62,031 nucleotides of DNA from a virus. The first letter of the stretch is position 1, and each line of letters begins with the position of its first letter. A program made the position numbers and the translations under genes. The stretch is taken from positions 1 to 62,031 of IMG/VR virus record IMGVR_UViG_3300046170_000369; one strand, 5' to 3'. The notes under the pieces were generated by a model that ran no database searches, was not told where the DNA came from, and was given only the letters and a program-made list of their open reading frames with translations. Positions 1-62,031 of this stretch are shown in pieces.

Positions 1-43
1 ATTATGTTGATTTGCACGAAGGCGATTCCCCCTTTGCCCCCCC

Positions 44-69
44 TGTTACCTAATATGTTTTAGGTAACA
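44..69. promoter_or_regulatory. Perfect 10-bp palindrome, operator-like
   Basis: TGTTACCTAA and its exact complement are separated by six bases. The same half-site recurs just upstream of the integrase start (14594) and, with an imperfect second half, in the leader of the fibre genes (45678). It could be a protein-binding operator or simply a hairpin of the leader RNA. Confidence 0.4.
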
Positions 70-717
70 CTGCTTTCCTAAATCCCTTATATACAACACC
101 ATCGATAGGTTGGCGTGTCCACTAAGGTATGAACAATTCAACAATCACCTAGTCAATCACTGACACAACCCAAACGCCTATCGATTACCTATAGATTTCA
201 CTGCGAGATGTTAGCAGTCTAAAAACCAAGTCCTAGTCAAGTAGTTTCAAACTGCTCTGCGAGTCGAGCGATCGATCAAAAATGTAACAGTCTGCCTGCT
301 AGTAGTCAATTAGTACGCTAGGTACGATGCCATGTCCAAGTCTAGATGGCGCTATGTAATCAGGGATTAATACTTACCTAAATGGGAGTCGGGTTACAGA
401 GTAGAAAGTCCATTGCGATAAGCTTTTAAAGAGTAATCGCCCTCGGGATTGAGTGGAAGGATATAAAGCTAATCCAATTATGAGGTGAGGATTTGATCGG
501 CATGACATCGGAGCGAGAACCCTAGCCCTTGTAATGTCAAGGAACGAGATACTATAGCACGGTGCGTAAACGAGTAATGTCCGAGTACCATTCCAATCCA
601 AGTTGTGTTTCCTATTAGCTTGTTGATCTTGTGGAAAATGCGTCTGATTCCCATATCTATGGGTGAGACAGAGTGGAAGGCTGTCAAACCACTATAATAA
701 ATTAACAGAATGCACTG

Positions 718-851
718 CGAGGTGGTTCTCTAGAGTATTGTGTCTGATGCAACGGACTAACTCTATATTGTAATTGCCAACTAATGTACGGATACGGATT
801 CGTGCACGGCTTGTCGATGTCATCCACGCAATACTCTAGTGAGCCACCTCG
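718..851 (+). repeat. Long imperfect inverted repeat (26-nt arms)
   Basis: Arms 718-743 and 826-851 are complementary at 23 of 26 positions by Watson-Crick rules. Two of the other three would be G-U pairs in RNA, leaving one U-U mismatch. The 82-nt interval would form a large terminal loop. It ends 27 bases before the first early gene, so it could be an RNase III substrate, a leader fold controlling that gene, or the 3' domain of the larger RNA. Confidence 0.6.
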
Positions 852-878
852 TGCCTTGGGTTTCGTGTTGTCGATCTT

Positions 879-1691
879 ATGTCAATAGATAATAACATCG
901 ACGGACTAGTATCATTAGGTACTAGCTTATCGCTAGGTGCAAGCCTAGCCAACACTAACCATACCCTAGAAGCTATCGGTAGCCTTCGGGCTGCAGTAGA
1001 TGACGATGCTGTAGATCAGTGGTCATCACCTGCCGTTAACTACAGCGGTGGTATGAATCGTAGCGTTCATGCTTTCGATTCCATCGTTGTGCCTCATACT
1101 GCTGAGGAAGAACTGGCACTTAAAACTGCCAAGGAAAAACTCAATGCAGTTCGTGGCAACGGCACATTTGCTGAAGTCGAGTCGGCTGAAGAAGCTGTCA
1201 AGTTAGCTGAACGCTGGGACATCCGTAGTGATGTGCTTGATCATCTTGTGCGTCCACCTCAGTACGATGGTGAGACAGGCAAGCTTGTAGATCGTGGCGG
1301 GCTTATTGCTCGTGCGGTAGATTTGATTGTCAAAAAGGATGACAAGGAGCGAGTTGCTGTGTCCTTCCTGGGCAAAGTACCTCAGTGGGTACGCAATCGT
1401 GACTCAGTCAAAGAGGCTGTCACGAAGGCTGTAGTCGCTCGTCAGGAGCGTATACAAAACTGCCCACACACTCAGCGTATGTTCAAGGCTGTAGTCGAGC
1501 ACGAGAACTCAGTAATTACTGATGTGCCTCGTGACTTCGAGTGGACTAAGGGTGAGCATGGCTTAGATGCCAACTACCTTCTGCCCGTAAAGACTGAGGC
1601 TATGGACAACATCCTAACTGATCTGGGTAACACAGGTATTCTTGACGACGGCAAAGCAATCTCTGCACTGCCTGAGTTAGCTTCTGCCTGA
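879..1691 (+). CDS. Early protein of unknown function (270 aa)
   Basis: I do not recognise this 270-residue protein. It is soluble-looking, without signal peptide or membrane segment. The N-terminal 60 residues are Ser/Leu/Ala rich and the middle is helical and charged. It starts with ATG right after the structured 5' region and has no evident Shine-Dalgarno sequence, so translation may depend on the RNA fold. It is the first gene of the + strand block and is followed by a perfect hairpin and the basic protein at 1738. Codon use resembles the later early genes, so it is probably real. Confidence 0.65.
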   Translation: MSIDNNIDGLVSLGTSLSLGASLANTNHTLEAIGSLRAAVDDDAVDQWSSPAVNYSGGMNRSVHAFDSIVVPHTAEEELALKTAKEKLNAVRGNGTFAEVESAEEAVKLAERWDIRSDVLDHLVRPPQYDGETGKLVDRGGLIARAVDLIVKKDDKERVAVSFLGKVPQWVRNRDSVKEAVTKAVVARQERIQNCPHTQRMFKAVVEHENSVITDVPRDFEWTKGEHGLDANYLLPVKTEAMDNILTDLGNTGILDDGKAISALPELASA

Positions 1692-1697
1692 CGGCAC

Positions 1698-1728
1698 TGC
1701 GTAGCATCCTTGCGAGCAAAGCTACGCA
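1698..1728 (+). promoter_or_regulatory. Intergenic hairpin between the first two early genes
   Basis: TGCGTAGC (1698-1705) and GCTACGCA (1721-1728) form a perfect 8-bp stem with a 15-base loop. No T-run follows, so it is not a standard terminator. It sits 9 bases before the start of the next gene and could act on its translation or on RNA stability. Confidence 0.45.
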
Positions 1729-1737
1729 TCCACCTTT

Positions 1738-2349
1738 ATGGCAACACGAAGATCACCTGAGGCGATTGCTCGTCGTAGGCTTAAACGGAGTAAGAATAGG
1801 TTTAAGCCTCAGAAGCATCGTCCTCCAACCAAGGCTGTTGCTGTGCCCAAGCGTCCGAGTAAGTTTACTCGTTGGTTCGATTGCAATGATGCTCATCGTG
1901 TCATGGCATCTGACCGCAGGACTGCCAAGCGTATCAATGAGAAGGTAGCGTTTGCTTCGCCTACTACACGCTTTCGTGTAGAGAATGGTGAGCCTAAGCT
2001 GTCACCTCAAGTACCACACAAGTGCCGTAAGGATCTTATGATCAACGGCAAGGTAGTTACTCACTCGCTCGTTATGTGGCATGGCGTAGCTGTACAACGA
2101 GCACGACCTCGCAACAAATTGTTGTATCGTGCTATCGGAGATATTGCCTACCCTAAGCATCTACGGAAGCTTAGCAATGGTAAGTATACTCCTGTGTATG
2201 GTAGTGCTACTGGCTTGCGTCGTATCGAGAATATCGTAGCGGCTCGGGCAGGTGGTGCTACAGAGTTAGCTACGGATGAGCGTGACTATTGGCGCACTAA
2301 TCGTGCCATGTGTCATGAGAATGCTCGCCGTAAGCGTATGTGGAAATAA
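1738..2349 (+). CDS. Very basic early protein of unknown function (203 aa)
   Basis: The protein is rich in Arg and Lys throughout, especially residues 1-45, which form a flexible basic tail, and the C-terminal 20 residues. This suggests nucleic-acid binding, but no named fold is recognisable and there is no clear zinc-binding set. It begins 46 bases after the preceding gene, just past a hairpin, and is followed by about 730 bases without genes. RNA binding would suit its place between two structured non-coding stretches; that link is inference only. Confidence 0.65.
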   Translation: MATRRSPEAIARRRLKRSKNRFKPQKHRPPTKAVAVPKRPSKFTRWFDCNDAHRVMASDRRTAKRINEKVAFASPTTRFRVENGEPKLSPQVPHKCRKDLMINGKVVTHSLVMWHGVAVQRARPRNKLLYRAIGDIAYPKHLRKLSNGKYTPVYGSATGLRRIENIVAARAGGATELATDERDYWRTNRAMCHENARRKRMWK

Positions 2350-2459
2350 CCCTTAACCCTTCAACACGAACCCAATGTGTATCAGGTGTGCCACAGCGTG
2401 ACACTGTAATGTCACGACAGAACACTTCGCAGTACATTTACAAGGTAGGTACACAAGTG

Positions 2460-2584
2460 CCGACTAGCTACTAATGGTATTGGTAGGCTCTAGTCGGGGT
2501 CATATCAACCGATGCGAAAAATCCAGCTAGTTGATAAGCTGAAGTAGCACGTGACCTCGACTAGAGCTTATCAATACCAGCTAG
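2460..2584 (+). ncRNA. Structured intergenic RNA with mutually exclusive helices
   Basis: Four helices can be drawn: A, CCGACTAG 2460-2467 with CTAGTCGG 2490-2497; B, 2490-2502 with 2552-2564 (13 bp, one G-U); C, TTGATAAGCT 2531-2540 with its perfect complement 2565-2574; D, 2464-2469 plus 2476-2481 with 2573-2584. A and B compete for the same CTAGTCGG strand, and B pairs into the loop of C, making a pseudoknot. This is the layout of a switch or a compact tertiary fold. The complementarity is seen; a function is not. Confidence 0.45.
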
Positions 2585-2768
2585 ATGTCCAGCCTCATCC
2601 TTTTCCTGCGGGGCATAGCTTGCTCAGTGGAGCTATACGACTATGTAAGGATGCGGACGGCGGCACGAGGTGATTCGTACAACACTACTATTCGGGACTA
2701 TGTCCGCGACACAAAGCGTCAATCATAGTCGGTACTCGTGTATCTATTTTATTTCCCCATATCCCCAT

Positions 2769-2812
2769 GGAAGCGAGCAGTTGTCCCCCAGCTGTTCGCT
2801 TCCTATCACTTT
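2769..2812 (+). promoter_or_regulatory. Hairpin followed by TATCACTTT, copy 1
   Basis: GGAAGCGA pairs with TCGCTTCC, then TATCACTTT follows directly. The same arrangement with a different stem occurs at 4881-4956. The stem sequence changes but pairing is kept and the tail is conserved. A terminator or an RNA-processing signal are both possible; there is no long T-run. Confidence 0.45.
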
Positions 2813-2829
2813 CCTTAGTTGAGTAGGGG

Positions 2830-2855
2830 CGAGCAGGTTTTTGTCTTCCTGCTCG
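2830..2855 (+). terminator. Hairpin, possible weak terminator
   Basis: CGAGCAGG and CCTGCTCG form a perfect 8-bp stem around a T-rich 10-base loop in the gene-free stretch. No T-run follows the stem, so termination is uncertain. Confidence 0.25.
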
Positions 2856-3078
2856 TCCTTCAATTTGCGGGTTAGGTTGGGTTATTATACATACAAACAA
2901 ACAAACAAACACGGGCGTGTCAGTCTATACGGGTTGGGACACGACGCTGTGGAGCGTGTAGGGAGGCTTCACAAGTATTTACTGCCTCGGCAAAGCAATG
3001 CAAGTCCATGCTAGGTGAGGCTAGGCTAGGAATGGTAATATCTTTACCAATTTAAAAATAATATAATACATTAGAACT

Positions 3079-3375
3079 ATGAAACTGACTAAACACTTAA
3101 CTTCTGTGTATCCTAATGATATACAGGAGCCTGATAAGAAGGAATTTGTAGAGCGTGTCACATCTTTGCTGCAGCGCGAAGGTGACAAGTGCTTTAAAGG
3201 GAACCCTCGGCTCGAAGAGGTGTTCCTCTATCGTGTATGCCTGGTACACGGTGGTGACAGCATGCTGTCACTTGAGGACAAAGAACTAAATGAAGTTCTT
3301 AAACAATTTAAATGCCTCATTGAACAAGGAGGCGTACTAATAACTCAGGTAACTGAGTGTAACCCAAATAACTAG
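3079..3375 (+). CDS. Small early protein of unknown function (98 aa)
   Basis: A 98-residue acidic, mostly helical protein with no recognisable motif and no membrane segment. It opens a new run of tightly packed small genes after a long gene-free stretch. A TATAAT-like box lies 12 bases upstream of the ATG and there is no clear ribosome binding site. The next small gene starts seven bases after its stop. Confidence 0.6.
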   Translation: MKLTKHLTSVYPNDIQEPDKKEFVERVTSLLQREGDKCFKGNPRLEEVFLYRVCLVHGGDSMLSLEDKELNEVLKQFKCLIEQGGVLITQVTECNPNN

Positions 3376-3381
3376 ATAAAT

Positions 3382-3519
3382 ATGAAAATATCACGCAAAT
3401 TATGTAAAGCAGTAGCTCCTATTGCATTGAAGAAACACGAAAAGCTTTCGGGTAAGATAAACACCCGAGTAAACCGCAAGGTAAGCTTGCTGTCTTTTCT
3501 CAAGGAACTGCCTAGATGA
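3382..3519 (+). CDS. Small basic protein (45 aa)
   Basis: A 45-residue Lys/Arg-rich frame starts with ATG seven bases after the preceding stop. Its TGA overlaps the next ATG as ATGA, the spacing used throughout this phage for coupled genes. No family is recognisable. Its reality rests on context and the overlap. Confidence 0.5.
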   Translation: MKISRKLCKAVAPIALKKHEKLSGKINTRVNRKVSLLSFLKELPR

Positions 3520-3765
3520 GAAATAACAATGAAGATATGAAAAAAATAAGTGGGCATGAGGTTGTCTTACGAAATGATTCCCATGAGCATGATGAGAATG
3601 AGTGTTGGATCATTGATTTAAAAAAACGCTCACAACAATGAGTATATTCTTAGTGAGTGCTTTGGTGACAAGTCTGACGCTATTGCTAGGTATGATGAAC
3701 TTGCAACCCATTTAACTAAATACGGGAAACAATCTTTCCTCATGGAGCATGAATGTAGTTATTGA
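3516..3765 (+). CDS. Small early protein, reading frame broken by one extra base
   Basis: The ATG frame gives 41 residues and stops at 3641. In the +1 frame a protein-like stretch (EYILSECFGDKSDAIARYDE and on) runs to 3765. The two join cleanly if the A7 run at 3620-3626 had six As, giving about 83 residues that read smoothly. Start and stop overlap both neighbours in the usual way (ATGA before, 17 bases after). The original gene was therefore probably one. The extra A may be a sequencing error or a real mutation. Function unknown. Confidence 0.5.
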
Positions 3766-4450
3766 AGCAAGCCCTCCTATCACGCCTATGATCATTGGTA
3801 GGCAAATCTCTCCTGCCTCATTGTGGGGCGTGGACAAGGGTCATGAGTACCTAGTACAGCCAAAGCTGAATGGTCAGCATGGTATCTGTGGTGTCATGAA
3901 TGGGGACATCGTGGCTCTTAATAAACATGGTAAGCCTCTTACTAAGTTTATGGAGTGGCGCAACCAACTGAGGTATCGCTTAGATACTCCAGCTTGGAGA
4001 GATACAATTGTTAATGGGGAGCTTGTTAAGCTTCCTAGGTCAGGTATAGGACATGAGTGGTTCTTTCCCTTTGATATACTATTCTATAGGGGCAAGGATG
4101 TTAGGCGCACCGCATTTCATGAACGGCTGAAGATTCTCAGGGACTGGATACAGGATCAAGGTGTATGTAACTACACGCCTAGTGTTGATCCATTTATCGC
4201 TGAGAATACCAGACGAATCATACCAAATATCCCATGGCAGAAACAAATGGGATACTTCAATTCAGATAAACAGGAACAGAACCGAAAGAGTATACTAGAG
4301 GCTCTTGTTCCTGGATGTAAGTATCCATTCAGTGCGTGCTTACTTGATGCTAAGGATGATCGCCTCATTGAGGGCGTAGTTCTCAAGCATAGAGACAGCA
4401 TATACATGGGTGGTAAGAACAAATCATTAATTAAAGCGAGGTGGGAATGA
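3749..4450 (+). CDS. ATP-dependent DNA ligase-like nucleotidyltransferase, adenylation domain only
   Basis: All core motifs of the covalent nucleotidyltransferase family are visible: motif I KLNG with the presumed AMP-accepting Lys39, motif III NGEL (89-92), motif IIIa PFDILFY (107-113), motif IV EGVVLK (208-213) and motif V LIKARW (227-232). The chain ends directly after motif V, so the usual C-terminal OB-fold is missing. It may seal nicks during phage replication with a separate partner, or act as a minimal ligase. An RNA ligase or other adenylating role is possible but the motif order fits DNA ligase best. It overlaps the previous gene by 17 bases and the next by ATGA. Confidence 0.75.
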   Translation: MNVVIEASPPITPMIIGRQISPASLWGVDKGHEYLVQPKLNGQHGICGVMNGDIVALNKHGKPLTKFMEWRNQLRYRLDTPAWRDTIVNGELVKLPRSGIGHEWFFPFDILFYRGKDVRRTAFHERLKILRDWIQDQGVCNYTPSVDPFIAENTRRIIPNIPWQKQMGYFNSDKQEQNRKSILEALVPGCKYPFSACLLDAKDDRLIEGVVLKHRDSIYMGGKNKSLIKARWE

Positions 4451-4653
4451 ATAGAATCATCATAGAATTATATAAGAAGGTGGATGATAAATATCCTACC
4501 TATCGTTTCACCAGAACATATCCACGATGCTCAAATGATCGTGCTCATGACTTTGCTAACAAGTGGGCACAGAGTCGAGGGAAGGAGTTATTTGATTCTC
4601 CATCTTGGTATGTGAAAACCAAAACAATGTGGACACTAAAACAAAAAGAATGA
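4447..4653 (+). CDS. Small protein of unknown function (68 aa)
   Basis: The ATG overlapping the ligase stop as ATGA was chosen over a GTG six bases upstream. The protein is small, mixed charge and aromatic-rich (several Tyr and Trp), without a recognisable motif. Its own stop overlaps the next ATG in the same manner, placing it in a translationally coupled trio with the ligase-like gene. Confidence 0.6.
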   Translation: MNRIIIELYKKVDDKYPTYRFTRTYPRCSNDRAHDFANKWAQSRGKELFDSPSWYVKTKTMWTLKQKE

Positions 4654-4871
4654 AGCATGACTTTCTAGAACAATTATCCATATCAATGGCTAGGCATGAA
4701 GAAGAAAAAGCCAAGAAGACTGTAGCCGTGAAAGTATGGATAGACAAAACTACTTTTATGATTGTCTGGATGACTCCAGAAGAAGCAGCGCGTCACCGCA
4801 AATTAACTGATCGCAAGGGTCAAACATCTATAGTGCGTAATGTATTGGATAAAGGTGGTAGACTGCAGTAA
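4650..4871 (+). CDS. Small protein of unknown function (73 aa)
   Basis: Starts at the ATG overlapping the preceding stop (ATGA); a longer reading from 4605 is less likely. The N-terminal third is a charged helix (RHEEEKAKK), followed by a beta-like VKVWIDKTTFMIVWM and a basic end. No family recognised. It is the last gene before the gene-free stretch with pseudoknots. Confidence 0.6.
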   Translation: MKHDFLEQLSISMARHEEEKAKKTVAVKVWIDKTTFMIVWMTPEEAARHRKLTDRKGQTSIVRNVLDKGGRLQ

Positions 4872-4880
4872 CAATTTTTA

Positions 4881-4956
4881 GGAAGCCTCGGGTGGTTAGC
4901 CCTTGGATGACTCTAAAACAACACCGACACTCGGGTGCGAGGCTTCCTATCACTTT
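4881..4956 (+). promoter_or_regulatory. Hairpin followed by TATCACTTT, copy 2
   Basis: GGAAGCCTCG (4881-4890) pairs perfectly with CGAGGCTTCC (4938-4947), followed by TATCACTTT. Copy 1 at 2769 has a different lower stem but the same arrangement, so pairing rather than sequence is kept. It lies ten bases after the stop of the gene at 4650 and could end or process that transcript. Confidence 0.5.
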
Positions 4957-5093
4957 GTAAATGGCGTGCAACCGACAGGAATTTACGGAGTGGTAAGCAC
5001 GGGAGGGGCGATGCGGTGAATGGACGAGAACGGAAGGGATTGGCGTGTAGCGGAAAGGCGGGGTCGAGAGAGGCCTTGCTTGACAAGCCAATC

Positions 5094-5130
5094 GACTGAC
5101 TGAGCGGTCGTAAAACTACTCAGACTATTT
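5094..5130 (+). ncRNA. H-type pseudoknot element, copy 1
   Basis: Stem 1 is GACTG (5094-5098) with CGGTC (5105-5109), including one T-G pair. One A forms loop 1. Stem 2 is CTGAG (5100-5104) with CTCAG (5119-5123). Loop 3 has nine bases, GTAAAACTA. The element ends with ACTATTT. The same geometry with different stem 2 bases occurs in copies 2 and 3. Confidence 0.6.
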
Positions 5131-5206
5131 AAGGAGGGGACATGCTCGTGCTTGGAACGGAGGTGGCGAGGCTGTGCAATGGACGGACCGGCAAGGAACG
5201 GCAAGG

Positions 5207-5243
5207 GACTGACTAGGCAGTCTATAAATAACCTAGAGTATTT
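5207..5243 (+). ncRNA. H-type pseudoknot element, copy 2
   Basis: Stem 1 is GACTG with CAGTC (5207-5211/5218-5222), one A as loop 1. Stem 2 is CTAGG with CCTAG (5213-5217/5232-5236), with a nine-base A/T-rich loop 3 and a trailing AGTATTT. Stem 2 differs from copies 1 and 3 by compensating changes. Confidence 0.6.
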
Positions 5244-5310
5244 CAGGGGCGAGGCCTGCAATGGCGAGGACACGCATGGCTTTGGCGATGTCTGGCGAGG
5301 CGAGGCATGG

Positions 5311-5347
5311 GACTGACAGGGCAGTCGTTAAGTAACCCTGAGTATTT
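5311..5347 (+). ncRNA. H-type pseudoknot element, copy 3
   Basis: Stem 1 is GACTG with CAGTC (5311-5315/5322-5326), one A as loop 1. Stem 2 is CAGGG with CCCTG (5317-5321/5336-5340), nine-base loop 3 and trailing AGTATTT. It lies 107 bases upstream of the next gene. Confidence 0.6.
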
Positions 5348-5453
5348 CAATGCTTGGATCTGCGATGTCGGGTCAGGCATGGAAGGGAAAAGACTGGAGT
5401 GGAAGGGCAAGGAAAGTTCCACATCCAATTAACAAACATAAACAATAATATAT

Positions 5454-6038
5454 ATGAAAAAAATAAGTATAGATGTAGAAGGGATTACTCCCATGTTATT
5501 ACACAATGGTCAGACTGCTGACCCACTGAATGAGTTCAGTAAAGAACTCAAGAAAGTATCAGGGAAACGCAACAAGACCGATGAAGATCACGCCCTTATG
5601 GGGGATATAGAGTGGCGAGCAGGTCTGTATTGGGACGACAAGCTTGGTGTATTCATGCCTGCCGAGAACCTACAGGCTATGTTATTGGCTGCCGCTAAGA
5701 AAACGAAGCAAGGTGCTCAATCCATACACATCCTTGTGGATGATGATATGGCAATCAAGTTCAAGAACTCCACTAAGTTCGATAAGCTTGAGAAAGACCC
5801 TGATATGAGGGACAGGAGAATCTGTCGAGTAGGTACTGCAAAGATAGCACGGACTCGTCCTAAGATTCCAGTGGGCTGGTCAGGCACTATTAATCTACTG
5901 ATCGATGTGGATGGTATCGATGAGGATGATGTCATCAAGTTTGCGGAGACTGCCGGGAAAATTATCGGCATGGGTGACTGGCGTCCTGAGAAGCGTGGGC
6001 GTTTCGGTAAGTTTGTAGTAACTAATGTCGTCAAGTGA
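5454..6038 (+). CDS. Conserved phage protein of unknown function (194 aa)
   Basis: The sequence matches a type of hypothetical protein I recall from many phages: an N-terminal strand ending in ITPMLLHNGQ, then DPLNEF, KRNKTDEDH, a mid-region MPAENLQAML and a C-terminal MGDWRP...GRFGKFVV. The Gly-rich GRFG end resembles the glycine-rich loop of RAMP/Cas7-like folds, but that is a loose impression. It is the first gene after the pseudoknot array and shares a four-base overlap with the next gene, which starts with GTG. Confidence 0.7.
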   Translation: MKKISIDVEGITPMLLHNGQTADPLNEFSKELKKVSGKRNKTDEDHALMGDIEWRAGLYWDDKLGVFMPAENLQAMLLAAAKKTKQGAQSIHILVDDDMAIKFKNSTKFDKLEKDPDMRDRRICRVGTAKIARTRPKIPVGWSGTINLLIDVDGIDEDDVIKFAETAGKIIGMGDWRPEKRGRFGKFVVTNVVK

Positions 6039-6532
6039 GTAGGTCTACATTACTACCAACTCGTAAGCATCCTGTGGAGAGGCATGTCTTTGAACAGCTT
6101 GAGGATGCAATTGACTATGGTGAGGTCATTAAGTGGCACATCATTGAGGAGATTGCTGATATGCCTAGGCTAGTACATGGCATTGTTGATCCTAAGTTTG
6201 CATTCATGTGGATGCAGGTGTCTCAGATGTTAGAGGGTAGAGGCTTCTTTACTACTGAACGAGGGATGAATGGTGAGGGCTTTAGGGTGTTGCAACGCGA
6301 AGAAGTAGCCTCCCATAACGATAAGAAGGTCAAGCAGGACATCAAGCAATGGGAACGCAGAGTTGTTGGTATGTCCTGCGTGTCTCGTGATGGCATGAGT
6401 CATGACGAGCAACGCAAGCTTGATCATATACAAAACAAAGTGGTCATGATGGCTGAGGTGAACAAACACCTGATGAGGAAGCGTAACCTTCCTATGCCAG
6501 GAAAAGCATTGGAGGCTGTTAAGTCATTATGA
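6035..6532 (+). CDS. Early protein of unknown function (165 aa)
   Basis: The GTG start overlaps the previous stop (GTGA) and its TGA overlaps the following ATG. It is a soluble, largely helical protein with a basic C-terminal third. No family recognised. Tight coupling to the upstream conserved phage protein suggests that the two act together. Confidence 0.65.
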   Translation: MSRSTLLPTRKHPVERHVFEQLEDAIDYGEVIKWHIIEEIADMPRLVHGIVDPKFAFMWMQVSQMLEGRGFFTTERGMNGEGFRVLQREEVASHNDKKVKQDIKQWERRVVGMSCVSRDGMSHDEQRKLDHIQNKVVMMAEVNKHLMRKRNLPMPGKALEAVKSL

Positions 6533-6990
6533 TCAACCAATTGAATAGCTTCGTAAAGGCGAACCAACAGATTGTGGACGCCACAGAGAAGTACATAGCA
6601 CAACTGAAAGGAATACAGATGTCATATATGTCGGACATAGACATCGAGCGTCAGAATCAAATCAATCCTGCTGACGAACCTGTGAACACGGCAGGTGAGT
6701 TATGCATGACGCTTGATACTACACGGGAAATACAAGCCATAAGGAGATACAAGGATGTGCTCATCAGCTTAGATGACGATGCTTGTCTCTCCGAAGATGG
6801 AGAACTTAGTAGGGCTGAAGCTCAGGAGAAGGAGCTAGGGCTTATGAAGGAAAGGGAAGCTATCGTGAAGTTCTTAGGCTATCGCCTCAAGAATCCTTCT
6901 GCTTGTGATGAACACTTGGAGAAATTCAAGGGACATCCTGAGTATGAGAAGGATACACCCCTTACTGCAGGGGACTCACCATGGACATAG
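6529..6990 (+). CDS. Early helical protein of unknown function (153 aa)
   Basis: Overlaps the previous stop by ATGA. It is predicted almost entirely helical and acidic, with a heptad-like N-terminal region (residues 1-30) suggesting a short coiled coil. No motif recognised. It ends within the start of the GP88-like gene. Confidence 0.6.
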   Translation: MINQLNSFVKANQQIVDATEKYIAQLKGIQMSYMSDIDIERQNQINPADEPVNTAGELCMTLDTTREIQAIRRYKDVLISLDDDACLSEDGELSRAEAQEKELGLMKEREAIVKFLGYRLKNPSACDEHLEKFKGHPEYEKDTPLTAGDSPWT

Positions 6991-7817
6991 ATATAGATCA
7001 TGATCAGGAGGTGCTGAAGTTCCATGGACCTTCGAGTAAGATATCCAAGCTAGTCAACGCATACTCGTTGGCTAGCGGGTATACTTGCCCAGGTGCTAAG
7101 GATTGTCTGTCTCGGGCTAACCGCAAGACAGGTAAGATCAAAGACTTCGGTGAGTTCAGATGCTATGCTGCGATGCTTGAGGCGGTCTACCCCTCACTGC
7201 GTAAGCTAGTATGGCACAATACTATGCTCATTAAATCAATAGGCGATGATCGTGACAAGATTGTCGATCTACTTGAACGGTCACTTGTGATGCACAAGCC
7301 TGAGTTTATCTCAGGTTTCAAGGGTATCATGCGACCACATATCGGAGGCGACTTCTTCTCCAAGGAGTACGCTATGGCGGTCAACGACTTCGCATGGAAG
7401 CACAAGGATATGCTGGTGTATTGCTACACTAAGTCTCCTCACTTCTTCCATGGTGAATCGATTGCACCAAACTTTGTGATCAATGTCAGTAGCGGTGGTC
7501 ACTTCGACTACCTTAACTCATACTTCAATGAAGCACACATCGTGTACTCAGAAGAAGAGGCTGAAGAGTTAGGACTTGTGATTGATCATGATGACACAAT
7601 TGCCATGAACCCAGATAGCGGTGACTTTGCTATCCTGCTACATGGCTCACAACCAAAGGGTAGTCACGCACAACAAGCGTTACAACTACTCAAACGAAAC
7701 GGCTTCACGGGCTACAACAAGAAAGGTAAGTCCAAGGAGATAGATTATAAGGCGATGATCACATACAACGAGGTCATGGCTGTAACCCAGAAAACTAAAC
7801 AATCATGCTTAGTATAA
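6981..7817 (+). CDS. GP88-like phage protein (278 aa)
   Basis: The N-terminal pattern with paired cysteines (YTCPGAKDCLSRA, then FRCYAA) and the later motifs FISGFKG, GDFFSKEYA and YCYTKSP match what I recall of the phage GP88 family, whose biochemical role is unknown. The Cys residues could hold a metal or iron-sulphur cluster, which is inference. No membrane segment. It overlaps the preceding gene by ten bases and the next by 13. Confidence 0.6.
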   Translation: MDIDIDHDQEVLKFHGPSSKISKLVNAYSLASGYTCPGAKDCLSRANRKTGKIKDFGEFRCYAAMLEAVYPSLRKLVWHNTMLIKSIGDDRDKIVDLLERSLVMHKPEFISGFKGIMRPHIGGDFFSKEYAMAVNDFAWKHKDMLVYCYTKSPHFFHGESIAPNFVINVSSGGHFDYLNSYFNEAHIVYSEEEAEELGLVIDHDDTIAMNPDSGDFAILLHGSQPKGSHAQQALQLLKRNGFTGYNKKGKSKEIDYKAMITYNEVMAVTQKTKQSCLV

Positions 7818-8509
7818 ATAAAAAAGCAACCGAGGAGAAGAAGAAGACGCACAAGCGTCGGAAGACTCTCCATAATGAAAACGCAACCAAGCTACTTCAG
7901 GGGCTTGCGATGAAAAAGAAAGCGGAGGAGATGGTCGAGGATGCTCGGATATCTATTGATCGCTCAGTCTTGGAAGACGCAGTCACTTCTCCTGTAGAAG
8001 CTGGTTATCTGTTCCCTGCTGAGGGTGGCGGTAAGGTCGTTGTCGATCTTCGTAAGCCTATCGCATTCAGTGAGACAAAGAGGCAAGCAGCAGTTGATCT
8101 TGGTATCGACTACGAGCAAACCTTTCCTATCACAGCGACAAACCCCGTACTGCTTTGGAACTTGATCGAGCGGGCAGGAATAAGCGAAGAAGCAGAGGCT
8201 CTACTCAAACTGATTGATAATGCTGTAAGCTCTGATGAGGCTCGTACTTTGTTGGCACATCAAGCCAAGGAAGCAAAAGCTGTCGTGGATGAGTTTCAGG
8301 GGAATGCTATCGATCTAATAGAGAAGCGTGAACTATCCCCTGACCTCTCAGACCTGAGCTACCTCAAGGAGGTATCTCTACTGAGTACACCAGATCGTGA
8401 GGCTTATCTCACATCTATCGGAATTAACACTACTGCTAAGGCAGGCGAAACAACTGCCGAGCAGAAACAAACACTAAATGAATACAAGGAGCGTGTGCTT
8501 CTTGTGTAG
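7805..8509 (+). CDS. Early protein of unknown function (234 aa)
   Basis: The first 20 residues are strongly basic (KKATEEKKKTHKRRK), followed by an acidic helical body. The composition fits a nucleic-acid-associated or scaffold-like protein, but no fold is recognised. The ATG lies inside the end of the previous gene; no strong ribosome site is visible. An AAAGGA site follows its stop for the next gene. Confidence 0.6.
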   Translation: MLSINKKATEEKKKTHKRRKTLHNENATKLLQGLAMKKKAEEMVEDARISIDRSVLEDAVTSPVEAGYLFPAEGGGKVVVDLRKPIAFSETKRQAAVDLGIDYEQTFPITATNPVLLWNLIERAGISEEAEALLKLIDNAVSSDEARTLLAHQAKEAKAVVDEFQGNAIDLIEKRELSPDLSDLSYLKEVSLLSTPDREAYLTSIGINTTAKAGETTAEQKQTLNEYKERVLLV

Positions 8510-8521
8510 AAAGGAAAAACA

Positions 8522-9448
8522 ATGCCAGGATTACTAAATCACTGCGGTGCAGAGCCTATCTCTCTGCCAAAACTGAGGGCACTACCCGACCCTCAACCAC
8601 TAACTGAAACGCACTACCCTCTTCGACATGATCGATTCGTTGATGAGTGTATCCACCAACTAGGCAAGTATGGCTGGGAGATTAGCAAGGACGATAAAGG
8701 TGAGGATCGTATGGAGTTCTCACTAATCAATACCTTCGCCAATGATCGTTGGTCTAAGGAGATGAAACACAAGGACACTATGTTCGGTGTCATCTGCCTA
8801 AAGTCCAAGTACTCAGACTATGAGCCTACCATTGGACTGAGGAACTCTAACACGATGCACTCCAAGGCTAGGTTTGCTCTGGGTAATCGTGTGTTCGTGT
8901 GTGACAATATGTGCTTCTTTGGTGAGGAGCAGTTCGAGCGTAAGCACACCAAGAACATCTACAACGAGCTTCCACAAATGGTCGAGGATAAGATCAAGAC
9001 CTGTCGTGCTCAGTTCGAGAAAGATCACATGAGGATCGAACACTACAAGTCCACACCATTGGATGGTGGTCAGTTCACTGCATTCGGTAATCAGTACAAG
9101 CTCAATGATGCCGATGATCTTCTTGAGACAATCTTGTCTCGTGCATCAGGTAAGGGTATCATGCTCAATCAGGGTACGGATCGTGAGAAGCATGTACGTA
9201 TTCCTGGTGGTGATGCCTTCGGTCCTTGGCGTACCAATTACTACACAGGTGCAGGTCATGTAGACTTCCTGCGTGGTGACTACTGGGCTTTGCTCAATGC
9301 GTACACTGAGGTGGCTAAGAAGCATGGTGCTGTTGGTGGCTTACATCAGGAGCGTACCCGTGCAGTAACGATGATCCTCGATGAGTTCTCAGGTTTCAAT
9401 AACCGACTCAGGGAGGTTGATTTAATCGAGGAGACGACTGTTGCGTAA
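8522..9448 (+). CDS. DUF932-like phage/plasmid protein (308 aa)
   Basis: Central features typical of DUF932 are visible: GLRNSNTMHSKARFALGNRVFVCDNMCF near residues 105-130 and a tail with a helical domain. Members are common on phages and plasmids and their activity is unknown. An AAAGGA ribosome site sits seven bases before the ATG. The TAA overlaps the next ATG by one base. Confidence 0.7.
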   Translation: MPGLLNHCGAEPISLPKLRALPDPQPLTETHYPLRHDRFVDECIHQLGKYGWEISKDDKGEDRMEFSLINTFANDRWSKEMKHKDTMFGVICLKSKYSDYEPTIGLRNSNTMHSKARFALGNRVFVCDNMCFFGEEQFERKHTKNIYNELPQMVEDKIKTCRAQFEKDHMRIEHYKSTPLDGGQFTAFGNQYKLNDADDLLETILSRASGKGIMLNQGTDREKHVRIPGGDAFGPWRTNYYTGAGHVDFLRGDYWALLNAYTEVAKKHGAVGGLHQERTRAVTMILDEFSGFNNRLREVDLIEETTVA

Positions 9449-9747
9449 TGCAGGTAAAACTGACCACACTTACAGGAGGTCAGTTGTCTGTCGAATCGAT
9501 CTATGATCCTACGTTCGATATGGAACTCACTCGTGCCTCTGAGCAGACTTGTGCCGAAACGCCCAATGATCTGCCAGAGACGAGGTGGGTACATCCTATC
9601 ACGCAGGATACCTACATTCACAAGACTGGTAATCTTTACTTACTGGTCGAAGAGGAAAAGGAGGCTCCATGGACTTACGAGAGTACATCCCTAAACAACC
9701 TGTTGAATTTCTCGGCAAATCTCAACAGAAGTGGGCTAGGTTGCTGA
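9448..9747 (+). CDS. Small early protein of unknown function (99 aa)
   Basis: Starts at the ATG sharing a base with the previous stop. The first 75 residues look like a compact beta-rich protein (TRWVHPITQDTYIHKTGNLY). The last 25 overlap the AAA+ gene for 79 bases and look less natural, so the true C-terminus may have been lost to an indel near 9670. Function unknown. Confidence 0.5.
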   Translation: MQVKLTTLTGGQLSVESIYDPTFDMELTRASEQTCAETPNDLPETRWVHPITQDTYIHKTGNLYLLVEEEKEAPWTYESTSLNNLLNFSANLNRSGLGC

Positions 9748-10286
9748 ATGGTTCTGTTCAGGCAATCAAGGACAATGAGTCTAGGAACTTAAAGGTTCTG
9801 CTCACTGGTCCTCCTGGTGTGGGTAAGACTAGTATGGCACGGTTTCTTGCAAGGCAACTCGTTGTTGATCCGTACAGAAATACCTCGATCATTGAGGAAT
9901 CTGCTGCGGACATCGACATCGATTGGTGCAGGAATCTGAAGCAACAACTAAACTATGTGCCAATGGGCGGTTACATTGCTGTAATTGTCAATGAGGCAGA
10001 CTTGTTGCCAAGAAAGTGTCAGGACTTGTTCCTTCACATCATGGATACCCTACCCAAGGGTGCATTGCTGGCATTCACTAGCAATCTGGAGAAACTAGAA
10101 AAACGATTCGAGGATCGGTGCTTTCGTGTACCGCTAGACAATCCTCACCCTAATGAGATTCAAGACTGGCTTAACTCAAATACCAGTCTCGGCTCAAGCG
10201 TCATCAAGAAGTTAGCCATGCTCAAAGGTGTACGCTCAGTATTCAATCAAGCACAGACGTGCATCATGGCTGAACAAACTAAATAA
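9669..10286 (+). CDS. AAA+ ATPase, clamp-loader-like (205 aa)
   Basis: Walker A GPPGVGKT (47-54), a Walker B-like VIVNEAD (about 105-111, with Asn where Asp is usual) and a sensor 1 FTSN near 136-139 identify an AAA+ module like the small subunits of RFC/DnaX-type clamp loaders. At 205 residues it lacks the C-terminal collar of true loaders. It may load a host or phage sliding clamp or remodel a replication complex. It begins inside the preceding small gene and sits in the replication cluster ending in the helicase. Confidence 0.75.
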   Translation: MDLREYIPKQPVEFLGKSQQKWARLLNGSVQAIKDNESRNLKVLLTGPPGVGKTSMARFLARQLVVDPYRNTSIIEESAADIDIDWCRNLKQQLNYVPMGGYIAVIVNEADLLPRKCQDLFLHIMDTLPKGALLAFTSNLEKLEKRFEDRCFRVPLDNPHPNEIQDWLNSNTSLGSSVIKKLAMLKGVRSVFNQAQTCIMAEQTK

Positions 10287-10288
10287 TT

Positions 10289-11023
10289 ATGAATGTTAAT
10301 CAAACCCTACGGGATATTACAATGTGGTGTAATGGCAATGATCACAGACGACACGCCATTGCAGACTATGGCAGGAAGAAGCTAGGTATTGAAGGCTTTG
10401 AGGGTGTGCATAACCTGCATGCCGACAAGGATGGTTCTTTTGTGCCTGAGCCTGAGGACGGCTGGCCAAGTAAGAAGAAAGATATGGAGCAAGCTCTCAA
10501 TGTGGGCAGGAACAAATGCTATGATCAGATATGGGAAGCCATTCAGGATGGTACGATATCTACTGATTCAGGTGCCCCTACCCCACCAACTGAGTCAGTT
10601 AATGATCCTGTTATTGACGCTACCGAGCTAATGGACGACACGGACACACCACCTGATGAGGATGATATGCTCGAGCAAAGACTTGAGGAAGGTGGAATTG
10701 CTGAGGCTGAAGCTGAGGACACAGATGGCAATGTAGGTATTGGTACCACAGATGGCAATGTAGGTATTGGTACTACACGGGAGCCTGTCGTGACTGAGCG
10801 TATTGAAGACGAGACACCCAACTTCTTGGAGATGGATGAAGACTTAGAGGAAGAGGTTGAGGATGATGAAGAGGTTGAAATCGGCGAACGAGAAATGCTC
10901 CGTGGTCTACATCTGATAATCAGAGAGGTGGTCAAAGAGGAACTCAAGGGCTTTAAGGGCGTTCCAACAAGCAAGACTGAACTAAAGAAACTAATCAAAC
11001 AAACACTCAAGGAGGCATTCTAA
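10289..11023 (+). CDS. Acidic early protein carrying two tail-fibre-type GNVGIGTT repeats (244 aa)
   Basis: Residues 1-75 form a small basic/aromatic domain. Residues about 90-205 are very acidic and low-complexity, and the last 40 are a Lys-rich helix. Inside the acidic part stands a tandem DGNVGIGTTDGNVGIGTT. This motif is the signature of the S74-type fibre encoded at 38138-42268 and has no obvious reason to be in an early replication-region protein. The overall layout (basic head, acidic linker, helical tail) resembles a replication or DNA-mimic adaptor, but no family is recognised. Confidence 0.65.
   Translation: MNVNQTLRDITMWCNGNDHRRHAIADYGRKKLGIEGFEGVHNLHADKDGSFVPEPEDGWPSKKKDMEQALNVGRNKCYDQIWEAIQDGTISTDSGAPTPPTESVNDPVIDATELMDDTDTPPDEDDMLEQRLEEGGIAEAEAEDTDGNVGIGTTDGNVGIGTTREPVVTERIEDETPNFLEMDEDLEEEVEDDEEVEIGEREMLRGLHLIIREVVKEELKGFKGVPTSKTELKKLIKQTLKEAF
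10724..10777 (+). repeat. 27-bp tandem repeat, two copies
   Basis: Two in-frame 27-bp units differ at a single base and encode DGNVGIGTT twice. A 23-base portion of the second unit is identical, on the opposite strand, to 40467-40489 in the tail-fibre gene. Confidence 0.85.
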
Positions 11024-11024
11024 A

Positions 11025-11690
11025 ATGTTAGATCAAATAGAAGAGCAGGTAAATAAAACTGCTAAACAGAAACTAAACGCATACAGGGATAATCTAAATA
11101 AAGAATTCCGAAATATTACGCCTTGGCGCAAGGAATATCGTCAAGTCATTGGTAATATGGGTGGGGAAGATAATATATTCGAGTGGACAGTAGAAACATT
11201 CTTTCTTGTCTACGACAATGTAGATGCGAAGGGGTCTGATGCCATGCGTGGAGATGAGTATGAGATGGCAGAAGCGTGGGGTGCATGGAGATTCTTATAC
11301 CATCTACTCTCTGCTTTCATTGAGGGATTACCCGAAGATGCAGAATATCAGCGGTACACCTTTAAGCGTATGCCAGTTGGGCAGGCACTGATAAATGTGA
11401 TACTTCTCTCTACTCACAGAGCATACGGAGCGTACAAAAGTAAAGAATCCTTAATGGGCGATAAAAAGTACGAATATAAGGACTCTGGCTTTAGAGATTC
11501 ACCAATTACATTTCTTCTAGCTAGAGGTGACCAAGCTGGCTCAGGCTGTTCACTGCTTGGTCAAGGTTACCTCGAAGAGGATCTACTTCATCTATTCAAA
11601 GACAGAACGATCAAGGACATGATCCGTGGTGTTCCCTCTGGAAAAGAAGAGTCAGTCACCATAACTGGTAACGGCTTACAAGTACAATGA
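11025..11690 (+). CDS. Early protein of unknown function (221 aa)
   Basis: A soluble, mostly helical protein with an aromatic core (WGAWRFLYHLLSAF) and a charged N-terminal helix. No motif recognised. The start is one base after the previous stop, preceded by a GGAGG site, and the end overlaps the next ATG. Its place between the clamp-loader-like ATPase and the helicase suggests DNA metabolism. Confidence 0.6.
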   Translation: MLDQIEEQVNKTAKQKLNAYRDNLNKEFRNITPWRKEYRQVIGNMGGEDNIFEWTVETFFLVYDNVDAKGSDAMRGDEYEMAEAWGAWRFLYHLLSAFIEGLPEDAEYQRYTFKRMPVGQALINVILLSTHRAYGAYKSKESLMGDKKYEYKDSGFRDSPITFLLARGDQAGSGCSLLGQGYLEEDLLHLFKDRTIKDMIRGVPSGKEESVTITGNGLQVQ

Positions 11691-12101
11691 ATGTGGAGGA
11701 CTTAGCAAGAGATGCTCTCAGATACACTAAACAACAAGATAATTACGAACTCGGACGGGCTTATCACAATGGCACGGGCGGGTCAGAAAATGGATTACAA
11801 CCGACAGGTGAACATAGAAAAACTGAAGGAGGTTCTACCAGAGGACGGAGGACTGCACATGGAGGTTCGCAAGGACATCCACGAGCACAAGCACGGAATG
11901 AAGGTAGAACCACACTACAGGTTGATGTGGATGGTTTGCACGAAGGACTTCCAGAACGACAAGAAGAACCTGAGCTTTCCTATCATCACACTTGATACGC
12001 CAATTCATGTCTACATGTCGTGTGTTACCACCTTCGATAAAATCCCATCGGAGGAGGAAATGTTAAATCAACAAATAATGGAGGAATTACAAAATGCCTG
12101 A
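11687..12101 (+). CDS. Early protein, reading frame broken by one extra base
   Basis: The ATG coupled to the previous stop (ATGA) opens a natural N-terminus (MNVEDLARDALRY) that later degrades into Gly/Arg-rich nonsense. The natural continuation, from about GQKMDYNRQVNIEK to LQNA, is in the +1 frame, which alone could start at 11712. Removing one G from GGG at 11780-11782 joins them into about 137 residues. The C-terminal half (HEHKHGMKVEPHYRLMWMV) looks like a compact basic domain. Function unknown. The stop overlaps the helicase start by eight bases. Confidence 0.55.
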
Positions 12102-14592
12102 ATTACATGCAGTAAAACCGCACCTTGTATTGTCCCCCAATGGTGCGTTCAGGGTGGATCGAACAACTAATTATCAGTTGGTCAATGCACTACTAAATTA
12201 TGTCAGAGGCAAGAAGCCGATGACACTGACATACGGGACAGACAGAACAGCACTAATGCGACTAATGGAGCAACATGACAAAGGTCGCCTTTATGTTAGT
12301 TTGGAATGTAAGCGTGAGATACATAAAGCCTTACAGTCATCCAAGCAGGATGTGCCTGTTATTCTTCCGCCAACAGATTACGAGCGGTTCGGACATATCA
12401 AAGACCACTCTAACCTGACGGCTCTGGAGACAATGGATGTGCGTGAGCATCCAAAGATGAAAGCACTGCTAAACAAAAAGCCTGCCCAAAAGCTACCAAT
12501 ACTTATAGCTGGTGAGAACTATACAGCCCGTTACCAAAGCGTGGAGTTTAGATCAAGGTACAAGAAGCCAAGGCTTAAGCTAGAGAATGGTGAGACTGTG
12601 GTGGTAAATAATGAGTATGAACTACGAGGGAATGATCATTCGATTATCATTCGTGATGAGCAGGGTCATGTGTTCAGGTTCAGGGACAATGCCCTTGGTG
12701 ATCGTGAGTTACCCTGCGAGATGATCTGGCTATTCTTCCAGGAGGTTGAGGTAAAGACGGTCAAGGATGCAAACCCTGAAGAGTATGCCAAGACGCTACA
12801 GATGATTGATGAGCTTGGATTCCTGAATGGATTCAAGTGTTATCCTGGACAAGTGGACTACATCACATCCCTCGGGATGACCGACTATGCATTGGTTGCA
12901 GCAGAGACAGGCACGGGTAAATCATTCATTGCTATTGTGCTTGACCTACTAAAGAACAATAAGCGTACACTACTGATTGCACCGAAAGGTACGATCAAGG
13001 ATGGTGAGTTGAATGGTGCATCCCTTGCATCTCAATGGATGAAGGAGTTCAAGCAGTTCTCCCCGACCCGCAAGGTGTTCAAGCTATTCTCTAAGAAGGA
13101 CTATCAGAAGATAATCCAAGAACATGGTGAGCTTCCAGCAGGTGTGTACTTTACTTACCATACTGTTTTCTTCCGTGGCTTTGAGCATATCCCTGCATCG
13201 TGGCAGGTGAATGAACACAATGCTAGGTTTAAGAAATGGTTGCGTAAGACTTATAACATCGAGTGCGAGGAAGGTGTGGCATATGGGATTGGTGAGACAC
13301 GCAATGGTATCACCTGTATTGCTCAGCCAAATCTTTCTACCAAGGTGGGTAAGGCATTCGACATGGTCATCTTGGATGAGGCACATCTTATCTGTAATCC
13401 CAAGTCGGGAGTCACTCGCAGTATGCTAAGGCTACAGCCTAAGTACAAATTCTGCCTGACAGCCACACCTATCCCTAATGCTGTACGCAATCTATTCCCG
13501 CTGATGGGGTGGCTTGCTGTACCTAATTGGTATCAGGGTGATGTATCCAACTCTCGGTGGCCTTACACTCTTAATGATGAGAACAGGTTTGTTAATGAGT
13601 TTCAGTCTAAAGAGTATGATATTACTGCTCGCCTGAATGGTGAGTACAAAGCCCCCAAGAACAGTCCTATACTCAGCAACAAGCAAAAGCTACTGCGTAT
13701 GGTCAAGACAATCATTGCATTCATTACCAAGGAACAATGCAATCCTGATCTTGTTGACTGCAATGTGGAGACTATCCGTGTTCCCTTCGGTAAGTATCAG
13801 AAGCAATTGTACTCATGGAATATGGACTTGGGCAATATACCGCACGAAGACCACAGGACTAAGCATGGTGTGCAGATGATGCGACTCCGTGGTATTTGCT
13901 CTGACCCTGAGGGTCGTGAGTTCAATAAGTTTCCTGGTTTCAAGATGGTCGAAAGCAATATGAACCCCAAGGTAATTGCTATCCTATCTAAGATTGCCAA
14001 GTGTATACAGGAAGGTGAGCAGGTCGTTCATGTCTCTGCTTTCACAGGTCTGAATGATGAATTGGAGAAGCGGTTACAGGAGGCAGGCGTGAAGGTCGCT
14101 AGGATTGATGGTACGCCAGGATTGGATCAGGCTGCTCAGGCTGCAATATTCAAGGAGAAGAAAGCTCAGGTTATGCTCATGGGTATCAAGTGTGCTGCTG
14201 GTCACTCGTTTGATCAGTGTAAGGAGTTGATCATTGGTGGTCTTGAATGGAGCTATGGTTCACTCAATCAGGCATTGGGTAGAGTATTCAGATTGAACTC
14301 ACCTAAAGATGTGAACGCTTATATTGTACTTACAGAGAGTAGCATTGAGGAGATGATGTTTGATCGCTTGGCACAGAAGAGGGATTCTGCCACTATTATC
14401 TTGCACGGCGAACCGATACCTCATGACTATCAAGATACTAGCGTGCAGGAGATATTTGCGGATCACTTCCTATCATACTCGCGTGGTGACGATAACACGA
14501 TGAACGAGGTGGAATGCGAACAGGATTGGGTAGCACTACAAATGGAACTACAACCAAGGAAGGAAGAGTTTGATCCAATTTTAATTGACTAA
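12094..14592 (+). CDS. SNF2-type superfamily 2 helicase/ATPase (832 aa)
   Basis: Helicase motifs are clear: Q-like YPGQVDYI, Walker A AETGTGKS (about 270-277), motif II ILDEAH (about 424-429), motif III LTATPIPN (about 453-460), and in the second RecA-like domain GIKCAAGHSFDQCKELI and LNQALGRVFRL with the arginine finger region (about 695-735). The first 240 residues are an extra N-terminal domain. Such enzymes unwind or remodel DNA; in podoviruses they commonly accompany replication genes. An alternative role is strand annealing. It is the largest early gene and runs directly into the integrase. Confidence 0.85.
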   Translation: MPELHAVKPHLVLSPNGAFRVDRTTNYQLVNALLNYVRGKKPMTLTYGTDRTALMRLMEQHDKGRLYVSLECKREIHKALQSSKQDVPVILPPTDYERFGHIKDHSNLTALETMDVREHPKMKALLNKKPAQKLPILIAGENYTARYQSVEFRSRYKKPRLKLENGETVVVNNEYELRGNDHSIIIRDEQGHVFRFRDNALGDRELPCEMIWLFFQEVEVKTVKDANPEEYAKTLQMIDELGFLNGFKCYPGQVDYITSLGMTDYALVAAETGTGKSFIAIVLDLLKNNKRTLLIAPKGTIKDGELNGASLASQWMKEFKQFSPTRKVFKLFSKKDYQKIIQEHGELPAGVYFTYHTVFFRGFEHIPASWQVNEHNARFKKWLRKTYNIECEEGVAYGIGETRNGITCIAQPNLSTKVGKAFDMVILDEAHLICNPKSGVTRSMLRLQPKYKFCLTATPIPNAVRNLFPLMGWLAVPNWYQGDVSNSRWPYTLNDENRFVNEFQSKEYDITARLNGEYKAPKNSPILSNKQKLLRMVKTIIAFITKEQCNPDLVDCNVETIRVPFGKYQKQLYSWNMDLGNIPHEDHRTKHGVQMMRLRGICSDPEGREFNKFPGFKMVESNMNPKVIAILSKIAKCIQEGEQVVHVSAFTGLNDELEKRLQEAGVKVARIDGTPGLDQAAQAAIFKEKKAQVMLMGIKCAAGHSFDQCKELIIGGLEWSYGSLNQALGRVFRLNSPKDVNAYIVLTESSIEEMMFDRLAQKRDSATIILHGEPIPHDYQDTSVQEIFADHFLSYSRGDDNTMNEVECEQDWVALQMELQPRKEEFDPILID

Positions 14593-14593
14593 G

Positions 14594-14603
14594 TGTTACC
14601 TAA
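14594..14603 (+). promoter_or_regulatory. TGTTACCTAA half-site before the integrase
   Basis: Identical to the arms of the 44-69 palindrome. It lies 20 bases upstream of the preferred integrase start, so a protein bound here could control integrase translation or transcription. Only one half is present. Confidence 0.3.
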
Positions 14604-14623
14604 AGATATTAAAGGTATTTAGA

Positions 14624-15664
14624 GTGAAGTTAGTTAAAAACAAGAGTGGTCAGTATTCAGTAAAATACACAGGTCAGGACGGAAAAGAAAAGTCCACGGC
14701 TCTAGGTGTAACCCAACTAAGTGAAGCTAAGTCTATTGTATCTGAGCTAAAGATTGCAGAGATGGAGAAGGCTGCCAAGCTTCAACTGCTCTCACAGGAA
14801 GTTGTCGCTAAGCTTACTGGTGCATCAAATCATAACTTCATTGATGTCTTACGTGAATACAAACAACATAGACAACGGGTAGCAAGCTCGCCCAACACGA
14901 TCAATACGATCATGGCAATATACTATCAGTTCTCCAGAGACTATAAGTATGATAAAAGATCAATCTCTGAGGTATCTGAGAAAGACCTACATGATTTCAT
15001 TAATCGTAATGATGGTACATCTCTTAGTAATAAAAGACTGCGACTTACTTCTCTAAGCAGTCTATTTAAATACGCTGTAGCAAAAGGCTACATGCAAATA
15101 AACCCAAGTTCTCTAGTGAAGGTAGACATGGGTAAGATGACTCATGAGCAAAAGGAAGTAGAAAAGAGAAGACCTTTCACTCAATGGGAATACGAACAGG
15201 TAGTAAACCATGCACCCTACTTTTTCAAACAAGCCACCATTCTATCCTACTGGACAGGACTGCGATTGGGTGACTGCTGTAGTTTAGAGTGGGCATCCAT
15301 TACAGATAAACACATAACTGTATGGACAACCAAGAGAGATAAGCGTGTACGAATACCGCTAGGTCACAAGCTATTTGGTGGGCAGAAAGTTATACAAGCA
15401 ATCAAGAGCATAGAAAAGGAAGACGATGTGTATTGCTTCCCTCAGTGGCAAAAGGTTCAGTCAAATAGTAAGACGCGATCCAAGACTAGCGTGTACTTTA
15501 ATCGTATACTCAAAAGACTTTTTATTGAGGGTAAATCATTTCATTGCCTTAGACATAGCTTTACCACTCGCCTGTACAAGGCAGGTATAATGCTAGAGGA
15601 TATTGGCAAGGTGGTTGGTCATTCAAGTACCAAGACCACAGAAGGCTACATACATAAGAAGTAA
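14624..15664 (+). CDS. int: Tyrosine recombinase / phage integrase (346 aa)
   Basis: The catalytic set is present: Arg in YWTGLRLGDCC (about 215), a Lys in TTKRDKRV, HCLRH (about 306-310), the H of VGHSS and the nucleophile Tyr in EGYIHKK four residues from the end. The N-terminus (VKNKSGQYSVKYTGQDGK) is an arm-binding-like beta domain followed by a core-binding helical domain. GTG 14624, with AAAGG eight bases upstream, is preferred; a TTG at 14585 would overlap the helicase. It lies far from the attachment site at the right edge, where a second recombinase starts, so which enzyme uses that site is open. Confidence 0.85.
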   Translation: MKLVKNKSGQYSVKYTGQDGKEKSTALGVTQLSEAKSIVSELKIAEMEKAAKLQLLSQEVVAKLTGASNHNFIDVLREYKQHRQRVASSPNTINTIMAIYYQFSRDYKYDKRSISEVSEKDLHDFINRNDGTSLSNKRLRLTSLSSLFKYAVAKGYMQINPSSLVKVDMGKMTHEQKEVEKRRPFTQWEYEQVVNHAPYFFKQATILSYWTGLRLGDCCSLEWASITDKHITVWTTKRDKRVRIPLGHKLFGGQKVIQAIKSIEKEDDVYCFPQWQKVQSNSKTRSKTSVYFNRILKRLFIEGKSFHCLRHSFTTRLYKAGIMLEDIGKVVGHSSTKTTEGYIHKK

Positions 15665-15665
15665 G

Positions 15666-15899
15666 CTACTCGTCTTCTTCTTCCAACATCTCGGAACCCA
15701 GATCAATGACCATAGGGTCACTTACTGAGTTCTTCGCTATCTCCAAACAGCCGACTATCGTTTCCATGTGCAGATCGAATTCATTCATGAACCTCGCAAT
15801 GAGGTTATCTAGTTCAATCGTAAATGCATCTATTTGCTCGTGGTACGGCGTCGTCCCCTCTTCGGCTGAATCGAACGGTTCTTTTTCTTCGGAAGACAT
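15666..15899 (-). CDS. Small acidic protein of unknown function (77 aa)
   Basis: The last gene of the late block, ending one base from the integrase stop on the other strand. It is very acidic at both ends (MSSEEKEPFDSAEE; LEEEDE) with a helical middle containing LIARFMNEFDLHMETI. No family recognised. It overlaps the HNH-like gene by 70 bases, more than usual here, so one of the two ends may be affected by an indel. Confidence 0.55.
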   Translation of the reverse strand: MSSEEKEPFDSAEEGTTPYHEQIDAFTIELDNLIARFMNEFDLHMETIVGCLEIAKNSVSDPMVIDLGSEMLEEEDE

Positions 15900-16096
15900 T
15901 TTAGATTACTCCTCTTGTTGTTGTTAGGGTTTCCATCCTTGTGGTGTGCTTCCTGCCCTTTCTTGCACTTAGCTTTTCTGCGAGCTTTATTCCTGCTAGA
16001 GCGTCTCTTGATTTGCTCCTTCTTGCCGTGGTATGCATCGTACTCAGAATCCTTTTCGCCTTTTTTGTACTTCCTCTTAGCTCTCATTCCTATCAC
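15830..16096 (-). CDS. Small HNH-like basic phage protein (88 aa)
   Basis: The motif HHKDGNPNNNKRSNL (about 51-65), preceded by QIKRRSSRNKARRK, is the core of small HNH-fold proteins found near the ends of phage structural blocks. The HH pair, Asn cluster and a following basic segment could form the beta-beta-alpha metal fold, but there are few of the usual zinc cysteines. It may be a nicking endonuclease or only a DNA-binding relic. Its ATG overlaps the upstream stop by four bases. Confidence 0.6.
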   Translation of the reverse strand: MIGMRAKRKYKKGEKDSEYDAYHGKKEQIKRRSSRNKARRKAKCKKGQEAHHKDGNPNNNKRSNLKCLPKKKNRSIQPKRGRRRTTSK

Positions 16097-16344
16097 TTCA
16101 TTGACTTCTTACCTCTGCACTTCCATTTCTTTCTGGATAGAGCATTAGCACAAGGCGGATTCTTGCACTTTTTTATCCCAGCACTGCGAGCACAGTAAGC
16201 ATCTCCCTTTTTTGTTCCTGGGCGTATGCGATCCTTACCATCCTTAGCCTTACCCTTCTGCCCGAACGAACGGCACTTACCCTTCACTCGTTTGGCAAAG
16301 CGTTTACCCTTGGAGGGCTTACAGGCTTTCTTTCTTGCTGGCAT
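16093..16344 (-). CDS. Small Lys/Cys-rich basic protein (83 aa)
   Basis: About one third of the residues are Lys or Arg, with Cys at 8, 24, 51, 60, 65 and 76. The pattern (KKGDAYCARSAGIKKCKNPPCANALSRKKWKC) is reminiscent of short basic Cys-containing proteins of the DUF6321 type in marine phages. It could condense or bind DNA, or be a minor virion protein. Start and stop overlap the neighbours (TAATG and ATGA), so it belongs to the coupled cluster 15830-17667. Confidence 0.6.
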   Translation of the reverse strand: MPARKKACKPSKGKRFAKRVKGKCRSFGQKGKAKDGKDRIRPGTKKGDAYCARSAGIKKCKNPPCANALSRKKWKCRGKKSMK

Positions 16345-16460
16345 TAGTATCTTTTTTTTCTGACAGGCTTTTTGCCCATCTTTGATTTAGCTTTGTAGGC
16401 TTTTGCTGCTGCTTTTCCCTTTTTTGTGTAAGGGAATTTCTTTCCATTTACATTTGGCAT
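16344..16460 (-). CDS. Tiny basic protein (38 aa)
   Basis: Begins MPNVNGKKFPYTKKGK, a start I recall from other phage small basic proteins, and is Lys/Ala rich to the end. A longer reading from 16643 is rejected because it runs through the neighbouring gene in a second frame. The TAA shares its final A with the ATG of the next gene. Function unknown. Confidence 0.65.
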   Translation of the reverse strand: MPNVNGKKFPYTKKGKAAAKAYKAKSKMGKKPVRKKRY

Positions 16461-16461
16461 T

Positions 16462-16680
16462 TTATTTTCCTTTCTTTTTCTTCCACGAAATTCGTGCGGG
16501 TCCTTTTTTCTTATTTTTAGATGAGTTGCATTGTGCCTTAGTGGGTCTACACGCAGGGTATGGTCTTTTACTCTTACCCTTCTTGGCAGACTTTCTTCCA
16601 CAGGGCTTACCTGTCTTGCAGTCAATCCAGCCTTTCCCCCCATTACGGGAGAACCATTTCTTCAAGCCCTCACTGCTCAT
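16462..16680 (-). CDS. DUF6321-like basic protein (72 aa)
   Basis: GLKKWFSRNGGKGWIDCKTG (5-24) followed by CGRKSAKKGKSKRPYPACRP and QC matches the DUF6321 pattern: an aromatic/Gly start, W-(V/I)-D, spaced Cys residues and dense Lys. Such proteins are found in marine phages and large viruses; role unknown. The ATG overlaps the previous stop by 11 bases. Confidence 0.6.
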   Translation of the reverse strand: MSSEGLKKWFSRNGGKGWIDCKTGKPCGRKSAKKGKSKRPYPACRPTKAQCNSSKNKKKGPARISWKKKKGK

Positions 16681-17221
16681 ACAATAATTTCTGTGGGGTT
16701 AATGATGGCTTTATATTATCCTCCCAAGCATCCTGCACTGCGTCTCCTTTATTTATAACATCCAAAGGAACTTTCATAGAGCCGTATGCATTAGCTGCTT
16801 TAGCTAAATTCTTTTTTACGGGAGAAACATTTGGCATCATATTAAGCGCCATGATCTTCTTGATCTTCCCCACTATCGGTAATGCCCCTACACCCTCAAG
16901 CAGAATGTTAAGCTTAGTCCCATCACCCCTCTTGAATTCACTGTAGGCTCTCCACAAATCATCCCAAGAGGCAACTCCCGTCATATCCCCAAACTCTAGT
17001 ATATTTTCCCAGAGTGGATCACCATCAGCTTGCTTTCTACTTAAGGTTAAAAGATCGTCTAGTTTATCATTCCCAGCACTCTCATACGGAGAATTCATCG
17101 GTCTTGTCGAGGTGGAATCCCAGCTAGTATAATCAATAAGTCTCCTTGGAGTTCGAGGTACGTAAGGGATGCCATCTCCTACATCACCCTGCACTCTCAC
17201 ATCTTGCATTTTATCCTTCAT
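16670..17221 (-). CDS. Late protein of unknown function (183 aa)
   Basis: The first 70 residues are Pro/Asp/Ser rich and probably flexible. A hydrophobic Gly segment EGVGALPIVGKIKK near residues 113-126 resembles the pre-toxin segment seen before toxin domains and in phage internal proteins, but no toxin domain follows. It may be a minor virion or ejection protein. ATG overlaps the stop of the DUF5872-like gene. Confidence 0.6.
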   Translation of the reverse strand: MKDKMQDVRVQGDVGDGIPYVPRTPRRLIDYTSWDSTSTRPMNSPYESAGNDKLDDLLTLSRKQADGDPLWENILEFGDMTGVASWDDLWRAYSEFKRGDGTKLNILLEGVGALPIVGKIKKIMALNMMPNVSPVKKNLAKAANAYGSMKVPLDVINKGDAVQDAWEDNIKPSLTPQKLLYEQ

Positions 17222-17397
17222 TTCTTCTTGGACTTGTTCCCCCAGTTCTTAGCTCCCTTCTTACGACACTGTACTAAAGCTCCAGAAGCATATGCACTAG
17301 GCCATTTCTTATAGCGGGACTTTACCTTGCTATAACAAGCATCTTTTTTAGCACCTTTCTTAGCGCTTTTTTTGGAGCTTTTTCCTTTTCTTGGCAT
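17218..17397 (-). CDS. DUF5872-like basic protein (59 aa)
   Basis: CYSKVKSRYKKWPSAYASGA followed by LVQCRKKGAKNW is the hallmark of the DUF5872 family, short Lys-rich proteins with two conserved Cys, known from phages and giant viruses without assigned function. The first 20 residues are almost only Lys, Ser, Ala and Gly. Its TGA overlaps the next ATG. It is probably a nucleic-acid-binding virion component, which is inference. Confidence 0.7.
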   Translation of the reverse strand: MPRKGKSSKKSAKKGAKKDACYSKVKSRYKKWPSAYASGALVQCRKKGAKNWGNKSKKK

Positions 17398-17476
17398 TTT
17401 TTAAATGTGGGTTAAGTTTCATCTGTGTGCGGTGTGCAGCTTTTTGACAGCAACACATTGCTTTCCCTTTATTCAT
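17360..17476 (-). CDS. Tiny Cys/Lys-rich protein (38 aa)
   Basis: Coupled to the upstream gene by ATGA; contains a CCC triplet near the start (KAMCCCQKAA) and ends in a run of Lys and Arg. It overlaps the DUF5872-like gene by 38 bases. No family recognised. Its place in a cluster of similar small basic Cys-bearing proteins is the main support. Confidence 0.4.
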   Translation of the reverse strand: MNKGKAMCCCQKAAHRTQMKLNPHLKNAKKRKKLQKKR

Positions 17477-17667
17477 CGCATACCCCTTCTCCTTGGCATT
17501 CTACCCTTCATATTCTGCATGGCTTCCATGCGACCAAGTTGCCTGACTCCTTTGCGTACATCACCGCCACCAAGCTGTTGAGCTTTTTGCATCTTTACGC
17601 ATCCTCTTTGGCAAAGCCTGCCTCCTTGTGGGCATGCTCCTAATCCTGCTTTACATTTATAGTTCAT
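17473..17667 (-). CDS. Small Cys/Gly/Arg-rich protein (64 aa)
   Basis: Starts MNYKCKAGLGACPQGGRLCQRGC: four Cys in the first 23 residues could form a metal knuckle or disulphides. The rest is Gln/Met/Arg rich. No family recognised. A TGTAACCTAATAAA leader element lies 19 bases upstream of its ATG, also found before the fibre gene at 42268. Confidence 0.55.
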   Translation of the reverse strand: MNYKCKAGLGACPQGGRLCQRGCVKMQKAQQLGGGDVRKGVRQLGRMEAMQNMKGRMPRRRGMR

Positions 17668-17685
17668 TATAATAATTCTAGTTTA

Positions 17686-17695
17686 TTAGGTTACA
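17686..17695 (-). promoter_or_regulatory. TGTAACCTAA leader motif
   Basis: On the - strand TGTAACCTAATAAAC followed by TAGA precedes the gene at 17667. Nearly the same 18 bases precede the fibre gene at 42268. It may be a late promoter part or a translation enhancer. Confidence 0.35.
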
Positions 17696-17696
17696 C

Positions 17697-18107
17697 CTAG
17701 CAAATTAATTCCCATCCGTGTCTGTACTTCTCCCACTTTGCTTTACTCATGGGGTTCGGAAATAACTTGATTGTTAAATTTCTACCTATTTTCTCCTTTG
17801 GTATTATGTACCAGTAGGACTCTCCATCTCCTACCACTAAGGCTGCAAGTATATCGTATGCTTTCTCTGCATAGTGATTCTTCTCCGAGGTCTTTGACCC
17901 CATAGCTGTGCTAATATTGTAACCTGTCTTACTTCTTCTGGAAGAAGTTCCTTTTACCTGTACCTTATATAGCCTCCTCCCATTGTCTATAATTACATCG
18001 TAGGGAAGGTAGTCACCTTCTGCTTCACTCACATGCAATCCTCTTTTCATCGCTTCTACTTTAAACATACTCTCATATAATGTGCCTGCGTGCTTGTGTA
18101 TGCTCAT
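17697..18107 (-). CDS. PD-(D/E)xK nuclease-like protein (136 aa)
   Basis: The fold signature is visible: an N-terminal helix Glu (GTLYES, E12), a YDVII strand with Asp37 and a YKVQVKG strand with Gln50-x-Lys52, matching the PDDEXK_5 type in which Gln replaces Glu. Such small enzymes resemble Holliday-junction resolvases and some phage endonucleases. It may process DNA during packaging or recombination, or attack host DNA. It overlaps the giant gene by four bases. Confidence 0.7.
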   Translation of the reverse strand: MSIHKHAGTLYESMFKVEAMKRGLHVSEAEGDYLPYDVIIDNGRRLYKVQVKGTSSRRSKTGYNISTAMGSKTSEKNHYAEKAYDILAALVVGDGESYWYIIPKEKIGRNLTIKLFPNPMSKAKWEKYRHGWELIC

Positions 18108-21100
18108 AATAAAGCTTGTCTCCTTAGATCGTCTATTTGGACTCTCTTGGTTCTGCTCTCTCCCTTTGGCTTTCCTCCTATGAGTTGTAGATAATAGGAA
18201 TGTTTTAGTAACGCATCTTCGATGTCATTTCTGTCCTCGGGGTCAAGAACTGATAATAGTTTAATCCAATCAGAATCACCCAATGTGTATTTACTTACTC
18301 CGTTCCTTAAGTTTCTTCTTTTAAATCTATCTGCGACATCTTTCTTAGGATCGGCATCGTCGGATAGTTGCAACGCTAACCGATATGCTTCCAAGAAGCT
18401 GTCCCTGTCTCCCACATATGCAGACCTTTCCATTTCCCGTATCGCTATGGACATAGCGTTGGGTCGATAAGATAGTCCTCCCCCAACCTTCTGCGTCTCA
18501 ATACCAATAGCTTTGGTGATTGCCCGCAACTTGTTACGCTGATTCAGAACATTGGTAACCTTGTATTCTGAACTGAATAATGGAAAGTCTTCTGTGCCTA
18601 GTAAGTTATTTGAGTACTGGGCGAATTGTATGACATTGTTCATGCCCACAATGTTCATCAGTGGTCTGATGACTGAGGAATACTCAGGTGTAAATGTATC
18701 AGCCGAACGAGTGTCGATTGCACTCAGGTAGTTCAGGAACACATCACTCAAGTTACTAGCCATACTTACTAGCATAATACGATTAGTAATGTCCCGTTGG
18801 AATGATTCACCTGTAGCTCCAAGCAATGCATTAGTTGCAGCCTCCTGATATATACCACCAAACGATGATGTCCTGCCGAGTCTCTCTATCAAGCTAAGAG
18901 TCCTGAAGGCTGGATCGTTTATTGCAAACAATAAGCCGAATGGTAAGTATGCTTCAGGTGGAACATAGCCAAGACCTGGGTCTTTACCAAGAACCTCCTC
19001 GTCATATAACTCACTACCACGCATAACAAACAATGAGATAGGTACACCAACTGACAATGCAGATAGTGCAAAGACTCCAAATGCTCGGTAAGTATCTATG
19101 TTGCTAGGATCAACTGCATCTCTGCTATCACCACGGAATTTTCGGTTGGCATGAGCAGCCATACTGGTAGACCATCCAAGAAGTGGGCTGGCGTAGATAC
19201 CGCCCTTGGTGTCAAGAATCCTAGCCTTAGCACTTGTCCCATCAAATGTGATTTGGGTACTTGCTATATGTGCAGCAACCAACTTGTTCTTATCAAGAAT
19301 AGGATCAGCACTGAGGTCGCCCTTTCTTCTCCTTCTGAAGTCCTGTGCAAGCTTGGTAATCGAAAGACCAAAGTTGGCAAGCTCACGATCAATACGATCA
19401 TTCACTTCTTTACTATCTCTGAGACTCATGCCCAAGAAGTTATTGGAGTATTCCATGTTCTCAGAACTCAACTCATAGCCATTGTCTTCTGGGTCAACCC
19501 CTAGTTGGTCAAGGGTATGTGCTGCCCCCTCAACTCTTCTCTTCAGGTCAGCCAATACTTCAAGTGTGGTATGCTTGAGCGTAGCATTACTTAACCATGA
19601 GAAAAGGTTAGAGAACCCAGGGATTAAAGAGAAGGTCGATAGTGAACCAGGAGCAGTCGTTAGAGTACCCTCTTCCGCAAGTTTCTCTCTTCCTGGCTCG
19701 CCATTTAAGATCATGTTGATTACCCGATTGTTTACGCCTGGGATTTTAAGACCGCTCTGTAGAGCCGTGCGTAGCATTCTTGTGAACTTACGCATTGAGG
19801 AGGTTTTGGTATTTTCACCTAGCACACCCTTTGCTCCAGCATCACTAAATCTATCTGATGTGGCTGTCTCTAATGATGTCCATAGTGGAGCAAGTGCTTC
19901 CTCTCCATACTGTTTCTTACCTGCGGAGAACATATTCTTGCCAAAGCCCTGCATGATTGTGTCAAGTGCTTCAACTGGCATTCTTTTCAGAACATTAAAT
20001 GCAGCTTTGAAGCCAGCAGGCTGTAAATCATACAGCTGAAAAATTTGATATATGGAAGCCAAGTTCATTATAGCAGACTTGGGATTCGCTACTAACATAC
20101 TAGAGATAGTCTGTAGTGTTTCAACTGCTGCCCTCTCATCAGAAAGCACAGAACCCTGACTCTTCGCATATGCAGCAAAGGCGGGCTTCATCTTCTGTGC
20201 TTCTTTTAATGCATAGATTTTTGTGTAAAGGCTCTTGAGCTTTTCATACTCATCAGAAGTTATTTTCTTTCGTAAGGCACGAGGTAGTCCAAACTTCTTG
20301 GTCGCCTGAATATTAAAGAAGTTCCTGCTATCTAAGTTGCGCTCATTGTCATCACGATCTGCCCATGGGTATGGTTCATCTGTTATCTTCCTGTAGATTA
20401 CATCCCATTCAGCTTCTAGCTCTCTCTCCTTATTCAACAACTCTTTATAGGCAGCATCGAGCTTCTCCTGATTTCTGCCAAAGTGATGAGCCATGAGCAT
20501 CTTGGCTACCATCTGCCTCATGTCGATTTCTGTCATCATGCTGTATGTGAAGAAATGACTAGGTAGTGATACACTTTCGTCCCGTGAGTTTAAAGAGTTC
20601 CAGACCTCTGACTTGTATATAATAGCATTTGGGTTTTCCTTACTCCCTGCTGTTTTCGATTCGTACTCGTCATACTTCTTGACTATCGCATTCGCACGAC
20701 GGTTTATTTGTGTCAGAAAGTCTAATCCGTTCTTTACGAAATCTTTCTTGGATACATTATCGGGCATCAGTTCGGCTATCGTCTGATAAATTCTAGCACC
20801 CACATCTCCACCCTCAGAATTATTCCAAGCTTCCGAAACCTCATCCATAGACACAAGCCTCTCACCCATCATCCACCCAAGGTTACGTGGGTTGCTATAG
20901 TCATTAAGGGTAGGCTCAAGAAAGAAAAGTTCTACATCACTTGACAATTTCCATGCTGATAACTCTGCCTGAAAAGAGTTTCTATCGTAGTCCTCCTCAT
21001 ACAAAGGATCATTTTTATCTGTCTTCTCTTTAATGCTAGTAACTATCTGATTAAAGATATTAGTCTTTTCATTATTCCTTGTTAAAGCACGACTAGCATC

Positions 21101-24100
21101 CCTGAGGTTTTGCATCATCAGCATTCTAGGAAGAGTCAATGCACCCATTGGGATTTGGCCTCTATAGAGTGTTCTTTTCTGAAGCAGAGGATCCATTATT
21201 TTTATGCTATCCTCAATGGGCAGATTAAATTCTTTGGCTGTCTTCTGGATCAGGTTGTTGGCTACCTGTATTTCCTGTACAAGCTCCATCCATCTCTTCT
21301 TTGCCTTCGCATCATCGTTATGAATCTTAAATCTTTGCTTTTTAAGAGTAGACCAAAAGTCCTCTGCCAGCGAATTAAGGTCATCAATCTTGGGTTGCCC
21401 CTCGACATATGCCATGAATGGATTAAATAGATACTGCTGGATTTGCTCGAGCGAAAGTTTTTTACCTGCACCATTCCGTAACTCAGCCTGTAGGTTGTAC
21501 CATGCCCTACTTACTGAGTGTCCCTGCCTCACTGCATTTGATCCATACTGCCTAAGCTCTGTATTCAGGCGGTTAATCATTGTGGAAATCATCAAGGCTT
21601 CCTCATCACCTGCACGGGAAACAACCTGCGAGAATGATTCAAGGTATGAAAATGCTGTACCTGTAAATGTGGCATCATAGGATTTAGCCAAGCCTTGTTC
21701 AATCAATGCATAGGTTCTGGCAAAAGCATCTCGATGAGCATCCGATATCTTATACTTGGGATTCTCAAGGATAGCCTTCATCCTGTTTGCTTTCTGCACA
21801 AACTCAGTGTAGCCCTTCCCTGAAACCATGTACTTAACTTTTATTGGTACAATGTTTCCTTCCTTATCCAGGTCGAGCATATCAACCATGTCCCCCACGG
21901 CTACCTCTGGAGTAATCACAGAACCAAGGTAGTCTTCGATCTGCATAGACCTCTCATTATACTTCTCAATGAGATGCTTGCCTAGTGGCATCAATTGTGT
22001 CTGCTTGGCAATCTTCTGATTAAGAGCGGTCATCTGTTTGCGAACCTGCTTAACCTCATCTATCTGCTTACCAAGGATTCCTGTGGTGGACACATCCTTC
22101 CAGTCATCTGATATTGCTGCCTGTCTGAGAGCTTCAACTTCCAGCTTCAATGCACGGGTTGGTGCATTCTTGGATAGTCTCATCTCAATAGAAAATGCAG
22201 ACCTAGCTTTATTCTTGGTGTCCTTGTGTAGCATCTCAGCAAGTAAGGCACGAACAACATTATCCTGTCTCTCGCCAGTTAGCCCCTCAAACATATCAGC
22301 CGACGATACCTGTCCCTCAAGAGCATCATATATCTCCTGTCTCGACATCTGCTCTGGAGCCATACCCCCTTCGATTATTGCCTGAAGTACCTCGTACACT
22401 TTATTAGCACGGAGGTTATCAATGAACTCTCCCTTATTGTAATCAGGCATACCCGCAAGATTGTTGTATCGGGTGTTATTGATTAAGCTCTTCAGCTTCT
22501 TTTCTACAAGCTTCTTAACCTTATCAGGGTCATATCTCTTTCCTGATGCTAAGTCCTCAAGTCTCTTCTTGTTCTTCGCCAGCTCTTCCTCCGACTCCTT
22601 CACAATCTTGTCGGTCTTCTGCATCTGTCTGGTAATTAAATCTTTTGATCCTTCGATTAGCTCCAAGGTTCTTCTGGCTACACGCATCCGCTCTGCGGTG
22701 GTTGCAAACTTGCCAATCGAATCAATTGGCTCTGCACCTTCCTGATCAAGCATCTTGGACAACGCCTGCTCCCTGTCTGCAGTTCGTGCCATGCTTTCCC
22801 CTTTCTTGAGCTTTTTCTTAGCAGCTTTTAGAGCGAGATTAAGGATACCAACCTTAGTAACAGACAGTCTGTTCTTTAAAAGGTTCTCGGTAATTTCATT
22901 CTGTAGCTCTTCAGGAAGTGTGGATGTCGCCTCCGTTAGTACCTTCATTAACTCAGCCAACGCTGCATATTCCTTCTGCAAGTTTTGCTCGACCTCACTC
23001 CTACTTGGGGTGTGAGAGTACATCTCAGAGTTGAGGGAAATCTTGCGGTACACATGTGAATTAGATACATCCGTTACATCCCTTCGCCTATTATAAAGAA
23101 CACTACTAGGGTTCTCCAAAGCATTATTTATGTTACGAACAAGGGCTTTTATAAAATCCCTCTGACCACGCGGCGAGGAGAGTTCCTCTTCAGGCATTCC
23201 ACGATAGATAGTTTCTCCGTCGAAGGGAGATTTTATCGCCAGTGCTCCACCTACCCTTTTGACTTCTTGAGATAAATCTTCGGTTGGCTCGAAGGCTTCA
23301 TCTCGTTTAAAAGTGAAGCCTAGCCGTTTAGACATTTCTATAGCATCCTCAAAAAGAGTTGCCTCTCGGGAGGATGGTTTACCCCTAGCTAGGTATTGCA
23401 CAAAAGCCTTTAATGTAGCTATCCTGTCCTGTTGTTTTAGTGTTAATAATCCTGTGTACGGAGAGTCGTTGTACTCCTCTGCACCTTCGTCGATTTTCTT
23501 TCTAGCCTCTCTTGCTTCCATCGAAAGCTGTAGGGAGCTTTTCTTAGATTTCTGAGGCGAAGGTTGATTTGGCCCAAGGTAATTTAAATCTGTAATCGCA
23601 GGCTTTTTCTGACCTTCTATTTGGATTTTAATCTTAAGATTGTTGTCTGAGAGGGTGGATTCATTAATATACGCACCATCTAATTTTCCATGATCAGGGT
23701 GAATTACTTCGAGAACTGTAGCTTCATCGCTTTTATCATCACCTTCCCACCAATAGCCCATCTCTTCCCATATTTTTCTTTTTTCCTCTAGCGTAGAGTT
23801 TGCCCAATTAGCTCTCTGTGTATCGTTAGGTCTTCGTCCTGTATGGTTCTTGAAGTAGTCACTATATAGATCATCCATCTCCCGCTCTGTTAGCGGAGGC
23901 TCGTAAAAGTAGAGTACTTTATCTCTTTTTTGAATTTTAGTTTCTGCCTCTAGATCACCATTTCCAAAAAGCACAGCAAAAGGTTGAGATTCCGTTTGTC
24001 CTGTCGGAGTAGAATTATTGATGTAATTATCTAAGATATAATTAACCATCTCACCTGTGGTGCGAGTAGCATGTTCTTGAATGCTTTCTCTACTTCCCAC

Positions 24101-25075
24101 CTTAGAGGCATCTGGACGCACCAATAGCTGTATAGCTTTTTCGTCAAGCGCACCTTTTTTGCTCTTAGCGTATGCTATTTTCTCTGATCCTGTGGCACTT
24201 TCAGGCACTTGAGTTAAGAGTGTCAATCCAAGTACATCCTTAATCTCTTTCTTTAAATCCTTTGGAAATATTACAGCCTTACTATCCTTATACCTATTTA
24301 GGTTTTTAACTAGATTATCGAGTTTCTCTTGCTGTACCTTACCCTCAAAGTATTCCCCGTCTTCCAGTATCGCTCTGCCCTCTTCATCAACTCCTTCCAA
24401 GCTCTGTAGGGATTCCGATTTACCTAACAGACTCTTCTTAAACTTCCTGTATTTATTCCACTGGCTATCTGAGATTTTATCAGACCCAAGCGTTGGGCGA
24501 GAAATGCCAAGCTGTGCTCGGATAGCATTAGCTAGTCGATCAACATCACCTTCCTTATTTAAGCCTAGTCCTCCTGCTAAGGTCAGGGCTGTGCCTGAAA
24601 TCATATCAGACTGATCATTATCAATTGTTGTTCTTGATAAATAACTACGGGCAATTGTTTGGAAGTCTCGATTCGCTACTGCTTCTTTTGGTATTCTGTA
24701 AAATTCCTGATATGTGGGTGCTCTCCAATCATCTTCCTCTACAGGGTCAGGGTCTTTGTTCTCACTCTTACCTTCCCAAAAATCAAAGAACTGCTGAGAT
24801 GCCAGTATTGGCTGACTCTCCAGTGAACTCATAAGGAATATATGATTCTCACCACTAATTTTATTTGAGTCCTTAAAGAATGTCTTCAGGTGGTCATCCA
24901 TCATCTCTAGGATTGATGCCTCTGGGATGCCTGTAAATATACGGGAAAGTATTCTGCGGAAGAAGTCCCCTACCCTTTGGAGGGTTGTTCGGTATCTAGG
25001 CACGGAAACTCTTTGGGTAACTTGAGGTTTTCTATCTCTGCACGGAAGTTGGCGTCTATTGCATAGCTTGCCCAC
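18104..25075 (-). CDS. Giant virion protein, C-terminal part (2,323-residue frame)
   Basis: The frame begins in the shadow of the preceding piece: its first 35 residues read like an out-of-frame end, and natural sequence starts at GDFFRRILSRIF. One additional G at the CCC at 24974-24976 would fuse it to the frame ending at 24970. Much of it is long charged helices. A segment MLVANPKSAIMNLAS (about residue 1660) and a hydrophobic stretch FGVFALSALSVGVPISLFVM (about 1990) resemble the large polyvalent / PLxRFG-type giant proteins of podoviruses, thought to be internal proteins ejected with DNA. No enzyme domain was identified with confidence. Confidence 0.7.
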   Translation of the reverse strand: MGKLCNRRQLPCRDRKPQVTQRVSVPRYRTTLQRVGDFFRRILSRIFTGIPEASILEMMDDHLKTFFKDSNKISGENHIFLMSSLESQPILASQQFFDFWEGKSENKDPDPVEEDDWRAPTYQEFYRIPKEAVANRDFQTIARSYLSRTTIDNDQSDMISGTALTLAGGLGLNKEGDVDRLANAIRAQLGISRPTLGSDKISDSQWNKYRKFKKSLLGKSESLQSLEGVDEEGRAILEDGEYFEGKVQQEKLDNLVKNLNRYKDSKAVIFPKDLKKEIKDVLGLTLLTQVPESATGSEKIAYAKSKKGALDEKAIQLLVRPDASKVGSRESIQEHATRTTGEMVNYILDNYINNSTPTGQTESQPFAVLFGNGDLEAETKIQKRDKVLYFYEPPLTEREMDDLYSDYFKNHTGRRPNDTQRANWANSTLEEKRKIWEEMGYWWEGDDKSDEATVLEVIHPDHGKLDGAYINESTLSDNNLKIKIQIEGQKKPAITDLNYLGPNQPSPQKSKKSSLQLSMEAREARKKIDEGAEEYNDSPYTGLLTLKQQDRIATLKAFVQYLARGKPSSREATLFEDAIEMSKRLGFTFKRDEAFEPTEDLSQEVKRVGGALAIKSPFDGETIYRGMPEEELSSPRGQRDFIKALVRNINNALENPSSVLYNRRRDVTDVSNSHVYRKISLNSEMYSHTPSRSEVEQNLQKEYAALAELMKVLTEATSTLPEELQNEITENLLKNRLSVTKVGILNLALKAAKKKLKKGESMARTADREQALSKMLDQEGAEPIDSIGKFATTAERMRVARRTLELIEGSKDLITRQMQKTDKIVKESEEELAKNKKRLEDLASGKRYDPDKVKKLVEKKLKSLINNTRYNNLAGMPDYNKGEFIDNLRANKVYEVLQAIIEGGMAPEQMSRQEIYDALEGQVSSADMFEGLTGERQDNVVRALLAEMLHKDTKNKARSAFSIEMRLSKNAPTRALKLEVEALRQAAISDDWKDVSTTGILGKQIDEVKQVRKQMTALNQKIAKQTQLMPLGKHLIEKYNERSMQIEDYLGSVITPEVAVGDMVDMLDLDKEGNIVPIKVKYMVSGKGYTEFVQKANRMKAILENPKYKISDAHRDAFARTYALIEQGLAKSYDATFTGTAFSYLESFSQVVSRAGDEEALMISTMINRLNTELRQYGSNAVRQGHSVSRAWYNLQAELRNGAGKKLSLEQIQQYLFNPFMAYVEGQPKIDDLNSLAEDFWSTLKKQRFKIHNDDAKAKKRWMELVQEIQVANNLIQKTAKEFNLPIEDSIKIMDPLLQKRTLYRGQIPMGALTLPRMLMMQNLRDASRALTRNNEKTNIFNQIVTSIKEKTDKNDPLYEEDYDRNSFQAELSAWKLSSDVELFFLEPTLNDYSNPRNLGWMMGERLVSMDEVSEAWNNSEGGDVGARIYQTIAELMPDNVSKKDFVKNGLDFLTQINRRANAIVKKYDEYESKTAGSKENPNAIIYKSEVWNSLNSRDESVSLPSHFFTYSMMTEIDMRQMVAKMLMAHHFGRNQEKLDAAYKELLNKERELEAEWDVIYRKITDEPYPWADRDDNERNLDSRNFFNIQATKKFGLPRALRKKITSDEYEKLKSLYTKIYALKEAQKMKPAFAAYAKSQGSVLSDERAAVETLQTISSMLVANPKSAIMNLASIYQIFQLYDLQPAGFKAAFNVLKRMPVEALDTIMQGFGKNMFSAGKKQYGEEALAPLWTSLETATSDRFSDAGAKGVLGENTKTSSMRKFTRMLRTALQSGLKIPGVNNRVINMILNGEPGREKLAEEGTLTTAPGSLSTFSLIPGFSNLFSWLSNATLKHTTLEVLADLKRRVEGAAHTLDQLGVDPEDNGYELSSENMEYSNNFLGMSLRDSKEVNDRIDRELANFGLSITKLAQDFRRRRKGDLSADPILDKNKLVAAHIASTQITFDGTSAKARILDTKGGIYASPLLGWSTSMAAHANRKFRGDSRDAVDPSNIDTYRAFGVFALSALSVGVPISLFVMRGSELYDEEVLGKDPGLGYVPPEAYLPFGLLFAINDPAFRTLSLIERLGRTSSFGGIYQEAATNALLGATGESFQRDITNRIMLVSMASNLSDVFLNYLSAIDTRSADTFTPEYSSVIRPLMNIVGMNNVIQFAQYSNNLLGTEDFPLFSSEYKVTNVLNQRNKLRAITKAIGIETQKVGGGLSYRPNAMSIAIREMERSAYVGDRDSFLEAYRLALQLSDDADPKKDVADRFKRRNLRNGVSKYTLGDSDWIKLLSVLDPEDRNDIEDALLKHSYYLQLIGGKPKGESRTKRVQIDDLRRQALL

Positions 25076-28000
25076 ATCTCCTGCTCACTAGTTAATATCT
25101 CAGAGTACTTGCCTTCTTTGGCGTACTTCTCTCTAAGGAAGTCAAAGATAGCTCCTGATGATTTACTTAAGTACTCAAAGTCTTTTATGCTTAACTTACC
25201 TTTGTAGTGGCTTGGTAGGAATCCATTCCTTCTGTAGTTATGTAGGGCATCTATGGTTGTGTACAATACGGCATGCTGAAGCTCTTCCGCTAGCACCCTG
25301 ATCATGTGCTGGAGTCTTTCGGCTTCTGTCATTTCTGTTCCGTCAGACTTAACATAACCATAATAGTTACCCATCATGATGTGTGGGTCTTCTTCCCCGC
25401 CCCTAGATAGAGGACTATACTGCCCGTACCTTGTAGGCACAGGTTGCCCCGCACGCTCTTTCTCAATACGAATCTGCTCAGTAACAGCCGCCCATTGCTC
25501 GTCAGTTGCCCATACTACATCAACATTATTAAGTTGCTTACGGAGTGGCTGTAGCATCTCCAGTACCCTTGCGGTACTCTCATCATCTACCAATTTGATT
25601 GCACGGACTAATGCATCGTATCCCTTAATTACTTTTCCTGGTTCTGCACCCTGTAGGAATTGTGTGCGGATGCGGTCACTCTCCTGTGCTGCGACTTCAG
25701 GATTTGGTTCACGCTCAGCACCTACCCTTTGTGAAGCAGTGACAATACCACTACCCCCACCCATATCACTACTGCCATCGTACACCCCAGCATCAAGAAC
25801 TCCTTCTTCTTTCTGCTCATCAACCTTATCGGTTACATACTCGTATACATTTCTGCCTGTTGCATCCTCTAAATCGCTTCTCCAATTTTCTAAAAACTTA
25901 GCATCGCCCTGAGAAAGTATTGTGCCCACTGCTAGTGGAGCATGCCCCACTTCTTCCTGCATATCCAGAAGAGTATTCGCTAGACTTTCATTGCTACTAG
26001 AAAGAATGTCCTCAGACCTTAAAGTCGATATCTCGTATCCATGCCCTGCATGAAATGTGTCCTCCCAAGTACTAAGCTCGGCCTTTACCCTGGATATATC
26101 TAGCTCAGTGGATTGACTTATATTTATTAAGCCCAATTGAGCAGCAGCCGATCGTACAGCGTCCTTGTTAATTCCACCACCGACAGCTTTTGCTGGCTCA
26201 TTAGGGTCATAGTTTTTCTCAAAGCTCTCCCTGAATGATGGATCATTAATTAGCCTATCAAGAATACCCTCAGAAAACTCTTTTGTTTTTTGGATCTTCT
26301 CCTCAACCAATCGCTTACTTTCCTCTAAGTCCTGTATCTCTTTATCTATATCGATCTGCTCCTGAAATACTAAATCACCCTCATTCAAAAGATTCACATC
26401 CGCTATATTATCAGCGTTCTGAATTATCTTTCTATTGTCTTCCCTTAATCCCTCGATTCGGTCATTTAGACTTTTAAGAACATCACTATAGCTTTTGCCT
26501 AAGCTTTCATCCTCAGTGCCGTCGACTGTTTCATTTATCTCTTCCTGAATCTCAGCCTTTAGTTCTTCAGTAATATCAGCAGGATTAACACGCTCTGTGT
26601 TATCAGAATCAAAAAAGTACCAGTAAAGAATGTCTAGTATATCCTGATGCAATGCACCTTCTTGATCTTTAACATTAAGTAGGTTCCTCAACTCGACAGC
26701 CTGCCTGACCTTTTCAGCCATAACCAACATCTCTTCCAGGGTAGGCAATGGAGGTATTCCACCATTCTCCATGAAGAAATTATAGATCGCACCCTCTTCA
26801 GTTATATCTAACTTATAAAGCTCAGGTAGTTTATTTCCGTACTGCTTGATCAAGCGGTCTTTTATTTCGTCAGGTATACTACCATCTTCAAAAAGTATAT
26901 TCCTTAGCGTCTTATATCCATAGGACTTGAACTCACTCCACCAATACGGAAGGTTAGAGTTAGGATTCTTATCTTTGGTTGCAATACCCTGGCTTGTTTT
27001 CTTTCCACCAAAAAGTTTCTTAAGGAAAGGATTATTACCCTCCTTACCATTATACATATGCTCCTCATAATCCGCACCGAGGTTGAGCTTTCCGCCATTC
27101 TTTGCACGCTTGCGAGCAGCCCAGAGTTGTTCAAATTGGGAAAGCTCTCTTATGCGAACCTGACCGCCCTGCTCTAATCCTTGAGTAAGGTAATCAAGAT
27201 ATGCCGATAGCTCAGGAAATTCAGCATATTTATTCTCAGCCAGCTTTTGCTGAATAAAACTTTTAATCTCATATATTCTTCTCTCAGCAAACTTTGCTAT
27301 ATCTGCTTTAGCTGCTTCTCTTTGGTCAGGCGGAAAATAAAGGTGAGCATATGGATTGTAACCTTCACTATCTGTAAGCTCCTCATTCTCAGGATCATTA
27401 TCGAATCTATATTTAGGATGACCATTCTCTACAGCTTTTACATTCTGCTCACGAACTGCGTCCATGAAGCTCTGCATGGTTGCGAAGTTTGAGTTAGCAG
27501 TAAAAAAGTTTTCACTCTCCAGAAGACCAACTACCTTAAAGGTTGCATCGCCCTCAAGCTGTACACCATCTCCATTATCTACAAAAGGACTACCCTCGTT
27601 TTGCCCTATAGTTGAAAAGCTACTCGATATATCACTTGGGTTAGGCTTTGTGAATGGATTAAATTTTCCACTGTTTCTATTTGAGGATTTATGGATAACG
27701 AGATTGTAGTTATCGAAACCGAAATGATTCTTTTCTTTCAGCTTCTTTATTTCCTCCCTTTTCTTGCCTTCTTTCTTTTTCTTGCTCTTATAGTAGATTG
27801 ATCGTACTGCGACCCGACCATAATGATCGACTACAACTATTGCTTTTTTTGAATACCCGTTTGCGTTACTTGTACCAATCAAGCCAAGCTCCTTGACCTG
27901 CTCTAGTACATCATCACCTGTAACTGGTATAAGTTCGCTCTCCAAGTACTCCTTCGGCGACATGTTTGAGCCACCGGAACTTGTTATACTAAATTGAACA

Positions 28001-29058
28001 CCTGCTACGCTATCCTCGATTACCGAGTTGCTGTAGGATATAAACTCATTCTTCTTTAGTGTTTTCTTCTTCTTTTGACCACCACCAGTTTGTCTAGTTT
28101 CTTGGGTTACTTCATACTTCTTACCGCCCATCTCTGAGACGATATTATTAAAGTGTTGAGCAAATATTCCGCTATTGCCTCTTATGTCAAATCTGCCCGA
28201 CTTTAACGGCATGCCTTTGATAAAGGTAGGCTTACCATCTAAGGTTTGATTTGTGCCAATATCACTTCCGAACTCTACTATATTACCATCATCATCAATA
28301 TAACCATACGCTACAGTTAGATCACCCTCCGCTCTTAGGGCTGGTTCACGAGTAAGTACAGTCGGTACAACACTATCTTTATGTACAAGCGTGTTGTCCT
28401 TTATAATATACCTGCCATCTTCAAGTCTTGTGTACAAGAAAGGTGGTTGCTTTGGCTTCTTTATTTTTAGCTTAGGTGGCTTAGGTGGCTTTATTACTGG
28501 GACGAGTTTATTATTCTCGATCCGTACAGTAGGATTGCGAAAGGCTGTGTATCGTCTGGCACCATTTACATCAGCTAAAGATTCAGGCTCAGAAAATACT
28601 TCTGCTTGGTTCTCAAGGTATCCCCATACGATGTCTCCATCCTCAGATACACTCTTTACTCTTCTTGGAGAACCCTTGTAGTTCCATAAAGTGTTAGGCT
28701 TAAATCTTTCTTTCCTCTCCTCGATTAACCTCTTTCTTTTCTCCTGCTCCTTTTGTTCAGATGTCTTCTTCTTTTTAAGTGTGGTTTTCTTGGTGGATGT
28801 TTTGTCGACTCCGCCTGTGTATTTTACCCTGCCATTCTTTACTTCAAAGTCTTCTCTTTGATTAAGGTAGGACTTGATGGCACTTTTCTCATCTCGGTTT
28901 TTTACTAAGCCTAACTCCTGATTTACAAACTCTGTAATCTTTTTGTTATCTTTGTCTGTCTCTCCTTTTACATCATCTACTATGCTGTTGTAGGTAGTTG
29001 CAACGCGAACCCGTGCTTTATAATCTAAGATCATCGTCACTGATGGTATCTCCATCAA
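24970..29058 (-). CDS. Giant virion protein, middle part (1,362-residue frame)
   Basis: Likely continuous with the frames on both sides. Upstream, removing one T at the site opposite 29027-29029 joins it to the 551-residue piece (SDDD then LDYKARVRVATTYN). The first 150 residues are basic and helical, and a Pro/Lys segment lies near 195. Near the end, LAEELQHAVLY sits where related giant proteins carry a zinc-protease-like HExxH; the first His is Glu here, so activity is doubtful. Remaining sequence is acidic helices. Function inferred only from size, place and resemblance to ejected phage proteins. Confidence 0.65.
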   Translation of the reverse strand: MMEIPSVTMILDYKARVRVATTYNSIVDDVKGETDKDNKKITEFVNQELGLVKNRDEKSAIKSYLNQREDFEVKNGRVKYTGGVDKTSTKKTTLKKKKTSEQKEQEKRKRLIEERKERFKPNTLWNYKGSPRRVKSVSEDGDIVWGYLENQAEVFSEPESLADVNGARRYTAFRNPTVRIENNKLVPVIKPPKPPKLKIKKPKQPPFLYTRLEDGRYIIKDNTLVHKDSVVPTVLTREPALRAEGDLTVAYGYIDDDGNIVEFGSDIGTNQTLDGKPTFIKGMPLKSGRFDIRGNSGIFAQHFNNIVSEMGGKKYEVTQETRQTGGGQKKKKTLKKNEFISYSNSVIEDSVAGVQFSITSSGGSNMSPKEYLESELIPVTGDDVLEQVKELGLIGTSNANGYSKKAIVVVDHYGRVAVRSIYYKSKKKKEGKKREEIKKLKEKNHFGFDNYNLVIHKSSNRNSGKFNPFTKPNPSDISSSFSTIGQNEGSPFVDNGDGVQLEGDATFKVVGLLESENFFTANSNFATMQSFMDAVREQNVKAVENGHPKYRFDNDPENEELTDSEGYNPYAHLYFPPDQREAAKADIAKFAERRIYEIKSFIQQKLAENKYAEFPELSAYLDYLTQGLEQGGQVRIRELSQFEQLWAARKRAKNGGKLNLGADYEEHMYNGKEGNNPFLKKLFGGKKTSQGIATKDKNPNSNLPYWWSEFKSYGYKTLRNILFEDGSIPDEIKDRLIKQYGNKLPELYKLDITEEGAIYNFFMENGGIPPLPTLEEMLVMAEKVRQAVELRNLLNVKDQEGALHQDILDILYWYFFDSDNTERVNPADITEELKAEIQEEINETVDGTEDESLGKSYSDVLKSLNDRIEGLREDNRKIIQNADNIADVNLLNEGDLVFQEQIDIDKEIQDLEESKRLVEEKIQKTKEFSEGILDRLINDPSFRESFEKNYDPNEPAKAVGGGINKDAVRSAAAQLGLINISQSTELDISRVKAELSTWEDTFHAGHGYEISTLRSEDILSSSNESLANTLLDMQEEVGHAPLAVGTILSQGDAKFLENWRSDLEDATGRNVYEYVTDKVDEQKEEGVLDAGVYDGSSDMGGGSGIVTASQRVGAEREPNPEVAAQESDRIRTQFLQGAEPGKVIKGYDALVRAIKLVDDESTARVLEMLQPLRKQLNNVDVVWATDEQWAAVTEQIRIEKERAGQPVPTRYGQYSPLSRGGEEDPHIMMGNYYGYVKSDGTEMTEAERLQHMIRVLAEELQHAVLYTTIDALHNYRRNGFLPSHYKGKLSIKDFEYLSKSSGAIFDFLREKYAKEGKYSEILTSEQEMWASYAIDANFRAEIENLKLPKEFPCLDTEQPSKG

Positions 29059-30673
29059 TAGTGTGCTTGTTCTTAGTAAGCTCTGTCTCTAATGCCGAAG
29101 CGTCTGCAAATTGCTGGTCACCATAATAAGGGCTACCTTCCTCAGAACGCATAACCTTATCAATAAACTCAAGCTGTTTCCACGGCTCATCCCTGGATGG
29201 AAATTGCCACTCACCATCTCCGTCCTTAAATGGTTTCCGTTCCTTATCAGCCTTCTCCTTTAATGCCCTGCGGGCAACCTGCGTAGCTTTCTCTTTAGAA
29301 TCTTCGCTAAAGTTATCAACTGTTCTCTTGAGTCCCTTGAAGTGGATACCTTCACCATCTTCATAATCTACCTCTGCTAGTTGTTCGCCACCATCAGGAT
29401 TTAATATCTTACCATCCTTATAGTCATATACCTCATCTACAGTGATTGATGGTTCTTCTTGCTCCTGCTTTTCCCGAAGTTTATTTAAAGCCTTTTGTCG
29501 CTTGGCCTCTCTTTTCGCACCTCCGTCTGGAGATGTAAACTTATTTAGGTTAGCACGAAGCTCATCAAGTGCAGATAGGTCGCCTGCTTTTAATTTATCT
29601 TTTACAACTTTATTTAGTGTTTCGGTTAGATCAATACTTCCTTCACCACTACCTTCTTCGTCTAGGTTATACTCAGTAGCCGATTGAAACTCACCATCGT
29701 ACCACTTTACTACAATCTCATAAGGTCTTCCTTCTTCATCCCATACCTTTATCTTAGATGTCTGAACCTCGCGTCCGACTTGACCGCCCATGGTTGAGCG
29801 TTTAGTCTCCTTTGTGGTTTCCCACTTACTCTCCTCTTGTACATCTTCTTGTACAACCTCAGTAGTATCCTCATCAGTATCAAAAAAGTCTTTAACTACA
29901 GGATACAAATAACTCTTCTGTCCTTCTAATCTTTCCTCACCATCAACTGACTCTAAGTTTAAAGTTTCTCCACTAACACCAGTAACCTTGTACAACTTAT
30001 CGTTGTTAATGTTTCTTACAGTATCTCCAACAGACTGAGTAAAGGTTCTATCCAGCTTACTGATGTCCTCCTGCACCTCAGGAGTAGGCTCAATCTTTTG
30101 CTTCTTAGCTTCCTCTACATTCTTCTGAAATTTCCTACGAAGGATTTCCCTAGACTTATACAGATCGCTGATACCGCCAGCTACATCTGTACCCATCTTC
30201 ATCTGAGCACCACCAATAAATCCCAATGCGCCAGCCTCAACTAGGTGCTTCATATCCTGGTCTGTCCAGGGTTCACCCGTATGATCTTTCTCTACAAACA
30301 TTTGCAGAGCTTCCTGTGCAGCCTCTGTAAGCGACTCACCAGCCCCTGTTTGTGCAGTGCGAAGTGCATTACGACCAAGACCCTTAGCTAAATCTTTAGT
30401 AAAGATAGCACCCTCAGGCATCGAATCAACAAATGATGCTACAAGCCCAGTTGCCTTTTCCCTTCCAATACGATTGGTAAGTTTAGATGCTAAGAATGTA
30501 GGAACGATGGAATCCAAAGAACCCATCGCTGCACCTGCAACTGTGGACTTAGTACGAGCCTCAGCAGGTGACATATACAAAGGATCATCCTGATCCAACT
30601 TGTGTATATTGATATAAATCACTATATACATGACCTGTGTTCTGAGTGCCACTTGTTGCCACACCTGTCCCAA
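29018..30673 (-). CDS. Giant virion protein, upstream part (551-residue frame)
   Basis: The true reading starts about residue 25 (KLDQDDPLYMSPAEART), joining the frame upstream (HVYSDLYQYT) by loss of one base near 30600. An Ala/Gly-rich amphipathic stretch (GAAMGSLDSIVPTFLA to GALGFIGGAQMKM, residues 45-160) may interact with membrane. The rest is acidic and helical. Such a segment near the N-terminal part is typical of large phage ejection proteins. Confidence 0.6.
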   Translation of the reverse strand: MGQVWQQVALRTQVMYIVIYINIHKLDQDDPLYMSPAEARTKSTVAGAAMGSLDSIVPTFLASKLTNRIGREKATGLVASFVDSMPEGAIFTKDLAKGLGRNALRTAQTGAGESLTEAAQEALQMFVEKDHTGEPWTDQDMKHLVEAGALGFIGGAQMKMGTDVAGGISDLYKSREILRRKFQKNVEEAKKQKIEPTPEVQEDISKLDRTFTQSVGDTVRNINNDKLYKVTGVSGETLNLESVDGEERLEGQKSYLYPVVKDFFDTDEDTTEVVQEDVQEESKWETTKETKRSTMGGQVGREVQTSKIKVWDEEGRPYEIVVKWYDGEFQSATEYNLDEEGSGEGSIDLTETLNKVVKDKLKAGDLSALDELRANLNKFTSPDGGAKREAKRQKALNKLREKQEQEEPSITVDEVYDYKDGKILNPDGGEQLAEVDYEDGEGIHFKGLKRTVDNFSEDSKEKATQVARRALKEKADKERKPFKDGDGEWQFPSRDEPWKQLEFIDKVMRSEEGSPYYGDQQFADASALETELTKNKHTIDGDTISDDDLRL

Positions 30674-30842
30674 ATGCTACTTGCCCTGCCTTCTTAGCAG
30701 CATCTCCCTTGATCTTTTTATCTATCTGGGCTGAGAAAGCACCACCTATTTTATCTTTTACTTCATCCGCTATCTCGATCCTTGATTTCACTGATTGCTT
30801 TCTTTTTACCTGCCTGTACTGCAACAGCACCTGCACCACCAC
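30585..30842 (-). CDS. Giant virion protein, fragment in a third frame
   Basis: Residues from about IEIADEVKDKIGGAF to SDLYQYT are natural. They continue the frame ending at 30763 and precede the frame starting near 30600. Breaks lie at 30780-30781 and 30600-30601, each cured by one base. It is not a separate gene. Confidence 0.5.
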   Translation of the reverse strand: MVVQVLLQYRQVKRKQSVKSRIEIADEVKDKIGGAFSAQIDKKIKGDAAKKAGQVAFGTGVATSGTQNTGHVYSDLYQYTQVGSG

Positions 30843-30978
30843 CTGCTACCAAGGAAGCAATCACATCTGCTCCAGAAGCTAATGCTTCACCAGAACCAGA
30901 AGCAAGCCACCGACCCATGGGGCCAAAGTCGCCCTCATCTAACATATGCTCAAAAGCTAGTGAGAACTTTCCACGCAT
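30763..30978 (-). CDS. Giant virion protein, fragment in a second frame
   Basis: The open frame extends upstream to about 31047, starting with DTEENLLKKAQANF, which continues GLAAGALGAG of the preceding piece after loss of one base at 31048-31049. It holds an Ala/Gly-rich hydrophobic segment (ADVIASLVAGGGAGAVAV), possibly membrane-active. It is not a separate gene. Confidence 0.5.
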   Translation of the reverse strand: MRGKFSLAFEHMLDEGDFGPMGRWLASGSGEALASGADVIASLVAGGGAGAVAVQAGKKKAISEIKDRDSG

Positions 30979-31039
30979 GGATGAGCCACGAAGACTGCCC
31001 TGTTCAAAGTTTGCCTGTGCTTTTTTCAGTAAGTTTTCT

Positions 31040-31393
31040 TCAGTGTCTTCCTGCGCCTAATGCACCTGCTGCTAATCCGAGGACAGCCTGATAGCCACCT
31101 TGCATTGAGTCAATACCACTACCAAAGCCTCTGGAAAACTCTTCTCCTGCTGTTCCAAAAAAACCAGCTCCTGCTAAGTAATCAGGTGCTTTTAGTTCTA
31201 CACGCCTGCGGGCACGCTGAAAGTCCTCCTCATACCTGTCCCAATCAGGATTATTGTTGGTGTCTTTGTATGTCTTTTGTACAAGATATGAAGTAAGTTG
31301 AAAATCATCCCAGTCGGCTGCAGGATGACCAATTTCCTTTAACTGTTCTCTGTACCGTTCAGTTCTTGCACTCGAATAATATCCATCCTCCAT
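31040..31393 (-). CDS. Giant virion protein, N-terminal piece (117-residue frame)
   Basis: Starts MEDGYYSSARTERYREQ, with a TGA in its own frame just upstream, so this is probably the true start of the giant protein. A charged helical head is followed by a Gly/Phe-rich stretch (AGAGFFGTAGEEFSRGFGSG). If the breaks downstream are repaired the product runs to 18104, about 4,430 residues. Confidence 0.6.
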   Translation of the reverse strand: MEDGYYSSARTERYREQLKEIGHPAADWDDFQLTSYLVQKTYKDTNNNPDWDRYEEDFQRARRRVELKAPDYLAGAGFFGTAGEEFSRGFGSGIDSMQGGYQAVLGLAAGALGAGRH

Positions 31394-31400
31394 AAGTCAT

Positions 31401-32024
31401 TTATCCACTTCTTCTGCCAAAAGGTTTTTGTCTAATAAATTTATTTTCTTCCAGAGTATCTTGCAGTTCTTGATTAGTTTTCCTTCGCCTTATAACTTTT
31501 TCCTTTTCAAATTTTTGCTCTATATTTTCTTCAGGAAAATCCATTGCTTCTGGCTCAGGTAATTCTACATTTTCAGAGCCTTGTCCTGGATCACTCATTT
31601 CTGGATTAAAATTAGGAGCAGTACCCACATCTAACATCTGCAAGTTCATCTCTGTCTCAGGAATAACATCCTTAAACATATTAAGATAGCTTTTGAGATT
31701 ACTCTCTGCCATGCGTATTGTATCTGGACTTGCAGTCTGTAGGCTTGTAAGCAACTCCATTGCCTTGTTGATTTTCTCTTGCTGCTCCTGCTCAGCTACT
31801 GAAACCTGATCATCAAATGTCTTTCCTTTTCTTCGTGCAACCTGACGGGCAAACTCTATTTTCTGTGCTCCAGTAAGACTGCTGTATGTCTTGATAATGT
31901 CTTCATCTGACATCTTGTCCTTACTAAAAGTCGGGCCACCAGAGATACTAATATCTCCTTCATCTAATGCTGTATCCCAATCATAACCAGACTCACCAAA
32001 ATTTTCATTCGGTGTCCAAATCAT
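31401..32024 (-). CDS. Late helical protein of unknown function (207 aa)
   Basis: Acidic N-terminus (YDWDTALDEGD), helical centre with EQEQQEKINKAMELL, then a Pro/Glu-rich linker. The last residues (RQKPFGRRSG) look unnatural; removing one T opposite 31437-31439 gives NLLAEEVDK and a TGA just before the giant gene. It overlaps the previous gene by 20 bases, and a fusion with it is possible. Probably an internal virion protein. Confidence 0.55.
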   Translation of the reverse strand: MIWTPNENFGESGYDWDTALDEGDISISGGPTFSKDKMSDEDIIKTYSSLTGAQKIEFARQVARRKGKTFDDQVSVAEQEQQEKINKAMELLTSLQTASPDTIRMAESNLKSYLNMFKDVIPETEMNLQMLDVGTAPNFNPEMSDPGQGSENVELPEPEAMDFPEENIEQKFEKEKVIRRRKTNQELQDTLEENKFIRQKPFGRRSG

Positions 32025-32583
32025 TATCTTCTATATTAGTCCTTAAAAAGTCTTCTGCCCGAGCACCTTTCATGGCATCGAGTTCGTCCTGCATACTCTT
32101 TATCTGATTCCCTAGAATAGAAGCTCTTTGGTTATTAAGCTTCATTTGATCTACCCCTGCTGTGTTACTTACTAAAGTATTCATCAGCTTCATAGTGTCT
32201 AGGTTAGTCTTGAGCTTTAACTGCTTCATCTTCTCCTCGTGCGTCTCCTTGCCTCCACGCTCATTCCATAAAAACTGTTCTTTTTCTTTTAACTTGCGCT
32301 CAGTTTCTTCTGCTAGTTTCTTTCTTTTCTCAAACTCGTAATCTATATTAGCCCTCCTACGCATATTGGCTATATTGTCTCTAGCTATCTGTCTGTTGAA
32401 TTGCTGTTGGTCACGCATCGCAGTGAACTGGTTGTTCGCTCTTTGCTGCAGCGCATTGTACAAGGGTTGTGAGTTAGGCTTAACTACACCACCACGCATA
32501 TTCACTAACTGCTTAGGCTGTACTTGACCAACTTGTTGCCTTTGATAATCGGCAGGAACTGGTGACCATTTTATTGGGTTCAT
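32005..32583 (-). CDS. Late Gln/Lys-rich helical protein (192 aa)
   Basis: Strongly helical with long runs suited to a coiled coil (about 70-135: RRANIDYEFEKRKKLAEETE and onward). Pro- and Gln-rich N-terminus. No family recognised. It lies in a run of helical proteins between the 1,334-residue virion protein and the giant protein, a place typical of internal core or ejection proteins. Its ATG overlaps the upstream TGA. Confidence 0.6.
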   Translation of the reverse strand: MNPIKWSPVPADYQRQQVGQVQPKQLVNMRGGVVKPNSQPLYNALQQRANNQFTAMRDQQQFNRQIARDNIANMRRRANIDYEFEKRKKLAEETERKLKEKEQFLWNERGGKETHEEKMKQLKLKTNLDTMKLMNTLVSNTAGVDQMKLNNQRASILGNQIKSMQDELDAMKGARAEDFLRTNIEDNDLDTE

Positions 32584-33638
32584 GATATCGCAGGGTCGTT
32601 AGGGTCAGGATCCACTGAATCAGGTGTACCATCACCATCAGTATCTGTCTCATCGTCATCTGGCCAAATATTTCCCAGTTCGTCAAAGACATCTACAACA
32701 TCGGTGACCAAATCAATAAATGATTGGTCGCCACTTTGTTGCCCTAAGGTTTGGAGTTGTGACATTAGAGCAGCCGCACCCTCTGAATCATAAGTTGGCA
32801 CTACAGGCCTGTCTGTAGTCAGTGGATTCACTCCTCCAGATACCGTCGATTTTGTTGCATTCATTTGTTGAGTCAAAGCATTAAGCTTATCAACAATTCT
32901 TATATATTCAGGATCAGTCGAGTTAAGGTTTTTTATAGCATTTGCTATTTCATCAATGTTCTCGAATTTGCCATCCATGATTTCACGAAATGCTTTGTCT
33001 TCAGCACCAATCTGAGCAATCATTCCAGCAACCTGAGATTGTAATAGACTTATGTATGTGTCTGGATTTGGATTATTTGCAATCAAGTCGAGCACTTCAA
33101 ACTGTTTTTGCCACCATTCTTCAGCATTCTGTACATCTATCTCACCCTTCTGTGCCATCAATTCAACATACTCCTTGGCAAGTTGTACGATAAAGTCAGT
33201 CTCCTCAGGAGTCTTACCAATGACGGCAGCAAAATCATTACGCATCTTAGCCAGAGCATCCTGTGCTGTCTTACCAAACTGATACTCACGAAGATCGGCT
33301 GCATCAATAATATCCTTACTCAATGCAGAACGATCACGAGAAGCACGCATATTAGCATCTACTAATAAACGATTAGTTGCATTGTTAGTACCACTCATTC
33401 CTGCACGCATGGCATTTAGATTATCACCACGCAGAGAATCAGTTATATCCTGAAATTGAGTGTTAAGACCAGAAAGCTGTTTTCTTTCAAGCTCATTATT
33501 TAACTGATTAACTGCATCTAAGTTTTCCTGATTGATTTTCTCCTTTAATTTCAGTTCGTCATAGGCATCATCAAATCTTTCGACATAACCTGCAGTCAGT
33601 GCATCTGCTCGGGATGGAATATTAAGCTCCTCGATCAT
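32580..33638 (-). CDS. Late helical protein with C-terminal calcium-type Asp repeats (352 aa)
   Basis: Residues 1-300 are long charged helices. The tail DETDTDGDGTPDSVDPDPND is the Asp-rich signature of thrombospondin type 3 / dockerin-like calcium loops. The 159-residue frame upstream could be its N-terminal part: the codons just before this ATG read naturally (ATEVGEM), and one extra T in the intergenic TTAG would join them. A virion structural or ejection role is inferred from context. Confidence 0.6.
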   Translation of the reverse strand: MIEELNIPSRADALTAGYVERFDDAYDELKLKEKINQENLDAVNQLNNELERKQLSGLNTQFQDITDSLRGDNLNAMRAGMSGTNNATNRLLVDANMRASRDRSALSKDIIDAADLREYQFGKTAQDALAKMRNDFAAVIGKTPEETDFIVQLAKEYVELMAQKGEIDVQNAEEWWQKQFEVLDLIANNPNPDTYISLLQSQVAGMIAQIGAEDKAFREIMDGKFENIDEIANAIKNLNSTDPEYIRIVDKLNALTQQMNATKSTVSGGVNPLTTDRPVVPTYDSEGAAALMSQLQTLGQQSGDQSFIDLVTDVVDVFDELGNIWPDDDETDTDGDGTPDSVDPDPNDPAIS

Positions 33639-33655
33639 CTCACCAACTTCAGTAG

Positions 33656-34135
33656 CTAATCATTATCTACATCATCCTGAGTAGCGGGGCGGGTAGTATT
33701 TAAATTTCCTGTAACATCATCAAATGTTTCCCTACCAGGAGTATTCTCCAAAAAACTATTTATAGTATCATCTACTGATGCAGTACCGAATAAATCACCT
33801 GCGTCTGCTGCATCGAAGAAGCTAGTAGAATCGTTGAAGTTATCAAGCGTACCATCAAAATCAAAATCAAATGCATTTAGGTCTGTATTACCACGAGTGC
33901 TTGCAAACCAGTCATCCCATCCCTGCTGTTTTGCTTCACCCAATCCTGTAAAAAAAGCATCATTCTCACTACCTACAGGATTATTACTCCAGAAGTCCTC
34001 AACATAAGACTTGCCCGCTTGATTAGCAGCATCAAAACCGCCACTATAAAAATCAGAAGCAAGCTGATTACCTCCGTATCCTTTGTTTTTTAAGAAGCTC
34101 TGCTTGTCGGTATCTGTTATAAAATAGTTGTTCAT
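33656..34135 (-). CDS. Late acidic protein of unknown function (159 aa)
   Basis: Rich in Asp, Asn, Phe and Gly (DFDFDGTLDNFNDST), low complexity toward the C-terminus. It is coupled to the upstream gene by ATGA. It may be the N-terminal part of the 352-residue protein if a base is missing near 33650. No family recognised. Confidence 0.55.
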   Translation of the reverse strand: MNNYFITDTDKQSFLKNKGYGGNQLASDFYSGGFDAANQAGKSYVEDFWSNNPVGSENDAFFTGLGEAKQQGWDDWFASTRGNTDLNAFDFDFDGTLDNFNDSTSFFDAADAGDLFGTASVDDTINSFLENTPGRETFDDVTGNLNTTRPATQDDVDND

Positions 34136-37100
34136 GTCGTACCAGTTGCACCAGTTGCAGTTGTTTTTGTTGTCGGAGTTTTTCTATTCTTTAAGAAAAT
34201 ATTATCCTCATTAATTGTTGGCAGGGTATAGTCTTCATTAAATAGTACCTGCTCTGGAGTCTGATCTACATTAGCTGGATCAAGTAAATTAAATACACTA
34301 CCTCCTGCAGCTACAGAATATGGATTACCTGCTTCTGCCTTTTTGTTTCCGAAAAAGTCATAACCCTCCTCAGGTTTCTGACGGGTAAACATATTCTTAT
34401 TGATACCCTGACCGCCATAAAGTACAGCTTTTGCAGTATTATTAAAAGCATCGGTACGAGCTTCAGCCATAGGAGAAGTATCCCCAGCAAAGTTGTAGAG
34501 TCTTGCTTGGTTTTCTAATTTTTTATTAACAGCAAGTTCTTCAAGTTTGTCATTCAACTGACGATAATAATCATTCGCCTCATTTAACTGCTTACTTCTA
34601 CCTGCTCGTGATCTTACATCATTTTCAGCCCCGAACTCCCAAGTGTACATATCATCAGCCAACTCATCATAAAGGCTCTGACTGTACTCTTGATATCCGC
34701 CTGGAGGAGCAGCACCTGGAGGTGAATCAATTACATTACCTTTGTAATCTACATACTGAACATTACCATCTTCATCTGTGATTGTATAAATCTGATCAGG
34801 GTCATTATAGAATCCCTTTTCATACAAGGCAGCCATGCCTTCTTCCTGCTTCTTTTCGTAAGCAGTTTGATCAGGTATACCGTCAAGCTTACCTGAAATT
34901 AAATTACCATCTTTATCGTAAGTACCTGTGTCATGCAAAGGCTTGTTGTAATAATCCATCTGCTCTTGGAGAGCACCTTCGTATCCAACACGCCACTCTG
35001 CCTCCATCTCTCTGTAGTCCCAAGGCAGCATCCAAGATGGTGTCCACATCTGCTCAAAGTCATCAGCAGTTCCTTCAATGCCATCTGGCCCCTTGTTATA
35101 AATAAAGTCAGAGAGACTTGGATCATATAAGGCATTAAGTTCGAGAGCACCAGTATTACGATTAACTATATACTTTCTTTGAAGAAAAGGAGCAGCTTGT
35201 TCCTGAATTGTGCCACCAGGATTTAACCAAGGCTTCCCAGCTAATTGACCAGCACCAACAAAGGTGGCTAAATTTTGATTACTTGCAGATGCTTCTGCTG
35301 CTGCGTTTTGTGCTCTCTGATACTCAATGGATATGTTCACCATATCCTCAGCACCATTTAGTTTATTTAGCCAGCGAATAGGATTCCATTCAGGACCAAG
35401 TAATTTATCAATACCTGCCGAAATCATCTTGGTACTCAATCCAGCCTGAGCACCTGGTGCGGTAGCAGCAAGACGAGCTAGATTAGCAGCATCTTCATTA
35501 GCAGCATCAAAAGCAGCTTTACCTGTTAATGGTTCACCCGTGAAAGCTGGATTTATAAGTTTTAGCGAACCATCCTCTAAAGTTTCAAACTCACTATTTT
35601 CAATGTCTAATCTTCTATAAGTCTCGCCCCAACCTGTCTCCTGTTCACCCAATGAGTTTTGCCAATCGGCTATATACTCTTCATAAGAAGGAACATCAGG
35701 TACAGTATCCTGTTGTGATAATCTAGTACCTGCTTCATCATAAACATTATAAAGTCTTTTGCCTGCTGCTACTACCGAGGTGTAGTATACTGGTACGCCT
35801 GCTTGATTTCCTGAATCTGTGTTGTTACCCATGTTATTACCTGTGTCGCTAGCTTGGCTTTCTTTTACAGCTTCCCATTCTGAATAATCCTTAAGGTCAG
35901 GCAACGCCTCATAGATTGATCCATTATTATAGAATTCAGGTATAAAACTATATTCTTTGTTTTCGCCCCCAAATAATGTTCCGTTGATTTTTACCTGATT
36001 TCCATTTTCATCAAAAAGATATGCTTTACCTCTACTAGTTTGCCGAATATAGACAGGCGTATTTGAACCAGTGTCGTCTGTATTGGTGTTATCTGTAGTG
36101 TCTTCTGTTTGACCCTTGTACCAAGTTTCATAATCTGGCAGGGCTGGTTTTTGTCTTACTCTCTTTATGGTGTTTCCATTGGCGTCTTTTATGTAGTATT
36201 TCTTGGAAAACCCACTTCCCTTAGAAGTGTAATAAGTAGGTTCACCCACGGTATTTGTCTCTGTTTCTTGAGGTGTCTGTGTTGTTTCGTCAGGTGTCTG
36301 TGTTGTTATTGGCTGCTGATTAATTACATTTATCTTTTCATCAATTTCAGATACAGAAGAGTCATAAGAATCTTGGTCGATTTTACCAATATCAAGTAAT
36401 CTATCCTTCTGGGACTTTAAATGCTCAAGCATTTCTGTTTGGTCAAAAGTACCTGAGCCATCTGCATCTAATAAATCTTCACTAGCGACCGTACGCCAGT
36501 CTCCTGAGTCGTCCATATATACGCCCAGTCCATCTTCAGTCGAAAACTGCTTGCGGTCACTAGCTAGTAATTTGTCATCCGTGTATACCCAAATTCCGTT
36601 ATCGGTATCAATATCGGAACTGCTTTTACCATCAGCTGCATACCACCTCCATTGCGCACCTGGGCGACCATCATCAACCTCCCTATCCGATTTATAATAC
36701 CAACCTTTATCAAGAACGCTATATGCCCAACCATTAGCGTTGACTCTTTCTAAATCATACTTTCCGTTATCATAAACAACAGGTGTCCAATAATCATGAC
36801 TACCATCTGCACTCTGTTTCAAAAAATTATATGCTCCGTCCGCAGCTAATTTCTTACCCTTGTATGTTACATTACCATCTGTATCTATTTTAACATCAGG
36901 GCGGGCTTTCCTGTAAGAACCTTGATCATTGAGTACATAAACAATACCTCTCTTATCTGTATAATAGCTCTCAGAAATACTTTCTACCCCTCCTGTAAAT
37001 TCTTCTCCTGATACAGGATTAGTAACAATTACATTTTCTAATCCATCTTCTTTAAATCTCTGAAAACCTGCACCTGCATATCCTGTAGCACCCAAAAAAT

Positions 37101-38136
37101 TTACATGTGGAGAGTGAGCTATAGTTTCTAAATTGGATTTTGCTTTAATTAAAACATTCCCATCCTCATCTACCTCATAATTACTCGATGCATCAGGCAT
37201 AACCAGACCATAGACATCTTTATCTATTTTGATATAGCCATTGTAAAAACCTGCTACTGTGTTACCGTCATTATCTTTTACACTACCATCATGAGCTAGT
37301 GTTCCATGCTTTGGTATTTTTACTTTTGTGCCATCAGAGAGCTGTACGGAATCATCGTATATCAATCCTTCATAGAGCCATGTCCCATTTCTTACTACTG
37401 CATCAACTCCAGCATCTCCAACACCACCCGTAGCTGTAAATACCCCATCCTTTACCTCTCCACTAAGAACACTTCCTTCTTTAAGATTAACTCGCTTACC
37501 ATTTATGATGGTATATAACCTATCCTTGCTAGCTTTCATCCGATTCGAATTTTTGCTATCACTGTAGATCTGCCCATCCTTAGGTTGCGCAGCCTCTAAT
37601 TGACTATATCTCCTCTGTTGATTTTCATCCAATTTATAATCATTAATATTTTTGGCTAGTTTAGTGTAATTTAAAGTACCAGACCCCTGTATCCACAAAG
37701 GAGCTAACTCTGACATTGCTACTTGTACAAGTGCTGGTTTTCTAGAGTCCCTATTCCAGTTAAATGCCGCAACAAGATTATCGTTAACTCTCCAGTTTGT
37801 ACCGTAACTAGCGACATCTCCAGATACATTTTTTTTGTAAAACTCTAAGAAATCGGGATGATCGTATACAATCTTTCCATCTATTGTAGGAATTTCCTGG
37901 AAACTATCAAAGTCTAGATCCATGAACAGATTTATGGCTCGTCGTGCTGTAGAGTTTTTAGCGCGACTCCATACCCCCCATGTAGGATTAGATGTTTCGC
38001 CAATCTCATACTGGCTATCCATGTACTGATTCAGATCACCAAAATTTTTAGTGAAATTCTCATCAGACATGTCGTCCCCCATGATTGCGGAGTATTTTAG
38101 TCCCAAACCCCCACCTAACCCTTCTGAAAGAACCAT
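34132..38136 (-). CDS. Large virion protein with EF-hand-like loop and internal repeats (1,334 aa)
   Basis: An intact 1,334-residue frame. Residues about 555-566, DADGSGTFDQTE, fit a canonical EF-hand loop. Near 1013, GPDGIEGTADDF is a second Asp/Gly calcium-type motif. Between about 620 and 870 a module of 70-80 residues repeats three times, each with a YYTS/YIRQ start, a Y-(I/L)-x-D-(A/E)-x-G turn and a LPDYE/VPSYEEY end, separated by Thr/Asn/Asp-rich linkers. The N-terminal half is beta-rich with many YK/DG turns. Probably a large fibre or internal protein; no enzymatic motif seen. ATGA couples it to the next gene. Confidence 0.65.
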   Translation of the reverse strand: MVLSEGLGGGLGLKYSAIMGDDMSDENFTKNFGDLNQYMDSQYEIGETSNPTWGVWSRAKNSTARRAINLFMDLDFDSFQEIPTIDGKIVYDHPDFLEFYKKNVSGDVASYGTNWRVNDNLVAAFNWNRDSRKPALVQVAMSELAPLWIQGSGTLNYTKLAKNINDYKLDENQQRRYSQLEAAQPKDGQIYSDSKNSNRMKASKDRLYTIINGKRVNLKEGSVLSGEVKDGVFTATGGVGDAGVDAVVRNGTWLYEGLIYDDSVQLSDGTKVKIPKHGTLAHDGSVKDNDGNTVAGFYNGYIKIDKDVYGLVMPDASSNYEVDEDGNVLIKAKSNLETIAHSPHVNFLGATGYAGAGFQRFKEDGLENVIVTNPVSGEEFTGGVESISESYYTDKRGIVYVLNDQGSYRKARPDVKIDTDGNVTYKGKKLAADGAYNFLKQSADGSHDYWTPVVYDNGKYDLERVNANGWAYSVLDKGWYYKSDREVDDGRPGAQWRWYAADGKSSSDIDTDNGIWVYTDDKLLASDRKQFSTEDGLGVYMDDSGDWRTVASEDLLDADGSGTFDQTEMLEHLKSQKDRLLDIGKIDQDSYDSSVSEIDEKINVINQQPITTQTPDETTQTPQETETNTVGEPTYYTSKGSGFSKKYYIKDANGNTIKRVRQKPALPDYETWYKGQTEDTTDNTNTDDTGSNTPVYIRQTSRGKAYLFDENGNQVKINGTLFGGENKEYSFIPEFYNNGSIYEALPDLKDYSEWEAVKESQASDTGNNMGNNTDSGNQAGVPVYYTSVVAAGKRLYNVYDEAGTRLSQQDTVPDVPSYEEYIADWQNSLGEQETGWGETYRRLDIENSEFETLEDGSLKLINPAFTGEPLTGKAAFDAANEDAANLARLAATAPGAQAGLSTKMISAGIDKLLGPEWNPIRWLNKLNGAEDMVNISIEYQRAQNAAAEASASNQNLATFVGAGQLAGKPWLNPGGTIQEQAAPFLQRKYIVNRNTGALELNALYDPSLSDFIYNKGPDGIEGTADDFEQMWTPSWMLPWDYREMEAEWRVGYEGALQEQMDYYNKPLHDTGTYDKDGNLISGKLDGIPDQTAYEKKQEEGMAALYEKGFYNDPDQIYTITDEDGNVQYVDYKGNVIDSPPGAAPPGGYQEYSQSLYDELADDMYTWEFGAENDVRSRAGRSKQLNEANDYYRQLNDKLEELAVNKKLENQARLYNFAGDTSPMAEARTDAFNNTAKAVLYGGQGINKNMFTRQKPEEGYDFFGNKKAEAGNPYSVAAGGSVFNLLDPANVDQTPEQVLFNEDYTLPTINEDNIFLKNRKTPTTKTTATGATGTT

Positions 38137-38137
38137 C

Positions 38138-41100
38138 TTACCCGTTGTTGGTTACATCGTCATCTAAGAGTAGTGAACCGTCTTCATTCTTTCCTAAGAC
38201 CTCGTAGTCCTTATCACCTATCCTGATATACTCCTTACCGTCCTCTGCACGGATTTCCTTGATTTCATCAAGAGGTGACTCCGATAAACTTACCTGCCCT
38301 ACAGATACTTGTCCCAAACTTACCTGCCCCAAGGATACTTGTGCTACCTCTTGTGGCTCAGGTTGTGGCTCCTCGACTGCTTGAGGCTCAGGTGCTTCCT
38401 CAGCTACTGGTTCTTCTAAAACCTCTTCTACGACAGGTTCTTCTGCCTTATCAGGTTCGGGGCTGCCGCCTTCTAGTGTTACTATTCTAGACTTTAAGTC
38501 TTCGATTATGGTTTGTTGTTCTTGGATGGCCTTTACTAAAGTAAGAGTAATCTTTGATTCACTTGGAATCGTTTTTAAATCTTCCTCTCCTTCGGAAACG
38601 CAATGTTCCCAGCCTTCCATTTTTTGCCTAGATACTAACTCTGGATAAACTTCTTCAAGCTCGTCAGCAATCAAACCTAGATCAGTAGGAGGCATATCTT
38701 TTTCAGTATTCCAATCCCATTTTCTAAGCTTTAAAGATTTTATTTTTTCGATACCATTGATGTCACAATCTTCGATATTCTTCTTCATACGAATATCGGA
38801 ACTACTAAAGAACTCTGGAGTTGATGGGTTAGCGCTACAGCGTATACCTCCCGTTGCAGTTCCATCTCCATCGTGAAAACCTATATATACACACTGCCCA
38901 GCTCCGTTCGGCACCGTTCTACCAGCGGCTATATGCAATCCTCTATCTTCTTGACCTCCTCCGCCTGCTCCAATCTTCATGGCGTAACCGCTTAGAGCAT
39001 TATCTGTAACAACAGTTAATTTACAATCTGGAGTCGTAAGACCAATACCGACGTTGCCTGCCTGAGTGATAATCATTCTTGCCTGATTAGCATTATCGTC
39101 AGCAAAGAAACCTAATTTTCCACCACCTCCAGCATTCCAATTATCCGCAGTTGTATGAATACCCCAAGTTCCTCCGTTAGTAGAAATATTTGACAATTTA
39201 AGTTGTCCTGAAGCTGATGTAGAACCATTCCCGTGCGCATCAATTATATGTAATTGCGCACTAGGACTCGTAGTACCAATACCTACTCGACCGTCGGAGT
39301 CGATGACTAAATCGTTAGATCCAGAACTACCATTACCAAGTCGCAGTTGTCCATTATTAGCATCAATAGTTCCGCTTCCTTCATTATTTGCAAGAGTAAC
39401 TCTAGCAGGGTGGCCAGCAGCACCATTTGTAATAGAAATTCCAAGATTATTTATATCTCCCGTTATATCTAATTTATCACTAGGACTCGTAGTACCAATA
39501 CCTACTTTGCCGTCAGCATTGATCATCATCTTGGTACTTAGAGTGTCATCAGGATTGTTTTCATTCGTCTCTAGATCGAAATTCATCACAGGATGTGTGT
39601 TCCCACGATCTGGTGCACCTGAGTAGTTGGAGTTTACTCTGATTCTAGCTGAATATGCTCTTGATCCTACATCAGTGTCCCATCCGCTTGCCTGAAATAA
39701 AATTGCTGGCGGGTCATTACTTTGATTTGCTGCGGCGGAATCAGGATTTATCAACCTCAACCCAGTTGTATTATTTGTTGAAATATCAAGTTTTGCACTA
39801 GGATTCGTAGTACCAATTCCGACATGGCCTCCGTTAAATAAAGCAGCGTATTGACCTCCAGCATTAGTGTCCAAGTTTACATCGAGTCCAATGATAGTGT
39901 CATTAAGGTGATTATTTCCATTAGTAGAGAAATCTCCAGAGTAACTTAGCTCATGCAACTTGTGTGTCATGAATTGCCCTGAACCTTCTGGGTGTGAACT
40001 TGACCTTGTGTATGCAGTTTTCTGCAATGTAAAACTACCATCTACATTGGTACTACCCATATCTTTAAGAACATGAAGATTAGCACTAGGACTCGTAGTA
40101 CCAATACCTACGTTGCCGTCGGAGTCGATGCGCATCTTCTCATCTCCTTTGATGTTTAGGCGGATGTCTGCACCTGATCCTCCTGAACTGTCTTCATCTG
40201 CACCTATATACAGGCCATCACCATTAGGGCGAATCATGTGATAATAACTCTGTGAATCAACCGATAACCGCAAGCCATCTAATCCTGTTGTGGAAAGATG
40301 AAGCTTAGAATCAGGACTCGTAGTACCAATACCGACATTGCCGTTGTAATATGCACCGCTGGTATTCTCTGCCCAGATTCCTCCGCCACCTAATTGATCA
40401 ACGGTAGCTAGATCAGCACCATTTAATTTAGCTGTTCCCTGTATATCTAAGGTAGCATTCGGACTCGTAGTACCAATACCTACATTGCCGTTTGCAGCGA
40501 TTCTCATTTTTTCGCTTGCTGTATAACCACTGCCATTTTCAGTGCCGAAGGATATGTATGCTTTTCTATTTCCCTCTATAGTATAAGCACCCTCTTTTCC
40601 TACGCCGATATATGCACTTGGACTACTAAAAGCATTTGAAGTTGTATCATCTCCGAATCGCCATTTTATTCTTTGCTCTATTCCTGTAGTTTGATTTGAA
40701 TGTTCCCATTTAAATGTTAAGGCATCTACATTAGTAGTACTACTACCATTCAATATTTCCAACTTAGCTTCAGGACTCGTAGTACCAATGCCCACGTTGC
40801 CGCCAGTTCTTTGAAGTAATAGGTCATCTCCTTTGTTACTAATTCTTACTCCATCATCAGTTGTGGTATCATCTGACATTTTAATATCCACATACGGATC
40901 AGTTGAAACCAGCCGTAAACTAGCATCATTTGTGCCTGAATTTATTTCCAACTTCGCACTAGGATTCGTAGTACCAATACCTACATTGCCGCCCAATGCA
41001 TTTAAGTAAGAATCACTATTGTCTCTAAGCAAGGTGTGATTTTGCCCAGTTGCGTCCGCTAGTTTAAAATATGCAGTACCGTCAGTTAAATGACCAATAT

Positions 41101-42268
41101 GAGCAGTTTGGTTACCAAGACTATTCTCAACAATAAGACCTTCTTGACCCAAGCTTGAAGCCTTGATGTGTAATGCTGCACTAGGATTCGTAGTACCAAT
41201 ACCTACGTTGCCGTTGTGTTTTAAATATAATGATTCATTAAGTTTTAAATCTGTATTAGTGCCGTTATTTATTGCTTCTATATAAGAAGATTGAGTAGAC
41301 GATCCTTGTGGAGACATTCGTAATTTAACATTACCGGATGTATTACCTTGCAAATTAATAAAAACTCCACCTCCAGATTGCGTAACGTCCAATTTACCAA
41401 CAGGACTCGTAGTACCAATACCGACTCGGTCTAAATCATCTTTATAAATAAAATTGCTACCTATCTTAACATCACCATTCTCATAAGCAGTGATGATTGA
41501 ATTAGTGTGAGTCTTATCTACTACCCAAAAAGCCATTGCATTCTCAGCATCATCATTTGCTTTAACATGCAGTGTAGCACTAGGAGTCACAGTACCAATA
41601 CCTACGTTGCCGTTGGTGTCGATGGTCATCCTCGTTGTGTTTACAGTACCATTTTCAAAATGAAGATTTTCTGAATCGTCAGTTCTTATTCTCGCAAGAT
41701 TACCATCAGTGTTCTTGAATATCATATTTGGGCCGATGGTAGTTGAATTTGCTTCCAAAACAATTTGATCAACTACTGTCGATAATATATGTAGAGGTTT
41801 TGTAGGATTCGTAGTACCAATACCTACTCGGCCAGAGCTATCTATACGCATACGCTCTGATCCACCCGCGTACTGCACAAGATCATTAGCATCAGAGCCA
41901 ATCCGAACCTGTAGATCGTTGGTGGTTGTGTCAGCGTCTTTAAATACAATCATTGATCCGCTTGTAGACGCTGTTTCAAACTTACCCGCCAATACAGAAC
42001 CAGAGCCACCCGATACATGAAGCAATCTGTCTGGAGTCGCAGTACCAATACCTACATTGCCACTACCATCTACTGAGATGGCTGCACTCGATCCTCCAAT
42101 AGTATCAACTAGTGCATTAACCTTGTTCATAAGGTTCGCAAAGTTGTCATCTAAGTCTTCGTGAGTTAAAGGAGATGTCTCTAATGAGCGTATCTTAATC
42201 AAGTCAATATCGTCTGCGGAAACTTGATATGGTGTGGAATAAGGTATGGTCAGGTTCGTAATGCTCAT
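38138..42268 (-). CDS. Tail fibre with GNVGIGTT repeats and peptidase S74-type chaperone (1,376 aa)
   Basis: Fourteen copies of the VGIGTT-type motif, usually followed by (N/S)PSAKLxI, are spread over about residues 70-1070, the pattern of receptor-binding fibres. Residues about 1155-1265 contain SDIRMKKNIEDCD, KLRKWDWN and GLIADELEEVYPELV, the intramolecular chaperone domain that cleaves itself after trimerisation. Unusually, some 100 residues follow it, Pro/Glu-rich with QVSLGQVSLGQVSVGQVSL repeats. The N-terminus should attach to the particle. It probably binds the host surface. Confidence 0.85.
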   Translation of the reverse strand: MSITNLTIPYSTPYQVSADDIDLIKIRSLETSPLTHEDLDDNFANLMNKVNALVDTIGGSSAAISVDGSGNVGIGTATPDRLLHVSGGSGSVLAGKFETASTSGSMIVFKDADTTTNDLQVRIGSDANDLVQYAGGSERMRIDSSGRVGIGTTNPTKPLHILSTVVDQIVLEANSTTIGPNMIFKNTDGNLARIRTDDSENLHFENGTVNTTRMTIDTNGNVGIGTVTPSATLHVKANDDAENAMAFWVVDKTHTNSIITAYENGDVKIGSNFIYKDDLDRVGIGTTSPVGKLDVTQSGGGVFINLQGNTSGNVKLRMSPQGSSTQSSYIEAINNGTNTDLKLNESLYLKHNGNVGIGTTNPSAALHIKASSLGQEGLIVENSLGNQTAHIGHLTDGTAYFKLADATGQNHTLLRDNSDSYLNALGGNVGIGTTNPSAKLEINSGTNDASLRLVSTDPYVDIKMSDDTTTDDGVRISNKGDDLLLQRTGGNVGIGTTSPEAKLEILNGSSTTNVDALTFKWEHSNQTTGIEQRIKWRFGDDTTSNAFSSPSAYIGVGKEGAYTIEGNRKAYISFGTENGSGYTASEKMRIAANGNVGIGTTSPNATLDIQGTAKLNGADLATVDQLGGGGIWAENTSGAYYNGNVGIGTTSPDSKLHLSTTGLDGLRLSVDSQSYYHMIRPNGDGLYIGADEDSSGGSGADIRLNIKGDEKMRIDSDGNVGIGTTSPSANLHVLKDMGSTNVDGSFTLQKTAYTRSSSHPEGSGQFMTHKLHELSYSGDFSTNGNNHLNDTIIGLDVNLDTNAGGQYAALFNGGHVGIGTTNPSAKLDISTNNTTGLRLINPDSAAANQSNDPPAILFQASGWDTDVGSRAYSARIRVNSNYSGAPDRGNTHPVMNFDLETNENNPDDTLSTKMMINADGKVGIGTTSPSDKLDITGDINNLGISITNGAAGHPARVTLANNEGSGTIDANNGQLRLGNGSSGSNDLVIDSDGRVGIGTTSPSAQLHIIDAHGNGSTSASGQLKLSNISTNGGTWGIHTTADNWNAGGGGKLGFFADDNANQARMIITQAGNVGIGLTTPDCKLTVVTDNALSGYAMKIGAGGGGQEDRGLHIAAGRTVPNGAGQCVYIGFHDGDGTATGGIRCSANPSTPEFFSSSDIRMKKNIEDCDINGIEKIKSLKLRKWDWNTEKDMPPTDLGLIADELEEVYPELVSRQKMEGWEHCVSEGEEDLKTIPSESKITLTLVKAIQEQQTIIEDLKSRIVTLEGGSPEPDKAEEPVVEEVLEEPVAEEAPEPQAVEEPQPEPQEVAQVSLGQVSLGQVSVGQVSLSESPLDEIKEIRAEDGKEYIRIGDKDYEVLGKNEDGSLLLDDDVTNNG
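38840..42060 (-). repeat. Dispersed direct repeats within the tail-fibre gene
   Basis: Around each GNVGIGTT motif the DNA itself is conserved: on the + strand the words ACTCGTAGTACCAATACC or ATTCGTAGTACCAATACC recur at irregular intervals, with different sequence between. Such repeats allow expansion, deletion or shuffling by recombination. Confidence 0.75.
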
Positions 42269-42281
42269 GATATCTAATTTA

Positions 42282-42291
42282 TTAGGTTACA
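42282..42291 (-). promoter_or_regulatory. TGTAACCTAA leader motif before the fibre gene
   Basis: On the - strand TGTAACCTAATAAAT and TAGA stand 14-23 bases upstream of the fibre ATG, nearly identical to the leader before the gene at 17667. No typical Shine-Dalgarno is present. Confidence 0.35.
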
Positions 42292-42313
42292 GCAATTTCG
42301 TCAAGTTCTGAGG

Positions 42314-44561
42314 TTATAATAAAGCTGGTATAAGTTTAGTGTTTTTGGATACGCCATCTAACTTGGTATTGTTGTTCATGGCAGTGTCGATTTGGGGTGA
42401 AATATATTGTACTAGTTCTCCAGTGTCTTGCACCATTGGCTGATCGCCACTTTGCGCAAATAAAACACTAGTGCCATCATCTCTAAAGATTCTTGCTCCT
42501 GTAATGACAAGAGGAATACTTCCTGTATTCTGTAATTTTATGTCAGCATTATCAGTATTGATTCGGTAGTTCATGGCATCAATGGCAGTGATTGCATTGA
42601 ACCATTTTTCAATACCTGTGGTAGTAGTAGACTGGTAGACCGCAAACGCATACAACTCTCTGGAATCTGCGAATCCATCACCATCAGAAATATCTATCTG
42701 AACATTAGGATAGTCTGCACTGAGAGTAGTAATAGTGCTTCCATCGATTCCATTGTCATTGTAAACAGTGTCTGCTTGTTGGTCTGCCTTAAAACTGATA
42801 CCCACGCTGGTTGCGATACCGAATGCTTCGTAAGGAAGGAATGCAGATGTCCCTGCTTGGCAAGTGATACGCAGACGGATGTTATCGCCAACACTCACTT
42901 CCTGTCCTGTGTAAGTGCCAGAGGATGCCACCTTATTCCCTGCCGTTCCTGCAACTACAAGATTTTCCACCTCTAGGTTTTTGGTCATGTTGTAAAGTTG
43001 CAGAGTTGCAGATGCTTCTACATTAGTGACCTCCCAAGGAAGAACAGCAGTGTCCTTAAATGTTCCTATTACTTCTGCGTTATTTAAAAGTGTGGCAGAA
43101 CCACTTGTAAGAATATTGCCAGTAAAAGTAGTGGCTTTAATTGTTAGAGTATTACCGCTAATCGCAAATGTAGAAGCTGCACTTGCGTCCACCACCACAT
43201 CATAAGAGCCTGCGTCAATGGTGTCCCCATCTCTTGACACTAATGGTGATGCTTCTCCTGCATAATTATCAACAAGGTAAGATTTTGCTATGTCGTAGAA
43301 TTTCTGCGGAGTGTCTATTAAAGTATACCCATCTACAGTAGCCTTAGATGCTTCAGATACTACCTGATCTGGAGTCATTTTAATTGTGCTTTGCAAAGTA
43401 TCGAGTCCAACTAAACCTTCGGCAAAATCAGTAATAGTTTGGTTGTATGCAATTATAGAAAATGGAACCTCTGAATTGGAGTTGGTACGAGAATCAGTAG
43501 TAATGGTTTTATTGATGTAATTAATTACCTCGACCAAAACATCTTCGTCCAAATTGCCAGTCTGGTTGACTCCACTGTAGATCTTATCAGATCTATCATC
43601 TTGGCTTTTTGGCCCTAATGCTCTGTTGCCACTATCTAAATCTTTAGCGTAATAGGAATAGGTTAATTCGTTACCATCTAAATCTTCGACTACTAAACTT
43701 ATAGGTCTGACGCATTTGAGATACATGAAATTATTTCTGCCGGCATCAAGTGCGACTCGCAATCTATCAGAAAACCCTTTGATGGTAATTGTCTCTCCAC
43801 TTGATTGAGTTCTAGTAACATTAATTATGTCGAAGTCATGTAAGTTTGGGCCTGTGTCGAAGTTCTCAAAAGTCAGTGGTGGGAATGGTGAATTATAACT
43901 CTGGAATCCTCCTTTTTTAAATTTAAAGATTCCGACATTCCATCCGCTTTTTGTGAAGACCCTAGACTCCAAAGTCTCTCCATCGAAAGTTAAATTGTAA
44001 ATATTTATTTTTGCGTCACTTGTCGAGTTAGTGGACTCAATCCTGAACTGAGATGTGTTCGTGTTTGATGATCCCTGCTTTGCAAGGTTGTAGAAAATCC
44101 CACTATTGACTGTGACTGTTGCCCCATTTGCAGTACGCAAAGTTGCAGTAGTACGAATTATTCCACCATTCCATAAGAATGTAGAATTGCTACCAAACGA
44201 AATCCCAAAGGTATTATACATTTGCCCAGTCAAATTCTCATTGGGTAGATCAATTCCTACTCCGACAGAGTATTTATTTTTTCCATTTGCTGTAGTTTTG
44301 ACACCTAAGTTCAATGTGCCTGTCACTGTAAGTGGGTGTCCACTACCTGCGTTGATCGCTTGCTTCATCACTTGCAAGGTCTCATATGCAGGATCAATAC
44401 TAAGTGTTCCTTGAATCTCTAAAAAATGAGTTGAGGCAATAGTATAAGTAGTGTGATTTCCGCGAACTGTAGTAGTCACTCCTGTCACTCCATCCAATTC
44501 CACTAAGGTCAGTGTCAGTCCCTGTTTGCGTAATCTTGTTACTTGCTTCAGAAAAACTCAT
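42314..44561 (-). CDS. Beta-rich tail fibre or spike protein, start frame-broken (about 748 aa)
   Basis: The ATG at 44561 overlaps the previous stop (ATGA) and reads MSFSEASNKITQTGTDTDLSG, a fibre-like start. The body continues in the +1 frame (LDGVTGVTTTVRGNHTTYTI) after loss of one A at 44498-44499. In that frame alone only a GTG near 44503 is available. The body is rich in Thr, Asn, Ser and Gly strands, with INIYNLTFDG and similar repeats suggesting a beta-helix. Probably an adhesin between two other fibre genes. Confidence 0.65.
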
Positions 44562-44866
44562 GCGTAGTCCTTAGTAATCGACTCTAAGTTTCCATCAGAG
44601 TCATAGGCTAATGTCTGTGTCAGCTCAGTTACACTAGACCCATCTGCTACTACTATCTGCGTCAATAACCCGTTAGTGTAGGTAAACGCTTTGGTCTGCA
44701 AAAGGTTGGACTTACTAGATGTAGACCAAGTCGTAATCTGACTCACGACTCCATTGGTGTAAGTAGTCTCCGAGTAGCTATCTTCTGACTCTAAAGCAGA
44801 AATGCGGGAAGATAGGGAGTCAACTTCCGTCCCTACCTTCCCGCCAATTTGCTCAAATATTGTCAC
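44558..44866 (-). CDS. Small fibre-associated protein (102 aa)
   Basis: Short coiled-coil-like start (VGTEVDSLSSRISALESE), then two similar strands ending TYTNGVVSQI and TYTNGLLTQI, an internal duplication of about 25 residues. The beginning MTIFEQIGGKVGTE resembles MSSIFQLIGAKTKTE of the next gene upstream, a likely shared particle-attachment segment. It overlaps both neighbours by one to four bases. Confidence 0.65.
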   Translation of the reverse strand: MTIFEQIGGKVGTEVDSLSSRISALESEDSYSETTYTNGVVSQITTWSTSSKSNLLQTKAFTYTNGLLTQIVVADGSSVTELTQTLAYDSDGNLESITKDYA

Positions 44867-45651
44867 TAGGCATTATTAAATCCTGTGAGGAAATCTTGGT
44901 AATCACCAAGTTCAGTGCCATCGACTTCGAGTGATCCTACACCTAAGGTTGCTAGGGCTGCACTTGAATCAGTTGAGGATATATCGGATGAGGCTGCTGT
45001 AGCACTAGTAGTAAGTGCCTTAAATTGGTCATCACCTTCATCCCAAATGAAAGCTGCATTATTTTCAGAAGAACCACGCTCAACGATAAAGCCACCGTCA
45101 TTGGATGCATTTGTGGAATTACCAGCTCCTGAGCTTACATTCAAAATGCTATCCTTAATGGTGACATTTGTTGTATCAACTGTAGTTGTTGTTCCCTGCA
45201 CGGTAAGATTTCCGCTAAGGGTCAAGTCAGCAGCAGATAGGTTTCCGCTGAAAGAAGCACTATTACCATCAGCAGCTAAAGAACCAGCTTGGGTTTGAAG
45301 ATTGCTAATGTCAGTGTCATTAGAAGCGATATTATCTGCGTTGGTCTTTACTTGGGTATCTAAAGCATTATCAGCAGCCTGTAATGTGGCTACAGAAGCA
45401 ATGTAGTTTGCCGAGCCATTAGCTGTATAAGAACCATCTGTACCAAGTCCTGCACCTGCCTGAGTAGCATCAAGCTCTGTCTGTAGACCTGAGGTAAGCC
45501 CATCAGCGTATGCTTTAGTAGCAGCGTGTAAATTTGAGGTTGGTGCTCCAGAAAGAGTCAAAGCACCCGTAAGGGTTCCTCCTGTAAGATTAAGCTTCTT
45601 ATCAAGCTCTGTTTTTGTTTTAGCACCTATTAATTGGAATATACTAGACAT
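44866..45651 (-). CDS. Tail fibre protein (261 aa)
   Basis: Begins with the attachment-like MSSIFQLIGAKTKTELDKKL, then GGTLTGALTLSGAPTSNLHAATKAYAD, a motif common in phage fibres, and a long Ala/Asn/Asp coiled coil (about 80-115) before a beta-rich tip. It sits first of three fibre genes after an untranslated leader of about 70 bases. Probably one of several alternative or stacked fibre components. Confidence 0.75.
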   Translation of the reverse strand: MSSIFQLIGAKTKTELDKKLNLTGGTLTGALTLSGAPTSNLHAATKAYADGLTSGLQTELDATQAGAGLGTDGSYTANGSANYIASVATLQAADNALDTQVKTNADNIASNDTDISNLQTQAGSLAADGNSASFSGNLSAADLTLSGNLTVQGTTTTVDTTNVTIKDSILNVSSGAGNSTNASNDGGFIVERGSSENNAAFIWDEGDDQFKALTTSATAASSDISSTDSSAALATLGVGSLEVDGTELGDYQDFLTGFNNA

Positions 45652-45677
45652 AATTATTTATTTGGGTTGGGAGTTAG

Positions 45678-45701
45678 TGTTACCTAATATTTTAGATAAA
45701 G
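45678..45701 (-). promoter_or_regulatory. Imperfect palindrome TGTTACCTAA / TTAGATAAA
   Basis: On the + strand TGTTACCTAATAT leads into TTTAGATAAA, matching the left palindrome (44-69) except in the second half. It lies in the 69-base leader before the fibre gene at 45651 and just after the HTH gene. Confidence 0.35.
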
Positions 45702-45720
45702 TCTTGGGGTTTTGCAATTA

Positions 45721-45924
45721 TTATCCTAGGTCAAGATTTAACGATCTTTCCACATCTTCCGCACAATACCTTATTACTCTTGAATTAATTTTTTGTAATC
45801 TCCATTCGTAACGCCTTGCCCATGCACGGACTGTCTTACCAGAAACTTCCATTTTCTCCTGTATCGTCCTAGACGAGACATATCTTTGACATTTCTTAGG
45901 ATATTCCATCTTCAAAGTCTTCAT
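45721..45924 (-). CDS. Small helix-turn-helix DNA-binding protein, excisionase-like (67 aa)
   Basis: SSRTIQEKMEVSGKTVRAWARRYEWRLQKINSRVIRYCAEDVE has the spacing of a MerR/excisionase winged helix-turn-helix: a recognition helix around KTVRAWARR and a wing near INSRVIRYCAED. ATG at 45924 overlaps the previous gene by 29 bases; an internal ATG (MEYPKK) would overlap by 14. Unusual place, among fibre and nozzle genes; it may direct excision or regulate the adjacent fibre genes through the palindrome 20 bases downstream of its stop. Confidence 0.6.
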   Translation of the reverse strand: MKTLKMEYPKKCQRYVSSRTIQEKMEVSGKTVRAWARRYEWRLQKINSRVIRYCAEDVERSLNLDLG

Positions 45925-46336
45925 ATACTTCTAGTGCTGCTGGTGCTGTTGAATATTGTGTAGTATCACCACCTACTGAGTCTTCAAAGTCATCATAGTA
46001 AGCTAGGTTTTGCTGTGGTATAGTGGTTGAATCTACCGTATTTCCATCAAGACCAAATAAAAAGTCACTATAGTAGCTAGTTTCCATTGCATCATTTTCA
46101 TAAAATGCAGCAACCGAACCATCAATATCGTAAGACTGCAGCCCTATACCTAGCCCACTTAAGAAATCACCATAAGCACTATTCGACTCTTCATCCGCCT
46201 CTAGCGTAATTTGTGCTGTTCTCATGACTCGTTCACGCAAACGAGCAAGCGACATTTGAAGGCTTACTGGATTATCAGTATTAAAGCCAGCATCCACGCT
46301 GTATGGAGCGTGTTTAGCTTTTCTTCTCCTAGGCAC
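45896..46336 (-). CDS. Late protein of unknown function (146 aa)
   Basis: Basic N-terminus (MPRRRKAKHAPYS), a helix with LARLRERVMRTAQI, then an acidic Tyr/Asp-rich tail with repeated F-L-x-G-L and YxDFED elements (DFLSGLG, DFLFGLD, DDFED, EDFEDG). No family recognised. It overlaps the nozzle gene by eight bases. Probably a minor tail component. Confidence 0.55.
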   Translation of the reverse strand: MPRRRKAKHAPYSVDAGFNTDNPVSLQMSLARLRERVMRTAQITLEADEESNSAYGDFLSGLGIGLQSYDIDGSVAAFYENDAMETSYYSDFLFGLDGNTVDSTTIPQQNLAYYDDFEDSVGGDTTQYSTAPAALEVYEDFEDGIS

Positions 46337-48608
46337 TTACTTCGTGAGCTTGATGAGTGTGCCTTGTTCTTACACCTGACACCTCAAAGGTTCTACCAAG
46401 AATTTTAAAACCATTATCCCGCCCTCTTAGCTCAATAGTATCCTGATAATAATTACCCTGTGCAAAAAGTGGAACCATTGTTTCAGTATCTAAGGAATCA
46501 AGTACTTCATTAATTTCCTCATCACCATCATCTACCCCTGTACTATATGTTTTGATTGAAACGGTAGCACTAAGGTCTTTTGTAAACTCTTCATCCACAT
46601 ATCCTTCGCGAGTGTAGGTGGTATAATCATATCTGTCAGATAAATGCAGGGCATAGGATCGTAACATTTTTTCAGAGAACTTATCTCCAAAATCATTCTT
46701 ACCATACTTAATTCTAGATATGTAATCCGCACCATCCCTACGAAATGACCTGTATGGCTGAGTGTTCCCAAAGATGTTTTCAACTGCGGGTCCATAGGAA
46801 TATCTCATGATCTTAGAACCTGCAGATGTAAATTCCTTATCTTCTTCCCTAAGCAACTCACTGTCTGTGTACATGTCAGACTCATTTTCTACCACATGTG
46901 TCGATAAAATGAACCATCGTGAACTTATTTTGGTAGTAGGAAATAAATTACAAGCAGAGGTCATTGCTGTATCGACCTGGGAAAGTGTTCCATATATCAT
47001 ATCATAACCAATAACACCCCAGTCAAGCTTCATGCCTGTTGAGTCATCTAGCTTAATTCCAACTGGTGCTATAACAAATATTTCCTGAGTCAGGTTATTT
47101 TCGCATGACCAGCAATATTCTATTTCGTCTCTAGTAATATTTCGCCAAAACTCTGGCCCCATCATAAAGGGCTGAAAAGGTGTAGGTTCTACATTTGCAG
47201 GTGTAACAATAAATACACCGTTAAAACCGACAAACATTTGCCTCTGTTCATCGATTGTAATTATCGTGTTCCTGAAATCAGCAACTCGTTCTCCTCGATA
47301 TTTTTCCTCAAAGAAATATGCACTTTGTGAATTACCTCGAGAAATTGCCAAATAACCAGTCTGTCTATACACAAGAAGCTTATCTGCCAGTTTTACCATT
47401 TTAAGTATTTGAGAACCATCTTCTGGAAAACTTAGCCCGTCTGCTGATTCCTTTTGGATTTGTGCGTCTGCAGAAAAAGTATCTGGCTCTTTCAATAGAA
47501 TTAGTTCTACAGGCTCCCCAACTTCTGGAGTGCTCGTCGATGTTTGGTCATCCCCTGAAGCTGTAAGTGAGCCTGCATTTGTCGCTGTTGCCGAAAGTGA
47601 TATTTTTGTTTCACCTCCCACTATCGACAAAGAAGATACTACGCCATCATATACCACGTAATTTGGAGACGGTTGACCAGGTGTCGTATTGATAGACATC
47701 CTTATTGAATCACCAAGCTTTATTGTACCCGCCTCTATTGATGAATTTGAGTGATACGGGTTAAGACTATTAGTTCCGCTTTCTATCCCCCCTAGCTTAT
47801 ATGGTAGTTTTATTTCTGTTAATGTAGAACCAGTCATTCCTGACACTTCCCCGCTATATACCTGCCCAAAAAGGTATGGACTTGCTTTTGCTACACCAAT
47901 GTTATCTGCGAGCCTCCATGCTGAATACTCTATTGAGTGTGGAGAGTTATAAGTAGGTGTGCTGAAGCTCTCATTCTCTGGCAAGCCGTATGGGTGTGAA
48001 GCATTCTGCATCCATTCCCTGAATGCATCAGAGTTTGACTCTTCATCAATGTATGTCACGTCGCCTAACCATAATCTGCCATCGTACTCAGTAATTGTAC
48101 CACACCTAATAATACCCCTTTCCCTTATGCCATAAATAGGATAAGCACATGACCATCCGTTTCTATAAATAAGCGGGAGGTCAGCACCATTATTCAGAAT
48201 ACAGAATCCGTCGATACTGACAGCCTCCCATCTTCGTGGCTGAACCACATGACTTGAACTATCTAAGTACTGCAACCCTTGAGCAATAATCTCCCAGCTT
48301 TCCGTGGACTCATTTAGTCTATAGATTTTACTGCCAGAGGCAGCAATCAATACCTGCTTCTCACCTGAAAGAAACTGATACACAAGCCTGACAGGGTCAT
48401 TTGTCCCAAGATTATCAATGTAGCTATTTAACTTTAATTTTTCCCAACCTTCTCGGCGAACTTCCCCGTCTGTCTCTCTGCGAAAATTTACCTTCTCCAC
48501 ATAATTACTAGCACCTGCAGTATCACCAGAATTACTGCCTGTAATTAACTGACCACCCTCTGTTGCCATAACAGAGAAATGACGATAATTTAGTGACTTC
48601 TTTGCCAT
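46329..48608 (-). CDS. Podovirus nozzle / tail tubular B-like protein (759 aa)
   Basis: Size and position next to the adaptor-like gene, a beta-propeller-like run of short strands (YQFLSGEKQVLIAASGSKIY) and the conserved-looking region KMVKLADKLLVYRQTGYLAI and FVGFNGVFIVTP fit the nozzle proteins of short-tailed phages (T7 gp12, P22 gp10 type). It would form the tail tip through which DNA leaves. No catalytic motif seen. Assignment is by architecture and context, not alignment. Confidence 0.6.
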   Translation of the reverse strand: MAKKSLNYRHFSVMATEGGQLITGSNSGDTAGASNYVEKVNFRRETDGEVRREGWEKLKLNSYIDNLGTNDPVRLVYQFLSGEKQVLIAASGSKIYRLNESTESWEIIAQGLQYLDSSSHVVQPRRWEAVSIDGFCILNNGADLPLIYRNGWSCAYPIYGIRERGIIRCGTITEYDGRLWLGDVTYIDEESNSDAFREWMQNASHPYGLPENESFSTPTYNSPHSIEYSAWRLADNIGVAKASPYLFGQVYSGEVSGMTGSTLTEIKLPYKLGGIESGTNSLNPYHSNSSIEAGTIKLGDSIRMSINTTPGQPSPNYVVYDGVVSSLSIVGGETKISLSATATNAGSLTASGDDQTSTSTPEVGEPVELILLKEPDTFSADAQIQKESADGLSFPEDGSQILKMVKLADKLLVYRQTGYLAISRGNSQSAYFFEEKYRGERVADFRNTIITIDEQRQMFVGFNGVFIVTPANVEPTPFQPFMMGPEFWRNITRDEIEYCWSCENNLTQEIFVIAPVGIKLDDSTGMKLDWGVIGYDMIYGTLSQVDTAMTSACNLFPTTKISSRWFILSTHVVENESDMYTDSELLREEDKEFTSAGSKIMRYSYGPAVENIFGNTQPYRSFRRDGADYISRIKYGKNDFGDKFSEKMLRSYALHLSDRYDYTTYTREGYVDEEFTKDLSATVSIKTYSTGVDDGDEEINEVLDSLDTETMVPLFAQGNYYQDTIELRGRDNGFKILGRTFEVSGVRTRHTHQAHEVSA

Positions 48609-49939
48609 CAGGGAACCCTTCTAACATAACCCATGCCTTGCGAAACATAACCTGTTGAGAAAAATCTAGCTTCACTGAAGATTTGTACTAGGTCTGAATC
48701 TGATGTTTGTACAACTTGTATATTGAAATTATCTTGCGGTGAACCTGTGAAGTCACCATCTGGATTCAATAACCAATACTCAGGAACAACTGAATAGTCA
48801 GTAGTTTCATATACTGCTATTAGCTTCTGTCCTCCTGATCCAGTTTGTATCCACTCCCATTGGTTTTCTACTTCATTAAAAGCAATTACCTGATCCTCGC
48901 TTGTAGTACCAATAAATAGCTCCTTGTTATAATTAGTAGAATTAGCAATGCTCACCTCTGGCAACACACCACCTTCAAATATTCCCGTTAATGTAAGACC
49001 CGCAATTGGTGAAGTTGCAAATATAGAAACTGTAGATGCCTCTACTCCACTCAAAGCCTCTGCTTCTACTGGATCAACATCATACAATGTATATGGATTT
49101 GGTGGAGTCAGGTTATTAATGGACTCCTGCAGCTGATCGATCTTTGCATCTACTATCTCTAGGATTTGGTCTTTTGCTAATGCTATTCCAATCCTTAGTA
49201 GTTCATCTACATCTGGTTTATCATAAAAGTCATCAAGCAATGCTCGTTCATCTAACTTGATCTTATTGTCATTTATTAAACCAATAACTTCATTTGGTGT
49301 TGTAAATATTTCGTCTAAACCGCTTATCTCGGATGCCTGATGCTGATGCGATGCGTCAGCCTTATTTGCCAAGTCTCCTTGGGTTGCGAAATTACTAGAT
49401 TCCGCTCTTGTAATGTAGTCTGAATGTACATGACTTGCATCTGCTTTTGCTGCTATTAAAGCTTCTAGTGCAGTTACTGCTAACTGGAGTGCGGACACAG
49501 TAGCTCGATCTGCTATGGATGCATTTATAATATCATGCTCCTGAGAGTTCGATGTGATCTGTGAGGCTAAGTCACTAACTACATCAGATACATCAGATTC
49601 GATAGCAGTATCTTTATTCTTAAGTGTTTCTATTTGATCGCTAACAGATTGGATATCACTAGCAAATGCCTGAGATAGTTGCGCATCTAAGTCCTTAACT
49701 TCGCTCAGCGTAGGGTGCTGACCCTTGTATGTATCGTAATCGCTTTTATGGTCTTCAGCGAATGCTTTTAAATCATCAATCCGTGATGAAAGATTTGTTA
49801 CGCTTACACCAGTAGCTAATTCTCCGCTCGAAACGTCCTCATTAATATGTGCAAGACTTTCGATTAAACTGTGAAAGTCGGCTTCACCTATACGCTGACC
49901 CTTGCTGAATCTTGTTTTTAATTGATTTCGACTATCCAT
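48608..49939 (-). CDS. Tail fibre / connector with coiled coil and HxH motifs (443 aa)
   Basis: Residues 10-160 are heptad-rich coiled coil. Then KADASHVHSDY and KADASHQHQ (about 165-205) give paired HxH motifs, known in fibres to bind metal along a trimer axis. The C-terminal 170 residues are beta-rich. It begins with QLKTRFSKGQRIGEADFHSLIESL, a typical N-terminal attachment segment. Its stop shares one base with the nozzle start. Probably a trimeric fibre anchored on the tail. Confidence 0.65.
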   Translation of the reverse strand: MDSRNQLKTRFSKGQRIGEADFHSLIESLAHINEDVSSGELATGVSVTNLSSRIDDLKAFAEDHKSDYDTYKGQHPTLSEVKDLDAQLSQAFASDIQSVSDQIETLKNKDTAIESDVSDVVSDLASQITSNSQEHDIINASIADRATVSALQLAVTALEALIAAKADASHVHSDYITRAESSNFATQGDLANKADASHQHQASEISGLDEIFTTPNEVIGLINDNKIKLDERALLDDFYDKPDVDELLRIGIALAKDQILEIVDAKIDQLQESINNLTPPNPYTLYDVDPVEAEALSGVEASTVSIFATSPIAGLTLTGIFEGGVLPEVSIANSTNYNKELFIGTTSEDQVIAFNEVENQWEWIQTGSGGQKLIAVYETTDYSVVPEYWLLNPDGDFTGSPQDNFNIQVVQTSDSDLVQIFSEARFFSTGYVSQGMGYVRRVP

Positions 49940-50687
49940 CGCCTAGTAAGAATCCCTCCTCCCCGAGTGTTTCTGTTGATGCAATATTATTAAAACCAAC
50001 TTGCTCACGGATGTTTGCAAAAATTGATCTTCTTAATTGCTGGTAAATTTGAAAGTTATTCTGTGCTGAACTTGCATCATCATTTACATCTCTTTGGAAA
50101 TGATACTTGACATAATGGTAAACAGCTAGAGCTTCATCATCCCCAAGCTTAGTCTGCTCCTCTCGCTCAGAACCTGTACACTCAAACAAAGGCTTGAATA
50201 TTTTCTCCTGACTAAAATAGATTGTTAATGTTTCATCATCCCTGAGCAATGGAGCACTATAAAACTTTCCATTCTCAAAAACCATTTTCCCAGGATATCC
50301 TGCAGTTCTCGGAGAGTTGCCACCGTCAATTAGACTAAACTTCGCCAACTCTGTGTAAACTTTAGGGCGAAAATAAGTAGATGTTTCCTCACCTCGATCT
50401 GCATCTGGAAGCCTGCGAACTACAATATCTTTAATCCTAGAATTACTATAATTAAAATCACCAATCTCAGCCTTACCTTCACTATGATCCTCAAGGTCAC
50501 TTTCGGTAAATGAAACAGAACCTGTATGCTCGCGCAATAAAGGTATGTACCTCTGTAAGTCTCTTACACCATTAACTATCTGTCTGTCCCTAAACTTTTC
50601 TATGCCTCGTCCCTTTCGAGAACCATCGACAAGCAAAAGATCATTTACTGCGTCGTTGAATGCTTGCCAAGTTTTCATCTTTATCAA
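49932..50687 (-). CDS. Head-tail adaptor-like protein (251 aa)
   Basis: An N-terminal helical region (TWQAFNDAVNDLL), RDLQRYIPLLREH and a strand-rich middle ending with a helical FQRDVNDDASSAQN fit podovirus neck/adaptor proteins that sit between portal and nozzle. Size and place directly upstream of fibre and nozzle genes support it. The start at 50678 (MKTWQ) is equally possible. Overlap with the lipoprotein gene is 37-47 bases. Confidence 0.5.
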   Translation of the reverse strand: MIKMKTWQAFNDAVNDLLLVDGSRKGRGIEKFRDRQIVNGVRDLQRYIPLLREHTGSVSFTESDLEDHSEGKAEIGDFNYSNSRIKDIVVRRLPDADRGEETSTYFRPKVYTELAKFSLIDGGNSPRTAGYPGKMVFENGKFYSAPLLRDDETLTIYFSQEKIFKPLFECTGSEREEQTKLGDDEALAVYHYVKYHFQRDVNDDASSAQNNFQIYQQLRRSIFANIREQVGFNNIASTETLGEEGFLLGDG

Positions 50688-51072
50688 ATATATCGTCTAT
50701 TAGTTTTTTAACCTTAAATTTGGTATACAAGAATGGAGCGACCAAGAATACCAATCCACCTACTGCAATCATAATTATGATGTCATAGATTCCAGAAACT
50801 AACTTATCTATCCAACTCTTCTGATTCCCTTCGCTTTGCTTTATCAAAGTAACAATTTCGGTAAGCTCTTCCTCATCAAAGTTGGATCGTTTTATCTCAT
50901 CATTCTTAAATAACTCACCAGCAGCACTACCAACCATTCCGCCTGCAATACTGCCACCTACACCGCCTACACTGCCTGCCCCTGCTCCCAATCCCGCACC
51001 AATCGAGGGATAAAGGGTCGCCTTATTGCAACCCGATAAAAGAATAAATAAAGCCACTAGCATCCATCTCAT
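50641..51072 (-). CDS. Lipoprotein with glycine zipper and membrane segment (143 aa)
   Basis: A lipoprotein signal is visible: MRWMLVALFILLSGC with the acylated Cys15. A Gly/Ala/Val-rich stretch follows (SIGAGLGAGAGSVGGVGGSI, about 23-42), then a soluble acidic helix and a second membrane segment IIIMIAVGGLVFLVAPFLY (about 99-117). Such a double-anchored protein could bridge inner and outer membranes like a spanin, or act in superinfection immunity. Spanin is the more likely guess because a small membrane protein lies nearby. ATG overlaps the upstream stop. Confidence 0.65.
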   Translation of the reverse strand: MRWMLVALFILLSGCNKATLYPSIGAGLGAGAGSVGGVGGSIAGGMVGSAAGELFKNDEIKRSNFDEEELTEIVTLIKQSEGNQKSWIDKLVSGIYDIIIMIAVGGLVFLVAPFLYTKFKVKKLIDDIFDKDENLASIQRRSK

Positions 51073-52031
51073 GAGGTGTAGTAGCCAGTGACTGCGTCAG
51101 ATACTCGATACTCATCTAGATTATTAACGCAGTAATATTCTTTTGTTGTAGATGGGAGTAGCTCTTCTTCGCCAGCTACATCTCTGTATACAAATAATGA
51201 CTCAATATCCTGTGAGGAAACTCCGTCAGCTGACATTCCTATTACAAAAGAATTTTGAGCAAATATCTCATCTAACATACCAACACCAGTAGATGTGACT
51301 GTAGCTGTGTGAACAGGTGACCACTGACCCGAAAAGGCAGGATTTTCTACATGAAGAGTAATATTAAACTCGGAATTACTTGCAGTTGCTTCCAGTTGAA
51401 CTCTGTACCACCTATCAAGAATTGCATCTGGTAGAGTTTCATCTGCTACATTACCTTTAAACAATCTAAATTCAGGTACTTCCGATGTATCTAATCCAAC
51501 ACCTAAAGATAAAGCTGGTAGATTTGCATCAATAGCTTGCTTACTAGTATAGATTCCGAATGGCTTGACCGCATGATCTGGTTTACTTGAATTTGTCCAA
51601 CCAATGGAATTTATCCTGAAATAAGCCTGAACACCAAAAAAGGATTCTGTAGTCTCTACAGACTCATAAGCTGCTGAGTCTCCAGCATGGGTTATTCTAA
51701 GAACAGCACTCTCTCCATTAGGAGTGTAAGAATCGACGGACTCCAACCTTATAGTATTCGAGTCAACATTTACATCTATGCTGTTATCAAAAGTCCTAAT
51801 TAAAAGAGGTGTCTTTTGAGTGACCACAACTGGGCTAGTGTTAGCATTTGTAATCCTAAACTGTTTGGCAGTAATTGAAGGCAACTCACCTGAAGTGGTT
51901 TGTCTAAATACTCCGAACCTAGAGGGGCGAGTATTTACCAGCAGGTGATTATCAGCAACTGCAACTAAAGGGTTTAGCTCGGAAGACCCAATAGTCTTCT
52001 GGGTAAGACCTGACTGCAATATAGTTTTCAC
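51069..52031 (-). CDS. Beta-rich late protein, possible lectin-like fold (320 aa)
   Basis: A strand-rich protein with a region (SFFGVQAYFRINSIGW to WYRVQLEATASNSEFNITLHVEN) resembling a concanavalin/LamG-type jelly roll. It may bind glycans at the cell surface or decorate the head. No lysozyme motif seen. Its ATG overlaps the stop of the 48-residue membrane protein. Confidence 0.5.
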   Translation of the reverse strand: MKTILQSGLTQKTIGSSELNPLVAVADNHLLVNTRPSRFGVFRQTTSGELPSITAKQFRITNANTSPVVVTQKTPLLIRTFDNSIDVNVDSNTIRLESVDSYTPNGESAVLRITHAGDSAAYESVETTESFFGVQAYFRINSIGWTNSSKPDHAVKPFGIYTSKQAIDANLPALSLGVGLDTSEVPEFRLFKGNVADETLPDAILDRWYRVQLEATASNSEFNITLHVENPAFSGQWSPVHTATVTSTGVGMLDEIFAQNSFVIGMSADGVSSQDIESLFVYRDVAGEEELLPSTTKEYYCVNNLDEYRVSDAVTGYYTS

Positions 52032-52174
52032 TTCTTGATTTTATTAACTATAGCAATTGCCATGTATACAGCGGTCAAAGAGGCAGCAACACTTGCTGCA
52101 ACAAGATGATAATCTGCTAAACCCCAAGATGAAATAATTCCAAATAATCCGATCGATCCGTGACTATCCATCAT
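52028..52174 (-). CDS. Small membrane protein, holin candidate (48 aa)
   Basis: Starts MMDSHGSIGLFGIISSWGLA and has one hydrophobic helix (about 23-43: HLVAASVAASLTAVYMAIAIV) followed by a basic KIKK end, giving a class-III-holin-like outline. GAGGGAG stands just upstream. It overlaps the previous gene by 11 bases and the next by ATGA, so it is translated as part of this operon. Too short for family assignment. An endolysin was not found nearby. Confidence 0.6.
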   Translation of the reverse strand: MMDSHGSIGLFGIISSWGLADYHLVAASVAASLTAVYMAIAIVNKIKK

Positions 52175-52538
52175 TTTCTCCCTCTTCAGCATCTACAGCT
52201 TCTACGCGAATCAAGTCCTTTGGGTTCTTCTTTTTAGGCGAGCGTGACTTTGAAGGTGCGCTTTTTTCCTCCTCCGCATACTCCGCATTTGGATCCTTGT
52301 TGGCTTCTTGTTTTACTGTGTTCAACCGACGAAAAGTCACCGCTTCCTCTAGTACTTTTTTTTTGTACCAATCAAAATCTTCGTCGCTAAGCTCTGTAAC
52401 ACCGTCTTCTTTTAAAAGAGTTTTTGCGTATTTATCTTCAACTTTTGCAATTCCTACCCAAGACGAACCAACCAATACTGGCTGATACGACTCAAATCCA
52501 TTGTAAGCTTTATTAATGTTATCAAATAATAGTTTCAT
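52164..52538 (-). CDS. Late protein of unknown function (124 aa)
   Basis: The first 75 residues look folded (VLVGSSWVGIAKVEDKYAKT, LSDEDFDWYKKKV); the rest is charged and flexible (PSKSRSPKKKNPK) ending acidic. No family recognised. It is the first gene after the terminator at 52540-52583, so it may start a new transcript. Place after the capsid gene suggests a head-associated role. Confidence 0.6.
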   Translation of the reverse strand: MKLLFDNINKAYNGFESYQPVLVGSSWVGIAKVEDKYAKTLLKEDGVTELSDEDFDWYKKKVLEEAVTFRRLNTVKQEANKDPNAEYAEEEKSAPSKSRSPKKKNPKDLIRVEAVDAEEGENDG

Positions 52539-52539
52539 G

Positions 52540-52583
52540 TTTAAAGAAAGACGGGAGGCGCCGCTAGATGCAGGCCTCCCGTC
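52540..52583 (-). terminator. Rho-independent terminator after the capsid genes
   Basis: GACGGGAGGC (52550-52559) pairs perfectly with GCCTCCCGTC (52574-52583). On the - strand the stem is followed by TTTCTTT. It stands between the capsid region and the gene at 52538, splitting the late transcript. This is the clearest terminator of the window. Confidence 0.85.
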
Positions 52584-52624
52584 GGCATATGAGTGATATG
52601 TGGATGTGGAAGGCTTTCTAAAGC

Positions 52625-52912
52625 TTAGAAAGTATGTGTTGTACCTCCCAAGGTGAACTCGACTGCATCACTTACATTCTCAATAATGAGGTGGCGATGC
52701 GGACGATCCATCATGGTTGTCCATTTTGTGGAACGGAGGTTAAATGTCCTTTTGACAGAATCCATACGGCAGCTATACAAGCGATCTACTTCTGGATGTG
52801 GCTGTGTGCGGGTTACGCTATTAGTTCCAGCAACACCGATTTTTACATCAGACCAGTCAACGAGCCAGAGCATACGCTGTGAATTAGCATAGTAAGTAGG
52901 CATCATTACCAT
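52625..52912 (-). CDS. Likely C-terminal part of the capsid protein (95-residue frame)
   Basis: It is in the same frame as the capsid gene upstream, separated only by its TGA (52943-52945) and ten sense codons. The sequence (PTYYANSQRMLWLVDWSDVK, HRHLIIENVSDAVEFTLGG) looks like the end of a capsid fold rather than a free protein, and its ATG lacks a close ribosome site. Read-through of the TGA would give a 632-residue capsid protein; two compensating indels would give a similar one with a different junction (LLDGRRSGDAVFR). A separate small head protein remains possible. Confidence 0.55.
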   Translation of the reverse strand: MVMMPTYYANSQRMLWLVDWSDVKIGVAGTNSVTRTQPHPEVDRLYSCRMDSVKRTFNLRSTKWTTMMDRPHRHLIIENVSDAVEFTLGGTTHTF

Positions 52913-52942
52913 CGAAACACTGCATCTCCAGAGCGTCTTCCA

Positions 52943-54523
52943 TCAAGCAAGGTATTTATTTCCGCTTCCAACATTCAACAAGTCGTCAAACATTGGGTCA
53001 TGGAATACTGCCAACTGAACGCCTACATCTGGAATATCATAGACATTGTAGTTAAAGAGAACGATTCCGTTGTGCTCGATGGTTTGGTTAATGTTAGCGT
53101 TACGCTGAGTTTCCCATCCGTAGCGAAGTTTGTAGTAGCTATTGAAAGCTTCAAAAATCTTTACGGAAGTTAAACGGTCAGTCATGACATCAATAACAGA
53201 AATTGTGTCGCCATCTTGCTCGCGATTTCTCTTAAGGAAATACAAGTCGGAGAACAAGTCATCAAGATTCAATGCTCCTCCTGAGTTATCCTTAACACGG
53301 TTACCCTCACGAAGAAGTGCCTTGATTCCAAGAGCGTTACATTTGTACTCCAATGTGCAGTTGGTGTCCTCTGGGTCAGTAACTGCAGGAAGTTGCATAT
53401 AAGTCTCAGGCTTCTGAGCAGCGCTAAGAGGCTGGTTGTACCATACCGCACGATTCCATTGGTCTTGAGACACTTTTGCTGCGAGCTTATTCTGCTCTGC
53501 AAGTGGCTGATAAACCATTGAGGAGAGGTAAGGATTAACTTTACCAGACATGATCGACTCAAGAGTTTTCTTGTAGTTATCATTAACCTCACGAGACTCA
53601 CGAGTTGTTTGCAACCAGTTAACAAGCAAACGAACGCTAAGGTCAGTTGGCTGATTTCTGCACCAGTGCTCATAGTCATTGATGTTATTGGCAATGGTTT
53701 GAAGAATACCAGTTGTTACTTGATACTTTTCTTTTTCAGCACTTGGTAAGCTGTTGAAGTTTCCGTCAGCAGGAACGATTGATCCTACAGGACGAAGAAC
53801 AACTTTAGCCTTAGATACTGAACCTGCGTCGGCATTTCCTGCTCCACAAATAATGTACTGTACTTCACGAGTAGCTGTTCCAGTAGCATTCCAGTGATTG
53901 ATAATTACATAACCACCGGGAAGGAAGTAACGCTCGATATTCTCGATTGGGGATGCCCAGTCAGAACCACCAAGGTTAATTGTAATCATCCAATCGCCCG
54001 ATGTAGCAGAATTTACAGGTGGCAAATAGGAAGGATCATATGGATAAGTATTAAGATCAGTCGAATCTGCTGCAACACCTGCTTCAATTGCGAAGTAGTT
54101 AGCATTCATTACAGAACGCTGTCTACGCTGGACATATGGAAGGATTATTGATTGCTCGGCAATGTTTTGCTTATTAATCAAAGGTTTAATGTTTTGAACA
54201 GAGCTTGTAAGAAGTGTGGTAAGTCCACGCTCTTCTACGCCGAGTGCTTTAGCTTCTGCCGCCGAAGCAATAACTCTAGCTAAATCAATTTCTTTATTTC
54301 CAAGGGCTTCAAACTCACCAGGAGTCATCCCTTTAATATGTGCCTTAGTAAGTGTGCAACCGTTCGAGCTATCAACCTTAACCAATCGTGGAAGAGCTTC
54401 ATATCCGCTTCCGCCTGACCCTGGAATTAATGAACTTGCAGAAGACGCAGTTGGCTGTGCCATTGCAGTGTTCTGATAGCCCGACGTTGTAAATTGTCCT
54501 GAACTTGAGATTTCGTTAGCCAT
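52943..54523 (-). CDS. Major capsid protein (526-residue frame)
   Basis: Assigned by place (after terminase, portal and acidic scaffold), size and composition: a Ser/Ala/Thr-rich flexible N-terminus, long helix region (KEIDLARVIASAAEAKALGV), strand-rich middle and Asn/Pro-rich loops. It has its own 144-base leader, unusual in this compact block, in keeping with strong expression. The end (NVGSGNKYLA, TGA) may not be the true C-terminus; see the frame downstream. It forms the icosahedral shell. Confidence 0.7.
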   Translation of the reverse strand: MANEISSSGQFTTSGYQNTAMAQPTASSASSLIPGSGGSGYEALPRLVKVDSSNGCTLTKAHIKGMTPGEFEALGNKEIDLARVIASAAEAKALGVEERGLTTLLTSSVQNIKPLINKQNIAEQSIILPYVQRRQRSVMNANYFAIEAGVAADSTDLNTYPYDPSYLPPVNSATSGDWMITINLGGSDWASPIENIERYFLPGGYVIINHWNATGTATREVQYIICGAGNADAGSVSKAKVVLRPVGSIVPADGNFNSLPSAEKEKYQVTTGILQTIANNINDYEHWCRNQPTDLSVRLLVNWLQTTRESREVNDNYKKTLESIMSGKVNPYLSSMVYQPLAEQNKLAAKVSQDQWNRAVWYNQPLSAAQKPETYMQLPAVTDPEDTNCTLEYKCNALGIKALLREGNRVKDNSGGALNLDDLFSDLYFLKRNREQDGDTISVIDVMTDRLTSVKIFEAFNSYYKLRYGWETQRNANINQTIEHNGIVLFNYNVYDIPDVGVQLAVFHDPMFDDLLNVGSGNKYLA

Positions 54524-54667
54524 AATATGTGTGAATTAAATGTTTTCACCCATACTAAATGATTTTTATGGCTACGCGCTCATTTCAGGCATTTTTTTCT
54601 AAATCTCTAAAAGTTTGGTAAAGTTGGGCAGTTTAATTGAATACCCAAGGAATCATTTGATTATCAA

Positions 54668-55975
54668 TTACAAGTCGAGTAACTTAAGGATTGAGTTACT
54701 TTGCTCAGGCTGTGCAGTGGCTGGAGCACTAACCCCTTTTGATGGAGTAGGCGTCTGAATCTTCCTAGGTTGCTGAACTTGCGGAGATTGCTGAGGGGCA
54801 ACCTGAACTCCATTTCTTACATAACCAGCTTTTTCGAGTGCTGACCTTGTGTTCTTAATCTGTCCGCTCATTGATTCTTTTGCACGTAGAGCGATCAAAT
54901 TAACAATATCATCATCACTAAATGTATAATACTTATCCAGTTGATCTTTTGGAACTAAAGGCATTCTTTCCCTGCGAACAAAAGTTTTACCACCTTTTAC
55001 TGTTCTGCCGCTTTTTATAAATTTCTCCTGTTCTTTATTTATAAAATCACTGAGTGCTTGGTGACTTGTGTTCTTCTCATCATAACTAGAAACATTATGT
55101 ACAATATCATAGAAGGTATTTACCATCTGCTGTGCATTGGTCAGGGAATCGTTAATGATTTTTGCTTCAATTGGGTTTTGATCAACTAATCCCTTAATCC
55201 CAGAATTTTTTATAACTTCTCTTGATTCATCGGGAATACTTTCAAATAGAACCCTTTTTGCTTTTAGAACATTTTCCTTGGCTACAGGTTCCCCCTGTAT
55301 TCTCTCCTGTTGACGACGCAATTTTATCAATTCAGGCTGAACCTTCTGTATTGCTCTTTTTTCAGCTTCGGATGTCCACATCTCACGCTCAAACTTTTTA
55401 AGATCTACCTTCGGCTTATTTTGATCCAGAAATTTTTTATACTCATCTGAATCTGATAAATCATATTCTGAATTATCATCTAAATATTTTTTATGCTTTT
55501 TAAAGAAATCTAAATACTTTTTATCTAGACCCTGTTGACCTTGCACATTCTGAGAAGCCCATCGGCTAATTTGATATACCTCCTTTTCCTCAGGTAATAA
55601 GTTTTTTACATAAGGGTCTGCAACTGGCTTACGAACAGGTGCATTTGGACGGGATGGCATATCGAATTGTGGGTCAATAATCTTTCGCTTTACTTTGGTT
55701 TTGGCTTTTGGCTTTGGGGCTTCCTCCTCAACCACCTCTTGTGGCGCTTGCTCCTGTGATTGCTCAACCTCATTTACAGCCTCTTCTGATAATGCACTAT
55801 GTATTGATGTTGGGCCTGTGTAAGGCTCACGCTGCTCTTCCTCTTCTTCCGCCTCGTCCTCTGCTGCCGCATACAAAGCATTAAAGATAACATTATCTGA
55901 TGACTCTTCTACAGGAGCCTGTTCCTCCTGAGCTGGGGCATCTACTACTTCTTCCACTTTTTCTTCTTCACTCAT
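54668..55975 (-). CDS. Scaffold-like acidic protein (435 aa)
   Basis: Between portal and capsid genes. The first 100 residues are extremely acidic (VEEVVDAPAQEEQAPVEESS, AEDEAEEEEEQREP), the middle is charged helix, and the end is Gln/Pro/Ser rich. Composition, position and lack of a fold motif fit an internal scaffolding protein that guides capsid assembly. Head-core protein is the alternative. Start is three bases after the preceding stop. Confidence 0.65.
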   Translation of the reverse strand: MSEEEKVEEVVDAPAQEEQAPVEESSDNVIFNALYAAAEDEAEEEEEQREPYTGPTSIHSALSEEAVNEVEQSQEQAPQEVVEEEAPKPKAKTKVKRKIIDPQFDMPSRPNAPVRKPVADPYVKNLLPEEKEVYQISRWASQNVQGQQGLDKKYLDFFKKHKKYLDDNSEYDLSDSDEYKKFLDQNKPKVDLKKFEREMWTSEAEKRAIQKVQPELIKLRRQQERIQGEPVAKENVLKAKRVLFESIPDESREVIKNSGIKGLVDQNPIEAKIINDSLTNAQQMVNTFYDIVHNVSSYDEKNTSHQALSDFINKEQEKFIKSGRTVKGGKTFVRRERMPLVPKDQLDKYYTFSDDDIVNLIALRAKESMSGQIKNTRSALEKAGYVRNGVQVAPQQSPQVQQPRKIQTPTPSKGVSAPATAQPEQSNSILKLLDL

Positions 55976-55978
55976 AAT

Positions 55979-56488
55979 TTATTGTGCCATTGCTGGTTGT
56001 TGTCCTTCGGGTGAGGGCGCTGGTTGTCCAGGAGGTCCTCCTGGTGGGGGCGGTTGACCTGGTTGGGGCGCACCGCCAGCTCCTTGCATTTGCATGATAA
56101 TTTTCTGTAACGCCTGCTCCACTTGAGGCCATTTCTTTTGCAGCTCATCTATAAACTGAGTTTGCCCAAGCTCCATATCCTCGTTGTCATCTGCTTCGTC
56201 GACCTGGAGATTTAAATCATGACCTACGCCAGACATTCTAAATATTTCATTAAATATGCTAAAAATTCTCTCCTTACCTAAAGTCTTAGCCATATCAGGA
56301 ATCTGAAGAACTTGCTGAACAAGCTGACCAAGAATCTGTGCAGACTGAGTATCTCTTGCTCTTTCCGAACCATCTCTACCCGAAAACAAATACTCATGTA
56401 CCAAGTTTTCTGGGTTACCAATTATATTCCTACCTTTTGGAAGTTCATCTTGATCACCACTATCTTCAATCTCAAGTCCCTGCCTCAC
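55979..56488 (-). CDS. Late protein between portal and scaffold (169 aa)
   Basis: Helical first 115 residues (AQILGQLVQQVLQIPDMAKT), then a Gly/Pro/Gln tail (GGAPQPGQPPPPGGPPGQPA). It overlaps the portal gene by 17 bases. No family recognised; it may be a head-completion or portal-associated factor. Confidence 0.6.
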   Translation of the reverse strand: MRQGLEIEDSGDQDELPKGRNIIGNPENLVHEYLFSGRDGSERARDTQSAQILGQLVQQVLQIPDMAKTLGKERIFSIFNEIFRMSGVGHDLNLQVDEADDNEDMELGQTQFIDELQKKWPQVEQALQKIIMQMQGAGGAPQPGQPPPPGGPPGQPAPSPEGQQPAMAQ

Positions 56489-58274
56489 GGATACTTTTAG
56501 GCGTGAACCTTTGCTTTACGGGAACATTAAACTCGGTGGTTGAACAGGATATTAAATGCTCATAAAGCATCTTTTTTGCTGCTGCTCGCATTTCATCAAT
56601 GCCTTCAGATATAAAGGCATAAATTGTATTAGTTGAGTTTGTTATCTCACTAACCTCGGTAGCAGATATTTCTCTCTGTGCAGCCTGTCCTAATTCCTGT
56701 GGAGAAAGAATCATCAGTCTCTCTACAAGGTTGAGTAACTGGAACAAGCTTTGAAGTGATTGATTAATGCCCTGAGATAATTCCCTAGAAACATCGACTA
56801 CTGTGATAATGTTCTTAGGGTCAATTCCTAGGTCTGCAGTCTTCGCACCACTATAAAATAGTGCTTTTGGTTTTTGATAAAATGTATCTTCTGCCAGTGA
56901 TTCTTCTAGGTATGCTTTAACATCATCATCTAATGCATCCTGATCAATAGATAATATTTTAAACATGCTAATTTTCATATGATGAAGCATAGCGTAAATA
57001 ATATTATTCATCTGATCCTGATATGGCATTAAATCATGAGCCATAGAGCAATTCGCCATACGGTCATCATTCTGATTAATTCCACCATAAATAGCAGGTA
57101 AGCTTGGTAGCCATTCTGCATATACAACAGTTTCATCAGATGCCACTACTAGCTTCAACCAGCAATCAAAAGGATAATCCCCAAGACCTTCAGCCTTTGG
57201 ATTAACTCTCATGAATACATTAGATAAAAACATCCCTTTATCTTCATCCTCACCAGCATAAATACCAGTATGAGCAGTACGCTCATTTTGAAATGGAAAA
57301 TCATCTTTTAATGACGGAAATGCTAAAATCTTAGGGTCATAATAAAAATCAAAGAAATCACGATATGCATTCACTATGCCCTGCAGGGAATTAGTGTATG
57401 TGACCTCATCCATATTAAAGTAATCAGGATTATCACGGACTGATCCATATCTTACTATATCCCAATACCCAAGCCACGAAGGACCAAGGTCACTATTCAC
57501 TGCTTGTAATGGACGAGAGTTATCCCAAATTACACGAGTAGGATGAGGGTTCACAAAGTAAACGCCCTCTCGCTCCACATAAGACTCTATATCATCCTCA
57601 CCAAGTGAGTCCTTGGTTTTTCTCCAATGCACTTCCCTTGTCCACGCTTCAGCAGGAAACAGGACAGAATATCCATACATAAACATATTTCTTATGCACT
57701 GAGCAAATGTATGGCGGTAATCAAATTGTTCTGCCATAATCTCGACACGCTGGCTAAGAACTTCTGCCCTAATTTTAGACTGCATATCTGTACCACGGGG
57801 AGCATATCTAAAGTATGGATATAAATTAGAAAACCTAGAAACTTGAGCAGCAACCCTACGAGTGATATATGATCTGATTAATGATACGGATACTTCATAG
57901 ATTCTAGTAAGTGAAATATCACGAATAGAACCCTCGTCATCATACTCTACAAATTGATCTTTTAATTTAGGATCAATTCCCTCTAATTTAGTAGCACAGG
58001 TCTGTATGTTAATTTTGCCCTGTGCATACTGTAATAACGGAATAGTAAATTTATTTATGGGCAGTGAATCCCAGGCTAAATCAACCGCAAGATATAATGA
58101 GTGATTTCTGCACGAATGATATATACCCTCGTGGATTCTAGACTGCACCATATCCTGCAATTTTTCACGAATCTGATAATCTTCAGTTCCTTTTTTTGCA
58201 GTAAAAACTTCACGCAACCTTTTTTGGGTTACACCTCTCTCTTCTAGTAATTTAAGATCGACCATAAAAATCAA
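56472..58274 (-). CDS. Portal protein (600 aa)
   Basis: Size and place directly after the terminase genes, plus regions typical of podovirus portals: IRSYITRRVAAQ, YSVLFPAEAW with a following acidic loop, and the C-terminal helical stem (RELSQGINQSLQSLFQLLNLVERLMIL) leading to AQREISATEVSEITN, near-universal in portals of this kind. It forms the dodecameric gate for DNA. The start may be at the second Met (MVDLKLL). Confidence 0.75.
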   Translation of the reverse strand: MIFMVDLKLLEERGVTQKRLREVFTAKKGTEDYQIREKLQDMVQSRIHEGIYHSCRNHSLYLAVDLAWDSLPINKFTIPLLQYAQGKINIQTCATKLEGIDPKLKDQFVEYDDEGSIRDISLTRIYEVSVSLIRSYITRRVAAQVSRFSNLYPYFRYAPRGTDMQSKIRAEVLSQRVEIMAEQFDYRHTFAQCIRNMFMYGYSVLFPAEAWTREVHWRKTKDSLGEDDIESYVEREGVYFVNPHPTRVIWDNSRPLQAVNSDLGPSWLGYWDIVRYGSVRDNPDYFNMDEVTYTNSLQGIVNAYRDFFDFYYDPKILAFPSLKDDFPFQNERTAHTGIYAGEDEDKGMFLSNVFMRVNPKAEGLGDYPFDCWLKLVVASDETVVYAEWLPSLPAIYGGINQNDDRMANCSMAHDLMPYQDQMNNIIYAMLHHMKISMFKILSIDQDALDDDVKAYLEESLAEDTFYQKPKALFYSGAKTADLGIDPKNIITVVDVSRELSQGINQSLQSLFQLLNLVERLMILSPQELGQAAQREISATEVSEITNSTNTIYAFISEGIDEMRAAAKKMLYEHLISCSTTEFNVPVKQRFTPKSIREAGT

Positions 58275-58494
58275 AAAGGTTGTGGATTACATCTGGAGCA
58301 AATCCGTTCATATATCGTTTTTCCAGTATGGTGAGTAGTAGATACGCCGAAAGTGGCAGTTTTCCAGTCGGATACAGTCTTCCAAAGTCCCTGTGCAAGA
58401 CCCCAATCAGGCTCGCAAGTTCGTACTCGGTTACTCGCAAGTACCCACACAATCTCTCTAGCCTTTTCCTGTCCCATCTTTTTACTATTCCCAA
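58252..58494 (-). CDS. Small helix-turn-helix-like protein (80 aa)
   Basis: LERLCGYLRVTEYELASLIGVLHRDFGRLYPTGK resembles a Cro/XRE-type helix-turn-helix, with helix 2 YELASLIGV and a following recognition helix. It overlaps the portal gene by 23 bases. It may be a regulator carried within the late block. Another overlapping frame here (58271-58477) looks less protein-like and was rejected. Confidence 0.5.
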   Translation of the reverse strand: MGIVKRWDRKRLERLCGYLRVTEYELASLIGVLHRDFGRLYPTGKLPLSAYLLLTILEKRYMNGFAPDVIHNLFDFYGRS

Positions 58495-58623
58495 TCTCTC
58501 ATAATGCGTATCAATTAATACGCTCGCAGGCGTCGATGTCTTAGCAGAATTACTCCTCTTCGTCCCTCGTACTCGTCGTACTCTTCTTCGTCCTCTTCGA
58601 CTTCAGGTTCGTAATCTTCTTCG

Positions 58624-58812
58624 TCATCTTCCTCCTGATCCACCAATCACACTAACATCTGGGTCAAGCATATCGATTGTAGCTTTAAACCTTTCCTCAT
58701 CGATTTCACTTACTGTTACTTCAAAAGTTAGTTTTACCTTATCACCAGCGGATACACCTTCCATTACTTCGGATAGCTCTTCGCTCATTCCTAATTGTAC
58801 TACATCTTGCAT
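58624..58812 (-). CDS. Small acidic protein, C-terminus frame-broken (62-residue frame)
   Basis: Beta-rich start (VKLTFEVTVSEIDEERFKAT) ending IGGSGGR. In the +1 frame a striking acidic tail EEDYEPEVEEDEEEYDEYE follows without a start codon. Removing one A at 58629-58630 joins them, and one G at 58564-58566 then gives a stop soon after (EYEDEEE). The intended protein is therefore probably about 85 residues. Unknown function; acidic tails of this kind suit DNA mimicry or assembly factors. Confidence 0.5.
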   Translation of the reverse strand: MQDVVQLGMSEELSEVMEGVSAGDKVKLTFEVTVSEIDEERFKATIDMLDPDVSVIGGSGGR

Positions 58813-58815
58813 ATC

Positions 58816-58825
58816 TGTAACCTAG
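58816..58825. promoter_or_regulatory. TGTAACCTAG motif before the gene at 58812
   Basis: Four bases upstream of the ATG, in the opposite orientation to the copies at 17686 and 42282. One of six related words in gene-free spacers. Confidence 0.25.
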
Positions 58826-58843
58826 TTTTTTGGGTTTCAAAAA

Positions 58844-59215
58844 TCAAGCATTAATTTCAATTACAGATGATCTTGGTGAAGTCATTACAACACTCTGTCT
58901 TACATCGTAATACATAATCGGATAAGTCAGGGCATCGAAGGGGTGGATATATACTGACCTTCTAGGTTTTAATTCTAATGATGGGTCGTACTTTCCGTTC
59001 TTTGACTCTTCTGATGTTAGATTTCTTAGCATCTTGATTACATCTGTGCAGTGGGCTGATATAACTATCTCCTCGTTGACTAATTTAGCCATGAGCAACC
59101 TAACTCTACTTTCCACAGAACCAGAAAACTTAGGGGCTGCTTTCATACGAATTGGTTCTAGACCGAAAGTGCTCGCATTTGTCTTTAGATATTTCTTCGA
59201 AGTCTCTGACATCAT
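58844..59215 (-). CDS. terL: Terminase large subunit, C-terminal part in a second frame
   Basis: GLEPIRMKAAPKFSGSVESRVRLL and HPFDALTYPIMYYD are the conserved end of podovirus terminases; the Asp in FDALTYP is the expected last metal ligand of the nuclease. It follows the ATPase part after a +1 shift, joined smoothly at CEHF-GLEP by removing one T at the site opposite 59166-59168. An independent start at MMSETSKKY is possible but would leave both halves without a full nuclease. Confidence 0.75.
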   Translation of the reverse strand: MMSETSKKYLKTNASTFGLEPIRMKAAPKFSGSVESRVRLLMAKLVNEEIVISAHCTDVIKMLRNLTSEESKNGKYDPSLELKPRRSVYIHPFDALTYPIMYYDVRQSVVMTSPRSSVIEINA

Positions 59216-60374
59216 AACTACCTGTTTTGGCTCTATACTGATTAAATGCTGAGTTATCTGAGATGTGTTGCCAGTTAAGTTGTCCTACCCTATCCTCCCA
59301 CTTTTTCATCTTTCTGTATATCTGTGGTATCAGGGCTGTATAGGGTATCTTCTTGTTCACTGTTACCAGTTCATCAAATATTATCCATATACTTTTATCT
59401 GTGCCTATTAAGCACTGCATGAATATCATAGCGTTATTTACTGATCCTGGATCGTACCCTATGACTACTGGAAAGTTGGGGTCTGGGACTATTCCGTTTC
59501 TTCTGTCTCCTACTACATGAGTTCCTTTACTAAAGTAAGGACCGAATATGGCGTTTCCCGCAGGGCGATCCACCCACTTACCCTCAAGCATTCGTTGTGA
59601 TTCAATTGGATCATTAGATACAGCTTCCATGACCCGATCGTAATATCCTTTAGGTAAATTCTTCTCATTGTCCTGAATCTTTACATGCACTACATGATAA
59701 TCAGGATTCCACTCGCCAGTCTTTAACGGAACCTCAAAGAATCTCTTATACACCCAATGACTTGGCCCCGCGGGATTGCAAGCTGCCGTATACTGCTGGC
59801 ATCCCTCAATTCCCTGCCTTCGACCCAACTGCTGAACTACAGCATCGAAATAAGCTGGCGAATCAAGATTGGTAAGCTCATCAATAAAAACATAACTAGG
59901 CTCATAACCCTTGATTCTGTCAGTCAGTATATTTCCATAAGGTGCTGAAAGTAAAGAAATCCTAGACCACCCTCCGTACCTGTTCTCAATGTCAAGATAT
60001 GGTTGCTTCTGTAAATCGAGCTTCTCATCAGTGTAATCAATCCCAATACCTTCCTTCCATTCTGGCAATACCTCCGTCTGTAATTTATGCCAAACACCCC
60101 CCTGGGTAGCCTGTGCCTTTACACCTACAATTATTAAACACAATCCATTAAATGACTCATAGGCATGACGAACTAACTTATGACCACCCAACACAAATGT
60201 CTTACCCGATGCCCGCTCGCCATAAGCTAAGATATATTTTGCAGTTGAATCAAAAATTTCTAACTGTGGTGGTGACAAAGATGGTGCCCATGTTTCCTGA
60301 ATTTCTTTGGTATCATTTCTCTCATCGAGCTTTTTGATTACCGAATCAGGATCAATCTTCCTTATTTTCGGCAT
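59130..60374 (-). CDS. terL: Terminase large subunit, ATPase and start of nuclease (414-residue frame)
   Basis: Walker A GERASGKT (52-59), Walker B YVFIDEL, coupling motif TAACNPAGPSHW and the first nuclease Asp in VIGYDPGS are all clear, with ISDNSAF holding the second. The last 25 residues are in the wrong frame. The motor packages DNA into the procapsid and cuts it. It overlaps the small subunit by 23 bases. Confidence 0.85.
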   Translation of the reverse strand: MPKIRKIDPDSVIKKLDERNDTKEIQETWAPSLSPPQLEIFDSTAKYILAYGERASGKTFVLGGHKLVRHAYESFNGLCLIIVGVKAQATQGGVWHKLQTEVLPEWKEGIGIDYTDEKLDLQKQPYLDIENRYGGWSRISLLSAPYGNILTDRIKGYEPSYVFIDELTNLDSPAYFDAVVQQLGRRQGIEGCQQYTAACNPAGPSHWVYKRFFEVPLKTGEWNPDYHVVHVKIQDNEKNLPKGYYDRVMEAVSNDPIESQRMLEGKWVDRPAGNAIFGPYFSKGTHVVGDRRNGIVPDPNFPVVIGYDPGSVNNAMIFMQCLIGTDKSIWIIFDELVTVNKKIPYTALIPQIYRKMKKWEDRVGQLNWQHISDNSAFNQYRAKTGSYDVRDFEEISKDKCEHFRSRTNSYESSP

Positions 60375-60966
60375 CGTCCATCTCCTTTAGTGGTCTAAAT
60401 CCTGGCTTACGCTTCTTCTCGCCTTTCTCTCGCTCAGTCATTTTAAGCATTAGGTCTAAACCATGAAGTATTCTGTCATAGAACTTACCCTGCTGCTCAG
60501 TAGCTTGCATAAACAGACGAGTCCTTATTATCTCCTCTTCTGCTTCTAAACCGCCATCCTGAATATCGTCCCTGAGCTTTTCTGCTATTTCGAAAAGACT
60601 CATATTCTGACGAATGGCAATCTTCTGGGTAAGCTTTAGTGCTTCACCCATAAGTTGACCAACTGAGTCATCAAAAGATTCAAAGATTGCTAACTTCCCA
60701 ACATTGTCAGGATTATTCAACATATCAGCAATGTCATTCATGAATGCCTCTTTGCCGTTCTTTTCTAGGGCATCCATTAATTTATTCTGATCAGGCTCGG
60801 GTGGTGGCTTATCACGAACAAGCAATTCAGTAGCATCTGGCTGTTTTGTGTCATCGCCACTTGATATCCAAATGGCGCGCAGTTGCGGATTATCCTCAAC
60901 ATACCTTCTTAAATATCTACGACTTGTACCAAGTTCCTCAGCAACCTTTAGCATAGTCGCCATCAT
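60352..60966 (-). CDS. terS: Probable terminase small subunit, N-terminus frame-broken
   Basis: The 204-residue frame has KVAEELGTSRRYLRRYVEDNP, a helix-turn-helix typical of small terminases, then helical oligomerisation segments and an acidic end. A natural start, MPRKKKYLTEDVARL, lies at 61021 in the other frame and joins at YAK-VAEELG after removing one G opposite 60945-60946. The full protein would be about 222 residues. It recognises the packaging site and feeds the large subunit. Confidence 0.7.
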   Translation of the reverse strand: MMATMLKVAEELGTSRRYLRRYVEDNPQLRAIWISSGDDTKQPDATELLVRDKPPPEPDQNKLMDALEKNGKEAFMNDIADMLNNPDNVGKLAIFESFDDSVGQLMGEALKLTQKIAIRQNMSLFEIAEKLRDDIQDGGLEAEEEIIRTRLFMQATEQQGKFYDRILHGLDLMLKMTEREKGEKKRKPGFRPLKEMDDAENKED

Positions 60967-60992
60967 GATCGCTCATGAGCCGAGCTACATCC

Positions 60993-61385
60993 TCAGTAAG
61001 ATACTTCTTTTTTCTTGGCATTGATATATCTCCTTAACATCGGTAAGTATTTGCTCTTCCAGAAGGGACTGCATTTTAAGTAAGCAAACGATCCACCATT
61101 TGCTAATGCATAAGCACTATTTCTCACACGCCAGTCAAAGAAGTCGAAATTGCATCCCCTGCAAAACTTTTCAGCAATACCTATAGGCACCTGCTCCCAG
61201 CTAGTTTGGTTTGCAATCTCCTCAACCGTATCCACAGAAAGTCCTGAACGAATAGCTATCTCTTCATCCGACAATACACGGACTGAAGATTTGCCAATCT
61301 TTTCCCTCGCTAATAATCTTACAAAAACAGGCGGGAAGTAACTAAAAACCTCCCACCCCTTCCTGATTTTCCGCTCCATCTTCAT
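60993..61385 (-). CDS. Late protein of unknown function next to the terminase (130 aa)
   Basis: A compact protein with several Trp, Cys and Phe (CRGCNFDFFDWRVRN, LKCSPFWKSKYLP) and a possible helix-turn-helix RSGLSVDTVEEIANQTSWEQV (about 46-66). Two or three Cys may bind metal. It precedes and overlaps the start of the small terminase, so it may regulate late expression or packaging. No family recognised. Confidence 0.55.
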   Translation of the reverse strand: MKMERKIRKGWEVFSYFPPVFVRLLAREKIGKSSVRVLSDEEIAIRSGLSVDTVEEIANQTSWEQVPIGIAEKFCRGCNFDFFDWRVRNSAYALANGGSFAYLKCSPFWKSKYLPMLRRYINAKKKEVSY

Positions 61386-61590
61386 CTATAATATCCTTGA
61401 TCGCTTTTACGCATAGTCTTAATTTTTTATTCTGCTCAGGAAACTTTAACTGGTTCCCCAAACTACCCACCAAAATTGGTCTACCATTCTCACCACTCCG
61501 AAACCCAACACACAAATATCCATCAAACATTTCTTCATGCAAAGGCCTCAAATAATTCTTAATATCATTAGTTGTCATGTCACCACTCAT
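61342..61590 (-). CDS. First gene of the late block, unknown function (82 aa)
   Basis: The start MSGDMTTNDIKNYLRPLHEE is preferred to an upstream reading from 61668 that would begin in the attachment region and has unnatural sequence. The core FDGYLCVGFRSGENGRPILVG suggests a small alpha-beta protein. It overlaps the next gene by 44 bases. No family recognised. Confidence 0.5.
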   Translation of the reverse strand: MSGDMTTNDIKNYLRPLHEEMFDGYLCVGFRSGENGRPILVGSLGNQLKFPEQNKKLRLCVKAIKDIIDEDGAENQEGVGGF

Positions 61591-61631
61591 GCATTTGATT
61601 TTCCATTTAAGTTTTTGAAAACGCAAGATAA

Positions 61632-61650
61632 TTTGACAATTTATGACAAT
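61632..61650 (+). repeat. Left arm-type integrase site pair (P arm)
   Basis: TTTGACAAT followed ten bases later by TATGACAAT. The same paired word occurs to the right of the tRNA half at 61812-61830 and 61852-61871, as expected for arm-type sites bound by a recombinase N-terminal domain. Confidence 0.6.
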
Positions 61651-61687
61651 CAATTCAATCGAACCCACTGTTTATCTACTACTATTA

Positions 61688-61736
61688 ATGCATGACACGC
61701 ATGAGGTCGGCAGTTCGAATCTGCCATCTCCCACCA
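61688..61736 (+). other. Attachment-site core: 3' half of a tRNA-Val(GAC)
   Basis: ATGC-ATGACAC-GCAT makes an anticodon arm with U33 and anticodon GAC (61694-61696). It is followed by a five-base variable region, GGCAG-TTCGAAT-CTGCC as a perfect T arm, the acceptor strand ATCTCCC, discriminator A and CCA. No complementary GGGAGAT or D arm lies upstream, so the gene is not complete. A 3' tRNA half beside a recombinase gene is the usual att identity block: integration would restore a host tRNA-Val gene. Confidence 0.75.
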
Positions 61737-61811
61737 CTCTTAAATAACTACAAAAGAGTGACTTACAAAATAATTAATTCTCTTTTTTGTAGCCTTAAAT
61801 ATCTCATAATA

Positions 61812-61871
61812 TTTGACAATATCTGACAATTATACCTAATATCCGCTCAAATTTGACAATGATTTGACAAT
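61812..61871 (+). repeat. Right arm-type integrase site pairs (P' arm)
   Basis: TTTGACAAT at 61812, CTGACAAT ending 61830, TTTGACAAT at 61852 and again at 61863, spaced 10-11 bases within each pair, one helical turn. The last overlaps the ATG of the recombinase, so binding could repress its own gene. Confidence 0.6.
61813..61842 (+). promoter_or_regulatory. Possible promoter for the recombinase gene
   Basis: TTGACA (61813-61818) and TAATAT (61837-61842) are separated by 18 bases, close to a sigma-70 promoter, and lie 28 bases before the ATG. It overlaps the arm repeats, so the TTGACA may be a repeat rather than a -35 box. Confidence 0.35.
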
Positions 61872-62031
61872 GGATTTTAAGGTAACACAGGTAAGTTTTT
61901 CAAAAAATTCTCCATGGATGGTAACACTGACCCATCAAAAGAAGAGAATCTACAGGAAGTTTTTCAAGTCTAAGAAAAAAGCAAAGGACTTCATTGACGA
62001 AGAAGAAGCTAAGATTGATTTAGGATTATCT
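61870..62031 (+). CDS. Second tyrosine recombinase, N-terminal 54 residues only (cut by window end)
   Basis: PWMVTLTHQKKRIYRKFFKSKKKAKDFIDE looks like the arm-binding N-terminal domain of an integrase (a strand-turn-strand, then RKFF and a basic helix). It is read away from the attachment core. It does not continue sensibly if the window is joined end to start, so the remainder lies outside. No catalytic residues can be checked. Confidence 0.5.
   Translation, partial: MDFKVTQVSFSKNSPWMVTLTHQKKRIYRKFFKSKKKAKDFIDEEEAKIDLGLS

Follow-up and report, generated by a model that had tools for sequence, protein, structure and literature searches.

The three pseudoknots at positions 5094, 5207 and 5311 of the window, the 62,031-nt stretch of IMGVR_UViG_3300046170_000369, very probably (probability about 0.93) form the 3' tails of three guide RNAs, or vrRNAs, that belong to a VIPR system encoded by the phage. 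VIPR, short for Viral Interference Programmable Repeat, is a CRISPR-like, phage-encoded system that silences competing phages, as described in the main text of the preprint (PMC13142463, bioRxiv 2026.04.26.720920). According to that text, the system comprises vipr, vap and vrRNAs, each vrRNA being a GGY/NN repeat tract followed by a 3' tail, and it is through the NN dinucleotides, with a 1-nt skip, that double-stranded DNA is read (PMC13142463). The same text gives tracts of 9–16 pentamer repeats, a vipr RAMP of about 20 kDa, vrRNA transcripts of about 100 nt and natural targets with the skips at wobble bases, mentions "a related consensus" besides GGY/NN, and proposes VIPR as the ancestor of CRISPR RAMP systems. 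The vrRNA tail of the SUSP1 clade includes a pseudoknot; in the main text the tail structure comes from folding analysis only, the tail is called invariable and its function is not established (PMC13142463). Pseudoknot tails on pentamer tracts, together with a RAMP gene and a vap1 gene, lead to the assignment of the array to the VIPR vrRNA architecture. The first-pass annotation had recognized no described RNA class in this arrangement, which is borne out by Rfam, where it has no family, but not by the literature, since the VIPR vrRNA is described in the main text of the 2026 preprint (PMC13142463).

The three elements lie on the plus strand at 5094–5130 (vrRNA 1 tail), 5207–5243 (vrRNA 2 tail) and 5311–5347 (vrRNA 3 tail), and share the geometry of an H-type pseudoknot with a 5-bp stem 1 (S1), a 1-nt loop 1 (L1), a 5-bp stem 2 (S2) and a 9-nt loop 3 (L3). 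The copy at 5094 reads GACTG-A-CTGAG-CGGTC-GTAAAACTA-CTCAG-ACTATTT, the copy at 5207 reads GACTG-A-CTAGG-CAGTC-TATAAATAA-CCTAG-AGTATTT and the copy at 5311 reads GACTG-A-CAGGG-CAGTC-GTTAAGTAA-CCCTG-AGTATTT, with S2 strands CTGAG/CTCAG, CTAGG/CCTAG and CAGGG/CCCTG, respectively; their positions, stems and loops were all found as first annotated. An exhaustive geometry scan (S1 5, L1 1, S2 5, L2 0, L3 9, with at most one G-U per stem) gave three matches in the 503-nt stretch compared with 0.007 per dinucleotide shuffle. The rest of the 62-kb plus strand contains two further matches to this geometry, both in unrelated sequence. Energy folding, which is uninformative for pseudoknots, returned nested predictions without a pseudoknot for the single copies (z-scores of −1.5 to 0.4). 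Rfam gave no match at the gathering score, and relaxing the threshold to E ≤ 5 added nothing beyond one match at chance level (E 4.3); neither a tRNA reading of the pseudoknot stretch nor BLASTN of the stretch against known phages gave a match.

When 2.9 million viral contigs were scanned for the pseudoknot pattern, one true relative emerged, the near-identical phage contig IMGVR_UViG_3300048446_000527 (L005/L009). Four other pattern-matching contigs (L004, L006–L008) lack the stem-2 pairing and were discarded as chance matches. Of the four pseudoknots in the relative, copies 1 and 2 match their window counterparts exactly, copy 3 has S2 CTGGG/TCCAG where the window has CAGGG/CCCTG, and an extra copy has S2 AGGGG/CCCCT. 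The two latter copies provide the further compensated examples in a related phage, although in the extra copy L1 is a T, and the description of loop 1 as an A is therefore correct for the three window copies and not for every copy in the relative. Across the five distinct copies of the two contigs 100% of cells pair and four of the five stem-2 pairs are changed on both sides; slid controls pair in only 22–42%, and all controls fail. The covariation reported earlier is confirmed for stem 2, which is the sole covarying helix, but the change in stem 1 is limited to one U-A/U-G. With every pair kept and stem 2 changed in this way, sequence comparison supports the three pseudoknots as a real, selected, covarying fold, as the first-pass annotation had proposed.

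The stretch containing the pseudoknots had been described as gene-free and indeed holds no gene, but that description overlooked its most prominent trait, a G-rich track (GGNNN) with a strict 5-nt period that is punctuated by the pseudoknots. The stretch is G-rich with a strong strand asymmetry, and GG dinucleotides spaced 5, 10, 15 and 20 nt apart form 25, 23, 23 and 18 pairs, respectively, compared with about 9 expected. The parsed repeat units have the consensus K-G-H-N-N, with G or T at position 1 and C, A or T at position 3. The 5-nt-periodic tract of KGHNN units upstream of tail 1 (4981–5093, plus strand), the putative guide of vrRNA 1, is longer and more degenerate than the other tracts and exceeds a single published guide; it may hold more than one. 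Periodicity and unit parsing place the guide tract of vrRNA 2, of about 10–14 pentamer units, at 5131–5206 and that of vrRNA 3 at 5244–5310, both on the plus strand. Guide 3 includes one 6-nt unit and has the NN code GA CT AT GA CA AT TT GA CT GA GA AT. Tract and tail together measure 113 nt for vrRNA 2 and 104 nt for vrRNA 3. A fourth pentamer tract, of about 13 units and without a pseudoknot tail, was delimited by unit parsing and folding directly before the vipr leader (5348–5413, plus strand) and is putatively an orphan guide, a leader or control element of vipr, or a guide with another tail, the hairpin TGGAA..TTCCA. A sigma-70 promoter scan of the array found none. Just upstream of the array, at 4879–4949, lies a branched, cloverleaf-like RNA structure (z = −4.1) with a 12-bp closing stem around three short hairpins, which is nearly identical in the relative and has no Rfam match.

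The gene following the array (vipr, 5454–6038, plus strand, phrog_4652) encodes a 194-aa protein with no Pfam and no confident NCBIfam assignment. Its AF2 structure (pLDDT 91.4) has Csm3-type CRISPR RAMP subunits as all of its top PDB matches in Foldseek (E 5.9e-7, probability 1.00), and the prediction of the product as a CRISPR-type RAMP, with Csm3 as the best match, is confident. A vipr family profile detects this protein and homologs in all loci, including the SUSP1-clade locus L086. Overlapping the vipr stop codon is a gene for a 165-aa vap1-type accessory protein (6035–6532, plus strand), which a vap1 profile built without the window or its relative detects at E 1.5e-5 and which shares a family with the vap gene of the SUSP1 clade. 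In 84 of 118 loci a member of the vap1 family adjoins the homolog. Profile searches of the genes examined detected neither cas1/cas2 nor any other cas gene. The roles initially suggested for the pseudoknots, namely ligand sensing, generic protein binding or titration before a gene, were not upheld, as the pseudoknots end pentamer tracts beside RAMP and vap1 genes. Elsewhere in the window, an integrase gene is located at 14585–15664, which suggests a temperate phage; PHROG matches are weak or absent for several large proteins of the minus strand, and a terminase comparison for host inference gave distant matches only.

Between the window and its relative, identity is 99.8% in the upstream flank and 100% in tails 1 and 2, whereas tract 2 is only 53% identical and has been replaced, and tract 1 is 76% identical with 67 gap columns, its 5' half having been replaced. 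The relative has one whole extra vrRNA unit. Tract 3 is identical in the two phages, and tail 3 has six differences, which fall in loop 3, in the trailing sequence and in stem pairs where the changes are compensated. The replacement of guide tracts with the tails kept is as predicted for replaceable guides with a fixed handle.

Targets were searched by scanning viral contigs with five guides for exact half-guide (eight-NN) stretches under the published 1-nt-skip rule. Guide 3 gave 49 matches with a mean extension score of 2.5/8 on the remaining positions, from which we estimate that about 0.005 full matches would be expected by chance. One of the 49, in IMGVR_UViG_3300049740_002562 (L230), also fits all eight remaining positions, giving 24/24 NN positions at L230:3840-3874 within these exact half-guide scans. 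The site, GATCTTATTGATCATATCTTAGAGCTTGAAGAAATC, lies in frame within a 158-aa Holliday-junction-resolvase gene (codons GAT CTT ATT GAT CAT ATC TTA GAG CTT GAA GAA ATC), and the skipped bases are all wobble bases. The contig, from a temperate phage, also carries integrase and replication genes. Judged by this match, the site is the predicted target of guide 3. Guides 1 and 2, the last tract and guide 2 of the relative gave chance-level extensions only in the exact half-guide scans of viral contigs. Within the window, guide 3 fits 19/24 positions at 11326 of the reverse complement, which is within chance after multiple testing and gives no indication of self-targeting.

Of 141 homolog loci, 91% have the GG track, defined as 8 or more of 12 GG in register, on the same strand as the gene and 3% have it on the opposite strand; periods other than 5 give 0–7%. 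A distant homolog (L010, 44% identity) has a tract of the same kind directly after the gene, and tracts likewise occur in Felixounavirus wV8, Pseudomonas phage LESphi2, the Gordonia phages MakoManhole and Trine, Mycobacterium phage LittleE, and Azospirillum and Bradyrhizobium plasmids. A vipr fragment with a perfect 12/12 GG pentamer track is also present in a Diapherotrites archaeal MAG contig (L148:4001-4417). Tract-tail units in other phages are found both upstream and downstream of the gene. The SUSP1-clade tails (L086, L014 from wV8 and L017 from Moogle) are pseudoknots laid out as in the window and have a constant 5-bp S1, a 1-nt L1, an L2 of 0, a variable 7-bp S2 and an A-rich L3, as in GTAGT-T-AGTCTCA-GCTAC-ATTAAAA-TGAGACT, and one Moogle copy has stem 2 AATCGGA/TCCGATT. 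Pseudoknots with an A/T-rich L3 were located at most 60 nt downstream of 19 of the 338 tracks and upstream of 5, compared with 0 for shuffled tails. The repeats deposited for wV8 as "DR_4" (L014:2259-2316, 3652-3709) overlap vrRNA tails of the wV8 VIPR locus.

A different kind of tail was observed in 32 of the 141 VIPR loci, several of them actinobacterial, which together contain 61 tRNA-like minihelices on the gene's strand and 0 on the opposite strand. These are made up of a 5–7-bp acceptor stem, a 10–11-nt linker containing GG and a T-arm with a TTCRA loop, have no anticodon arm and adjoin the GGNNN tracts where a pseudoknot would stand. Examples are L012:1650-1691, 2983-3024 and 3101-3142, L015:2249-2291, 2385-2425, 3705-3747 and 3849-3890, and L016:3078-3119, 3199-3240 and 3308-3349, with the remainder in 29 further loci. 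Both helices covary strongly, but the copies had been selected by pairing. The minihelices are possibly RNase P / RNase Z processing sites.

The present analysis provides the anatomy of the array, the covariation, the predicted RAMP fold, the co-occurrence, the guide turnover and one predicted target, whereas vrRNA expression, RNP formation, 1-nt-skip DNA binding and repression are carried over by homology from the main text of the preprint (PMC13142463). On this basis the vipr product, a small RAMP, would coat the tract, each repeat taking up a single subunit. The protein would hold the invariant GG positions, leaving the NN dinucleotides to read double-stranded DNA with one base skipped per repeat, and with the help of vap1 the complex would bind genes of competing phages and silence them. 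Much like a crRNA handle, the tail would form a cap that protects the 3' end of the RNA and sets the register or the start of the Vipr filament, and diversification of stem 2 between neighboring units perhaps limits pairing or recombination among tails. Where a tRNA-like minihelix stands instead of the pseudoknot, the array could be cleaved into guides by host RNase P / RNase Z. We tentatively suggest that the tail is a modular, exchangeable device as opposed to an invariable handle, with at least two tail mechanisms maturing VIPR guides.

The pseudoknots, with their 1-nt loop 1, precede a nucleic-acid-binding gene whose leader is A-rich, an arrangement that also resembles autoregulation as for T4 gene 32, where the downstream protein would bind the leader pseudoknots, spread over the A-rich ribosome-binding region and block its own translation. 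This is unlikely, because the downstream gene is predicted to encode a RAMP instead of an SSB, because other phages have tract-tail units on both sides of the gene, and because the GG period and the guide turnover would be left unexplained. Tandem pseudoknots with an A-rich loop 3 preceding a gene could in principle be ligand-sensing aptamers of the preQ1 or SAM-II type, but the Rfam searches described above give no meaningful match, stem 2 varies freely, no sequence of a ligand pocket is conserved, and homologous loci retain the track and the protein with other tails, including tRNA-like ones, which makes a riboswitch extremely unlikely.

If the locus were a CRISPR array, or a set of solitary CRISPR repeats from a minimal or anti-CRISPR system, the pseudoknots would be 37-nt repeats and the tracts spacers, in keeping with the RAMP-type protein beside them and the 67–76 nt of turning-over sequence that separate them. 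The spacers are, however, strictly 5-nt periodic, the repeats diverge in stem 2, the genes examined include no cas1/cas2 or other cas genes, and the gapped 24/24 match of guide 3 speaks against contiguous spacers; this explanation is very unlikely, and VIPR fits better on every point. Read as VIPR, the array supplies compensatory evidence for the tail pseudoknot both within an array and between phages, an example from nature of guides being exchanged between near-identical phages while the tails are kept, and one predicted natural target. The wider locus set indicates tails of at least two unrelated structural kinds. The compensated tail variation within an array, the looser consensus and the tRNA-like tails are absent from the main text of the preprint, as is the word tRNA, and may be covered in its supplement (PMC13142463).

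The T4/T2 gene 32 translational-repression pseudoknot is H-type with a 1-nt loop 1 and lies upstream of a nucleic-acid-binding gene. The window shares these features, but differs in its repeated units with guide tracts, in having a predicted RAMP in place of an SSB and in that homologous units also occur downstream of the gene. With the class 1 CRISPR-Cas effectors (Csm3/Cas7) the system has in common the RAMP fold, matched with a Foldseek probability of 1.00, and the organization into repeat handle and variable guide, whereas no CRISPR array or adaptation genes were seen, the code is non-contiguous, the register is 5 nt as opposed to 6 nt, and sequence identity is only about 8–16%. Differences from the VIPR SUSP1 / type II clade are also apparent. 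The K-G-H-N-N consensus is looser than the strict GGY/NN of VIPR, which counts against the assignment, and is taken here as a case of the related consensus mentioned in the preprint. Also counting against the assignment are the 6-nt unit in guide 3, the length of tract 1, the last tract with its missing pseudoknot tail, and guides 1 and 2 and the last tract yielding no convincing target in the exact half-guide scans. Tail stem 2 differs, fully compensated, among units of one array, compared with the invariable tail of the preprint's main text (PMC13142463). S2 is 5 bp and L3 9 nt compared with 7 and 7 in the SUSP1 clade, the window vipr is only about 33–35% identical to Felixounavirus homologs, and all units lie upstream of vipr with one tract lacking a pseudoknot. 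Common to both are the phage-borne small RAMP (vipr) with a vap1-family gene, the intergenic GG/NN pentamer tracts on the gene's strand, the H-type pseudoknot in the 3' tail, the units of about 100 nt in arrays, where the 104 and 113 nt of tract plus tail for vrRNA 3 and 2 agree with the transcripts of about 100 nt (PMC13142463), and, as a prediction for guide 3, a target in another phage that fits perfectly under the 1-nt skip with the skips at wobble bases.
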